In this document: in pieces, positions 1-64,000 of the stretch
Numbering within the stretch: position 1 is the first letter of the stretch
Layout of the letters: each line of letters begins with the position of its first letter
Assembly (NCBI RefSeq): GCF_026210795.1
Contig: NC_089444.1
Span: forward strand, 1,416,501 to 1,480,500
DNA length: 64,000 nt
Reading direction: 5' to 3'
DNA from: Rhizophagus irregularis
Lineage: Eukaryota > Glomeromycota > Glomeromycetes > Glomerales > Glomeraceae
The notes under the pieces: model-generated
Seen by the model: the letters and a program-made list of their open reading frames with translations, nothing else
The model's database searches: none
Told to the model about the DNA's origin: nothing
Program-made: the position numbers and the translations under genes

Positions 1-227
1 AAATTTTTTTTTCATTTTCATCATAAAATTACGTTAATATGACTATCAATTATACTAAAAATAATCATGGAATTTTTTTTCAATACACAATTACTTTGCA
101 TAATCTTTATTAACTAAATTAAGTAATTAAATAAAAGTATTTTATTATTAAAATTCCAATTTAACTAAACCAGAAAAAGATAGTATGAGTTCTCTTTTTA
201 AAAATTTGTAATCCGATGCTTATTGAC

Positions 228-968
228 GAGCATCCTTATCCTGGGCCACGGTCCAGATGCTTATCCTGGACCAGCAAATCTAATTGGATGAGATTGTTTT
301 GTGTAACATTTGTCTTGGAAAAAAAAACAATTCGCGTTTTTTTTAAAAAAAAAGTTACGAAATGCCTTTTTTTAAAGCATTTAATACTACCGTTTTAAAG
401 TAATATGTTATTTAAAATTTGTATTTTGGTATGCATTTTATTAAACTTTATTAATAAATAAGTAAAATTGCATATATAACTTTATAAAAAAGGTCTTTAC
501 ATTATTTTTTACTGTAATTTTATTATTAAAATTATTTTAACGTTAATATCAAAACAAAAGTACAAAGTAATAGTATTATATTAGCTTTAAAAGTTTTGTT
601 ATAAATGTGTAATTTACAACCTTTTTTGAACAACTTTGCTTAACCCCAAAACTTAAAAAAAAAACACTTGATTTCCAGAATAATATCAATATATCATAAA
701 ACTCTTCAAAAAGAAAATAAAAAACATTTAGTATTATCATAAAACTACAATAAATACAATTAAAATTAAAATATACAAACTGAAATGAAATATGAAATAC
801 TAAGTACCAACATACCACAAAAAAGAATAGAGAAAGAGTGAAAGATAGGAAGAGTAAGAGATAAAATAAATTATGCCGGAGTTATGTAATAAAAGGGCTG
901 ATTAGCCAATCAAAAGTTGACTGGTCCAGAATAAGCATCTGGACCGGTGGATCAGGTTAAGGATGGCC
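228..968. mobile_element. Mutator-type MITE with 9-bp target duplication
   Basis: The element is about 741 bp with imperfect terminal inverted repeats of roughly 60 bp. The left end begins GAGCATCCTTATCCTGG and contains CGGTCCAGATGCTTATCCTG. The right end, reverse-complemented, begins GGCCATCCTTAACCTG and contains CGGTCCAGATGCTTATTCTG. A perfect 9-bp direct repeat, CTTATTGAC, flanks it at 219-227 and 969-977. A 9-bp duplication is typical of MULE elements. The AT-rich interior shows no transposase, so it is non-autonomous. The assignment to MULE rests on duplication length only. Confidence 0.75.
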
Positions 969-977
969 CTTATTGAC

Positions 978-1880
978 ACCATATACAGATCACGCTATAT
1001 AGTTAATGATATCAGGTGATCTTCATTTTAATAGTGATATTTCTTGTAATTGGTTGTTATGCTAATCGTGCTATCCTGGAAAGGAAGGAAAATTTTACTA
1101 ATTTGGTTAGCTCTCATGCGCTAAGTATAGGGTACATTTTTTATATTATTGATATTGATATTGAATTGATTGAAAATTAAATTATATATTATATTACCAA
1201 TACTTTTGTTTCTGCAAATAAGTGGTAAAATTTATGGTATATATCATACTCTTAGTAAAGGCCGGTCACTGGCCGGCCCTAGGGTATGACTCTAGTTAAT
1301 ATTATAGAAAACTAGGCGTAACCGTCGCGCTGCGCTGGGGATGAGACTATGAGAGTAATAATGAACACACTTATATTTATTTGCCATGCAGTGTGAATAG
1401 GTCTAGTTTTTACTATTATTATGATGGTATTAGTAGGAAATAAATATAATAAATTACACAATTTATATGATTATACAAATAACAATGAATTGTGTGCACA
1501 GTGTATGAAATACAAAGATAATTTTGTATAAGTAGTTTATTGTTACATTGTTACAAAAAAATCTCTTTTTTTTATCTTAAAAAAATTTTCATTGTAGCAT
1601 TAAAAAAAATTACATCTGCTACTGAAAAAAATACATATATTTTGTTATTATATCTCAAAGAAATTCATTATAGCAATCTATTGTTATAGAAAAAACATTA
1701 TCTCACTAATTATTAAATATGAAAAAAAATTCTGAAAAACTTCTATTGTCATGAAAAAAAAAAAATTCCCAGAAATATTAATTATAACGATCGAACTTGA
1801 TACAGCCTAAAAAATATTAATAAGAATCGGGAATTGTAAAAAAGTTTTGTTACTCTTCTAATACTAAAATTAATCGCCGT
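978..1880. other. AT-rich intergenic DNA
   Basis: No coding signal is seen. A small GC-rich imperfect palindrome at about 1245-1288 (catact...ggccggtcactggccggcc...gggtatg) could form a hairpin. Otherwise the sequence is A/T homopolymer-rich. Confidence 0.6.
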
Positions 1881-2440
1881 TGCGCCGCAGCATCGACCCA
1901 AACCTAAATGGTGAAAGAATGTATTTGGGAAAAAAAATTTGGAAAAAAAAGCCAAACCGAAAAAGGAAAAGGGAAAAAAAATTCGGATTGGAACTGGAAA
2001 AAAACGAAAAAAAAATTGAAAAAGAACCGAAAAGGAAAAAGAAAGAAAAAATAACAAAAAAATTTGAAAGAAAAAGAAAAAAAAAGAAAAAAAAATTGGG
2101 AAAAGAAAAAGGATAAAGAAAGAAATCGGTTTAAAAGGGGAATTTTTTGAAAAAAATAAGTACTGAAAAAAAAAGGATAATAATTCAGTCCAAAAAGACC
2201 AAAAAAAAAATCCAAAAAAAATTTTCAGTTTGGGAAAAAAAAACTGAAAAAGAAATGAAATGAAATGAAAAAAGAAATGAAAAAGGTGTTTCGAAAGAGA
2301 AAAGAGGAAATTTGAAAAAAAAAGAAAGAACTGAAAGTAAAAGATCAGTTCAAGAAAAAAAACAAAGGGGAACCGAAAAAATTTACTGTAGATTGGGTTC
2401 GAAAGGAAAAAAAAATTCTGATTTAAAATTTCATTAACCG
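1880..2440. repeat. Homopurine (A/G) low-complexity tract
   Basis: The plus strand is almost entirely A and G for over 500 bases, made of drifting gaaaaa/ccgaaaa motifs. Reading frames through it encode only Lys/Glu/Arg or, on the other strand, Phe/Leu/Ser runs, so I do not call a gene. Similar tracts lie at 25.2-26.0 kb (pyrimidine on plus) and 41.5-41.8 kb. Confidence 0.7.
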
Positions 2441-2818
2441 GAATTGGATTAGATGTACAACATGACTTACCGATCAAGTAGGTCTTCTAAATGAATTTTT
2501 TTATTAAGATTACAAAAAAAAAAAATTTTTTTTATCACAAAATACGATCAATTGTAAAAAAATTTTTATTAAAAAAATTTATTAACTAAATGTCAGCAAA
2601 AAAAAAGTCTATTGTCAGCAAAAAAAAAACCTTATAATCCAGTCTATTGTTGGCGAAAATAATTTTTTCCCAGTTGAATTATTTATTATTACTAAAAAAA
2701 ATCGACATTTATTTATCTACTATACTTATTAGTATTAGCGAAGTGTTTGTATTTATTACAGTATTAGTAATCAGCCCGGAATGTGCCGATCATGTTGACC
2801 GATCAAATTGTCCAAATT

Positions 2819-4383
2819 CTATGGCGCGCCGATGTGGACAGATTGGTATTTTATTAATACCAACTCCTGCTATTTAAATAATACTAGCTCTTGTATTTTA
2901 AAATTACTGATTTTTCCTAAAATGGCAATTCCTTTTTATATTATTAGACAGATTTGTATTTATTTAATACCAAATTTCTCTAATTAAATATTACCAACTC
3001 TTGTAATTTTAAAATTGGCAGATCTTTTTTCTTCAATAGACAGATTTATATTTTTTTATTGCCTCCTTTTTTCATTAGAAGATCTTTTTTCTTTAATAGA
3101 CACATTTGTATTTTTTTATTATTAGCTCTGATGATCATTTTTATTCGCTAAATCTCACCGCAGGTGATCCTTACCGCAGGTGATTTTATTCCGGCCAAAT
3201 TATAATTCCAGCTGGAGTTAATTGTGCAACCTAATAAAAAGTTTTGACTTTTTTAGTAACAATGTGGTATAAAAATTGAACCAATGAGTTCAGAAGATAC
3301 CCGTTTATAATCAAATATGCAGTTAAATTTTGTGTAGCCTCACTGCATAAATCACTTTACTTAAGAAATCTATTTCGTAATGGTCAAAAGTGGTCTATTT
3401 GACCTTAAAAGTGGTCAAACTTGACCTTATTGATAGTCAAATGACCATCAGTTGCCTTAATTGGTGGTCAAAAGTAGTCTATTTGGCTTAAAAGAGGTCA
3501 AATGTAACCATCAGCTACTTTAATTGATGGTTAAAAGTGGTCAAACGTGACCATCAGCTGCCTTAATTGATGGTCAAATATGCCCTCGCCTTTAACTACC
3601 AATTATTAGTATAACCAAACAGAAAATTTTCGAAAAATTCCTATGTGCTATATGACCACTTTCTGGGGTCAAATAGACCACTTTTGACCATCAATTAAGG
3701 TAGCTGATGGTCACTTTTGCCACTTTTAAGGTCAAATAGACCACTTTTGACCATCAATTAAGGTAGCTGATGGTCACTTTTGCCACTTTTAAGGTCAAAT
3801 AGACCACTTTTGACCATTACGAAATAGATTTCTTAAGTAAAGTGATTTATTCGGTGATGCTACACAAATTTAACTGCATATTTACTTATAAACGGGTATC
3901 TTCCGGATCCATCAGTGCAATATTTATACCACATTATTGTAACTAAAAAAATCAAAAACTTTTTATTAGGTTACACAATTGAATTTGGCTGGAATTATAA
4001 TTTGACCGGTGAAATCACCTGCGGTGAGATTTAGCAGATCTGCTAATGAATATAAATGATCGTCAGAGCTAATAATAAAAAAATATAAATCTGTCCGGTA
4101 AAGAAAAAGATCTGCTAATAAAAAAAGGGGATAATAAAAAATATAAATCTGTCTATTGAAGAAAAAAGATCTGCCAATTTTAAAATTACAAGAGTTGGTA
4201 ATATTTAATTAGAGAAAGTTCGTAATAAATAAATATGAATCTGTCTAATAATGCAAAAAGAAATTGCCATTTTAGACAAAAATCTGCCATTTGCAGTAAT
4301 ATTAAAATACATGAGCTGATATTATTTAAATAGCGGGAGTTGGTATTAAAAAATACCAATCTGTCCACATCGGCGCGCCATAG
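2819..4383. mobile_element. Foldback (long inverted repeat) element
   Basis: The left arm starts CTATGGCGCGCCGATGTGGA and the right arm ends with its reverse complement (TCCACATCGGCGCGCCATAG). The arms stay recognisably complementary almost to the centre near 3590-3640, about 750 bp each. Shared landmarks are TTTAAAATT...AGATCT blocks, CACCTGCGGTGAGATTTAGC on the right against GCTAAATCTCACCGCAGGTG on the left, and GGTCAAA/TTTGACC repeats near the loop. No transposase or clear target duplication is visible. Open frames in both arms are translations of the same repeat and are not genes. Confidence 0.8.
3676..3830. repeat. 63-bp tandem repeat in foldback arm
   Basis: A unit beginning GACCACTTTTGACCATCA recurs at 3676, 3739 and 3802 with exact 63-bp spacing (the last copy is partial). 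Complementary units (GGTCAAAAGTGGTC) lie in the left arm around 3380-3590. This tandem amplification sits next to the hairpin loop of the foldback element. Confidence 0.75.
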
Positions 4384-4641
4384 GCTAGGTGTTATATTAT
4401 ATAGATATAGATATAGATGATCAATCAAAATTTGACATTTCTTAATACAATGTATAGTTATTTATTAGTATTATTCATAACAATAAATATTCAGTTACAA
4501 GTTACAACTCCTGTTTCTAATTTTAAGTTATTGTCTCACATTGAACAGTTTAGAATGCCCTGTCAGGGACTAAGGCAACTTGTAAAAAAAAAATATTTCA
4601 TTCGAGTTGCAAATATGATCATATAGTAACTTCTAAATTAT

Positions 4642-7600
4642 TTATATTGCACAGTCTAAACATTCGCTATTAATATTATCATTACTATCATCACATTTTA
4701 GGTCATCCGTAAAGGAATTGAGTATTTGAGATGTATAAATAGCCCGAGGATGATTAGTTGCTTGGCCAACTATAAAAAAAGGAAGATTTGCTTTTCGATA
4801 TTCTTCTGCTTGTTTAAATGAATCATTATTTATATATTGATTCCAAGAAGATATTTGATCATATATTTCAGTTGCACATGGTCTTTCGTCTGGATTTGAA
4901 TCCCAACACTTTTTCATTAAGTCAATATAACATTTTGGTGCTTCTGGCTCATGTATTTTAGGTCTAGCTTTATTACAGATGTTTAATGCTAAAACCTTAT
5001 CATGTGCTTGATCAGCAAAAGGTTGTCTTCCAGTTGCTGTAATATACATAATCATACCAAAGCTATATATGTCCGATGCTTGAGTATAAGGGTTTCCTCT
5101 TAATACTTCAGGAGCTACATAAGGCATAACTCCATAAATTTTTGCTTTATTCATATTACCAACTTCTCTACACAATCCCATATCTGAAATATATGTTTTT
5201 TTGCGCAATACAGTAAATAATATATTTCCTGTATGGAAATCACAATGAACCATCTGTTTTTGATGTATTTCTTTAAGTCCCTTAATAATATTATTTAATG
5301 TTCGTATTTTATTATGCCAATTAAAATTCTTATGTTTTCCATTATCTATCCAATAATCATAAAATTTTCCTCCATCTGCATATTCAAGAACCATAATATA
5401 ATCTTTTGTATCTGGATTTTGAGTTATTCCATATATTTTAAGAATATTATTACTATACTTTTCTGTTGAATAATTTTGAACCTATTGAAGTAAAAAAAAA
5501 AATATTATTATAGAGAAAATGTTTAAAAAAATTAGATATATTAGAGAAATTTACCTCATTTAGAAATTCATCAGATATATCTTGTGAGTTATTTAAACAT
5601 TTTAAAGCAACCTTTTGATTTGGTTCTCTCGTATATTTGTTCCAATTATAATGTAATGGTCCATCCTTCCATATTGCTGAATATACTATAGCAAAACCAC
5701 CTTTACCTATTTCTTTAATTTCTTCAAACTGATTGTATGGTATCCATTCGAATACTATATCATTTGATTTACTAATTTTTAATTGCATTCCTTGAATAAA
5801 GTTATCAATTCTTACATTTTTACTAGTCCAATTTGTAAAATTTTGTTTTAAATAATCTATCTTACATGGCAAACACCATTTATATTGTGCATCTGTATAT
5901 ATATTTGCACATCTTATGCAATAATATCCTTCAAAGTTCTTTTCAAAATATCTATCATGAAGAACTATAATGTAATTATTTGTACTTAGATTTTGAGATA
6001 TTCCATACATTATAAGAGTATCATCATCATCTCTAATTGAATATTCTTTTATAGCCTATTAAATGAAAAATAAAATTATTATAATATTAAAAAAAAAAAG
6101 ATTAATTTAAATTAGAAATAATACCTTATTTAAAATTTTATCAGTTATATTTTGTGAGATATCTAAACATTTTAAAGCAACTTTTTTATCTGTTGTTAAA
6201 TCCCTTGCATACTCCTTTCTATTGCAATCATAATATAGTGGACCATCCTCCCATATTGCTAAATACTCCGTAGTAAAACCATCTTTGCTTATTTCTTTAA
6301 TATCATTAAACTTATTGTATGGTATCCATTCAAATATTATATCGCTTGGTTTATCAATTTTTAATTGCATTTTTTGGATGAATTCATCAATTTTTTCATT
6401 TCCACTAGTCCAATTTGTGAATAAATTGTTTAATTGACATGGCTTGCACCAATTATTTGTTACATCAGAATATTTTTCACCACATCCTGTACAGTATCCA
6501 TTTTGTAAAACTAAAATATAATCTTTGGTATCTGTATTTTGAGATATACCATGTATGCTAATAGTATCTCTAGAATTCTTTATTGAATATTTTTTGACCT
6601 ATATAAAAATTAAAGTTGATTATTATATAAAAAAAAATATTAAACCAAGAGAATAATTTCATACCTCATTTAATAATTCATCAATAATATTTTGTGAATT
6701 ATTATAAAAATATTTCAATGCAACTTCTTTTCCCATTACTCTAGACCATTTTTTATTCTGATAATCGAAACATAATGAACCATCCTTCCATATTGCTAAA
6801 TTTGTTATGTTAAGATCATTTTTGTCCATTCCTTTAATGTTGTCAAATTGGTTGTATGATATCCATTCAAATATTGTATCACTGCTGTAACCATTAACTT
6901 TTAGTTGCATTCCTTGAATGAAATTATCAATCTCTTTATTTCCACTAGTCCAGTTTATAAAATTTTGTTCTAAATATTCTATTTGACATGGCTTACACCA
7001 ATTAAACCTCGTATCTGTATATAATTTATTACATTTTGCACAATATTTCTCAAAATCTTCAAAATTAAGAACTAAAATATAATCTTTCGTATCTGAATTT
7101 TGAGTTATTCCATATATCTTGAGTATATTATTGCTGGACCCATCTATTGAATATTTTTTAACCTATTAAAATTTAACAAAAATTATTAATATTAAAGAAT
7201 TGTCTTAACCGAATTCATAGAAAAATTACACAGTACCTCATTAAAAAAATCATTAATATTTTGTGAATTATACAAACGTTTCAAAGTAACAAATTTATTC
7301 GTATGTCTTATATATTCCACTTTACTAAAACTATAAAATAGTTGACCATTTTTCCATTTCGCTGAATATATAGTAAAAAAACTATCATTATTCATTTCTT
7401 TAATTTCATTAAACTGATTGTATGGTATCCATTCAAATATTGTATCATTATATTCATTAATTTTCAACCGCATTTCTTGAATGAAATTATCAATTTTTTC
7501 ATTTCCACTGGTGTAGTTTATTCTTAAATTATTTATTTGACATGGTCTACACCAACTAAATCTTGTATCTGAATAATTTTTATCGCATTTTACACAATAT

Positions 7601-9373
7601 CCTCCAACATATTCAAACTGAAGAACAAGAATAAAATTTTTGGTATCTGAATTTTGAGATATTCCATATATATTAAGTATGTCACTAGGTCTATTTATTG
7701 AATATTTTTTAACCTATTAAAATGTTAAATTAATTATTATAATTAAAAAAAAATAAAATAAAATCATTTAAAGAAAATATTATACCTCGTTTAGAAATTC
7801 ATTAGTAATATTTTGTGAGTTATGTAGGTATTTTAAAGTAACATTTTTATCTGGCTCTCTTGTATATTTCCTTTCTTCATCATTATAATTTAATGGGCCA
7901 TCCTTCCATTTTGCTGAATATATTGTAAAAAAACCATGTTGACTTATTTTTTTAACTCCGTCAAACTGGCTGTATGGTATCCACTCAAACATTAAATCAC
8001 TTGGTCCATTAATTTTTAATTGCATTTCTTGAATGAAATTATCAATTTTTTCATTTCCACTAAATATAGAATATCCTTTTAATTCAAAACAATTGTCATT
8101 AAAAACCAAAATATAATCCTTTGTATCTAGATTGTAAGACATTCCATACATATGAATTTCATTACATTTAGCCTGTTATATATAATATGAAGAATAAAGA
8201 ATATGAATAATTGTTATATTTTATATTAGTTAAAAGTAAGTATTTAAATCATATAATCTCATACCTCATTTAGAAATTCTTTAGAATCATGAAAACATCT
8301 TAAAACAACTATCACACTTGATCCTCTCTTATATTTCATATCAGCTTCGTTCCAATAAAATGGACCATCCTTCCATATTGCTGAATACATTGTAGTAAGG
8401 TTTTGTTTACCTATTTCCTTAATTACATTAATTTCATCAAACTGACTGTATGGTATCCATTCAACTATTAAGTCATCTGGTTCATTAATTTTTAATTGCA
8501 TTTCTTGAATGAAATTATCAATATCTTTATTTCCGCTGGTCCAGTTTATAAAATTTTGTTTTAAATAATCTATTTGACATGATTTACACCAATTATAATA
8601 AGCATCAATATATACTTTAAAACATGCTGCACAATTATTATATTGATTATAAACTAAAATATAATCTTTTGTATCTGGATGTTGAGATATACCATATACC
8701 GATTTAATATTATTTTCTATAATCTATTTGGAATATAAAAAAATTCATTGTATTAAAAATATTTAAAAAAAAATTAAATTCATAAGTAATTATACCTCAT
8801 TGCTTAGAAATTCACTGGTGATATTTTGTGATCTATCTAAACATCTTAAAATAACTTTCTTGGTTGGATACCTCTTAAAAATAAACTCAGTACTAAAAAC
8901 GCGACAATTCGAAAAAATAAAAAAACCTTGTAATTAGCCCTATACAAGAGTTTCCATTAATGAGTTTGAAAAATGATGTTGTAATTTTGTACCTACCTAA
9001 CAATTTCACTATATAATGGACCGTCCTTCCATGATGCGAAATATGAATCCTGGTTTTTTGTTATTTTAATGTCATTAAACTGATCGTACGGTATCCACTC
9101 AAATACTCTAAAATCCAATGTAAAATGATAATCTATCTGGATTTTTTGAATGAAATTATCAATGATTTCATTTCCACTGGTCCAGTTTGTAAATTTTTTT
9201 TTCAAATAATTTACTGTACATGATCGACAAACAAAGGGATAAAAATCTCCACATTCCCGCCCAGTGTTTAATGTGTTGTGTTGAGATGGCGTTATAATTT
9301 TTCGAAATATTTTCTTGAATGAAGTCATTGTTTGCAAAAAGGTAATAAATTTTTGCTTGAAACTAGATACCAA
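4642..9373 (-). CDS. TKL-type protein kinase with seven tandem N-lobe segments
   Basis: Predicted exons, in transcription order: 9373-8997, 8871-8796, 8723-8265, 8172-7786, 7713-7237, 7162-6665, 6598-6125, 6055-5555 and 5481-4642. All have GT-AG introns. Exons from 8723 down to 5555 are multiples of three with phase-0 ends. Each N-lobe segment carries a WIPYN/WIPYS/WISYN-type motif, a KDG (KNG in one) and a strand with Lys or Arg at the VAIK position. Only the last segment has a canonical Gly-rich loop (GKGGFAIVYSA). The C-lobe exon has HCDFHTGN (catalytic Asp and Asn kept, HRD Arg replaced by Cys), SDMGLC in place of DFG, and VAPEVL. CxxC pairs precede most WTS-GN linkers. The ATG at 9373 is the most upstream in the first exon; 9328 is an alternative. 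It is probably a cytosolic signalling kinase. The substrate is unknown. Confidence 0.88.
5555..8723 (-). repeat. Tandem array of six N-lobe exon-intron units
   Basis: Six internal exons (167, 158, 166, 159, 129 and 153 codons) separated by 65-95-nt introns are paralogous to one another. Each begins with the alpha-C/beta-4/beta-5 half of one N-lobe (MYGISQN...DYILVL pattern), passes through a CxxC...WCxxC module and a WTSGN linker, and ends with beta-1 to beta-3 of the next lobe at FLNE. Gene duplication by whole exon plus intron explains the pattern. The 8172-7786 unit has lost its zinc-type module without losing frame. Confidence 0.88.
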
Positions 9374-9399
9374 TAAATATTGTTTCTCAAACTGAATTT

Positions 9400-10890
9400 A
9401 CCAATTGTCATTGTTAGTTTTAATTAATCGAACAAATCATGTACTGATGTTACGTTTCACTGGTGAATTTTCTACACAAATTATCATCATGTTAATAGGT
9501 GATACGACAGGACAAAATAATAATTACTGCATAAATATTATTTTAGAAAAAAATATTTTATGTATATGAAACATTGATTTTGGGTCCACAAATATTGTAT
9601 TTGAAAATCCTAGAACCAATCGGCTTGCCGAGTATAATTAGTTTCTTTTAATTCAATAAAAAAAAAATTGAAATATTAAATATTAAATGAATCGATTTTT
9701 TTTTTTATTTAATTATGTACCGTATTGTTTTTATTATTTAAAATAATAAATAGTTGATAATTTTGAAGTGATTTTCAACGTAAAAATATACTGTATAAAA
9801 AACACAATAATAGATTATTAGTAATTTTTTGAATTAAGAGTTAAGACATTAAATTTTTGCATTTTATTATTGACTTTTAATAATTCCGTTATAAGTAACC
9901 AAAGTTATATAGAAAATATATAGTGTATAATGATTTTGACATTTAATAGACTCATTATAAAAAATTAAGCTTGAAGTTAAATTAATGTTAAGCCTTTAAC
10001 GCTGTATAATACTCGTGAAATCCATCTGAATGATAATATAAAATTATTTTGATTAATCTCGGTCGTATCTTATACATTAGGTTCCCTAGTCACTGAACTT
10101 CCCACAAAGGAAGTCAAATGGGTTAGATGTCGTGTTTAATAAACCGGCATTACCGGATCAGCAACATGCAAGTTTTTTGTTTTTTTTTTGTTTTTTTTCT
10201 AAAATAAGCACTCCGAGATACAAACAAAAGATAGTTTTTGACTGTCGGGATTTTGAGTTTCGGATTTTGGACGGCACCCTGCAACGCTGCAAGGGGCAAA
10301 GGGTGCAATATCAAAGCGGGATTTTGAGTTTCGGGATTTTGGACGGATTATAAACAATTTATAGTTTCAACACAATTTTCAAATTGCAACCTTTTCAAAA
10401 TGACCAAGCACTTTCTTAAGAAATTTACAAAAGTTACGAAAACAAATATGGCGAAGCGCAGAAATTATTATTTTTTTTTTAGTAACGCGCATTTTTTATT
10501 TATATTATTTCAATTATACAATTTATAATATATATAAAAAAAATACATAGTATAAAATACTATCTACTAACTCCATATCAATTATGGATGTATTAACAAA
10601 GTTAATACTAATACTATTCTATTTCTATCCTAAAGCTATACTATATCCTCGATTAACTACAGTATAATTTTCGTGAAAATATTTTGTAATTTTATATATT
10701 ATATGATTTTGTAAATATACTATTCGAAGCGCAGAAATTATCTCGCCAAACATTGGATTAAGATATAGTAACAAATTCATAATAGAATATTATCGTTATA
10801 AATATGTATCAGAAATTTTTCTAAATTTCGCCAATATTTTACAATAATTAAATCTTAATAATAAACTATAATCCATTTTTTATCAAACAA
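9400..10890. other. AT-rich intergenic DNA
   Basis: No gene is seen. A short direct repeat, CGGGATTTTGAGTTTCGG with a following GGACGG, occurs near 10247 and 10318 around a small GC-rich patch. It is of unknown origin. Confidence 0.5.
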
Positions 10891-11110
10891 AAATTTAGGT
10901 GCAATTTTTTTTTTAAAAATTCAATATTTGCAAGTTCTAATCCATCATTTGAAGCTTGCTTATACCAATTTTCAATATTTATTTTAGTTCTTATACCATA
11001 ATCTTTTTAATAACAATATCCTAATTTACTATATATTGAGCGATTGGATCACCTCTACTTGCAGATTTTAAATATTCAATCATAGATTCGCTCGTACTAA
11101 TTAAAAGTTT
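10890..11110 (-). pseudogene. Sel1-repeat relic
   Basis: Minus-strand translation gives fragments resembling Sel1-like repeats: ASRGDPIAQY, then after stops WYKQASNDGLELANIEFL. The pattern A-x-x-GDP-AQY and WY-x-QA-x-x-G-x-x-x-A is typical of this repeat. Stops interrupt the frame and no start or splice model is possible. Further decayed coding-like sequence may continue to about 11400. In these fungi Sel1 repeats often follow kinase domains, so this could be a broken kinase tail. Confidence 0.45.
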
Positions 11111-12520
11111 CTCATATCTAAAATAATAACTTTATAATGAAAAACAAAATGATAATAAATATTTTCCAATAATAATATTAATATTTTTGTAATATGTCAA
11201 ATTCATTAACATTTTTTTCAATAAATTTAAATTTATAAATTTTCGGTTTAAAATATTTTCATTATAAATATAATTTCAATTGATTTATCTTTTGCTGATA
11301 AAAATATATATCCAATTATACTAGAAAAACCAAATTTTACTTTCTTTATGATTTTTTATTATTAAATTCTCAAATAAATTCAATATTCTTATCATTATTT
11401 TTTATTAATTTATTTAAAGTATCATTTAAAATGATAAAAAATCTCTTAAAACTCTTTTAGAAATTTTCATCGGATTTAGAAATATTTTATATTTGTTCTT
11501 ATAATAAATTTTTCATTCATTGAATGAAAAATTATTTATTGTTTTACGAAATTTCAAAATAAAAAAAAAACGAAAGAAAAATTTTTACCAAACCACGATC
11601 ATTCATATGTACAAAATATATCCGTTCGAGCACGCGACGATGTACAAGCACTTGACTTAATAACGCTAGTTAGATACGGTCTTACATAATTTATTCTATA
11701 CTGCAGCGCACAAAAATCTAGAATATAAACATTTACGAATTAATAATAATTTTTTATCAAATATCAAATTATAAGTATTAGATGTTATCTACAATACAAG
11801 CTTTATAGGAATAAGTCTAATTCTTACAATGTCACAAAATCGTTTCGATTAATATGGGGTTTTTTTCTTTTTATGAAGATATTATGTGACGAATAAGGGT
11901 GACAATATTTTATTTTATTTTACTTAGAAGAGGTGAATACATCGTTTAGTTACAGACTCGTTTAATATGACTATAAGATACAATAGAAGTACACAGCTAA
12001 ACTAGACGTACAAAATCCAACAGGCGGACTCACCCTTCGTTAGAACGAACTGACTAATGGAGACATAGTTGCTATAGCAGTGAACGAACAAAGGAATTAG
12101 AAGCTAAAGTAAAAATAGGGGGAATAAGGGTGACAAATAGGATTTCTCATACTGAATTATATATTATTAAAAATTCACGTGACCCGGCGAAATCGCCTCG
12201 ATTCATAGCAATTTTATAAAATAAATTTTACAGATATTTTTAAAAGTAATTTATTTTACCTATTTTGAATTTTAAAAAATATACATTTTATTCTAAAATT
12301 TTAATATAATAGATAATAATTTTAGAATATAACTAAATAAAATGTGTAAGGTCGTTGGTATCACGGACGTTGATCCGCATGTACGAGCGTTGACTCAAGT
12401 CTTTGTATTTATTTTTTATCTGTATTAATAAAATTTTTCTTGGTAATATTTTGGCCGAGGCCCCCGGCTGAAATTCATCACGTGCAATAAAGACAGTTAA
12501 TTTTATGAAATCATATACAA
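11110..12520. other. Intergenic DNA without recognised genes
   Basis: AT-rich sequence with scattered GC-richer islands (for example 11990-12120 and 12360-12480). I recognise no protein family, RNA gene or complete mobile element here. Confidence 0.4.
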
Positions 12521-12523
12521 GAA

Positions 12524-13005
12524 AACACGCACACGTTCAAAATTCAAAGTAAAACTTTTTTATTTTTCATTTGAAGTCATTAGCGAAGAGAATACTGGAC
12601 GTGTCGATTACGTAATCAAGGCTCTCGAAGAGTTAGTTTGTATTACTGAAAGTAAGCAGTATGTGATCAATATAAGTTTCGTTCAAAATGTGGTGCCAAT
12701 GTGAAAGTGCTTTCCGGGAAAACGTACTGCGGATGAGGCGTTTGGGAGGATTTCGATTATCTATACGGAATTGTCACCACAGCGAATGAGTGTTATTTTT
12801 TGTTGTAAAGCTTGGACGGGATCTCGTGTACGAATAAAAATCCGTTATATATCACGAGACCGCTTTAACGAAGGATTTGAGGAGGAATTGGACTTACAAA
12901 AATATGTGAAACAAGTTTTGGATGTTGTCGTTGATTTATTGAAAGATAGGGTTGACGTCAAGAAGTCCCCCTCCAAAAAAGAAACAGCGTGTCCAGGATA
13001 ATAAT
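12524..13005 (+). pseudogene. Crinkler-type C-terminal effector domain relic
   Basis: Broken frames give GRVDYVIKALEELVCITESK, then TADEAFG, DFDYLYGIVTTANE and finally KYVKQVLDVVVDLLKDRVDV. This order matches the C-terminal nuclease-like region of glomeromycete Crinkler (CRN) proteins: a VDY-AI segment, an E-x-K strand, YGIVT and VVxLLKDR. A stop follows the WYFLL-type strand and at least two frameshifts are needed, so it is a relic. No N-terminal ubiquitin-like domain is seen upstream. It is followed by a convergent helix-turn-helix ORF. Confidence 0.65.
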
Positions 13006-13323
13006 GATTTATTTCCGCAGTTTCTGCAGTATAGAAGCGTTATTATTTATATTAGCATAGATGCACCCTACGGGTGGTTTCACTCATCTGTGTTACGTGA
13101 TTTACGTCCCGATTTTATATTTATTTTTATATCAATGTATTTTATTTCGTATTTCGTAGGCATCGCCTAATAAATAACACATGTACGCTTTTAAAAATAA
13201 TAGCAATGGTTGTTTCAAGGGAGGAAGCATCTCGAGCCTTAACCCATATGATGAGAGTTCCTTCCCACTACTCCGCATTACTATCTAAGTTTTTGTCATT
13301 GTCAATGACTAATACTACTGCTA

Positions 13324-13539
13324 CTACTCGCAAACTAACTTTCCTATTTTGATTTTGTCTATCGAAGTTTTTCTCGGAGTCCTTTGATGACGATAAAAGC
13401 TGGCCAATGTGCTAGGACTGAGTCCGATTTCATCAGATAATATATTATACAATCGTGAAGAGAACGCTTTTCTTTTTTCTTCTTTGGACAGTGACTCCAT
13501 CTCATCATTGTTGATCTGTATCTGTTTGATCCGATACAA
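13324..13539 (-). CDS. Small helix-turn-helix-like protein
   Basis: The 71-residue frame has a basic, lysine-rich start (KEEKRKAFSSR) followed by LYNILSDEIGLSPSTLASFY and RHQRTPRKTSIDKI. The pattern GLS-x-STLA-x-F, then TPR and a SIDKI helix, resembles a Cro/C1-type helix-turn-helix. It may be the last exon of a larger protein, and upstream exons are not evident. A paralogue with the same core lies at 16592-16780, with similar downstream DNA. Function is unknown; DNA binding is inferred. Confidence 0.5.
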   Translation of the reverse strand: MYRIKQIQINNDEMESLSKEEKRKAFSSRLYNILSDEIGLSPSTLASFYRHQRTPRKTSIDKIKIGKLVCE

Positions 13540-13962
13540 TATGTATTAATGGTGTACTGGGGAATCATGATCCTAAGCTATATATTTGGAGAGAGAGTTG
13601 ACTTTCTATGATTTCGTAATCTGATATTGATAAACGTACAGTACGTAGTACAACTAGTATATACGTAAATACGTAATGTATAGTGCACGTGATTACGTTA
13701 TATTAAGCCAATCCCAACACTCTACGTTTTGACGACCATTCGTACGACCTTAATATCAATTCACCTTTTTTAATAAATACCCCGAGAATTCGTCGGAAAA
13801 TCAAAATCTAATAAGTAATGATAAACCGTATTAATCAATTTTTTCATATAAATTACTTTTTTTACTATGATTTGCTGTATTACGTCACAACAAGTTTATG
13901 CAAGAGTCTATCAAGAGTCGTATATATATACCCTCAAATTTCTTATTTTTTGTCTGTAGAAA

Positions 13963-14372
13963 ATGACAATAAATTATATTATCGAAAACGTGTTGTCTTG
14001 GGACAATAAACCAATAGTCAAAATTGGTACTATCGAGAATATAGAAGGCACTCCTGATAGTGTATCTAAGGCGTTAGCGTTTCTAGGCAGGAAATGTTTA
14101 GATTTCATTGATGACAGAGAGCATGCAGCGTTTAAGAAATCGTATAGAATAGAAATAGTTCCTGTGAATCATCCTCAATGGGAATTTCAACTACACATTT
14201 CAGCGGAGAACTGGTTTGTTACGTTAAAGTTAAAAACGTTGAAGAGAAAAATATGGTGTTAGCTACAGCTAGGGAATATGTTAATAGCATGAGAAGTTCA
14301 TACAGACCATCACCTCCTGGAATATCATTGACTCAAGAAATTAGCGACACATACAAATTGCATTTCAAGTAA
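13963..14372 (+). pseudogene. Unrecognised gene fragment with a frameshift
   Basis: A 99-residue frame starts MTINYIIENVLSWDNK at 13963. Sequence near 14200-14260 is carried on in another frame (KVKNVEEKNMVLATAREYVN) to a stop at 14372, which suggests a single frameshift around 14190-14250. Codon usage looks like real coding sequence. I do not recognise the family. A decayed tail (WYAEDERVVIQERT) appears near 14535-14575. Confidence 0.4.
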
Positions 14373-14907
14373 GTATCCACGTAGCTCTCTACGTTATTTA
14401 TTAGGCAAAATCACTAATATTTTAACATGTTTAGCTAAAAGAACTGGCGATAAACATGACCTCGTTATGCTGGTTCTCTGTAGAAAAACAATGTGCCTCA
14501 GCAGTCTAAAAAACCAACTGCGTGTAACTGGTATGCAGAAGACGAAAGAGTTGTGATTCAAGAAAGAACATAGTGGTTAGCTAAAAGATGGTAATTCTGG
14601 GTTACAAACATTATATTTACATGGCTTTTGGACTTACAGCTATTTACGGAGACCAACACTAACATACGTTGTACTATCGAGACAAGATCATGTCAGAGAA
14701 ATACTCGTGACTCCTCTGGAACATAAAACTAGAGATCAGATCAAAACAAATAAGAGAAGGTAATAAAGATATGAACGAAAAGGAAGTCACCCGTCGTAAA
14801 TTTAAGGTATATTTATAATACTTTGTTGATTTTTAAGTCCTTAATGAGTTTCAATAACCGCAATAATCATTTAATCAGAAAATAAAAAAACCATAATTTC
14901 ATACTAG

Positions 14908-15548
14908 ATGATACATTCTAACTTCGAAATTTTAAACAAACCTTGGTGGAAGAGTTCCTATGATGAACGAAATGTTGAATATTTTATCTCCTCGATCAAA
15001 CATTTACAACACGTCATATTATTATCACTTTCTGATCATGAAAATAATGAATTCTTTTGGTCGATCTTAATCATGAACGTTATCTTATAGAATGTATTTC
15101 TTCTGAATGTGACGTTGATCTTACAATTGAATTTGTACAACAGCAGTTAAAGAAACCTGATAGATCTTTACGTTTGGTTAAAAAAGTCCAAAATCTTAAT
15201 GATGCTATTACTAGTATTTTCCCATCCAAGTTCTTTCCCAAACTTTCAATTGATAATTTTACACCCTTGCTTGCAAAACAGTTAAATCAACATATATGCA
15301 ATGTATTGATCGATGATGCAGGCCAGTATAGAATAAAATACGTTATGCCAGCACAAGAAAACTTTGTTTATATGTCACCATATTTGATAGAAGACCGTAT
15401 GAATGAACTATTCCGTCAATGTCGAGAAAAATTTAAGAAAGAAGATTTACAGCTGGAGGAAGCTGTCAAATTTGGAGCGTGCTTTTATTCTCATTTCTTA
15501 AGTATCCCCCCTTTTCCGGGTAACCTTATTGCAGGATCATGTGATTAA
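14908..15548 (+). pseudogene. Unrecognised gene fragment with a frameshift
   Basis: A frame from 14908 (MIHSNFEILNKPWW...SDHENNEFF) changes at about 15055 into another (LVDLNHERYLIECISSECDV) that runs to 15548. The second part is 160 residues of good coding character, acidic and lysine-mixed, ending SIPPFPGNLIAGSCD. The two parts read naturally as one protein broken by one frameshift. No family is recognised. It probably belonged with the fragments at 13963-14372 and 15685-15955. Confidence 0.4.
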
Positions 15549-15684
15549 AATCTCGCTAACGCCGCTGTTAAGAAAAAAAGCAATGTGATCATTAAATTTT
15601 AAGTTTTACTCATGTCAAGAAAAATTCAATTAATTCAATATAAACGAGAGAAAAATAGTAGTCGTAAACAGTGTTTTTTGAAGG

Positions 15685-15955
15685 ATGATCCTTGAAGATG
15701 TAGTAAAAAAATTCTTATGGAAGTTCAGAGAACAGATCTATCCAGTAGAATATTATGCTATTAACATTGGTGCTTGGGAAAAGGACAAGAACGCATTGGA
15801 ATACCACGCTCATTTCCATCTCCACCTTGATAAAGTTATTGTTCACAATATGGAACAAAAAAAAGGATAAAAATGATGAATATTTTTATCATGCCATCCA
15901 TGAAAGTGAAAGATTGCGTAGAATTACACAAGCTACTGAAAACACTTACTACTGA
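15685..15955 (+). pseudogene. Fragment with HxHxHxH motif
   Basis: The frame encodes EYYAINIGAWEKDKNALEYH followed by AHFHLHLDK, then shifts frame near 15870 into KNDEYFYHAIHESERLRRIT. The HAHFHLHL cluster resembles metal- or phosphate-binding histidine triads, but I cannot assign HIT or another family from so little. The frame change and early stop suggest decay. Confidence 0.35.
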
Positions 15956-16329
15956 TAGAATATCTTATATAAAGTATATTTCTTGATATACGAAAATATG
16001 TAGATGCCAGACTTAGATGCCTGGTATTTCTTCGAGATGTATTTCTATTATCATAGTTGTTATTAAGTTCATATTGTACTTGATGATTGAAACTTGCAAT
16101 AAAAATAATATTCAGAAAATAATCTTAGAAAACATATATGATTCTTCAATATTTTTGTTAATGTGTTGATTCTTACTGCACGATGACAATAACCTAAAAA
16201 AGAGACACAACCGATTGTAACGAATTAATTGATTGTCTCTGTTATAACATAGTAGTATTTTTTGATTTTTCCCTTGCTATATGCAATATCGAGGGTTTTG
16301 CATGAGTTTATGATACAACTTATAATTAT

Positions 16330-16590
16330 TTGTGATCCCATAACACGCACACTTTCAAAGTAAAGCTTTTTTTATTTTTCATAAAGTAATATATAGGAAA
16401 GGAACCAGTTGCTATGCAAAGCGAAAATATAAAACAAATAACAGGTGCTTCAAGGGAGGAATAAAGTATAAATATGCCTGCCCACCCCTAGACGTTTGCA
16501 ATGCAATAATGGCAGTTCCTTCCCGCTATCCTATACTAACCATTGCTAACTTCATCATTGATAATACTACTGCTATTATTCGCGTAACTA
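16330..16590. repeat. Dispersed flank repeat (also 12.5, 13.2 and 40.1 kb)
   Basis: The sequence around 16345-16395 (CACGCAC...TTTCAAAGTAAAGC...TTTTTCAT) recurs at 12524-12572 and 40085-40145. The stretch CAAGGGAGGAA...AGTTCCTTCCC...ACTACTGCTA recurs at about 13215-13330 and 16452-16580. The copies accompany Crinkler or helix-turn-helix relics, so they look like conserved flanks of a duplicated gene pair. Confidence 0.5.
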
Positions 16591-16591
16591 T

Positions 16592-16780
16592 CTACCTCTT
16601 CCCCTCTTTCTCAATCCGTGATATTATTTTATCCATTGAAATCGTCCTTGGAGTCCTTTGATGACGAAAGAAACTGGCTAATGTGCTAGTACTAAGTCCG
16701 ATTTCCGCAGACAATATGTTGTACATTGACGCTTCTCTTTTTTTCTTCTCTGGTCGAAAATAGCAGTGAATTCGACCCAA
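16592..16780 (-). CDS. Small helix-turn-helix-like protein, paralogue
   Basis: The 62-residue frame contains EKKKREASMYNILSAEIGLS, then TSTLASFFRHQRTPRTISMD. It is the paralogue of the 13324-13539 frame, with the same GLS-x-STLASF and HQRTPR core. The C-terminal KIISRIEKEGKR completes a helix that is cut shorter in the other copy. The 5' end is only approximate: a MITE lies about 65 bp upstream, and a longer original gene is likely. Confidence 0.45.
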   Translation of the reverse strand: MGRIHCYFRPEKKKREASMYNILSAEIGLSTSTLASFFRHQRTPRTISMDKIISRIEKEGKR

Positions 16781-16845
16781 TACATTTCAGTCTATTTACT
16801 GTACTCGGAATATTGACCTATGGTTACACAACAATCGGTTTGATC

Positions 16846-17184
16846 CAGTGATGGCAAATGACTAGGTCATTTGCCCATTTTGAGATGACCCCCGAATGAC
16901 CTTCGAATGACCTAGTCATTTAGGTCATTTGTCATTTGAGTCATTTAAAATTAATGCTTTATAATTCAGGCCAAGTTAATGATGCCGGCCAGAATTATGA
17001 ACTTCTAATATCATGTGAAAATTTTATCCATGAAATAGTGAAATTGTATGAATAGTTCTGGCCAGAATTATGATGTAATTTTTAAATGACTAAGTCATTT
17101 GTCATTTAATGTTGAAATGACCCAAATGACACGTGACCAGTCATTTGAGTCATTTGAGGTCATTTGGGTCACTGGCCAACACTG
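16846..17184. mobile_element. hAT-type MITE with 8-bp target duplication
   Basis: The element is 339 bp. It starts CAGTGATGGCAAATGAC and ends with the reverse complement of CAGTGTTGGCCAGTGAC. A perfect 8-bp duplication GTTTGATC flanks it (16838-16845 and 17185-17192). CAGTG termini and 8-bp duplications are characteristic of hAT transposons. The interior is built from repeated AAATGAC/GTCATTT motifs plus two TCTGGCCAGAATTATGA-like blocks. There is no coding capacity. Confidence 0.82.
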
Positions 17185-17429
17185 GTTTGATCCGGCCTAT
17201 AAATTTGCCAAGAAATTTCATCGATGTTCGCCAAAAATCACCTGTCTATCACGTGCTATAAATCATGTGAGTTAGATTCACCTTCGTCATTAGTTCCTCC
17301 ATTTCATTTTCAGTACGCATTTTTTGAAGTTCATTATTTAGCGCCAGGATCGTTCTTTCAAGTTTATTATTTGACCCAGGCTGATATTTACGAAAAAATG
17401 ATAATGCTCCTGCTAGAACTGCATATGTA

Positions 17430-18530
17430 ATTACGTTTCCTGAAAAACATTCTGGATCATGTCCATTGTTAGGAACGTCTCAGAATAGCATCTCACATTC
17501 TCACGGAATGCAACGACGGAAATGATCAAAAAAATATCTCATCCGTAACATATTGCTTGTGGGTTAATAACAATTTAGCAGTTAAAAGTCTTTATCTGCG
17601 AAAGACAAAATTCTTTATACTTATTCCTAGTGCGCATGGAAATGGGAAATTTAACCGTGCGTCTAAACAGAAAGTGCTAAAGAGAACGAATAATATTGTT
17701 TTAATTGTTTTATAGCTTAAATTATTTATATAGATAAGAATAACTAATAAAAGTAAAATTATATTAAAATAAATAATTTATAAGATACTTAATATATAAA
17801 AATGTAGAATTATTTATTGATAAATTATTTCTATTAATACTGTAATGCAGGCAATCAAATATTCAACTTTTTGATAATATAATTTTATTAAAAGTTATAC
17901 AATTCCGTTGGGAGTTTGTGTTATAAATCAACATCATTGTAATATTACAGTAAAATGTATTTCTTTAGGATTTGGCAAACATTGTACTAGGAGTGGAAGA
18001 GTAGTACCAGATTATTCTAAAATATATTCTGACTCGTGAAGTTTTTATATAGTCTTTTTCACAATCAGAATGTATTACTTTCATTAAGATGGTGAATTTA
18101 TTTTTATACTAGTAAATTTACTTATTCTTACATTAAAGGATTTGTTTAAAGGCCAAAAATTACAATATACAAAAAAGTTGTAGTTAGTTTAATGGTTGGC
18201 AGTAGTATATATAATGTTAGATTAATTAAACTATATTTGTATTCTCATACCAGTGATTGAATTATAAATAAGATTTTTGTGATTCATAAAAACAAAGTAG
18301 AATTTTATATTAAAATTTTTTTTTTTTTAATTAAATTTTTTACTTAATAAATTTAAACTTATTTATCTGATAAAGAAATTATTATACGTGATAACAAAGA
18401 TAATTTCAATTCAAAATATGATTTGAATATTAACTATCTTATATAATCATTTTGTTTCATTAATTAGGTGGCACACTTCTATCTTTATTATTATAAGTAA
18501 TGAATTAAGAGTCTATTTCACTAACCGTAT
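17430..18530. other. AT-rich intergenic DNA
   Basis: No gene, RNA gene or clear repeat is recognised. Confidence 0.5.
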
Positions 18531-19160
18531 TCACCCATTTTACTGACGCCTATTTCGCCGACATAAAATTTACCAACGTCATTTTGCCGCATGACATCAC
18601 ATTTTTTCTTCTTACCGACAAAGCAATTTTGCCAACATGATCGACATAGTATTGACGATGTGAAAATATTTTATTTTTTTTACAAGTTAATTAAAAAAAA
18701 ATACATATTTATATTTGTATTTATCACTTTTTAAATCATCAATCAATAAAAAAACAAAAAAAAATATTTTACAGCCCTTAAAATTGATTGGTGATATATA
18801 ATTAATTTGTAATCAGTTCGTTGAACTTCTTTTGCATTTGGGCAATTGAATTAAGGAGTGAGGCGCAGCTAATAATTTTTTCGGTGAAATGGCAAGTCGG
18901 GTAATTTTACATGTCAGTAAAATGGCATTTCGGTGAAATGGAGTAGGTAAATTTTCATGTCAGTAAAATGAAAGTCAGCAAAATGACGTCGGTTAATTTC
19001 ATGTCGGTAAAATGGCTATCTGTAACATTAAAAAAATCTTGTGATCGGATAAGAATTCTGGAAATCATAAATGATTAATGTATTCGAAAAGATTGGTTCT
19101 GCTTTAATATTTAATAATTAATAAGTATTAGAAAATGATCGTCATAAAGGAAGTTCGCAT
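18530..19160. mobile_element. Inverted-repeat element with GACATGAAA/CCATTTTAC motifs
   Basis: Sub-terminal repeats such as CATTTTACTGACG on the left and CGGTAAAATGG on the right form an imperfect palindrome of about 490 bp. Multiple GTCGGTAAAATG-type units lie inside. The right half plus about 130 bp of flank (AGATTGGTTC and AAATGATCGTCATAAAGG) recurs in inverted orientation at 24290-24600. It is a dispersed non-autonomous repeat family. The class is not determined. Confidence 0.55.
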
Positions 19161-19618
19161 TTCAACTGACTAGTGGCCGTTTTCACCAAATCAATGAAAA
19201 GGACCATAAATAAGTTTTATATTTAACTTTCATTCATTTTTATTTTCTTTTTACTCCACTTTATTATAATTGCATGTGAATAAATAAAACAAAAAAGAAG
19301 ATAATTTATAATCAATTTATTGTATGAAATTAATCAACGAGTGATCTCATATATAAAATGAATTCATATAAGTAAAAACACCGATCTCACTAACCATACA
19401 TGTTGAAATATAAAGTTTGTCATTTTACTATGTAAGATTTATTAACGATTGTTGATTCAGTACGGGTTCGATATACAGCAAAATTCGAAATATAGTGGGC
19501 ACTTGAAAATTTTAATTGTCGGGATTGTCGGGTACTCGGGTTACTCGGCTAGTCGGGTTATTAGAAAAGATATATAACACGTGACAATCGTATATGTGAT
19601 GAACTACCCCAGTATCGC

Positions 19619-20058
19619 AGGACCCCGGACAATTATAATCAAGGTCATATCCCCTATGTTAAGAATTTTTAAAAATTTATTATTGCCATTTTGAATTTAT
19701 TTTAAAAGATATAAATGTAAATTTTTAATAAAATAGTTGCCTTCCTACTATTTATAACTTTGTAATTTTAAAAGTAATATTTAATAATGTAGTTTTTTAT
19801 TTTTTTGAATATTTCTATGTATACCGATTGTGAAAAAGTGTATATTTTTTTGCCAAATTTTGCTTTGTTACACAACTTTATCTCTAATTTTAATCAGTAA
19901 ATTTGCATAATTTTGGTATCAAAAGATTCTTTTCTTTAAAAGAACCATTTTTTTCTATATTATCTTATAATATTAACTTAATAAAATTATAAGATAAATA
20001 ATGTATAAAGTTTAAAACATAGTCGGATGTGACCTCAACTATAATTATCCGGGGTCCT
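19619..20058. mobile_element. MITE with 8-bp target duplication
   Basis: The 440-bp element has termini AGGACCCCGGACAATTATA on the left and AGGACCCCGGATAATTATA when the right end is reverse-complemented. A perfect 8-bp direct repeat AGTATCGC flanks it (19611-19618 and 20059-20066). The duplication length fits hAT-like or related transposons. The interior is AT-rich and noncoding. Confidence 0.8.
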
Positions 20059-20074
20059 AGTATCGCCATAAAAT

Positions 20075-21476
20075 TTTTCCACCCCCACGTGATTTTGTGG
20101 CGTCTGAATTTTAATTGGCGCAATGTTTATTTCGCATGTATTATTACGTTTATCATGCACGTCTGAAATGTGTGTCAGGTTGACGGCGCAGTGTGGCGCA
20201 ATAATTCAAAAAAATCTAAGTTGAAGATTTTCTTTTTAATGTAATGCTTTCAAATTTACACATTAGATGTATTTTCATCTGTTTTACAAAATTCACTTAT
20301 AAACGGAAGGAGGTTTTGGACGTAGATTTTGACTTTAGTATATAACAACTGATTTTATCGTCTTTGCCGATCATTTCCAAAATTGGATTTGTCAAAAAAA
20401 CGGTTTTTGTTAAATAACTCGAAAATGGCCTTCTAAACCGCCCGTATATACTCTAAGTAAATTTGCAGAGCGGACGAAAATACATCTAGTGCAGTAATTT
20501 AAAGGTTTTATTTTAAATAAAAAAAATTGCAATTTAATTTTTTTTGGAAAAATCGCTGCGCCACACTGCGCCGTCAACCTGACACACATTTCAGATGTGC
20601 GTTTTATCATAGGAAAAAAAAATCGAAAAAAAAAGTTGAAAAATTCAAAAAAAAGAAAAACTGATATTTTCCCTTTAACGTATTAATCATTTTATTACTT
20701 TTACAATGAATACATTTGAAAATAATTCTTCTCACTTTATTAAATTTAATTTTAATAAACAAATAAATATTTATTGGTATTTAGAGTCAAGTACATTATT
20801 CCATAAATATTAAAGCTAATTTAATAAAAATCAATATTTAAGTAATCCTACACCTGCTAATACTTTACTTAATCTCTAAAGGCTTGTTTCATATAACAGA
20901 AGTACCAAAATTACGCTGTAAAGTGAAAAAAATCAACCGCGTGCGGCACAGTAGTTTCCATACAAAAAATATTCGTATTGTTGCAAATATTATATTTGAG
21001 TGGTTCCATACCTGCTAAACAACTTAGTCTAAGCTACCTAAACCTATAACATTTAACTAAAGTCCTGAAATTACACTACAAAATAAAAAACAAATACAAC
21101 TCAGTAATTTCTTTTAAAAAACACCAATATTTTCACAAAAATAATATACATACTTGTTAAATAACTTTCTTCAAGCGCTAAAACCTTGTTTTATTTAGCT
21201 AAAATATTCACAAAATCTACAAAAAAACGCGTCTATTGTAAATAAAAATTAACTATAGCTTTATAACAATATTCTACACTCTAGCTTTTCAAAAATATTT
21301 AAATTTTTTATTGTTTAATAGATTTTTTAAAGAATATTTTAACGTGAAAAAAGTGGGGAGAAAAAAAAGAAAAAAGGGAGAGAGAAATAGTTTTGTTGTA
21401 ACGAATAAACAATAAACAAATATAAACTGATTGTGCCACCGCGCCACCCAAGTCACGTGGGGGTGAAAAAATTTAT
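20075..21476. mobile_element. Larger inverted-repeat element containing a nested MITE
   Basis: The left end TTTTTCCACCCCCACGTGAT is matched by the right end TCACGTGGGGGTGAAAAAAT in inverted orientation, and GTGGCG/CGCCAC continue the match inward. The inner MITE at about 20158-20602 sits inside the left part. No transposase is visible. The open frame at 20410-20610 crosses the inner repeat and is not a gene. Confidence 0.6.
20158..20602. mobile_element. MITE with about 43-bp near-perfect inverted repeats
   Basis: The arms are 20158-20203 and about 20558-20602. Both read GCAC(G/A)TCTGAAATGTGTG then TCAGGTTGACGGCGCAGTG and TGGCGCA when read inward. Near-identity of the arms implies a recent insertion. 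A partial flanking similarity TTTATCAT is present but not precise enough to define the target duplication. Confidence 0.75.
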
Positions 21477-21479
21477 ATA

Positions 21480-22080
21480 TATTGTTTACTCATTTTACTA
21501 TGCTTTTTATATAGAACATGATCTTGAACGTCTGAAAAATAACACAAATAATACAGTTATTGTGTATGGTAGTTAAAATATCATCCGAACGTTCGATGAT
21601 ATTTTCCAATAACTATTATTTAATATTTAGGAGATTAATTGATTATATGTACATCTGATTATCAAAATTTATTGAATTGGGTTGAATTTTCTTGGCAATT
21701 TGTCATATGCTTTAGATTTTCCATCATGGAAAAAAAAAAAATTATATATTTTGATTGTCCCCTTTATGACGATCATTTTCTAATTATCATAACCCATACC
21801 TGTCAGTTAAATTGGTAATCATCACAATAATATATATCAGATATCACATATAAAAAAATATGTATAAATATATCCCGAATTCTCGTCAATTTAGAAGATT
21901 AAAAAAAAACTACAATTTTTAAACTTTCTTAAAAACTTGTTAGAAATTATAAACATACAGGTATCTAAATCATGACATTTTAATTTAAAATTTATATATT
22001 TAATTATTATTGTTTCTGATAACTAATATTAAATTACAAATTTGTAGAAATCACTCCGATCCCTTAATCAAAATATTTGA
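21480..22080. other. Promoter-side intergenic DNA of the secreted-protein gene
   Basis: AT-rich sequence. It holds a copy of the dispersed motif CTTTATGACGATCATTTTCT at about 21765 that is also seen at 19140 (inverted) and 24296. No gene is seen. Confidence 0.4.
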
Positions 22081-22086
22081 CGCATA

Positions 22087-22523
22087 ATGAAATTTCATAT
22101 CTTTTTAACGCTCGCTATCATTTTTTTTGCTACGACTCTTGTACCAGCCACTGAAGGTAAAATCTCGAAATCTTGAACATGTTCGCATAACTTTAAGCAA
22201 AATATTATATAATTTTATATTAAAAACTTAATTGATTGCTAGGAACTCATGCTAAAGTTAAAGAATATATGTCTGGCGGAGAATGTATGATTTGGGTTAC
22301 TGATGTTAATGGTAAATATGTAGCTGGCGATAAAAAATTCCATTCATGCGACGACAGAACAACGTTAGATATTGATACAAAATCAAATGATGCATACTTT
22401 CTTTTGGCAACTACAGTTGGTGAATTAGAAACAGCGCGTCGTGGGCCATTTGAGGGTGATACCTGCTTTATCATTGAAGGTACTAACTTTAGTTTCAGTT
22501 TGAATCCCTCGGAACTATGTTAA
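22087..22523 (+). CDS. Small secreted cysteine-containing protein
   Basis: Two exons, 22087-22156 and 22243-22523, joined by an 86-nt intron (GTAAAA...GCTAG), give a 116-residue protein. Residues 1-22 are a clear signal peptide (MKFHIFLTLAIIFFATTLVP, then AT) ending at a small-residue cleavage site. The mature part of about 94 residues has four cysteines (GGEC, HSC, DTC and the C-terminal ELC), enough for two disulfides, and is acidic. Its short length, secretion signal and paired cysteines fit a candidate secreted effector. No family is recognised. The intron falls just after the signal peptide, so exon 1 encodes the export module alone. Confidence 0.75.
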
Positions 22524-22979
22524 AATTGCTACAAACATAACGATCATTTCTCAGTTATCATATTTTTTCAATAGGATTTATATAGCTATTCATTTACATT
22601 ATATGTACTTTTTTTTTTAAATTATTATTTAATGAAATTTTAATCAATAATTAATAGTATACAGAAGTATAGTAATTATAGTATCACAAGTTTATTTTTA
22701 ATTGTAAACTACACTTAGTCAATCTACGTTACTCACTTTCTATGTACTCAATTGTCATTTTTTTAATTAAAAAACAAGATTCCTTATAATAGAGCTTTTT
22801 CCCGAATTACCCTATGAATAATATAAGATATTAAACCGGTTGAGTCAATGGTCAAACACCATACGTTGGCTCATACACGTATATTTTATTTGAATAGTAT
22901 TCAAATTAAATATAGTGAAACCTATCTCTAATTATATTATTTGTTAGCTAAATAATCGTAAAAGTATTATACTAAATTT

Positions 22980-23275
22980 TCACCATATTTTTTTTTAGCC
23001 ATCAAAATGTTTATTTCTAAATATTCTTTAGAATATTATTTAAACGATATTGTCATGAAATCAATTTCTTTTAATGTTATGGAAATCATAAACTTTTGCC
23101 TAATTTTTTATAAACATATACTTCTTTGCGGCGAAAGAATTCTTCTTTCTGTTACTGACTCTGGTACCTTATTATTTGCGTGGACTGATATCCAAAGATT
23201 ACGTTTCTTTCAAACATTAATCATATAAATGAAGGTCTATCATATCAAGGACCATCGTCATTAGGCGTTCTTAAT
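22980..23275 (+). pseudogene. Coding relic of unknown family
   Basis: After a possible acceptor (TTTTTTTTAG at 22999) there is a frame containing GERILLSVTDSGTLLFAW. A second frame then carries ITFLSNINHINEGLSYQGPS up to a possible donor (AATG|GTAAAT, about 23275). A stop or frameshift near 23188 separates them. The two pieces look like one eroded gene. Function is not recognised. Confidence 0.3.
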
Positions 23276-23799
23276 GGTAAATTTATTAAAATAAATAATA
23301 GATTTATCGTAAATATTCCATAATAATATGTTAAATAATCCCTTACAAAAAAAAAATAAATAAAAATTCAAAGAACGAAAATTCTGATAATAGTATGAAA
23401 ATCGATTTTAAAAACCTTTTAGTAAATGTTTCCTCATAATATAGTCAAATCATTTGATGCAATTTTAATCACTAGTCAATGAAAAAAAATAATGTTATTG
23501 ATAATATAAAAAAAATTGTAATTTTTATTTGTAATTAATAAATTTTATTAAGAAACATTAATTTTATAATGTGTAAAAATTTAGTTGGATATTTGATTAA
23601 CCAATAATAATCAAAAAATCTATGTTCGTTCGTAAGACATAACAAATTATTTGTCATTCATAGCTAGCGATGACCTCATTCTAAAATAGAGATTAAATTT
23701 AGAAATTTTGAAATTTTGATTTTTTTCAATTGCCGATTCCCATTTGAACTAATGTACTGTACACATCATATCAATAAAGTATCTATCTATCAATTAAAT

Positions 23800-24290
23800 C
23801 TAATCTAATATTGAATAATTTGCTACATATTGAAGAACTCCTAAACGTTGTAAATCTATGATATGTCCATAAATCCGAAATATCTAAAGAAAACCATATA
23901 TATCATACAAATTTCCCCTAACTTCCAAATAATCACAAACATCTTTACTAAACCTATCTTTAACAATTTACTCAACCCATAATGTGGAATTATAGAACTA
24001 TTACTTTTATCCATACGTTTCATTGTTTAGTAATACCTTGACTAATTTCCCATTTAATTACTTTAGTACCCATATAAATTTATATACGAATTCTTTAATA
24101 TTTTTAATAAATTCCTTAATACCTTCTTTAAATAATTTATCCTTAAATCGTTCTCCTTACATATCCAAATATGCGTCCAATTTTCTATAGCTCAATTACA
24201 TCTAACGCATCTGCTTCTTTTATAAATTCGGATTACGTTTATTTAACAAATCCATTGTTGGTAACACTACTAAATAATTTTTAATTTGAT
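23800..24290 (-). pseudogene. Decayed coding relic of unknown family
   Basis: The minus strand shows scattered peptide-like stretches such as GIKEFIKNIKEFVYKF-like and YLEVRGNLYDIYGF, broken by many stops and shifts. Composition is less homopolymeric than its surroundings. It is likely an old gene copy that I cannot assign. Confidence 0.25.
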
Positions 24291-24600
24291 TGTCCCTTTA
24301 TGACGATCATTTTCTTATACCTGATTAAAATATTAAAGCAGATGAGTTCTAACCAATCTTTTCGAATACACTAATATCTTAACCACATTTATGATTAACA
24401 GGATTTTTATGCAATTACATTTTTTAATGATACAGCACTTAATCCTGGTTCCAGTACAATTTACAGTCAGCCATTTTACCGACATGATGAAATTAACCGA
24501 CGCCATTTTGCTGACTTCCATTTTACCGACATGAAAATTTACCTACTCTATTTCACCGAAATGCCATTTTACTGACATGTAAAATTACTCGTCGGCATCA
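24290..24600. mobile_element. Truncated copy of the 18.5-19.2 kb repeat
   Basis: CCAATCTTTTCGAATACA, GCCATTTTACCGACATGA, ATTTACCTACTC and TTTCACCGAAATGCCATTT occur in the same order as in the reverse complement of 18880-19160. Only about half of the element is present. The 24333-24521 open frame is a by-product. Confidence 0.65.
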
Positions 24601-25189
24601 ATTGAAAAATTGAGTCTAAAGATAAGATGCAAGAATGAAAAACAAAAAATCAACAAAATGATAATAATCCAAAAAAAAATAGTTTTACATCAAAATGGAT
24701 AATTTCATGTGATTACCAATGTGATTTGTATTTCGTTAAAACGGTTTAACTATAAAATATTGTATAAATAATTTTCTAAAGTATTAAAACTGAATTTACA
24801 ACTTATAATATTAAATAATACTTATTTAAAACTATATGAAATATGTTTTAAATTTTAAATAGAAAATCTACATAGACATATTTTACACATTTACATAAAA
24901 TCCATGTTGGGTTCTTAAAATTATATAAAATATTGTATGTAAATTTAACTCAATTATGGTTGAAAAATATTATTATAAATTCAAATGTCATAATTTATTA
25001 GAAATGAACAAGTTCAAAATAAATCACATTTCACGTATTTTACATTTTATAGTCCTAACTCCCCTTTAATCATGAACTCTTGTTTTAAAATTAATATAAT
25101 TTTTGGGAATTGCCTGGGCCTTTGATCACGTGGCAGATTTAATATTTTTGATTGGCCAGATTGGCCACATGACGCGTCATGTTTATTTT

Positions 25190-26040
25190 TTTAGTTTTCA
25201 GTACAGGTTCGTTTCCTTGGTTCTTTTGGTCTCAAGATATTTTTATTTTTATTCTTTTATTTTTATTTCTAACTTACATTCTTACACTTTGCTTCTTACT
25301 AACTCTATTTCATTATTTTTAGGTCCTTTAGTCCTTTCGGTTCTTCAATTAAGGTTCAGTTGTTTTCCACTTTACGTTTCGTTTTTTACTCATTTTTTTT
25401 ATTTTTTTATTTTGTTTCTGTTTCATATTTCGGTTTTCACTAATTTTATTTCATTTTTTTTTAGATCTTTTAGTTCTTTCGGTTCTACAATTAATAAAGG
25501 TATGTTTTTTATTTTTTATTTATTTTTTTTTATTTTGTTTCTATTTTATATTTCGTTTCTTCTAACTTTATTTTTTTACTTTATGGTTTTATTTTTTACT
25601 TGGTTTCCTATCATTATCTTTTGCTATCCAACCTCCTATCATGATCATTTTTTTATTTATTGTCTCATCATTTTCACCTCCTATTACTTCTCATTATTCC
25701 ATCCTTTTCGTCTCCCATTATTTTTTCTATTACATCTTTTCATTTTCCATTAACTTCTTTTTCTCTCCTGTTTACTTCCTATCATTTCTTTTTGTCTCTC
25801 ATCATTCCTTTTCGTTTCCCATCACTCCTCTTTATCTTCCCATCGCTCCTTTTCGTCTCCCATCACCCCTCTTCATCTCTCATCACTCCTCTTCATCCCC
25901 TATCACTCCTCTTCATCTTCTCATCACTTCTTTTCGTCCTCATTTCTCCTCATTACTCTTTTTTACTCTCTTTCATCTTCTATTACTTTTCATTATTCCA
26001 TTGTTATTTCATTTTTTTATTAGCATCCTTCTTCTTGATC
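25190..26040. repeat. Homopyrimidine (T/C) low-complexity tract
   Basis: The plus strand is overwhelmingly T and C for about 850 bp. It begins with drifting TTTATTTTTATTT/TTCGGTTC motifs. From about 25740 to 25990 it becomes an imperfect 18-22-bp minisatellite (CCCATCACTCCTCTTCATCT-type). Long frames here are Phe/Ser/Leu/His low-complexity and not believable genes. It mirrors the purine tract at 1.9-2.4 kb. Confidence 0.7.
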
Positions 26041-26507
26041 ATTGTAATTTACTTAAACGAAATTAGAACAAAGTGAAGACGAAAAAAGAGAACGAAAAAC
26101 AAGAACCCATCTGAAATTCCAAAGCGCCGAAGTTGCCAAAGAGCTGAGACCTAAGATGAAACGAAATTAGAATGAAATTAAAAAACGAAAAATTCCTTTT
26201 ATTTAAAAAAAAATAAAAAAATTTTTTCATTTTAATCCTCCATTATTTAAAAAATTTTTTACCTTATATTTTTTTCCCTCATCGGCCATTTCTTTCGTTA
26301 ATTTAACAATATATTTTAAACACTAACTGTTAACTTAGTTAACAGGTGAATCCTAGTTTTATATAAAAATGAATGATAATCATTTCATTAGTGCTTAATA
26401 ATTACCTAAGACGAAATGATTAACCAGTTACTGCGATTTTGGAATAATTGATATACATTCCAGTTGTGCAAAATTTGTTTATCATATATCTGATATGCAA
26501 TGATGCA

Positions 26508-26910
26508 ATGTTTGTACTTGTGATCAACGCTTTTGCACATAATGCATTTTGCATAAATATTGTTACCGTATTTATTTATACGAATAAAGGTGTTTAATAA
26601 TAAAAAAAAAAGAAAAAAAGTAATACTTTATCTTTTCCAATTAGGGAGAATTTGATATAGCAATGGACAGTAAAGGTAAAGCATATAACATGAATAATAA
26701 TATATTTAAAATTAGAATTATTCAAAATTTTTAAACAAACTTGCAACATAATAAAAATAGTTTTGTGTGATACCAAAGAACCTGAAGGTAAATATAATAT
26801 ACAAAACAAAGTTGAAATATTAAGATTTTTATTTATTAAAAAAACTTAATTGTAAATAATCAAATATAATTAAACCAAATTTGAAGAATGTGATATCAAG
26901 GAATCTAAAG
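26508..26910 (+). CDS. Candidate 5' exons of the micro-exon kinase gene
   Basis: Proposed exons: 26508-26589 (MFVLVINAFAHNAFCINIVT..., a hydrophobic start), 26661-26675 (15 nt), 26761-26787 (27 nt) and 26887-26910 (24 nt). Each is bounded by AG and GT. Every exon ends with one carried base (phase 1). The short exons spell related peptides: (A)MDSK, LCDTKEPE and ECDIKESK. The phase agrees with that needed for the downstream triplet array. The first donor (GTGTTT) and the acceptor at 26886 (TTGAAG) are weak. An alternative acceptor at 26644 is possible. Splicing is inferred. Confidence 0.4.
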
Positions 26911-29143
26911 GTACATCAAACAAGATGAAGGATTATGTTTTTATTTATAAGCAATTCAAATACTACAAATATAATTTAGACTAACTATATTATATAAAAT
27001 TATATTAAATATTTAGCTTGTAAGTTAATATAATAAATTACTCATTATTTTTAATGTATTCTATATAACTAAATAATTTATTTAATGATTAATAATAATG
27101 TAGTTGGTAAGTTATCAGTTATTTAAATCTTTAGTCCTTTACTTTATTTACTCTACATAACATTCAAATAACTAAATTCTCTGTTTAAATAACTATTTAA
27201 TGATTAATTATATTACAGATGGTAAGTTACAATATATATATTATATTTATTTGTTTAATAATTTATATAATTCAACTAATTATATTTTTAATTTAAATAA
27301 CTAGATTGTAAGTAATATATATAGTTTTACAGTAAATACTTTTATATTATCTTTATATCTAACTAATTAATAATTAATAATAATTCAGGGTGTAAGTTAT
27401 ATGATGTCTGTATTAAATTATTTATATAATTTAAGCTAACTAATTTATTTATTTAAAAAAATTATTAAATAATATAGGGGGTATGTCTTATTACTTATTG
27501 TTATAATATTTACATATAATTCATATAATTTAAACTAACTAATTTCTTTATTTAAAAAATTATTAAAAAATATAGAGAGTAAGTTATTTATTTAATTCTA
27601 TTATTACCTATTATTATAATATTTACATATAATTTAAACTAACTAATTTCTTTATTAAAAAATTATTAAACAATATAGAGAGTAAGTTATTTATTTAATT
27701 CTATTATTACTTATTATTATAATATTTACATATTTCCTTATTTAAAAAATTATTAAATTATATAGAGCGTAAGTTATCTATTATTACTTATTGTTATAAT
27801 ATTTACATATAATTTAAACTAACTAATTTCTTTATTTAAAAAATTATTAAATAATATAGGGGGTAAGTCTTATTACTTATTGCTATAGTATTTACATATA
27901 ATTTAAACTAACTAATTTCTTTATTTAAAAAATTATTAAAAAATATAGAGAGTAAGTTATTTATTTAATTCTATTATTACTTATTGTTATAATATTTACA
28001 TATAATTTAAACTAACTAATTTCTTTATTTAAAAAATTATTAAATAATATAGAGCGTAAGTTATTTATTTAATTCTATTATTACTTATTGTTATAATATT
28101 TACATATTTCTTTATTTAAAAAATTATTAAATAATATAGCGGGTAAGTTATTTATTTAATTTTATTATTACTTATTGCTACAATATTTACATATAATTTA
28201 AACTATCTAATTTCTTTATTAAAAAATTATTTTGTAATTTATTTAGTTGGTAAGTCATAGTTTATTTATTTGATTCTATTATTACTTATTGTTATAATGT
28301 TTACATATAATTTAAACTAATTTCCTTATTTAAAAAATTATTAAATATTATAGAGTGTAAGTTATTTATTTAATTCTATCATTACTTATTGTTATAATAT
28401 TTACATATAATTTAAACTAACTAATTTCTTTATATAAAAAATTATTTTGTAATTTATTTAGTTGGTAAGTCATAGTTTATTTAATACTTATTGTTATAAT
28501 ATTTACATATAATTTAAACTAACTAATTTCTTTATTTAAAAAATTATTAAATAATATAGAGAGTAAGTTATTTATTTAATTCTATTATTACTTATTGTTA
28601 TAATATTTACATATAATTTAAACTATCTAATTTCTTTATTAAAAAATTATTTTGTAATTTATTTAGTTGGTAAGTCATAGTTTATTTATTTAATTCTATT
28701 ATTACTTATTGTTATAATATTTACATATAATTTAAACTAACTAATTTCTTTATTTAAAAAATATTAAATAATATAGAAAGTAAGTTATTTATTTAATTCT
28801 ATTATTACTTATTGTTATAATATTACTAATTTCTTTATTTAAAAAATATTAAATAATATAGAGCGTAAGTTATTTATTTAATTCTATTATTACTTATTGT
28901 TATAATATTTACATATAATTTAAACTAACTAATTTCTTTATTTAAAAAATTATTTTGTAATTTATTTAGTTGGTAAATCATAGTTTATTTATTTAATTCT
29001 ATTATTACTTATTGTTATAGTATTACTAATTTTCTTATTTAAAAAATTATTAAATAATATAGAGAGTAAGTTATTTATTTAATTCTATTATTACTTATTG
29101 TTATAATATTTACATATAATTTAAACTAACTAATTTCTTTATT

Positions 29144-29175
29144 TTCGTAAAAAATTTTTTCATCACCTGACCCCT
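29144..29175. repeat. Short insert within an array unit (copy 1)
   Basis: The segment TTCGTAAAAAATTTTTTCAT then CACCTGACCCC interrupts the normal unit just before the acceptor. A near-identical insert is at 30019-30053. The triplet spacing after it (GGA at 29198-29200) is unaffected. Confidence 0.6.
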
Positions 29176-30018
29176 AAAAAATTATTAAATAATATAGGGA
29201 GTAAGTCTTATTACTTATTGTTATAGTATTTACATATAATTTAAACTAACTAATTTCTTTATTTAAAAAATTATTTTGTAATTTATTTAGTTAGTAAGTC
29301 ATAGTTTATTTATTTAATTCTATTATTACTTATTGTTATAATATTTACATATAATTTAAACTAACTAATTTCTTTATTTAAAAAATTATTAAATAATATA
29401 GAGCGTAAGTTATTTATTTAATTCTATTATTACTTATTGTTATAATATTTATATATAATTTAAACTAACTAATTTCTTTATTTAAAAAATTATTTTGTAA
29501 TTTATTTAGTTAGTAAGTCATAGTTTATTTATTTAATTCTATTATTACTCATTGTTATAGTATTTACATATAATTTAAACTAACTAATTTCTTTATTTAA
29601 AAAATTATTAAATAATATAGAGCGTAAGTTATTTATTTAATTTTATTATTACTTATTGTTATAATATTTACATATAATTTAAACTAATTTCCTTATTTAA
29701 AAAATTATTAAATATTATAGAGTGTAAGTTATTTATTTAATTCTATCATTACTTATTGTTATAATATTTACATATAATTTAAACTAACTAATTTCTTTAT
29801 ATAAAAAATTATTTTGTAATTTATTTAGTTGGTAAGTCATAGTTTATTTATTTAATTCTATTATTACCTATTATTATAATATTTACATATAATTTAAACT
29901 AACTAATTTCTTTATTTAAAAAATTACTAAATAATATAGAGAGTAAGTTATTTATTTAATTCTATTATTACTTATTGTTATAATATTTACATATAATTTA
30001 AACTAACTAATTTCTTTA

Positions 30019-30053
30019 TTTTCATAAAAAATTTTTTCATCACCTGACCCCTA
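30019..30053. repeat. Short insert within an array unit (copy 2)
   Basis: TTCATAAAAAATTTTTTCAT then CACCTGACCCC matches the insert at 29144-29175 apart from one base. It shows that larger blocks of the array have been duplicated. The following triplet is GGG (30075-30077). Confidence 0.6.
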
Positions 30054-31542
30054 AAAAATTATTAAATATTATAGGGGGTAAGTCTTATTACTTATTGTTA
30101 TAATATTTACATATAATTTAAACTAACTAATTTCTTTATTTAAAAAATTATTAAATAATATAGAGCGTAAGTTATTTATTTAATTCTATTATTACTTATT
30201 GTTATAATATTTACATATAATTTGAACTAACTAATTTCTTTATTAAAAAATTATTTTGTAATTTATTTAGTTGGTAAGTCATAGTTTATTTATTTAATTC
30301 TATTATTACTTATTGTTATAATATTTACATATAATTTAAACTAACTAATTTCTTTATTTAAAAAATTATTAATTAATATAGGGCGTAAGTTATTTATTTA
30401 ATTCTATTATTACTTATTGTTATAATATTTATATATTATTTAAACTAACTAATTTCTTTATTTAAAAAATTATTTTGTAATTTATTTAGTTAGTAAGTCA
30501 TAGTTTATTTATTTAATTCTATTATTACTCATTGTTATAATATTTACATATAATTTAAACTAACTAATTTCTTTATTTAAAAAATTATTGAATAATATAG
30601 AGCGTAAGTTATTTATTTAATTCTATTATTACTTATTGTTATAATATTTACATATAATTTAAACTAATTTCCTTATTTAAAAAATTATTAAATATTATAG
30701 AGTGTAAGTTATTTATTTAATTCTATCATTACTTATTGTTATAATATTTACATATAATTTAAACTAACTAATTTCTTTATATAAAAAATTATTTTGTAAT
30801 TTATTTAGTTGGTAAGTCATAGTTTATTTATTTAATTCTATTATTACCTATTATTATAATATTTACATATAATTTAAACTAACTAATTTCTTTATTTAAA
30901 AAATTATTGAATAATATAGAGAGTAAGTTATTTATTTAATTCTATTATTACTTATTGTTATAATATTTTATATAATTTAAACTAACTAATTTTTTATTGT
31001 AATTTATTTAGTTAGTAAGTCATAGTTTATTTATTTAATTCTATTATTACTTATTGTTATAGTATTTACATATAATTTAAACTAACTAATTTCTTTATTT
31101 AAAAAATTATTAAATAATATAGAGCGTAAGTTATTTATTTAATTCTATTATTACTTATTGTTATAATATTTACATATTTCCTTATTTAAAAAATTATTAA
31201 ATAATATAGAGTGTAAGTTATCTATTATTACTTATTGTTATAATATTTACATATAATTTAAACTAACATATTTTTTTATTTAAAAAATTATTAAATAATA
31301 TAGGGGGTAAGTCTTATTACTTATTGTTATAGTATTTACATATAATTTAAACTAACTAATTTCTTTATTTAAAAAATTATTAAATAATATAGAGCGTAGG
31401 TTATTTATTTAATTCTATTATTACTTATTGTTATAATATTTATATATAATTTGAACTAACTAATTTCTTTATTTAAAAAATTATTAAATAATATAGAGAG
31501 TAAGTTATTTATTTAATTCTATTATAACTTATTGTTATAATA

Positions 31543-31873
31543 CTTTGCTATCAGTGGTGATTTTTTTGGTAGTATTTTATAATGCTTTTTAAATAATATT
31601 AATAGGAATTTTTGACATGTCATGTAAATATCATATTTAATAACATATATATTAATAAGTCTATTAACAAGTATAATATTTAATATTAATATTGTAACTA
31701 ATATAAAAGGATAATTGTCATATATTACAAAATTATTATTTTTTTACATTTCATTGTAATATGATATTTTAATATATATTAAATTATAATAGCAATTATA
31801 TTGTCAATTATTACAAAATATACATTATAGGATTATTATATGGTAATCAAAAAAATAGGCACTGATAGCTAAG
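31543..31873. mobile_element. Tc1/mariner-like MITE inside the array (copy 1)
   Basis: The 331-bp element has termini CTTTGCTATCAGTG and, reverse-complemented, CTTAGCTATCAGTG. TA is duplicated on both sides (31541-31542 and 31874-31875). Removing it restores the array consensus TTATAATATTTACATA exactly, so the TA insertion site is certain. It lies inside an intron-like part of a unit and leaves the triplets intact. Confidence 0.8.
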
Positions 31874-32658
31874 TATTTACATATAATTTAAACTAACTAA
31901 TTTCTTTATTTAAAAAATTATTTTGTAATTTATTTAGTTGGTAAGTCATAATTTATTTATTTAATTCTATTATTACTTATTGTTATAGCATTTACATATA
32001 ATTTAAACTAACTAATTTCTTTATTTAAAAACTTATTAAATAATATAGAGCGTAAGTTATTTATTTAATTCTATTATTACTCATTATTATAATATTTACA
32101 TATTTCCTTATTTAAAAAATTATTAAATAATATAGATTGTAAGTTATCTATTATTACTTATTGTTATAATATTTACATATAATTTAAACTAACTAATTTA
32201 TTTATTTAAAAAATTATTAAATAATATAGGGGGTAAGTCTTATCATTTATTGTTATAATATTTACATATAATTTAAACTAACTAATTTCTTTATTTAAAA
32301 AATTATTAAATAATATAGAGAGTAAGTTATTTATTTAATTCTATTATTACTTATTGCTATAATATTTACATATAATTTGAACTAACTAATTTTTTTATTT
32401 AAAAAATTATTAAATAATATAGAGAGTAAGTTATTTATTTAATTCTATTATTACTTATTGTTATAATATTTACATAAAATTTAAACTAACTAATTTCTTT
32501 ATTTAAAAAATTATTAAATAATATAGAGCGTAAGTTATTTATTTAATTCTATTATTACTTATTGTTATAATATTACTAATTTCTTTATTTAAAAAATTAT
32601 TAAATAATATAGTTCGTAAGTTATTTATTTAATTCTATTATAACTTATTGTTATAATA

Positions 32659-32980
32659 CTTTGCTATCAGTGGTGATTTTTTTGGTAGTATTTTATAATG
32701 CTTTTTAAATAATATTAATAGGAATTTTTGACATGTCATGTAAATATCATATTTAATAACATATATATTAATAAGTCTATTAACAAGTATAATATTTAAT
32801 ATTAATATTGTAACTAATATAAAAGGATAATTGTCATATATTACAAAATTATTATTTTTTTACATTTCATTGTAATATGATATTTTAATATATATTAAAT
32901 TATTATATTGTCAATTATTACAAAATATACATTATAGGATTATTATATGGTAATCAAAAAAATAGGCACTGATAGCTAAG
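32659..32980. mobile_element. Tc1/mariner-like MITE inside the array (copy 2)
   Basis: Almost identical to 31543-31873 with the same termini and TA site (32657-32658 and 32981-32982), but about 9 bp shorter. The flanking array units are duplicated too, so this copy arose by a duplication of about 1.1 kb and not by a second transposition. Confidence 0.75.
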
Positions 32981-35516
32981 TATTTACATATAATTTAAAC
33001 TAACTAATTTCTTTATTTAAAAAATTATTTTGTAATTTATTTAGTTATTAAGTCATAATTTATTTATTTAATTCTATTATTACTTATTGTTATAGCATTT
33101 ACATATAATTTAAACTAACTAATTTCTTTATTTAAAAACTTATTAAATAATATATAAGGCGTAAGTTATTTATTTAATTCTATTATTACTCATTATTATA
33201 ATATTTACATATTTCCTTATTTAAAAAATTATTAAATAATATAGATTGTAAGTTATCTATTATTACTTATTGTTATAATGTTACATATAATTTAAACTAA
33301 CTAATTTATTTATTTAAAAAAATTATTTAAATAATATAGGGGTAAGTCTTATCGTTTATTGTTATAATATTTACATATAATTTAAACTAACTAATTTCTT
33401 TATTTAAAAAATTATTAAATAATATAGAGAGTAAGTTATTTATTTAATTCTATTATTACTTATTGCTATAATATTTACATATAATTTGAACTAACTAATT
33501 TTTTTATTTAAAAAATTATTAAATAATATAGAGAGTAAAGTTATTTATTTAATTCTATTATTACTTATTGTTATAATATTTACATAAAATTTAAACTAAC
33601 TAATTTCTTTATTTAAAAAATTATTAAATAATATAGAGCGTAAGTTATTTATTTAATTCTATTATTACTTATTGTTATAATATTACTAATTTCTTTATTT
33701 AAAAAATTATTAAATAATATAGAGAGTAAGTTATTTATTTAATTCTATTATTACTTATTATTATTAATATACATAAAATTTAAACTAACTAATTTCTTTA
33801 TTTAAAAATTATTTTGTAATTTATTTAGTTGGTAAGTCATAGTTTATTTAATACTTATTGTTATAATATTTACATATAATTTAAACTAACTAATTTCTTT
33901 ATTTAAAAAATTATTTTGTAATTTATTTAGTTGGTAAGTCATAGTTTATTTAATACTTATTGTTATAATATTTACATATAATTTAAACTAACTAATTTAT
34001 TTATTTAAAAAATTATTAAATAATATAGAGAGTAAGTTATTTATTTAATTCTATTATTACTTATTGTTATAATATTTACATATAATTTAAACTATCTAAT
34101 TTCTTTATTTAAAATATTATTTTGTAATTTATTTAGTTGGTAAGTCATAGTTTATTTATTTAATTCTATTATTAATTATTGCTATAATGATTGCATATAA
34201 TTTAAACTAATTTCTTTATTTAAAAAAATTATTAAATAATATAGAGCGTAAGTTATTTATTTAATTCTATTATTACTTATTGTTATAATATTACTAATTT
34301 CTTTATTTAAAAAATTATTAAATAATATAGAGAGTAAGTTATTTATTTAATTCTATTATTACTTATTATTATAATATTTACATAAAATTTAAACTAACTA
34401 ATTTCTTTATTTAAAAAATTATTTTGTAATTTATTTAGTTGGTAAGTCATAGTTTATTTAATACTTATTGTTATAATATTTACATATAATTTAAACTAAC
34501 TAATTTCTTTATTTAAAAAATTATTTTGTAATTTATTTAGTTGGTAAGTCATAGTTTATTTAATACTTATTGTTATAATATTTACATATAATTTAAACTA
34601 ACTAATTTATTTATTTAAAAAATTATTAAATAATATAGAGAGTAAGTTATTTATTTAATTCTATTATTACTTATTGTTATAATATTTACATATAATTTAA
34701 ACTATCTAATTTCTTTATTTAAAATATTATTTTGTAATTTATTTAGTTGGTAAGTCATAGTTTATTTATTTAATTCTATTATTAATTATTGCTATAATGA
34801 TTGCATATAATTTAAACTAATTTCTTTATTTAAAAAATTATTAAATAATATAGAGCGTAAGTTATTTATTTAATTCTATTATTACTTATTGTTATAATAT
34901 TTACATATAATTTAAACTAACTAATTTCTTTATTTAAAAAATTATTAAATAATATAGGGCGTAAGTTATTTATTTAATTCTATTATTACTTATTGTTATA
35001 ATATTTACATATAATTTAAACTAACTAATTTCTTTATTTAAAAAATTATTAAATAATATAGAGAGTAAGTTATTTATTTAATTCTATTATTACTTATTGT
35101 TATAATATTACTAATTTCTTTATTTAAAAAATTATTAAATAATATAGAGAGTAGGTTATTTATTTAATTCTATTATTACTTATTGTTATAATATTTATGC
35201 ATAATTTAAACTAACTAATTTCTTTATTTAAAAAACTATCTATAATATAGCTTGTAAGATATTTATATTTCTATTTTTATATATTTTATATAAGAAATAT
35301 GTATATAATATCTATTTGTTAACTGAATTCTTTAATTTAAAAAATATCTATTGCTTTAGTTGGTAAGTTGTAAATTATAGGTTATTATATATTTATCTAA
35401 AAACTAAGATTTATATTACATCAAATTCTTTATTTAAATTTTAGAGTAAGTAATAATTTATTTTAGTGTAATTATAATACAAGCTATAATATAATTTTAA
35501 CTGTTTAAATTTATAG

Positions 35517-36970
35517 ATTTGGAGAAAGTGAAAATGCAATTATAAATGATTTTATTCTTAAAAATGGATTAAAATGGATTCCTTATAACAAATTTAAAAA
35601 TGTTGAATATTTTAATGAAGGAGGATTTGGTACTATATATAAAGCTACTTGGTTAAAGAATAATAGAGATAAAAAAGTAATTCTTAAATGTCATAAGGAT
35701 TTAAATGAAAACTTAAATGAATTTTTAAAAGAAGTATGATAGTATATTATTTTTTATTTTAATTTAAGATTTATTTATATTAATAAGTTATTATTTTTTA
35801 TAGTGGAAATATCATGCAAGTGTATTAAGTTCAAATTATATTATATATTTTTATGGATTTACAGAAGATCCAAATACTTCAAAATATATGGTAGTAATGG
35901 ATTATGCAAATAAAGGTAATTTAAGAGAAAATTTAACAAGTATAGTTGAAAATAATTGGAATCAAAAATTATATATGTTATACGAAATTATTTCTGGACT
36001 TAATATGATACATGAAGAAAATCTTATTCATTGTGATTTTCATGATGGTAATATTTTAAATCATAATGATGAAAATAAGGATAAATTTTATATTAGTGAT
36101 TTAGGATTATGTCAACCCGTAAAATCGCTTTTGAAAAAGTATGATATTTATGGTGTTCTACCATTTATGGCTCCTGAAGTTTTAAGAGGCAAATCTTATA
36201 CTCCAGCTAGTGATATATATAGTTTTTCTATAATTATGTGGGAACTTACATCTGGGGTACCACCATTTAATAATAGAGCACATGATATTCAACTTAGTTT
36301 AAGTATTTGTAAAGGTGAACGTCCTGAAATTATTGAAAACACTCCACAATGTTATGTAGATTTAATGAAAAAATGTTGGAATGAAGATTCATCAGAAAGA
36401 CCATCTTCTAAAGAAGTATTGAGTATTATTGAAAAATGGATATTCCGTCCTTCTGATGATAAAATTAATGAAGAATTAAAAAGCAACATTATGGAATTTA
36501 TAAATGCACCAATTGGGCATAACAATCTTGTTACTAAATCTCATCCTAAAGCATATTATACAGGTCGCTTACTTGATTTTACTAGTAAAAAATTGAATGA
36601 AATTCTTGAAAGTAAAAATTTGAATTATTGTGCGATTAAAGATTTGAGGTCATTAGGTATATACTATAATATATAAAAAATTAATCTTGCAAATTATTTA
36701 TATGAAAATTAATTTATTTATTTAATTATTGAAACAGATGAGAATACTAGTAAAAAGTCGAATGAAATTCTTGAAAATGAAAATTCACAAGCTAGTGTAG
36801 AAGCAAATGAAATTCTAGTAAGTGAAGATTTGAATGATTATACAATTAAGGATTTAGGATCATTAGGTATGTACTGTGATATATAAAAGAATTAATCTTG
36901 CAAATTATTTATGTGAAATTAATTTTATTTAATATTTAATTATTTAGATATTAAAACAGATGATAATTAA
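35517..36970 (+). CDS. TKL-type protein kinase (3' exons of the micro-exon gene)
   Basis: Exons 35517-35733, 35804-36656, 36738-36866 and 36960-36970, all GT-AG. The first needs two carried bases from upstream. Read from TTT at 35518 it gives FGESENAIINDFILK, then WIPYNKF, a Gly loop NEGGFGTIYKA and KVILKC (beta-3 Lys). The intron after FLKE matches the position in the minus-strand kinases. The C-lobe has HCDFHDGN (HRD Arg replaced by Cys, Asp and Asn kept), SDLGLC and MAPEVL, so catalysis is plausible. The tail has HPKAYYTGRLLDF, then a repeated acidic segment NEIL...IKDL-SLG encoded once in exon 2 and again in exon 3. If the 36657 intron is retained, the protein ends GIYYNI at 36676. Substrate unknown. 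Confidence 0.9.
36657..36959 (+). repeat. Tandem duplication of C-terminal exon plus intron
   Basis: The intron starting at 36657 (GTATATACTATAATATATAA) and the one at 36867 (GTATGTACTGTGATATATAA) are alike over most of their length, including TTAATCTTGCAAATTATTTA. The preceding exon ends, DLRSLG and DLGSLG, are paralogous. This is a local exon-intron duplication in phase 1. Confidence 0.8.
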
Positions 36971-38489
36971 CCAATCATTGTTTGTTTTTAAAAAAATTTA
37001 TAGTTTTTTTTAAGTGATATTTGATATTACAAATTCAAAAGAAATTATTTTTTATTTTATTCTTTTTAAATTTATTTAAACACCTAAGGCTAGAGTAGTA
37101 AAATATTTTACAAGTTTCTTAGTTTGTAATTTAAATAATTCTTTTATTTTTAGCTTATATATTTATATTCACTTTTTTTTTATTATACTTAAATTATTTA
37201 AACACTAAGATTAGAGTAGTAAATATTTTACAAGTTTCTTAGTTTGTAATTTAAATAAATCTTCTTTTTATAACTTTTCCAATTATGAGATATAAATTAT
37301 CAACCAATAATAATGTAAAGTTTTTATACTTATTTCTTATTTCAATAGCTGATTGTATTTAATCTATATTTATTGACTTTTATTTTTCATATTATTTAAA
37401 TATTTTGATAAGAAACTACACCAAAGATATCTGCTGGATTATATAATGCATCAGTTATTTTTGTTTCTTGATAAACTAAAGTCTTCTAACTTTATTCTAT
37501 TTTGATGTACAAGTACAAATGTACATTCTAAAATGAATATACAGTATATATTAATTTATTGCTTAATGTAATCAAATTTAAAAAAATTCAAGTGTACAAT
37601 AAATTATTATGTTACAAATCACAGTAAACAATTCACTTGTTGTATCCAAATAATTACATAGATTGACTTTAGGTTTTGAGTAATTTCAAAGCAATGTGGT
37701 ATGTGATTATCTTCAAAAGTGTATATGTAATATGCTTGAACCTATAATATCAATGAGCAAACACATAAAATTGTTAATCAAAACAAGTGACTGATTTACC
37801 TTTCAGTCCATTTAAGTTCCAAGAATTTGGTGCCGCTGGTGTCCCTAAAAAAGAAGAAATGTTAAAGCTTAGAACATTTCTTATTTACATTTCTTAGTCT
37901 ATACTCTTCCCTTTTCTAATTTACTTAATGTTAATTATGAAGTTCATTCATCAAAGTTGTCAGGTATTTCCACAATAAGAAAAACATTTTTTCGGGCTAA
38001 CTTAAAGGGGCGTTGTAAAAAAGTATTTAAAAAAAGGCCGAAATAAAATGATTTTAAAAAGTTGATGATTTTAAATAAAAGGCCAAAGTAGAATACTTAA
38101 AATAGGATGAAATAAAATTAGTTATTTAAAATTGCTTTATTTGCGAAAAATTTTATCAATTAATGCTAGATATATATATATATATTGTATAAAAGAGTTT
38201 TACTATGCCAAAATAATTTAAAAAAAAATACTTAATTAAAAAAAAATATCGAATTTTTGATGTATCATACTACATAATAAATTTATAGTTGAAAATGCTT
38301 AAATTTAGAGGTGTTAAATTTTAGTTTATACGAACATTGCGGAAAAAGTGATAGGGATGCTTGAATTTGGTAGGTGCTTAAATTCGAGATTTTACGGTAT
38401 TTTTTTCACAAAAAAATTTTTTACTATTGTCTTCACATATGTTAGTCTGCACCAATAAAATTTCGCAAAAAATACTATATAAACCGAAA
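36971..38489. other. Intergenic DNA with a two-copy direct repeat
   Basis: Segments of about 65 bp at 37075-37140 and 37195-37260 are nearly identical (TAGAGTAGTAAA...TTTTACAAGTTTCTTAGTTTG, then TAATTTAAATAA). No gene is seen in the remainder. Confidence 0.55.
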
Positions 38490-39968
38490 ATGTCTGTCAC
38501 ATTACTCTGTCTCGTCAAAAGAAACACATTCGCTAATGCTTTCCCTGTCTGCATAGATAAAAAGAGTCTTGTTGGTAAGTTAAAAAAAGCTATCAAGGCA
38601 GAAAACCTGCCGTCCTGCCAACTATGAAAGGTGGAAATTCCTGGCGATCCTATCAATCCTTTGAATAATCACTCACTCGAGGAGAATGAAGAGCTATCGG
38701 CAATAAATGATACTGGCTGGATGGAGACTACTGATCTGAGAAACTGCCTAAGAAGAATATTCATGTAAAAGTCAAACCACCCGTGTCTGCTGCTTCGAAT
38801 GAGGTATTGGAATTAAGGGAGTAACACGCCTTGTTACAGGCATTACTCAACAAGTCTGTCTATGGTATGTACCTGAGGTATATGAAATTTCCGAGACAGC
38901 CCATCCTGAAAACAATTTACTAACCGGTTGTTGCTTTACAACATTCAACATTATGCTTCAAGTGGACCGTAATCATTTATGACACAACCCTTGAAGCAAG
39001 GCCTCAAGGAGTATATTCATGAAATGGATAAACCACCAGCACTTGAAAATGATGGAACTTCATAAGCAGTGGGGAGAGATATTCACCTCAGAACGATCAA
39101 GACCTTTGCAAAATGCTCCGGCTATTCATAACAATAACAGCTTCAAGTTTACTGTACTCATTGAGACCCTTTAAGCCCTTCAACGAATGGATCTTTCTGA
39201 AAATGTGCGAGCTCTATGGGCTTAGCGATAATCCAAACCCTAGCATTGACGTGTATTCCGTTTTTTCATGCGGATGTGCGAACACCAAAAATAAGAAGCA
39301 TTACATAAACTTAGACTCGAGTTGCAACAACTCCTATCTACATACCCTATGAGGCCACCAAAAGCATCTATTCGTATACCTATCTCGTCTCCGCTACTTA
39401 CCTATTTAAAAATCAAGTAAAGATCATACCAGAGAAGCTGATCAAGAGAAAAAATGAGCGCAGGAATCTTGACCATGGTATTAAATCACTTATGACTGGG
39501 AGAATCATTGGTTTAATTGAGGTCAAAAAAGATGATTTTAAGCAGGTTTTGCACAAGCCACTACACAATTGGAATCATCATTAGGCTGTAAACGCAAAGC
39601 AAACGAATATGGGTTTGAGGATCGTAACAGATGTGGAGAAATGGTATTTCGTGGAATGTATACAAGACAGTGAAAGGAAACTGTCATTTAAGCTGTTGAA
39701 GTCTTTATTTGTTGCGTACGAAAATACAGGTATGAAAGACATGGCGGAGAAGGTCCTTGACCAAATTATCTGGCTGTTGGAGGAGTCACAAAAAGTGGAT
39801 TTAGGTGTTATCGCAAATAAAGAGAGAAATAAAAAGGGTAAAGTCATTGAGTGGACTGTAGACACCAGAAATAATATACATAGTATCCCTCAAAATTGTG
39901 GAAAAGTAAGACAGTGTTGGCATGAAAGTTTTAGCGATCAATGTTTACCCAAATCATGTATCACGTGA
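38490..39968 (+). pseudogene. Crinkler (CRN) effector-like pseudogene
   Basis: The N-terminal ubiquitin-like part starts at ATG 38490 (SVTLLCLVK, then AFPVCIDKKSLVGKLKKAIK) and breaks at a stop at 38625-38627. The expected continuation KVEIPGDPINPL is found in another frame just downstream. The C-terminal part is recognisable as FKPFNEWIFLKMCELYGLS (about 39160-39220), PNPSIDVY, DHGIKSLMTGRIIGLIEVKK (about 39470-39530, the E-x-K of a nuclease-like core), RIVTDVEKWYFVECI and VLDQIIWLLEESQK. Stops and frameshifts separate these, so the copy is dead. Intact CRN proteins are secreted or host-acting effectors in several eukaryotes. The family call rests on motif order. Confidence 0.75.
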
Positions 39969-40079
39969 CCTATGTATTTATTTTATTTAGCACTTCGCTC
40001 ACCTGTATAATGGGTTGCGTCCCAAATTCGTATTTATCTTTTAACGTTAACTGTATTACTAAAAGATTTTTCTTGCGTA

Positions 40080-40200
40080 TACACATAAAATACGCATGCA
40101 CGTTTAAAAATTCAAAGCTAAGCTTTTATTATATTTTCTCATAAAGTATTACATGTAAAATGAAAAATGAAACGGGTAGTGGTTGTTTTAAGGCCTGTGA
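40080..40200. repeat. Dispersed Crinkler-flank repeat
   Basis: ATTCAAAGCTAAGCTTTTAT and TCATAAAGTATTACATG match the flank repeats at 12.53 kb and 16.35 kb. As there, it lies beside a Crinkler or helix-turn-helix relic (here about 110 bp after the Crinkler). Confidence 0.5.
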
Positions 40201-41510
40201 TCATTGATAAATACAAGTACTAAATTTTAATAAATTAAACTTTGTGAGGACAAATCACATTACATTTTTTTTATATAAATAATTGGCAATACTCAAGAAT
40301 TAATAACCAAAATTATAATTTCAACAAAAAATATTTTGTTCTCATATTAATATCATAATATAAAACATGAGTAACTAAAATTATATATATATGAATATTT
40401 TTTGTACCCTTTATTATTGTCTATTTATCATTAGTCATTCATAAGGTTTATTAAATAGAATTAGATGTATTTTTTTGTTACTTTAACTTAATATTCCTTC
40501 TATTTTTACATGAATAAAAGTTTTTTAAGTTAATATCTGAAATATTCGATGGAATACTTTATAAGAAATTATTTTTTTGATTTTTAATTTTTATGTAATG
40601 GAAATTATAGTATTAAATTATCGCACCTAGATAAGGGCAATTTAAGAAAAATATTTAATAAAGGATAATATAAAGTAGCTCATTTTACTGTAGTGCTGCT
40701 TTTAGTTATAATTATAACACTATAATATTCTGATTTATTATATTAAATTTTATAGTGGAATGCGCAATAAAAAAGAAACAATAATCTTACTTTTTGTTTA
40801 TTTATCTAAAATAGCTTAGATTACTATTAAATCTACCTGCTATGAAAATATTAACATTTGCAATAAAATTTCTTGATTGAATAAAAATAAATTTATTGTT
40901 CGTTTAACATTGGAATAGGATAAGTTAATAAAATCATTATACATTATCGCAAATTTTCAGATTTTTGTGTACGATTACTGGGTTAGTTATAAGAACATTA
41001 TTGTCCACTAATTGTAGTCACGAGAGAACCCCAGTTAATATTTGAATAATATTATTGAATAACTTTGAGTCTACTGTTTGAATTGTTAGTCTACGCCATT
41101 CTTTTAATTTGACAATTTTATTATTAAATATATTTAGTTTAAATAATTTCATGAGGATTAAATGTATTTAAATCAATATAACAATAAAATTTTTATTTTA
41201 TATTTAGATGAATTAGTTCTTATATAATATTAACAGGTTTTTTATTTTAAGTAAAAAAAAATATACTTAATCTAATACAAAGAGTATATATTTATTCGAT
41301 AAAAAAATATTTATTTTGATTACATCAATCGAAAAAAATAGAAATCATGCTTACCATAGTTGATAAAATAAACGACAACACAAGACGTAACAATTAATCA
41401 CCTGGCCCACATTACAGCATAACTCCTGCCATTATATTTATACATCACGCCATGTGTTGACGGTAATTATGCATAAAAATAAATAAAAAATTACACAAAA
41501 AAAATACAGT
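40200..41510. other. AT-rich intergenic DNA
   Basis: No gene, RNA or defined mobile element is recognised over about 1.3 kb. Confidence 0.5.
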
Positions 41511-41790
41511 ATTAGCATAGGTTATTATAAAGAGAAAAAAAAGGATGAAAAATATTAAAATTCAGGTTTAAAAAAAATTGGAAAGAAAAATTATTGAAAT
41601 CTCGGTTTTAAAAAACTGAAAAAAAATATTAAAAAAGTTCTGGCCTAAAAAAAAAGACCAAAAAAATATTATTATTATTAGAAAAAATCTGGTCAAAAAA
41701 AAAACACTGAAAAAAATATTATTATTAAAAAAAAATCCAATCTTTAAAAAAAGAAAAAAAGATCTGGACTTTAAAAATAGTATTTTATTA
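41510..41790. repeat. A-rich low-complexity tract
   Basis: AAAAAA/ATTATTATT and TCTGG-type motifs drift in tandem (for example AAAAAGACC, AAAAAATCTGGTC). It belongs to the same class as the tracts at 1.9 and 25.5 kb. Confidence 0.55.
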
Positions 41791-42439
41791 GTCTGGAGCG
41801 TAGCGAAGGACTTTATATGTTCTAGCCGTGGTGGTACAAAATATCCCGTTGTCCGTCCGCTTGTTCTTTGAGTCGACGTTTAATTGGTTCTTATATTACA
41901 TGAAATTATCTCGATCGGTTAATTGAGCATATGGTTATCTACCTATATACTGATAAGCTCCGAACTACGTAATGGTTTACCGTTTCCCTAGTATTTATAT
42001 ACAAAAAAATGGTGCACATTTATCTGATCATTATATTTAGAGTTTTCATATTTGTGTTTTACCAATAATTATAATAGGATATTCTTATCTTTGATAATCT
42101 TAATTGAAAAGATTTAACCGAATGACTAAAGCTGAAGTAAATTTCAATTATTTTCAAAATTTAATAGAGTATCCAGATCCTTTGTCAATAGTATTCCGGC
42201 TGGAGTGTTTCCAACTTTCATATGGAGCTTTTACAATTCAGGATGAATTACACACCGTGCAATTCAAAATTATTTATACAGGTTAATCTAAACGTTGCAG
42301 GAATTTCTTTAGTTATACAGATACTTGTACGATTAAATTTGGCACGTGATTGTAGATTACTATCTTGTGCAATGGAAAGTTTTAGAATATTTAATAATAG
42401 CCTTGTGTACATAAACGTGACAACTTTATATGTGAACGT

Positions 42440-43683
42440 GGAAAATATGTCAACTAGTCAAAATACCCAATCAACTCAAGATACTGCTGCCACCTCTTTT
42501 ACCACCACTTCTGATACTGTATCTTCAAGCCTGGCGAACTGAAAAAATATCGCAAGTACTGGTGGAAAGCCGGTCAGATACACTCGAAAGCCAGGCAACT
42601 GAACGTAAGTCATTTTATTGTTTCAACAACTTGATACCTTTATAAGCTAATAGTTGACTGTTGTTTATTGTCAAGTTTACCATATAAGCTTGCCACTAAG
42701 ATACCTTATGATACTTATGTCTAACGTACGGATAAATATAATATCCACAGGTGGTGGGATAATGGGACGATTGGATGGTATCATTGAATTACCCATGGCA
42801 TTTCACGAGAATTGTGTTGGTCCCATAGTGCAGAAAATTGCTTCAGCAACTATTGGTGCAAGGAGTAATAACGCCGCCATTCTTTATTTTGGATATACAT
42901 GTGAGTGTTGATAGTTTCCTTTGATACTATTAACGTTAGCTAAATCTATCCTTAATTATCCTTGGCAAAAGCAACAAGAACTCCTAGAACAGGCAAAGAA
43001 GCGGACACATCATGGCGACCAGTAGCGAAACCTCCAGTCAATGCAGGCGGATCTGACCCCACCGGTGTATGAGTCTTATTGACTTTATTCGTTTCCTGAT
43101 TTGATTTTAAGATTTTACAGTATTGATATGAAATTATATTTTTAGACCCACCTTGGCCAAATCTAGTGGTAGAGGTTGCGTACACACAATCTGAATCGGA
43201 TGTCATAAAAAAAATGGAACGATACTGGGCCGAGCTCATGATGGCATTGCAATTAAAGTGGTGCAACCTGTAAGAAATGACAAGATTCGATTTCTGCTCA
43301 ACTTCTCTGATTGTTATTATATTCTTATTAGGCTTGGCATTATTGCATAAATAATCAAACAGCTATTGGTACATTTAATCCTATATTATATTTTTAAGTG
43401 CTTGTAGTGAAAGTTAAATCAGTAGAAAATTAATTTGACATATCTTTTATTTAGTACAAATTTGGACCTATTGACTGTAATGGAGTTGCGACGTGCAACC
43501 TGGCAATGCGTTATTAGCATTCAATTGGCATGCCTTTATCATGGGCTACCAGCTAATGTTTTGAATCCGCCACCGCCAACACCTCCTCAACTTCCTCCAC
43601 CTAACCCCATTGCCACTATACCTAATCCTATTTCTATTGATTTATTTCACGTTCAGTTTGCTATTTTAAATTGCATGGTTTAG
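42440..43683 (+). pseudogene. Uma2-like PD-(D/E)xK nuclease-fold gene, probably broken
   Basis: Exon-like blocks follow the Uma2 (DUF820) layout: GRLDGIIELPMAFHENCVGP ending at 42900; SWRPVAKPPVNAGGSDPTG in 42972-43064; DPPWPNLVVEVAYTQSES from 43146 (core acidic residues and the VEV strand); RAHDGIAIKVVQPVRN; AWHYCINNQTAIGTFNPILY from about 43333; and CVISIQLACLYHGLP...NPISIDLFHVQFAIL to 43683. GT-AG junctions with matching phase join the first three. Frame changes after ERYW (about 43230) and near 43500 break it, as do stops in the Ser/Thr-rich N-terminus (42450-42600). It is either a pseudogene or contains sequence errors. Enzymatic activity is unproven for fungal copies. Confidence 0.6.
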
Positions 43684-43689
43684 ATTCCA

Positions 43690-44880
43690 ATACTCTGGGC
43701 AAGCAAGTTCACTTAGGATCTGTTGAATGTATACTTGTTTAAAAAGTTTATTTGCTGTTTTTTGCTTACATTACTTATTGCATTATTATATAAGCCAAAG
43801 AATATCTACTTAACTCAAAAGGAAAGAACTTTTTAACTGTTAAGATTAGTAAGTAACAGGCGATCTTGCGTAAAAGTCAGATACTGTAAATAAGTCTTAG
43901 TATAGACCGTCTATCAACTTTTATACATCACGAATAAAGTTTCATTTATTTTGCTTTGCATTTGTAAGAATGGGACATGTTCTTAAATTTGTAATTATTT
44001 TTTTATCCGCTTCAATAAAAAGTTTTATTGTCTTGGAACTTCTAAAATATAAATTTATATTTATAATCATATACAACACACATTTGCTAAGCAGATAATG
44101 AAGTCGGGCATTTTATGATTAATCAGGCGCAGTATCACAAGTATCACATGACCACTTTGACGTGTGACACTGTAAAATAAAATATTAATTTTCTTAATTT
44201 CCTCCCCACTAAATTGGGGAGATATTAATTAAAATAATAAATTAATAAAATAAAATTCATCTAATAAAAATTATAAATTCATGAAATGCTTATAATGAAA
44301 TTTTGCTAAGTATCAATTATACGTATTTTAATTATACAAGTATTATATCTCTATATTATTTCATATAAATTATACTAGATTTAATTTGTAAGAATACGAA
44401 ACTCCAGATTTATTTAATTTTTTTTTTTTTTTTTTTTAAACTGTAATGCATCTTTATTAGGATATATTATACAAAGAAATCCATAATAGAAAAGACACTT
44501 AGAGCCATCCGTGCAAATCACGAGACAACCCTATAACAGAGTATTATTTTACATTACCTGTGAAAATATATATAAATAAATACTTATCCCTTTCCCAAAA
44601 ACTAATCTAAACCTAACGTGAGACCTAACTAAATTTTGTCCAAACTTATCTAATTTTCGTAGGGAAAAATAATGAAAATTTGTAATAAAAACTGAAGCCT
44701 ATGCTATAAAATAGATGAGTCCCAATGGTCCCACGCCCAGTACAAAATTTATTCCAAACTTTTCTCACAAACCCTTCAAAAAAAAAAATTAGTATACTAA
44801 ACTAAAAACTAAACAAGAAAGAAATTACTATTGTTAAATTTGCCATAACATGAAATCACGTGACTTCGATTAATTTTTTT
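43690..44880. other. Intergenic DNA
   Basis: AT-rich with a T-homopolymer near 44420. No gene is recognised. Confidence 0.4.
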
Positions 44881-44898
44881 CTTCTTGTTCTTTTTTCG

Positions 44899-45156
44899 CT
44901 ATTTCTTTTTTTTCTTTCCTCCCTTCTTCTTGCTTCCACTTCCTTTTTTCTTTTCCTCTTCTTTCTTCTTCAAAGGTGATGCTAGTCCTCTCGCTCGCGC
45001 TTCTTCAAACCACGCTTTCGTTTTTTCAGGATCATCCGTTATTTCATCTAAACTCCATTCCAGGCTCCAAGTTACAGATGATCTGCTCGGAGAATCCATA
45101 GCTACTCTTTTCTCACCTATGTCCTTATCGTTCTTGTATCTATTTTCATCCTTCAA
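44899..45156 (-). CDS. Small lysine-tailed hypothetical protein (C-terminal part)
   Basis: The frame reads through a balanced region (AMDSPSRSSVTWSLEWSLDE and DPEKTKAWFEEARARGLASP) into a Lys/Glu/Gly-rich tail ending in KKKKK. Upstream in-frame codons continue to about 45211, where CTCAG could be a splice acceptor, so the ATG at 45156 may be internal and more exons may exist. The tail is low-complexity, but the N-terminal half looks like genuine coding sequence. Family not recognised. Confidence 0.4.
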   Translation of the reverse strand: MKDENRYKNDKDIGEKRVAMDSPSRSSVTWSLEWSLDEITDDPEKTKAWFEEARARGLASPLKKKEEEKKKGSGSKKKGGKKKKK

Positions 45157-45447
45157 CCTTTTTGTGAAATTATCGTTTAGCGTTATGTCAGATTTATTTA
45201 AATTGTTAGTTGCTGAGAATTAATCACCTATGTACAATTGTTTTGATTAAAAACAAAATAAAACTGGACGGAACGATAAAATTGCAGATGACCCTAGCAT
45301 CTCCATATTTTGCTATAATAGTTGTCAATATTTCTAAAAAGTTTTTGTTTTATACATTACAAATATTATTAAATATGCTACAATATGCACTATGCTCAAA
45401 TCTCTTCAAGTTCTTGGTTAGTTTAGCGATTTTTTAGATCTCTAATA

Positions 45448-45618
45448 TCATTTTTTCCAATAATTTAAATTTGGTGATTTCTCCAATAATACATCCTTTA
45501 CAAACCTCATTTTTTTGATATGACATGTTAACAAAAGGAGGAGGTGTATACCGTAAAGTTTATCATCTGGATCATGTGCGCAGTTCATGTGTAACCTGGC
45601 AACAAATCCGGATGCCAT
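45448..45618 (-). CDS. Hypothetical short ORF
   Basis: From an internal ATG near 45618 the frame gives MASGFVARLHMNCAHDPDDK, then YGIHLLLLLTCHIKKMRFVK, and stops at 45448. A Leu-rich hydrophobic stretch is the only feature. It could be an exon of the gene at 44899-45156, but no donor is evident. Weak call. Confidence 0.2.
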   Translation of the reverse strand: MASGFVARLHMNCAHDPDDKLYGIHLLLLLTCHIKKMRFVKDVLLEKSPNLNYWKK

Positions 45619-46239
45619 TTTTTTTTTGCCGGTAAAGAAATAAATACATACAAATAGTTTCATGATCGAAGCATAATTACCAAAAATAATTTAACACAAT
45701 AATTTTTATTAGTTAACAGCAAAAATTATCCAGGATTAACTATATAACTTACTTATATTTGTCTTATATATTTATTATTATCACCTGAACACTAATGGGC
45801 ATCTAGTATTTTTTTTTACCGTTTATAAACTATGTGACTAGCATAATAAGTTATAGTAGTTATACTGTAGTTTAATTGAATAATTACAATTTATTGATTT
45901 TTATTGGTTTGCTATTATTATAATACATCTTATTACATTCACGTTCAGGATATTTGTTTCACCTTGCATAAACTTCAGACTAATTTGTACGATGTAAATA
46001 AAAGATCATAATTTTTAAAGCTAACAGATTATGGAACATTCTTAGTTTGAAATACCAGTGCTTTTGGGATTAATATTTATAAATTTGCTATGAACAAAAA
46101 ATTTTCTTACTAAATCACTATAAATAAATAAATTGCTTTAGAAAGTAAATATGTAAAGCAACTTTATTGTCATTTTTATAACTAATCAAATATTCTTTAA
46201 CTAATCAATATTCCTTATAATAAAGTCATAAATGCCAAT

Positions 46240-47620
46240 ACTTAAATCACTATGTCTTCGAACTTATAATATTATGTAACTTGAATTCCCTCACTTCATC
46301 TTTCAAATCAAACAATTCCTTCTCATTATCCTTAATAGCCAAATACTTGACTCTTTTTTCCTTCATAATATTTTCCTTTATGTAATGTAAAATATCATCA
46401 CTATTCTAAAATTATTAACAATTTATTAATAAAAATATACTGAGAATTTTCTAAGAATACTCTAAAATCACTTTCTTTAATGATGAAACTCAAACTTACG
46501 TAATCTAATTTAGAAGGGAGAATTTGTCCTAGATTTTTTAATATCATTAAACTACAAATTATTAAATATTAATATTTTCTTTCCGATAAATTTATTGAAA
46601 GATAATTGAGACTTTGTTTAATATTTTCAATTAAATTGATTTTTTGATAAGCAGAAATCATCTCACTTTCATATCCAACAAGTTAATATTGTTACAATAT
46701 TTTAATAATTGTGATATAACTTGATTAGTATAATAAATTCCACTCCCGCCAAAATTTTCTAAATAATCACCAGATTTTAGTAATAATTGTTGCAATGATT
46801 GTACATCGTCTAAAATTAAAGATTTTAATTTAAATGGTTTAGTTAAATTATTAATTTGTTGAATAAAACTATTCAAAGAAGAACAATAGACAATATGAAC
46901 AGATTCTAAAACATTTAATTGTTCAAATACTTTATCAAGATTGATTATTACTCCAAAATCGACGTAATAGAAAATAATTGTATTTAAGGTATTTGAATAA
47001 TTATAATCTTTTATGATTGATATGAAGATAAATTATTTTCCCATATTAAAATTTTCTTAAGATTTGATGTAAATGAATCATTTGTGATACATGGTTATTA
47101 ATTATCGTATTGTCGTTATAGCATCTGATATAAAGTTTCAAATTTCCAATATTGTGAATAAAATTTTGATTTTGCAAAGAATTTCATCAAGAGTATGTAA
47201 ATTTACTTCATTTTCAGTAAAAATTTTAAATAGTGACATATGAACTAAACTCCTAAAATTTTGTTCAATAACATCTGTTCTAATTCCGAATTTTGAATTC
47301 CTATTAGCAGAATCAAACCACTTATCAACAGAAGTAAATAAATTATATGTATTCAAATATTTTAAAAAAATAGGATAATTGAACAGTATATTCTAATGAA
47401 TTATTAATAGTTTTATATTCATTTAATTTTCCTATAAAATCATTATTTAAATTATTATATAAGTAAATTTCAATAAAATCATAGTTTCCGGTACGAATTG
47501 AAAATGGATTTTCCCATAATAATGGAATTGCTAAACGACACCATAATCTGTTAACAAAAATGCATGAATGTAAAGTTGAAAAATCATTATGAAAATAGAT
47601 AATTAAATAAACAAACTCAT
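46240..47620 (-). pseudogene. F-box-like protein relic
   Basis: Minus-strand pieces appear in the order of glomeromycete F-box-like proteins: HNDFSTLHSCIFVNRLWCRL then AIPLLWENPFSIRTGNYDFI (about 47590-47450); SVDKWFDSANRNSKFG (about 47330); VNLHTLDEIL; LKSLILDDVQSLQQLLLKSG (about 46800); LGQILPSKLDYVSLSFIIKE (about 46520); and a C-terminus YIKENIMKEKRVKYLAI...ELFDLKDEV (about 46390-46280). Several frameshifts and stops interrupt them. The LHSC-VNRLW motif is the F-box second half. The N-terminal half of the F-box is lost at an insertion near 47620. Confidence 0.55.
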
Positions 47621-47725
47621 GCCAGTACCTTACCTTACACTTCCCAAAAGGAACTCCCCTGCAAAAAGACTTCTCTTCCCCTCAGACGAAATCCTGAAAT
47701 CCCGTTGCCGGTCAGCGTCAAAAAT
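47620..47725. mobile_element. GC-richer insert interrupting a gene relic
   Basis: About 105 bp with markedly higher GC (GGAACTCCCCTGC, CTTCCCCTCAGACG, CCCGTTGCCGGTCAGCG) separate the F-box-like relic from other coding-like sequence. It lacks obvious inverted repeats. It may be the end of a retroelement or another transferred fragment. Confidence 0.35.
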
Positions 47726-47739
47726 TATTCTTAATTTCT

Positions 47740-47890
47740 AAAATAATCACGACCATAAAGAGATCTTTTCTTCACTTTATAAGTATCAACTAATCCAATC
47801 GATTCATTTTCTGGATTATTTTCACCTTCAGTAAATCGAGAATTGAATCCTATAGTATCTCTTAATTTGTTGAATTGTTGATAATGAATT
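47740..47890 (-). pseudogene. Coding relic of unknown family
   Basis: The minus strand reads RDTIGFNSRFTEGENNPENE followed by SIGLVDTYKVKKRSLYGRDY in one open frame without a start. The coding character is good, but I do not recognise the family. It does not belong to the adjacent F-box-like fragment. Confidence 0.3.
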
Positions 47891-47899
47891 AGTTAAAAA

Positions 47900-49050
47900 T
47901 AACACCTAAGTAAGCAGTAATCTGCACTCGTAATAAAAATAGTTTCATATTTTAATGTTGCCTCAAAATTAACCTGGGACAGGTTAAAGTTAAAATTGTG
48001 CACGTCAGCCACGTTTTTTCCAAAAAAGCAAAAATAAAAAATTCAAACCTTATTAACAAAAAATACAAAAAATTTATTTTGTATATGTTAAAATATTTAA
48101 AATATTGCATTCTTTAACAAAGGTGAATTTATTTCTCACCCTATCACGTGATAAACATTTTGGTTGGCTTATTTTTGATTGGCTAATTTTTTTAACTTAA
48201 AATTTTTCGGTAACAGCTAATCGCTGTTGTATTTACAAGGCTAGTCACATGGTAATGTGTCGCCACTGACGTTGACAGAATATCTGCTATAGAAATATAG
48301 AAATGGAAATGATTAGATAAAATTTTTCAGGGTAAATCAACAAATTATTAAAAAAATCTTAGCCAGCTCACCCCAAAAAATAAGAACGTCAAAAATTTCA
48401 ACTCGTGCTATAATGGTATTTGCAAATCGATTGAGAATTAATTTCTTTGAATTTCTATATCCTAGTGAATTTATCTAAGTTAATATACTGTATTTTTTTA
48501 TTGATCCACCTGCTCAATTTTTAAAATGAACTATAATTATATGAGATATTTAGTGCTGGAGTAGTTTAGTATTCATATAATTCAAAAATTGCTAATAATT
48601 TCTTTAAATTGAAGTAAATTTATTGATACCTTCAAACACTCATTTTTGGTTAATTAAAATTCAATATTCAACATAATGTACATACTGTATATCTTTTTAT
48701 ACTTCAATACTACAAATCCTAATAGTTTTCCCATGACTTTTTTCTTTTGATACAAATGATGGTTAGTTAAAAGATTGTTAAGAGTCCATAAATAGCTGAA
48801 ATTGTATACGGGAAACCGGATGTTTGGATTTATGACTCCCGACGTAATTATTAAATTTACTATAATAAATGTTTCGATTCTTCAATTATATTAATTTCAT
48901 TTGCACTTAAATTATTTAAAATAGCCTCATTATTGACTAAATAAAAAATCAAGAAGTCAGATGAACAAAGTTTATTGAAAAATTATAGGTTTGACAAAAA
49001 AATCGTCATTGATAACTTGTACTTCTTGTACTTACATTTTCATTTTCATT
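47900..49050. other. Intergenic DNA
   Basis: AT-rich. No gene or repeat is recognised. Confidence 0.4.
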
Positions 49051-49056
49051 CTTAAA

Positions 49057-50622
49057 ATGACTACACTCTTCTATTCTGATCTTTCGAAAAACCTCTCATA
49101 AATGTTAAATGATGCTGATGATTATAATGTTATTATTAAAGTTGGAGAAAATGAAAATATAAAAGAATTTCAAGTGCATTTAGCAATTTTAAGCCTTATT
49201 TCAAAATTGCTCTTTCATCTAATTGGATTACAAAGAAAAATGATAAATATTCTTACTAATTAAATATATTCATTAAAAAAAAAATAATAATGCAATAATA
49301 ATATACATATATATTTAGATATATTTATACTTGATTTAACTGAACAATCTGGCAAAGATATTCTTGAATTACTAATCGTATCAGACGAATTACTCATTGA
49401 AGAATTATTTAATTATGTTCAAGATTATTTAGAAATGAGTGGATTCTAAAAAATTATTATCTTGTTTTACATGTTGCATTTAAAATTACTAATTGCAAGG
49501 AATTACAAGATATTATTTGTGCAGATCCGCACTCATTTTTTATTCAAATGAGTTTTTTTCTCTAGATAAAGATATTATTTATAACGTGTTTGAGAGAGAA
49601 GAGTGAGTTCTGAAAAGACTTACAAATTAGAAAAGTTATTGTTTGGGATAACTTAATCAAATGAGGTATTGAGCCGACTCTTGGTTTGGGAAATGAGAAT
49701 TGCTATTCCAATCAATAAGGATTATGAAACATTAAAAGAAATATTAAATCAATTTATTCCTCTCATTCGATTTGTGGATATTATTTTTAATGATTTTAAT
49801 TATAAAATCAAACTATATAAGAATATTACAGTGACACCTCTATAAGTGCACCCTCTATAAGTGCACGTACTATATAAATTCTCTTTAAGTGCACGGTGGG
49901 CCTGGTCCCAACTTATAAGAGCTCTTAATATTTTACTCTCTATAAATGCACACCCTCTCTAAGTGCACATTCTACTATTTTTTTACTATGGTCCCAAGGA
50001 GGGTGCACTTAGAGAGGTGTCACTGTATTACTAATCAAGCAAATTTATGAAGAAATTGAAGAATTTTATAATAAAAGTACCTTCCCAAAAATAGCAACTC
50101 TACCATCTAGAATAAGGAAATTTGATTCAAAGATTATCAAACCAAAACTTGCAAAAATAATTCTTAAATGGATTAATAAAGAAGTTTTCTGGATTTCACG
50201 TTATAAGTTCGATCTTACTTATCGTGGTAGTATTAATGGTAGTGCTAAATCATTTAAAAATAAATGTAAAGGCCAAGTAGAAAGTCTGGTTTTGATTAAA
50301 GTTAAATATTCAAATAAAATCTTTGGAGGATACAGTTCTATTGGATTTCACTCAATTGTAAATAGTCTTTTACGTATTGATAATAATAATCTACCATTCT
50401 ATTATTCATTTTTTTCATTTGAAAAAGATACTCAAAAAATATGAAAATAAGTCGTGTGATAAATTACGATAAGGCTATATGCGATTATCATTTGGTAATT
50501 CATTGTATATAAGAGATCACAATAGTGACCATAATTACGAAAATAGCTTGAATGCAAATGAAGTTCATGGTATTGAAGAAATTGAGACATTCATTATAAC
50601 TAAGCAATATGATACAATTTAA
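49057..50622 (+). pseudogene. BTB-TLDc domain protein pseudogene
   Basis: The start MTTLFYSDLSKNLS is followed by a nonsense TAA at 49099-49101, then in the same frame MLNDADDYNVIIKVGENENI and KEFQVHLAIL, a BTB domain. Downstream, shifted frames give ILELLIVSDELLIEELFNYV (BTB end/BACK), then IYEEIEEFYNKSTFPKIATL, and the TLDc domain KFDLTYRGSINGSAKSF...VLIKVKYSNKIFGGYSSIGF. The end is GIEEIETFIITKQYDTI with a stop at 50620-50622. Multiple stops, frameshifts and a MITE at 49829-50025 disrupt it. Intact relatives are thought to be ubiquitin-ligase adaptor or stress-related proteins. Confidence 0.8.
49829..50025. mobile_element. pogo/Tc1-mariner-type MITE in the BTB-TLDc pseudogene
   Basis: The 197-bp element has termini CAGTGACACCTCTATAAGTG and, reverse-complemented, CAGTGACACCTCTCTAAGTG. 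TA is duplicated on both sides (49827-49828 and 50026-50027). Internal repeats of CTCT(A/C)TAAGTGCAC recur four to five times. CAGT-starting termini with TA duplication are typical of pogo-like elements. It sits between the BACK-like and TLDc coding parts. Confidence 0.85.
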
Positions 50623-50639
50623 AGAATTATTTCATAAAT

Positions 50640-50890
50640 AAAACTAAGATAAATTCGTTGATATACTATATTTTGCAAAGTCATAATAAGACTACTGATT
50701 ATTTATTGGTTATATTACAATTTATTTATATATTTAAACAAATCATTTATTGTTTTAAAACTTTGTTAATTTGCATCTACTTCATTTTTATTTTAAAATC
50801 TTATTTTGACAAGCTTTTAATAAGTGATTAATATGGTTTATTATAAAATAGCAGTCCAGACACAACGGCCAGCCAGGTTTCGCAAAGCAA
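50640..50890. other. Short intergenic spacer
   Basis: AT-rich spacer between two converging relics. Nothing recognised. Confidence 0.4.
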
Positions 50891-51941
50891 CTATACCACA
50901 GTACAGTATAATGATTTTGGACAACCCAAGTTCCAAGCATGATTTATATATGATCTTTCAGTCATATGGATAAATCCATTCTTGGAAAAATATTTTAGGT
51001 TATTTTCAAGAAGTGTCCTAAATAAATAACGAATATGAGAATACCACATTTCTGGTGTTTCATTACTATACCTATATTTCAAATTGTTCAACGTCTGCGC
51101 TACTTCAGGATCAAACCAGAATAGTAGTTAGTTTTAACCATTTTACGAACATAAGCAGTTTATAGCAATTTCGGTGATTATAACGTTTTTAGTGAATTCT
51201 AGCGATTCTTTATCAACTTATATCATAATAAATATTGGATTCATTTTTTGTGCTAGAACGAAAGAAAAAAAAATGCATTGAAATTATGTATAAAAAAATT
51301 TTTCTGTAGCGCTGATTTGATACACAAAACTATGCACAGTAGATCATCCCGTGATTTAGTACTATGTAGGTTTATCAGATAGTCCGGTTAATTTTATCTC
51401 CCGGCCCGGGCAGTCAGCAAATTCAGATTCAGTCATATGATTTTTTATTCTAAATCTTATTGGAAGTAGTGTGACAAGCTTAAACCAACCCGATTTCTGC
51501 GATAAAGTAATCAGAAATTTTTTATTTTTATATGAAGGAGCGGGTAACATGAGGATATTATATCTAAGGTTTCTAAGATTAATAAGAGAAAGTACTGATC
51601 TTTTCTCTACCACCATCGGCATCATCAAGACTTCAACAATGAAAGGTAATAATGGATCACTATAATCGGCCACGCCACATGAGCAAAGTAATTTTCATCT
51701 TTGTACATTGCTTCGCACAAGTCCGATGGATCATATTGCCACAAACGTTTAAAACGAGCGATCTGAGTGGGTCTTCTGTTAAAATGGGAGTATCACATTC
51801 TCCACACGGCCCATAATCCGCGATGGTATTGTTGGATCTAATCGACAAAAAATCTGGCTCTTCACGAAGAACCTCCTCTGGGAAGTATTGCCATATATTT
51901 AATGCAAGTATTTTTAGGGCTCTGTTGCGTGCTGGTTGCAT
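50891..51941 (-). pseudogene. Zinc-binding (RING-like) protein relic
   Basis: Pieces in order on the minus strand: MQPARNRALKILALNIWQYF and PCGECDTPILTEDPLRSLVL then CGNMIHRTC (51941-51720), a C-x2-C...C-x-x-x-x-H-x2-C pattern reminiscent of RING or treble-clef fingers. The next frame gives CGVADYSDPLLPFIVEVL, then ESEFADCPGREI (51680-51390). After a gap comes LNNLKYRYSNETPEMWYSHI and LFRTLLENNLKYFSKNGF (51091-50950). Frame changes near 51670 and loss of the middle part show decay. No stated function beyond probable zinc binding. Confidence 0.5.
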
Positions 51942-51944
51942 GTT

Positions 51945-52411
51945 GTAAATATCACTGCTTTTTGTGTTGTCGATTAGGTCCTCCTCAGCAGTAATCTATC
52001 GAGCTGTTATAAAAAAAAATTAAAATATTAATTAAAAAAAAAAGTTAAAATATAAAAATAAATAGAAAATAAAATGTGATCGGCGTGGCTTAGGAATTTT
52101 CCGAAAAAAATTACCTACGTAATTTCCTCCGGTCTTGCTTGTTTTTATAGCGCTAGTAGTGTCGCAGTAAGATATTCCCGCTAACAATTACGCATAAAAT
52201 TTCGTCATACAGACTTACATGTGGTTTATTTACCTATCGTTTAATTAAAATAAACATTACCCCTTATAAAAATTATTTTTTTAATATATCATGATGATTA
52301 TTAAAATGATTAAAATGATGTCAATTTCACGTATATATAATATATATATAATTATATACTGATAAATATTCATCAAATAAACTTCTTACTAACTCTTTGA
52401 TAAAGCGTAAA
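51945..52411. other. Intergenic DNA between diverging relics
   Basis: AT-rich. It would hold promoters for both neighbours if they are expressed. No motif is recognised. Confidence 0.35.
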
Positions 52412-53413
52412 ATGGAACGAGGAAAACACTACGAAAAAAATAAGAAGAGAAGAGAAAAAAAGAAAGAAAAATTATTAAGTAAATAAAGATGTTTTTAATA
52501 TCAAAAAAAACTTAATACGCGACAGATAACATTTTTTTTATTTGTTACAGCCCAGGAAAGATTGGTTGAAGACATTTCGAAATCTCTTAGCGATATTAAA
52601 AAAGAGTTAGGAAATAAATCTATTGATGTGTCTAAATTAAACGACCTAGAAATTAAACATGATGAATGAATCTTTTAAAAATTCTTTTGTTGAAATTAGC
52701 GAACTGAAGCAAGAGAATAAAAAATTAAAACAGGAAAATTCTGAGCTAAAACAGAGACTCAAATTGTACAAAAAGAATTGGACACCCCAAAAAAATTTAA
52801 ATTTTAGATTAGAAATGAAATGAAAATTGAGAATCTTTGTAGTAAAATCACGAAGGAGCAAATGGCTCAACAAGATAAAGAATTACCACTAGAAGAAGAT
52901 GAAATTGGGAGTCAACTTAAAGAAGTCTTAGAAAAAGCTAAGGTTGGATTTACCTTTCAACAATACATGAAATTACAAGAGTTCAGGAAGGATGGTAATT
53001 ATTTTATCCATGTTGAAAAAGGAAAATCAATTTATGAAACGCGAGAAGAATTGAAAATACCATATTTCCTGTCGAGCTAAAGTATCTCAAAGCACCATTA
53101 TATAAATTATTTGATCTTTTGGAAGCTATGGTCAATAAGCCACGTGAGAATTGTAATGGCGATTTTTTTTGCAGAAGAGTGCTATTTACACTTTTTCATC
53201 ATGCTGAACCAGAATTTCCTAAATTGAAAAAAATTGAAGCTGTAATTGATTTGACGTGAGACAAATATCAAGGATTATTGGAAGAACTAACTGATTTGCA
53301 CAAGATGAAGATCAAAGATTGTTATTAAGGGAACGCCAGTTATCAATTGAAGAACGCGAAGTAAAACTTGTGCGCGAAAGGATAGAACTAATGAAATTAA
53401 AAAAAGGAACTTA
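52412..53413 (+). pseudogene. Coiled-coil protein, eroded
   Basis: Exon 1 (52412-52478) encodes MERGKHYEKNKKRREKKKEK then LL. A 72-nt GT-AG intron leads in frame to TQERLVEDISKSLSDIKKEL. A stop at about 52666 and a frameshift follow. The next frame is a strong heptad coiled coil, ISELKQENKKLKQENSELKQ. From 52820 another frame gives FTFQQYMKLQEFRKDGNYF and REELKIPYF, then a shift to VELKYLKAPLYKLFDLLEAM, FHHAEPEFPKLKKIEAVIDL and DKYQGLLEELTDLHKMKIK. The order suggests one gene with about five lesions. The family is uncharacterised; the heptads imply oligomerisation. Confidence 0.5.
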
Positions 53414-53419
53414 ATATAA

Positions 53420-53930
53420 ATTAGTCATTATAAATATAAATTAGTTATTATATTGGTAGCAAAGATTTTATGTTGCAAATAAATTCTTAAAGTAGTTTGC
53501 GAAATTCATCTAATTCTGTAAACCACCCTTGCTCTAACAATGTAAAATAAAAGAAAAGCTTGTATAGTATTGGTCATTTCAGGTGATCAGTTCACATGAT
53601 CTAACTTTAAAACTTCTGTCCGGGGATTCTTCTAGGTGTCCGGACTTGATTTCCGGTGAATATTAAGAATAACAGGCATTATATTTTTGTTTACAATTAA
53701 CAAGGGACATCATTAATTCATAGAACGTTCCAGAACAAATAGACCAGTCTACACTGTTACATATGACGTTGAGCCAAGTTTGCCTGATGTCATGTGGTAA
53801 ATGTGAAGACTCTCAATTATTGTGCGTAAAAAATTTTTATTGATACACGCAAATATAAATATAATGGTTCAGGATGCAAGCCCGTTTTTATGCTAACGTT
53901 CGCAGACTATCATACACGATTAATTTTTCA
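53420..53930. other. Intergenic DNA
   Basis: Nothing recognised. Confidence 0.35.
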
Positions 53931-53943
53931 AATGATAACCTCT

Positions 53944-54107
53944 ATCCTAGTCCTCTTCTCTTCTGGCTCATCATCCATGCATGACCAATTCTTTAACAAC
54001 CCAACGATTATACCAAGAATCTTCCTCATGCACTTTCGCTCGTAATGTTTGGTATTCTTCGGAGATCTCATCCAAAGATTCTTCGGCAAATTCGATGCTA
54101 AAGGCGC
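53944..54107 (-). pseudogene. Crinkler-type C-terminal fragment
   Basis: Minus-strand frames give AFSIEFAEESLDEISEEYQT followed, after a shift, by KILGIIVGLLKNW, then DDEPEEKRTRIE. The series IEF-E-x-LDE-SEEYQ-LR, then a VLG-IVGLLK helix and a KR-rich acidic end, matches the end of Crinkler-type proteins, like the fragment at 12.5-13.0 kb. Only this short 3' piece is recognisable. Confidence 0.5.
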
Positions 54108-54109
54108 AG

Positions 54110-55650
54110 TATATGTTGCGCTGCTACGTCATTGAAATTATCATATAATTAGCCGGTAGATCCCATGAAGAAGAATTTATGGTTATCATATGACACAGTA
54201 TGCTACCTTATCAATTCAGCCCTTACGGCCTTACCATGGTATTGTAAGTATAAATAGACTAACATAGATTCTTTTCACCATTATGGCGTCCCAGGAATCG
54301 ATCGCATTACTTCTATTGAGTTTGGGCCATAGGGTGGCTCCCTATCTTTTCTCTGAGCCCCCCAGAGAGCCGAACCTTGTTTGATTAAAATACATCAAGA
54401 TCGTCAATTTTTAATTTATCCTAGTGTATACAGGTTAGAATTGATCATCGACAGAAAAGAATAACGTTTACCTAAGCCTGTTAGTAACAGTCCCAGTTAT
54501 GATACGGGATAATCCCAGTTAATGGGGACTGCGGGTTAGAATCGCTCTTCGAGATTTATTATCAGAAAAAAATTTAACATATACCATCGATTCTGCTTAT
54601 TTTGCAGGATTCGGTGAAGTTTGACAGATTACATGATTACTAATCTGCCTTCGTTGCAAAGAAAAAAGCAAAAACTTATGTAATGCGAACGTTTTTAATT
54701 TGGTGTCGATCATTTGACCACTTGACGCTAGGGTGAGACGTCGCCTAATTAATCAAAACTATGTCAGCAACATTGATTATATTACTATAACCAGATTTTG
54801 TACTATAAAATTTATTAAATAAACTTTTTTATAATAATTTATGAAATAAAACTCAAGACTCTAAAAGTTTCTTGCGAATATTGTGTACATTTTTCAACTT
54901 TCTTTTGGTTGAAAACTGTTCTTAATCTCAAAGTAATTACTTTTTTTTTTACAAAGGTTTTAAAAATGATTTGATATAATTGCTTAAAAGAAAATTTGAA
55001 CTAATAAAGCACCAAATCTCTAAAGTTTTATATGATAAAGAGAAATATTTAACGTAACTTTGTTCTTAAACCATCTATAGACTTGTCATAAAAATTTGAA
55101 GGTAAACCCATGTTTTCATCATGCGGTGAAACATTTTAAAATGTGTCAATTGTAATATGATGCTATTCAGGAAAATATTGAAGATAATGATCGTGAAAAA
55201 AAAGCAAACATATTATTTGATAATTTATTTGGTCGAAAATAATTTAATTTTACGTTAAAAGTGATCATTTAAAATTTGCTTAAAGACAAATTTAAAAATT
55301 TTAAAAAAATTGATCCGTGTAACATGAAAAATCTGATTATATTACGTCATTTATTGCCGGATATTATTAAGTGCGTAATATAAAATTTTTCGTGAAAATG
55401 AGAAAAGGACAAACTAACTATTAAACTATTTAACCAACAAATAAACTAAGAAATGTATACGATTGCTTACAGAAGTTTTACGTAAAAAACAGCAAAAAAG
55501 AACATGTCAGGTTATTATTAAATCTTATAGCATTTAAGGTTATGATTGAGGAAGCGGATTCACGTTTAATAGGATTTTTTGACATGATGCATGGTGAATG
55601 CAATAATACCTAATACACGTTCAGCATACAAAAAAAAATTGTAGCAATTT
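54110..55650. other. Intergenic DNA with short palindromes
   Basis: GC-richer patches at 54290-54390 and 54480-54560 contain palindromic motifs (GGGCCATAGGGTGGCTCCC; AGTCCCAGTTAT...TTAATGGGGACTG). These may be MITE remnants. No gene is recognised. Confidence 0.35.
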
Positions 55651-55658
55651 GTTATATT

Positions 55659-56340
55659 ATGGTGGCACAACGAAATATGTCTGCTAATAAATTTGCATTA
55701 AATATTGGATTATTTTTAGATTCAACTGGGTCAACTAATGAATCTATAGATGCAATGCATAAAATTGGAGTATCAGTATGTGCGGGAACAGTTGATTTAC
55801 ATAAAACAAAAATTGCACGAGATCATAAAACTAATATAAAAGAATATTTTCAACAAAATGTAAATATACAGTATATTAACATATAATTTTAATAGTAATT
55901 ATGATATTAATACTTTGCTTAGCATTCTTTATTAGAGTAATTTTTTATACATACTGTATTGATTTCATTCAATTAAAGAAAAAAGAAGTTCCAATGCTTA
56001 CTTGGCTTTCAACAGGTCATCATATGACAACATGTATATGTAAACAAATAACTAGCTACCCACAAATTCCCAATTTATAATCCTACGAATATAGATGTAT
56101 ATAATATTAATAATCGTTTAATTCATAAATATTATGGAATCTTTGATAGATCATACACAGCACGTAAATTTGAATGATCGTATTGAATTACTTACAGTAC
56201 ATAGCTATGATAGTGCTATTTAGAAAATAAAGATGAACGATCAATGGAAAATGTACGCCTAGTTGGAATGAAAGAACAACAGTTACATTCAATGCAAGAT
56301 TACATAAATGCATTAAAGTAATTTTAGAAAGTGGCAACAA
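55659..56340 (+). pseudogene. Repeat-family (transposon-like) protein relic
   Basis: The first frame encodes NMSANKFALNIGLFLDSTGS then TNESIDAMHKIGVSVCAGTV and IKEYFQQN. Shifted frames downstream give YGIFDRSYTAR, ERSMENVRLVGMKEQQLHSM and QDYINALK. These pieces resemble a multi-copy glomeromycete protein family that I suspect is transposon-derived, but I cannot name a domain with confidence. Stops and shifts show it is inactive. Confidence 0.4.
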
Positions 56341-56585
56341 TACACACCTTTAAAATGGTTATGTAGCCCCAAATTGTTACAGATTGGCCACCAATTATAG
56401 TTCAATAAACTCGCGTAGTATGTTTATACCACCTAAAATTTGAAAAGATTGTAACCCACAATATATGGGGACTAAGCTATTTATAAATTATAATTATTTT
56501 ATTGTATAAAATATTTAATAAAATGTAACTATGTAAGTATAATAATTTCTCCTAACTAGCTACGGGCTACATACATATTGTTTTA

Positions 56586-59512
56586 TTATATTTTACAGTC
56601 TAAACATTCATTATCAAGATCCTCTGTAAAAGGATTAAGTAGTCGAGATGTATATATGGCTTGGGGATGAATAGGTGGTTTTCCGTTCTTATTAATACTT
56701 CTATATTTTTCTGATTCTTGAAATTGCTTTTTAATTTCATTATCATCTTGTGAACGATATGAATTATAAAATGAAATAATGGTTTTTTCTATTTCAGCAA
56801 TATTCGGTCTATTGACAGGATTTAAATCCCAACACTTTTTCATCAAATCAATATAAAATCCAGGTGCTTCTGGCTCATTTATTTCAGGTCTAATTCCTTT
56901 GCATATATCTAATACTAGAAGATGATCATGTGCACAATTGGAGAAAGGTTGTCTTTCAGTCGCTGTAAAATACATGATCATACCAAAACTATATATATCT
57001 GCTGCTTGAGTATAAGGTTTACCTCTTAATACTTCAGGAGCTACATAAGGCATAACTCCATAAATATTTGTTTCATCTATATTACCAATTTCTCCACATA
57101 ATCCCATATCTGAAATATAATTTGAAGTAAATAAATGTATTTCTTTAAATAATATATTTCCTATGTGAAAATCACGATGAACCATTTGCTTTTGATGAAT
57201 TTCTTTAAGACCATTAATTACATTATCTAATACTTTCAATTTAATAAACCAATCAAAATATTTTGAATTTTTATTCATCCAATAATTAAAATTTCTACCT
57301 TCCGCATATTGAAGAATCATAATATAATCTTTTGTGAGTGGATTTTGAGATATTCCATATACTCCAATAATTTTACCGGAATTATCAAAATTATTAACTG
57401 AATATGCTTTAACCTAAAAAAAAAATTTATATATAAATATTATTACATATCATAAAATGTTTTGATGATTAAAATTGTATAATTACCTCATTTAAAAATT
57501 CATTGTTGATATTTTGTGAATTATTTAAACACTTTAATGCAACTTTCTTATCTGAATTTCTTATCCACTTATTTTTATCTTTATAATAACGTAATGGGCC
57601 ATTCTTCCATACTGCTGAATATACTGTAGAAAAACCACCTTGACCTATTTTTTCAATATCACTAAACTGATTATATGGTATCCATTCAAATAAGATATCT
57701 TCGTAAAGATTAATTTTTGATTGCATTTCTTGAATCAAATCATCAATTTTTTCATTCCCACTGATCCAATTTGTAAAAATTTTTCTCTGTCCAATAATTC
57801 CACTATATTTTACATAACATTCTTTAAAATATTCTTGAGAATATTCATTATAAAGAACTATAATATAACCATCTGTATTTGGTTTTCGAGTTATTCCATA
57901 TATTTTATCTTTACTCAAAATATCTTTTTTTATTAAATAATTTTTAGCCTATTAATAAAAAAAAAATTATAATTAAAGAGAAGAATTTAAAATTTATAAA
58001 GAAAACTCATACCTCATTTAAAAAATCATCAATCATAGTTTGTGAGTAATTAAAGCATTTCAGGGTAACCACTTTATCTGATTCTCTTATATATTTCTTT
58101 TCTTTCAAATTATAATATAATGGGCCATCCTTCCATATTGCTGAATATACTGTGGAGAACCAACCTTTGCATATTTCCTCAATATCGTAAAACTGGTTAT
58201 ATGGTATCCATTCCAATGTTATATTATTATAGCTTATTTTTAACTGCGTCTCTTGAATGAAATTATCAATTTCTTTATTTTCGCTGGTCCAATTCACAAA
58301 ATTTCCTTTTAAGTAAACTATCTGACATGGTTTACACCACTTATATTCTGTCTTTGTATATGTTTTATCACATTTCACACAATACTCGTCAAAATATTTA
58401 TCGAGAACCATAATATAATCTTTTGTGTCTGGATTTTGAGATATTCCATATATTTTATTTTCATGGCAGTCATTATTTTTTATTAAATATTTTTTAGCCT
58501 ATTAAATAAAAAAAGTTATTATAATTATTATAATTAAAAAAAAAAAGATTCATTTTATATATAGTTCGTACCTCACTTAAAAATCTGTTAATGTCATTTC
58601 GTGAATTGTTTAAACATTTTAAAGCAACTTCTTTACTAGAATTTCTTGTCCAATTCCGTGTCATAATATCATAATGTAATGGACCATCTTTCCATACTGC
58701 TGAATATATTGTAGCAGAATCGCTATTTCCTACCCCTTCAATTTTATTAAACTGATTGTATGATATCCATTCAACCACTATATCAGATGAATCATGAATC
58801 TGTGATTGCGTTTCATGAATAAAATCATCAATTTCTTCATTTCCACTTGTAAAATTTTTTATATGACATGGTTTACACCAATAGTACATTATATTTGTAT
58901 ATTTTTCACCACATTCTTTACAATATCCATTTTGTAAAACTATGATATATTTATTTGTATTTGGATTTTGTGATAATCCATATATTTTAAGATCTTTATT
59001 ATTAGTCGAAAATTGTTCGATCTATTGTTATATATGTATTTAAAAATTATTTTATTAAAAATAGATAAAAATAGATAAATAAATAAATAAATCACATACC
59101 TTTTTCAGAATTTCATGAATCTCATTTTGTGGATTATCTAAACACTTTAAACCAACTTTAATATTAGGTACTCTTACATATCCTCTTGTGGGCAAATCAT
59201 AACGTAGTTGGCCATCTTTCCATATTGCTGAATATATTGTAATAATATCATCTTTTCTTATCTCTTTAATATCACCAAAACTATCGTATGGTATCCATTC
59301 AAATAATATTTCGCGTCGGTATTTAATTTTTAATTGCTTTTGTCGAATAAACCAATTAATTCTTTTATTTCCACTGGTCCAATTTTTAAAATTTTTTTTA
59401 AATAATTATTTTGACACGATTTACATATAAACTCTACTAAAAACCCTGGTACAGAACAAAAAAAACATTTCCTTACAGGTCCCTCATTTATTGTGTTTTT
59501 CCGATATGGCAT
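56586..59512 (-). CDS. TKL-type protein kinase with four tandem N-lobe segments
   Basis: Predicted exons: 59512-59100, 59021-58572, 58498-58013, 57948-57487 and 57413-56586, GT-AG, with phase-0 junctions after FLNE-type ends. Each of the first four carries a WIPYN/WIPYD/WISYN motif, KDG (KNG in the last), and a beta-3 Lys (VGLK, VALK, VTLK, VALK). Only the last has a full Gly loop (GQGGFSTVYSA). The C-lobe has canonical HRDFHIGN, SDMGLC and VAPEVL, so it is likely active. The first exon is short by one A in an A8 run at about 59393-59400 (codons after NYLKK), which shifts frame before the WTSGN linker. Either the copy is damaged or the base is a homopolymer error. It is a paralogue of the 4.6-9.4 kb gene. 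Confidence 0.85.
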
Positions 59513-59519
59513 AATATTA

Positions 59520-59765
59520 TTTGAAATTAAAAGAAAAAAAGGTTTTATAATGCAAAAAATCGATGTGCACAATCCTATATATTCTGCGCATAATATGTAT
59601 AAAGACATTTGATTGGATCAATAAAATCACACAAATTTCATTACTATTACTTTTACTATAAACGGAAATAATTTTTTTTTTTGCTATTACGCGTAAATAA
59701 AATGAATCGGTTCTATTTTTTCGAAGAAAGTTCCATTTGTAACACTTTGTTAATAACCTGCAACA
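59520..59765. promoter_or_regulatory. Upstream region of the four-N-lobe kinase
   Basis: AT-rich DNA before the ATG at 59512. No defined promoter element can be supported. An upstream in-frame ATG at 59608 would add a hydrophobic stretch not seen in the paralogue. Confidence 0.3.
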
Positions 59766-59769
59766 AATA

Positions 59770-60200
59770 AATTATCGCTGTTTTCAAAATGATGTACTCA
59801 GTTAAATTTGAATAAAAAAAAAAGAAACCGAAAACCGGACGAAATATGGACAAAAAATGGACGAAACCGGGCGAATATTGATATTCGAATATACAATCAC
59901 AAATAAACTGCGTACACCATTTAGAGTTTCCATTTGAAAGAAATGTAAATTCGAATATGATTCGAATCTCACATGATATTCAAATCTCGAATCTCTCAAA
60001 AAATATCTATTACTCTTTTTTTAATTAATAATTTGACGGAAATATCTAAATAAATTAATTAAAAATTAAAATGCTAGGCGTAAGAACTGTGTTACAATTA
60101 TTTGTAATAAATAGTATATTCGAATCACATGATATATTCGAATATCACATAACCATGATTTATAAACGAATATACCATTTTGAAAACAGCGATAAATAAT
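59770..60200. mobile_element. Inverted-repeat element (MITE-like)
   Basis: ATTATCGCTGTTTTCAAAAT at about 59772-59791 is matched in inverted orientation by ATTTTGAAAACAGCGATAAA at about 60177-60196. The interior has repeated TTCGAAT motifs. Target duplication is ambiguous (AAATAA-type). Confidence 0.6.
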
Positions 60201-60337
60201 TCACCTAAAGAATGGCCGACCATCGAAACTTTTGAAATAAAAGGTTTATGAGATGTATTCCATCCAATATTATACTACATTTTTCTATACCTTCCTCAGT
60301 GAGAAGTCACTGAAGTACTTTTTTTCACTTCTATTTA

Positions 60338-60566
60338 CCGTATTTTGCGGGCCACAGTACCCCCCCTATGCACAGTACCCTACAAAAAAGAACTCCCATT
60401 TTCTACCGATTTTATTATTTAAAATAATTTAATAAATACCTAGGTATTACTCATGAGTTTTATACATATCTACTAATAATAAAAACTCACACAATGGTGG
60501 GGGGTATAAGGTCAAAACCTCTGAAATCTGTATCATACCCGGGGTACTGTGGCCCCCGTTATACGG
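60338..60566. mobile_element. Tc1/mariner-type MITE
   Basis: The 229-bp element has termini CCGTATTTTGCGGGCCACAG and, reverse-complemented, CCGTATAACGGGGGCCACAG, continuing into GTACCCC (about 27-bp arms). TA is duplicated at 60336-60337 and 60567-60568. The interior is noncoding. Confidence 0.82.
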
Positions 60567-60734
60567 TACCCGACCTAGAGTTTCGAACAGGATTTATTTT
60601 TTAAATCCGAATAAAACCGAATTCCTTCGGTTCAATCCGGATTTAATAAATCCGATTTCCTTATTCTGACTTCTTTCTGATTTAATTGTGTACCGAATCA
60701 AATGAAATATGGAAATCATTCAGGTTCATTGGTA

Positions 60735-60945
60735 CTGTACGGTCAGATCAGTCGCTTCTAAAAATAGATTTTATTTGTCACCACCATCACACCCTAATGA
60801 CCTAATCCATAAGTATCTGTAGTCAAAATCCTATTTGTTACACCTACCTTCTATGGTCACGTGCTGGGCTGGTTGGGACGTGTTTATTAGTAAAATCTAT
60901 TTTTTGCTAAACTGTACTGATTTGTTCAATACAGGGACGAGAGTC
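60735..60945. mobile_element. Probable small MITE
   Basis: ACGGTCAGATCAGT...AAAAATAGATTTTATT on the left is partly complementary to AGTAAAATCTATTTTTTGCT...CTGTACTGATTTG on the right. About 210 bp overall. The ends are imprecise, so this is a tentative call. Confidence 0.4.
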
Positions 60946-60949
60946 ACGA

Positions 60950-62780
60950 GACGGTATATGTTTAATTTTGCGTGCCCCTTTTTTAAAGTCACATGACTCT
61001 GATGATCGTTTTGATCTGATATTTTCGTAATGTAATATTAGGGAGAAATAGTTTCATTTCCTTGTAAATCATTGATCTTGCTGTTTTATCTTATCAGTTA
61101 AAAGAACTTCTATTTTACTCTCAAAATTCAAGGGAATAATTATACCAGTCTAAGATTTCCTGTTGACCAGATTTTATTGCTTCCTCAAATAAATAAGACG
61201 GCTGAGCAAAAGAAGTCGCTTTCAGTAGAGCCATTGATACGGATGAACACACCCTGTCCTATGATATCAATACGTCATATTCAGTTGAGGTCAAGTGACT
61301 CTGATCGGTTCCAAACTCTCGTCAGTTGGCTCTTACTAATTTCCATTTTAATTTTTTCATACTAGGATCTTAGATACCAAAATACACTGTATATAAAAAG
61401 TCAGACCCCTGTTATGTATACCTGATCACGAAATTATTAATTAATTTCTGAGTATTGTAAAAATTATGTATAAATTTCAAGCGATTAATTATTTTAATGA
61501 AGCTCAAACTGTACTTATCTATTTTGGTAATAATTATTCAACTTTATTATCTCATAAGGGGAAATGTAAGAAAAATTTCATTTTATTTATTTTTTAAAAT
61601 AGAAAAAAAAAATGTTGATATAGAAAAAAAAAGAAATTTTTAAATTTGGTCTGATATAATGGGTCAATGAAACGATTACATCATCATCTACTACTAGGTT
61701 CTTTAAGTTACACAAGTTATTGTATGGAGAATAGAGATATGTAAATGATAGACGGTTACAAATTTCATTAAATTTCATATTCCTAATTTATATAAAAGAT
61801 TATGATAAACGATAATTTAATTCATTACTTTTTGAATCAAACCGAATATAGAATTTGATCCTAAAAAATATCTGGGGTTAGACCAAAAATGTCCAAAAAA
61901 ATTGATGATCTAATAGAAGAGATTTGATTTTTTTATTATCTTCAATTTATCTTTAATTTTTAATTTCCCTTAAATGGAGAGAAGAATAACGTTAAATTAA
62001 AATTGTATTCCATTTATATATATATAAAAATAAAATCAAATTATTATGTATTTATCATCCTTAATTATTTCAAAATTTTTTTTTTCACTGGTATGTGTTA
62101 TATAACACGTAAATAATTATTCATTGTGTTAACAATATTCATTTATTCATTTATAAAGGATGATTAAAAAAGAGAATTTCGTTAATTCGTAAGGAAAAAA
62201 AAAGAAAAAAAAGAGTATCATTAAATTGTATTCATTTAACCCTTGATACAAGATAAATTCGCCAAGAAAAAAAAAATTGTACCCCTTAAAAGTATTCTCA
62301 TATTACCTTTGATAAATGACCAATTTTAAATAGTAAAGAGTTAAAAGCATTTTATGGTATTTGAGAACCTGGAGCAATGTTACACATTTATTAAATATCT
62401 CAATACTCATGATATTCACATTATAATAAGTTTAATAATTGATCACTTGGAATTTGATAATTTCCTTAATCATCATTTTTCTTTCTGATTTATGGGATTT
62501 TCGGTAAAATGTGGATACGATTATCATGTTAATCTTAGAATGAACATTTTTTATGCTTATATCCTAAATGAAAAATTTTTTTACATACTCCCCTTTTAAG
62601 CACTTTTTTCGTATAAAAATAACTAATACATATTTCTAAAAACAAAAAAAAAAAAAAGAAAATAATAAAATAATAATAAATTGAACGAAAATATTATTTC
62701 GAATCAAAATTGAGAAATAAGGAACGGAGTTTTCTTCCTAATTCTAAAGAGATAATACTTAATTCATTCTACTTACTTAC
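60950..62780. other. Intergenic DNA upstream of the P450
   Basis: AT-rich with A homopolymers. Open frames at 61177-61365 and 61587-61778 have no supporting features. No RNA gene is seen. Confidence 0.45.
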
Positions 62781-62791
62781 AATATATAAAA

Positions 62792-64000
62792 ATGTTTTCG
62801 ATAATGGAATTTTTACGTTCCCTTATAGCAATTTTTTTATTGCAATTTGGAATTATTTTATTGGCAAAATTCGTCGTATTACGTAAAAAACAAAACCAGA
62901 CCAATAAACTACCAAATTTACCACATCCACGTCCATTTCCGTTTATAGGAAATTTGTTACAATTGAGAACTCGACCATTAGAAAAACTTAATAAATGGAG
63001 GAAGGAATTTGGTCCAATTTATAGTATAGAATTAGGACAAAGACATTTTATTGTATTAAATAATCATGAAGTAGTAAATGACCTTATAGTAAAATGTGGT
63101 TCATTATATTCTTCAAGATATAATTTTCATAATACAAATTCTATTTTGATTAAAAGTAATTTAATCGCTTTAACTCCTTATGGTGATAAATGGAAAAGAG
63201 ATAGATCTATTGCTTATAGTGCTCTTACTTCTCGTCCTATTAAAGCTTATTATAAATATATTTATAATGATTCAGATATCCTTCTTAAAGATTTAATGAT
63301 GAAAAATGGTGGTTCTATTTACCCTTTACAACTTATTAAAAAATTTGTTTTATCAAATATGTTGAATATTTTATTTGGTGGTCAATCAGGTCAAGATGTC
63401 GACTTTTTTAATGATGTTATGGAAGTCATGGATGATATATCCGAATTTTCTTCTCCTAAAAGTATTATATATGATATTATGGTATGTATTATATAGAAAT
63501 TGTAATATAATATAATTATTAGTTCCTAATTTTTATATTAATTCTTTTTCTTCTATTTTTTTTTTTAAAGCCCGCTTTAAATTTCGTGTATAAACCAAAT
63601 ACCGATAAAGCAGAAAGATTACATAAAAGAATGGAACAAATCTTTTCTTCAAAATATGATCGATTCTTAAGGGATTATGCTCAAAATAATCAAGATAATA
63701 AACTTCCACCAAGTTTTCTTTTACAAATTCAAGATGCGATTGCCGAAAAAGAAAATAATACCATAGAATATCATGAAATCTGGGAAATGTTGATTGGTTT
63801 ACTTAATGGAGCTATGGAAACTGAAGTAAATACTTTAATGTGGACGTTAGCATGTTTAGCAATTAATCCTGGAGTACAAGAAGAAGCTTTTCAAGAAATA
63901 GATGAATTATGTAAAAACAAACCAACTTTTGATGATGAAGCGGATTTACCATATATTAGCGCTATTATTAATGAATCATTAAGATATAGACCTCCTACCC
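62792..64000 (+). CDS. Cytochrome P450 (5' part, cut by the window end)
   Basis: Exon 1 (62792-63481, 230 codons) starts with an N-terminal membrane anchor (about residues 7-27, LRSLIAIFLLQFGIILLAKF), then a Lys-rich stop-transfer and the proline-rich hinge LPHPRPFPFIGNLLQL. The 89-nt intron 63482-63570 (GTATGT...TTTAAAG) is phase 0. Exon 2 runs from 63571 to the end and contains the I-helix region LLNGAMETEVNTLMWTL, where Glu replaces the usual Asp of AGxDT, and the K-helix ESLRYRPPT with the ExxR pair. The heme-binding cysteine loop lies beyond the window. It is probably an ER-anchored monooxygenase; substrate unknown. Confidence 0.93.

Follow-up and report, generated by a model that had tools for sequence, protein, structure and literature searches.

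Arrays of probable codon-sized micro-exons in protein-kinase genes of Rhizophagus irregularis, predicted to encode hypervariable N-terminal segments

Schistosome micro-exon genes resemble the arrays described here in combining many small exons with variable proteins; most of their symmetric exons exceed one codon in length, and none of them is a kinase gene. At recursive-splicing ratchet points, an acceptor lies closely before a donor and the junction keeps no exon sequence, whereas 3 nt remain in the R. irregularis arrays. The closest relatives in kind are found in Tuber, a fungal lineage distant from R. irregularis, where Iotti et al. 2012 reportedly described nank genes of Tuber melanosporum with codon-sized mini-exons. 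Papers citing the Tuber nank work, in the passages that treat it, attribute dozens of 3-bp mini-exons to these NACHT-ANK genes and stress alternative splicing (PMC4986451, PMC9815663, PMC3689799, PMC10197012). For a spliced 1-nt exon, the single-nucleotide exon of Arabidopsis APC11 is a precedent (PMC4674806); in the part of that source considered here it is a lone exon reported in one gene, while in R. irregularis the 1-nt exon ends an array.

The window analysed is a 64,000-nt stretch of the Rhizophagus irregularis genome (NC_089444.1, positions 1,416,501 to 1,480,500, forward strand). Its micro-exon array (27017..35445, plus strand) has, on recounting, the same 77 acceptor/donor sites and 15 distinct triplets given in the preliminary description: 74 putative exons in which AG and GT stand exactly 3 nt apart, two 2-nt sites (GC at 33159-33160 and GG at 33340-33341) and one 1-nt exon (single A at 35445), with 76 intron-sized intervals. 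The triplets are AGA (18), TTG (16), AGC (14), GGG (5), AGT (4), TTA (4), ATT (3), CTT (2), GGC (2) and six singletons. Intron-sized spacing had been claimed throughout and holds for 74 of the 76 intervals, at 81-132 nt; the remaining two, of 438 and 543 nt, each contain an inserted element. The branch motif ascribed to every interval occurs as CTAAC, CTAAT or CTAAA in 70 of the 76 and not in the other six. The description's further remark, that it knew of no described gene with so many 3-nt exons, needs qualifying in view of the dozens of 3-bp mini-exons reported in Tuber melanosporum NACHT-ANK genes.

Conserved framework triplets lie at the two ends of the array. Those at the 5' end (27017..27391, plus strand), which have a similar counterpart in paralogous arrays, are CTT (27017-27019), TTG (27104-27106), ATG (27219-27221), ATT (27305-27307) and GGT (27389-27391), and, together with the next triplet, they give A F D D W W when phase 1 is used; those at the 3' end (35251..35362, plus strand) are CTT (35251-35253) and TTG (35360-35362). 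A stretch of damaged units (33045..33341, plus strand) belongs to the second copy of a ~1.1-kb duplication. It holds the two 2-nt sites and a unit at 33045-33047, outside the count of 77, whose donor after TTA is dead (TTAAG, at 33048); as assembled, the frame of the window array is lost there. The quality reported for the assembly, Q36.27, would correspond to about two errors over 8.5 kb.

Upstream of the array, on the plus strand, lie exon 1 (26663..26675; ATG GAC AGT AAA G, ending in phase 1) and exon 2 (26761..26787; 27 nt, entered and left in phase 1, with the in-frame peptide VLCDTKEPE). Among the 15 array genes of a first set, exon 1 measures 13, 19 or 22 nt, a length of 1 mod 3 in every gene (15/15), and exon 2, recognised in seven, is 27 nt in all seven. 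Exon 3 was recognised in eight genes, with lengths of 99, 114 or 123 nt that are all 0 mod 3 (8/8). The window gene is not one of the eight; relative to its paralogues it lacks the usual exon 3 acceptor region, and sequence comparison by eye gives only a probable exon 3 remnant (ECDIKESK; 26887..26910, plus strand), of uncertain use.

Downstream, the single-nucleotide exon A (35445..35445, plus strand) shifts phase 1 to phase 2, as the kinase exon requires. The first kinase exon (35517..35733, plus strand), placed from its translation, starts A TTT GGA GAA (EFGESENAIINDF...), and the second (35804..36676, plus strand) carries HCDFHDGN and DLG motifs and a TAA stop at 36674-36676. The kinase translation includes GGFGTIYK, VILK, HCDFHDGN and DLG, which we take to be kinase catalytic motifs, and Pfam searches with the relatives P0001 and P0003 returned kinase families only, the best being PF07714 and PF00069. 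Judged by its sequence, the product downstream of the array is a protein tyrosine/serine-threonine kinase, TKL-like. The deposited protein P0050 (labelled partial) is the window gene product, with 343 of 362 positions identical in an ungapped alignment, and starts FGESEN.

The array unit of the window is carried by at least 32 loci in R. irregularis, and a same-strand kinase exon lies within 5 kb downstream in 32 of 32 loci, as grouped by hand from the matches listed with 48 kinase rows used. The arrays were clearly built by tandem duplication; C4, with 19 triplets, is an example of a short one. Across 18 array segments, 602 of 621 sites have a 3-nt exon as defined by splice signals. The near-zero entropy of the AG and GT columns comes partly from the construction of the search and was excluded as evidence in favour of independent anchors: when units were anchored on upstream sequence without splice sites, independently of the site search, AG-3nt-G(T/C) was intact in 413 of 425 (18 array segments, 15 genes). 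Triplets starting with GT, which would give AG|GT, are nearly absent (3/601). Excluded from the site and stop counts were five runs that lie outside any array and arose by chance (C2 plus strand, C3 plus strand, C6:375810, C7:2561577 and C7:2562921), upstream matches labelled ta, every site of C24 other than 3 nt with GTAAG, all non-GTAAG sites of C7:2578651, and one non-3-nt and one GTCAG site of C7:2573588.

The 1-nt exon A closes 14 of the 15 genes of the first set and both arrays fetched later. Among the 100 genome-wide matches to its motif listed (of 137), 74 precede a kinase exon, and in 72 cases the distance is 51-76 nt; of the 131 kinase exons examined among the 150 listed, 74 have the motif. 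Viral contigs scanned for it gave no match. Read from phase 1, 11 of 14 arrays or 3' end segments are open, as are both later arrays, in a test that left out one spurious T site of C7:3155k. Read-through fails in the other three: two 2-nt sites interrupt it in the window array, two 4-nt sites in C3 and one TAG in C6:380k. A long alternative last exon, suggested by the deposited models P0001 and P0004, was rejected, being frame-compatible in only two of 14 arrays, C3 (open) and the window (with a stop).

The order of the triplets is constrained as coding sequence. Joined in phase 1, adjacent triplets form a stop in one of 579 pairs, against 14.2 expected from within-array shuffling, and none of 2000 shuffles gave as few. 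Block duplication was controlled by comparing lags among distinct T-ending pairs per array, which form stops in 1 of 142 cases at lag 1 and 88 of 722 at lags 2-7 (Fisher 9e-7). Pairing in reverse order gives 18 stops in 579, and the two held-out arrays, fetched later, have none against 4.6 expected (3.07 + 1.52; P=0.0027). Pairs spanning non-3-nt sites were left out of the shuffling, reverse-order and lag counts; the per-array count for the window is one stop pair if such sites are skipped over. A phase 2 reading was rejected, with 80 stops in 579. Stop pairs at lag 2 (12 of 129) are not clearly avoided, an argument against selection acting on the skipping of single exons. Since order is constrained at neighbours and not at lag 2, the triplets appear to be included in order; this differs from the alternative splicing stressed, in the passages considered, for Tuber.

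Variability is focal: the ends of the arrays are conserved, and the inner triplets are hypervariable between identical introns. In 2032 pairs of identical-flank units from different arrays (0/76 differences), the triplets differ at positions T1, T2 and T3 in 69%, 32% and 65%, respectively. All 16 arrays seen at their 5' end have T as the third base (T3) of the ATT framework triplet, which is the first base of TGG; T3 of GGT is likewise T in 16 of 16 arrays, and the residue after the framework TGG codon is always aromatic (W, Y or F).

The array is probably a run of codon-sized micro-exons within a protein-kinase gene, encoding a hypervariable N-terminal segment, a reading that builds on the observed anatomy, family, phase consistency, adjacency-dependent stop avoidance and focal variability. 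A transcript would start at exons 1-3 and run through the array, each 81-132-nt interval being recognised by the spliceosome as one intron and the triplets joined in order, and the 1-nt exon after them would set the kinase frame. Because the upstream exons end after the first codon base, residues would be split across neighbouring triplets, each consisting of the last base of one and the first two of the next. The predicted product has, in order, a conserved N-terminal piece, the short framework D-W-(W/Y/F), some 10-65 hypervariable residues, the framework F-E-F-G-(K/E)-S and the kinase domain. As each unit supplies one codon's bases, gain or loss of units would keep the frame and the stretch could change fast. 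We infer that the array is spliced and translated, and that the variable stretch may serve recognition or ligand binding. The single-codon micro-exons first proposed are thereby strongly supported in size by the reading-frame evidence, although they are most likely read across neighbours (phase 1) and not as whole codons.

Whole codons would result if the triplets, still real micro-exons, were in phase 0 and the 1-nt exon gave way to a last exon of 5 nt, AGTAA (donor GTAATA), translation beginning inside the array or via another exon. We consider this unlikely. Several gene models do hold strings resembling phase-0 triplets plus the 5-nt last exon, and strings that end in SKFGKS, as such an exon would encode, occur in seven of 99 deposited kinase relatives (P0014, P0015, P0016, P0019, P0026, P0034 and P0045). 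These strings are low-complexity, and G, L, I, M, R or V abound in most of them; P0046 has a comparable string with SKSGKS, P0028 is a doubtful case, and at least seven more relatives start MSKFGKS. Such models may, however, be ab initio calls that disallow a 1-nt exon. The FEFG or DWW/DWY framework, for its part, was found in none of the 100 deposited proteins fetched, and queries with the spliced N termini of C2 (four matches, with P0001 the one compared by alignment) and C14 (no match) yielded no deposited protein shown to carry array-coded residues. The middle base of the triplets, G or T in 587 of 602, would under phase 0 be the second base of a codon and constrained as such, where phase 1 makes it an unexpectedly constrained wobble base; entropy by triplet position cannot alone separate the two. 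Phase-0 stops are likewise rare (1/601, where base composition would give 17.5), in a phase that shuffling cannot test, yet C17 and C28 have in-frame TGA triplets. The first framework triplet varies at T3 (CTT/CTC/CTA), synonymously if read in phase 0, but changes at T3 of ATT and GGT would be synonymous too, and there T is found in every case. Stop avoidance across neighbours would be left unexplained, and phase 1 is the phase in which exons 1-3 end.

A neutral or structural minisatellite in one long intron removed whole, its spacing inherited from a founding unit, is highly improbable. Tandem duplication is what it would predict, and of three deposited models that bypass the array (P0001, P0003 and P0004) P0003 joins exon 3 straight to the kinase exon. 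Such direct joining would put the beginning of the kinase exon out of frame if no internal acceptor came into play, and the window gene has none (ATAAAT instead of ATAGAT). Unit order in the arrays is not free of frame constraint, stop avoidance depends on adjacency, conserved ends enclose a variable middle, the anchored units are nearly all intact and every grouped locus has its kinase exon downstream on the same strand. The earlier argument that neutral drift would not keep the spacing was plausible, and the satellite is indeed rejected; that argument is no proof alone, and the frame tests supply it. Recursive-splicing ratchet points, the alternative raised in the preliminary description, would remove the long interval stepwise and leave no exon sequence, and despite the acceptor followed immediately by a donor in each unit and a single AG|GT site of zero length noticed by eye at the 3' end of C24, they are not needed and are the least credible explanation, as 602 of 621 sites hold not a zero-length exon but a 3-nt insert under coding constraint, with GT-starting triplets nearly absent.

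The predicted codon-sized micro-exons place the R. irregularis genes beside Tuber nank, where, as far as the sources quoted describe it, 3-bp exons likewise number in the tens or dozens, in an expanded fungal gene family believed to diversify a region for recognition. Tandem 3-nt exons bounded by GT-AG signals and an expanded paralogous family are found in R. irregularis as well; the downstream product is a kinase and not a NACHT-ANK NLR, the array is N-terminal to it, where the Tuber array is described in the C-terminal part of the NLR, and a 1-nt exon closes it. The kinase arrays add a variant to the codon-sized micro-exon arrays already known from Tuber NACHT-ANK genes.

More tentatively, and short of a view that we would favour, neighbouring 3-nt exons that co-write residues might give R. 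irregularis a near-unlimited N-terminal recognition repertoire on a common kinase. Dozens of kinase genes would each have such an array, diversity arising from duplication, loss and rearrangement of units and from very fast change confined to the triplets; the outcome would be comparable to a constant receptor with a variable loop and might serve the recognition of partners or of self versus non-self.

The arrays point to a route to protein diversity that standard gene annotation misses; if the reading is true, N termini of the whole kinase family would be missing or wrong in the deposited annotations covered here, the partial P0050 being an example. Annotation of R. irregularis DAOM197198 has drawn on Nanopore as well as Illumina RNA-seq (PMC10234402). 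If spliced as predicted, about 75 3-nt exons and one 1-nt exon would follow consecutively in one gene, a severe test of intron-definition splicing. Identical introns beside hypervariable 3-nt exons make the origin of the variability, by selection or targeted change, directly testable, and in a model arbuscular mycorrhizal fungus. For fungi whose hyphae fuse and which live within plants, the arrays may also supply a molecular candidate for recognition.

The observation of an acceptor AG, a triplet (a predicted 3-nt exon) and a donor GT repeated in tandem upstream of kinase exons is confirmed as real and well beyond chance. For the window array (27017-35445), the preliminary description counted 77 sites, 74 of them with exactly 3 nt from AG to GT, and 15 different triplets; these counts are correct, and the branch motif that it reported (CTAAC/T/A) is found in 70 of the 76 intervals, which measure 81-132 nt except for two that carry an insert. 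The window spans C16:1416501-1480500. Searches of the genome (146.7 Mb, 32 contigs) with the array unit gave at least 429 and at least 248 matches, and all 32 array loci grouped from the matches listed have a same-strand kinase exon within 5 kb downstream. We read, in whole or in part, 15 array genes (18 segments, the first set) and then two more outside the 32 loci. Of the 621 sites in the first set, 602 have exactly 3 nt and 14 consist of a terminal 1-nt A; five more have 1, 2 or 4 nt. Units were also located through the upstream TATAATTTAAACTA region (three variants), so as not to pick them by their splice sites, and AG-3nt-G(T/C) follows 413 of these 425 anchors. Eight units of the C3 array (locus L024) have GC donors (GCAAG) with the 3-nt exon kept, and one further GC donor was found in the remaining arrays. 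The arrays at C7:2565989-2579134 and C17:4263205-4263850 are broken by longer inserts, which look transposon-derived; the 3-nt spacing is kept on both sides.

Upstream of the array, exon 1 begins with ATG and is followed, where present, by exons 2 and 3. Exon 1 has 13, 19 or 22 nt, i.e. 1 mod 3 in 15/15 genes, exon 2 has 27 nt in all seven genes where it was recognised, and exon 3 has 99, 114 or 123 nt, 0 mod 3 in all eight; the array is thus entered in phase 1, each codon taking its first base from the end of one triplet and its other two from the start of the triplet that follows. Eleven of 16 array 5' ends begin CT(T/C/A) TT(G/A) ATG ATT GGT, apart from one departure each in C24, C4 and C7:3155k, and the other five begin ATT GGT. 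The 3' ends read (C/T/G)TT T(T/C)(G/A), then a 1-nt exon A. The exception is C24 (C24:3399640-3400120, minus strand), with a zero-length AG|GT site in place of the last TTG exon and a 1-nt exon T instead of A; its frame into the kinase exon is nonetheless kept, as judged by eye. The exon after the array begins (A/G) TTT G and requires two upstream bases, which phase 1 plus the 1-nt exon supplies. The 1-nt exon motif has 137 genome-wide matches (at most two mismatches) vs 35 for the reversed pattern; of the 100 matches listed, 74 have a kinase exon downstream, in 72 cases at 51-76 nt, and of 40 exact matches 39 have one. For 24 of 29 exon 3 matches a kinase exon lies 2.1-11 kb away; among the remaining five, C19 does have a kinase match, and four have none within 20 kb in the compared kinase list. 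The R. irregularis protein deposited as P0002 carries the label MULE-transposase-like, but its final part matches exons 1-3 of the kinase family; it is perhaps a fused gene model or reflects a nearby transposon.

If triplets are joined in phase 1, a triplet ending in T followed by one starting AG, AA or GA makes a stop. Such pairs occur once among 579 adjacent pairs of the first set, where 14.2 are expected from shuffling triplets within arrays (0/2000 shuffles were as low) and 27 from positional base composition, and AG freely follows a triplet whose last base is A, C or G (29, 12 and 32 times). Because tandem duplication makes pairs non-independent, distinct adjacent pairs were set against distinct pairs spaced further apart in those arrays: stops make up 1/142 at lag 1 vs 88/722 at lags 2-7 together (Fisher 9e-7), or 1/51 vs 29/170 with each pair type taken once family-wide (P=0.002). 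The hypothesis had already been stated when two further arrays were fetched; they contain none vs 4.6 expected (P=0.0027). We know of no splicing rule that makes an exon depend on the last base of an exon ~100 nt upstream; joining of the triplets in mRNA would impose this dependence. Lag 2 (12/129) is without clear avoidance, which suggests that there is no selection for leaving out exons one at a time.

Some deposited gene models are consistent with triplets being whole codons (phase 0) and the last exon having 5 nt. This would explain the G or T middle base of 587/602 triplets, which phase 1 does not, and phase 0 gives one stop in 601 codons vs 17.5 from base composition, whole-triplet shuffling being blind to this phase. 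Seven deposited relatives carry low-complexity strings ending SKFGKS (P0046 has a similar one, and P0028 is a doubtful case), and MSKFGKS is the start of at least seven others; this fits models in which 3-nt exons or the last exon were called in phase 0. Over seven residues, no string of this kind agrees with the arrays we read when these are translated in phase 0. Phase 1 is favoured by the T that closes both the ATT and the GGT triplet in 16/16 arrays, by the aromatic residue after this framework position, and by the TTG/TCG exchange near the array end, synonymous in phase 1 only. Against phase 1, its framework is present in none of the 99 deposited proteins related to the FGKS region of the kinase. 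GT at triplet positions 1-2 is almost absent from the first set, and L049, a more diverged array, looks less strict. P0034 joins a low-complexity string to exons 1-3. The P0001 and P0004 models make the last exon long, and the P0003 model uses an acceptor that lies within the kinase exon; the long last exon is frame-compatible in only 2/14 arrays and open in one.

Of the 14 arrays whose 3' end was read, 11 are open when entered in phase 1, as are both later arrays. Two of the 11, the last 6 triplets of C17 and the last 20 of C7:2569845, were scored as 3' segments because inserts cut them off from the rest, and C25 was scored without joining its kinase exon. Predicted products, e.g. DWYATTNWDYDYSNYYWGDYGDYDYYFANGANWDYSTTTFEFGKSGN (C6) and DWWTAPAHAFALAHHRDDYDHPAYDHPAYDHPFEFGKSGN (C14), conserve D-W-(W/Y/F) and F-E-F-G. 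Not open are C3 (two 4-nt sites), C6:380k (a TAG) and the window array, whose predicted phase-1 product as far as its damaged units is AFDDWWEKKREKPVEFEIEKLERIKLKQFERELGLKQFEIKQWEQIEHWEKKL. There, two 2-nt sites and a dead donor are packed into 300 bp of the second copy of a ~1.1 kb block that is present twice, and the frame is lost in a literal reading. The 32-chromosome Nanopore assembly of DAOM197198 is described as polished to Q36.27 (PMC10234402); since about two errors are expected per 8.5 kb at Q36, the damage could be assembly error, or real decay. A ~330-bp MITE-like element with inverted ends TTTGCTATCAGTG...CACTGATAGC lies in an array intron (31543-31873 and 32659-32982, bounds by eye), duplicated together with ~1.1 kb of array, its copies differing by a 9-bp gap. 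A short TCGTAAAAAATTTTTTCATCACCTGACCCC-like insert in two introns (~29145-29174 and ~30022-30051) was apparently copied along with a block of units, and a pyrimidine-rich minisatellite, TCCCATCACTCCTTTTCGTC (25765-25960, period 20-61), lies ~0.7 kb upstream of exon 1.

Variation is focused on the triplets. Where two units from different arrays agree at all 76 intron flank bases (2032 pairs), the three triplet positions differ in 69, 32 and 65%; for 625 such pairs within arrays the values are 33, 16 and 31%. In 476 units with a close neighbour, flank sites differ by 1.0% vs 35, 24 and 41% at triplet positions, and 190 units that share the same 17-nt and 15-nt flanks carry 20 triplets between them. 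Any of three processes could produce this: strong diversifying selection, targeted change, or gene conversion of the introns combined with selection acting on the triplets.

A single 1-nt exon has been described in Arabidopsis (PMC4674806), and tyrosine-kinase-like genes are reported to have expanded in R. irregularis (PMC4219462). Among the titles and abstract openings listed, at most 20 per search and mostly outside subscription journals, none reports arrays of micro-exons for Rhizophagus or for kinases. Codon-sized micro-exon arrays as such are already known, from Tuber NACHT-ANK genes, and those predicted for the kinase family differ from them. The arrays are best read as predicted codon-sized micro-exons in phase 1, which would encode a hypervariable N-terminal segment of the kinase family.
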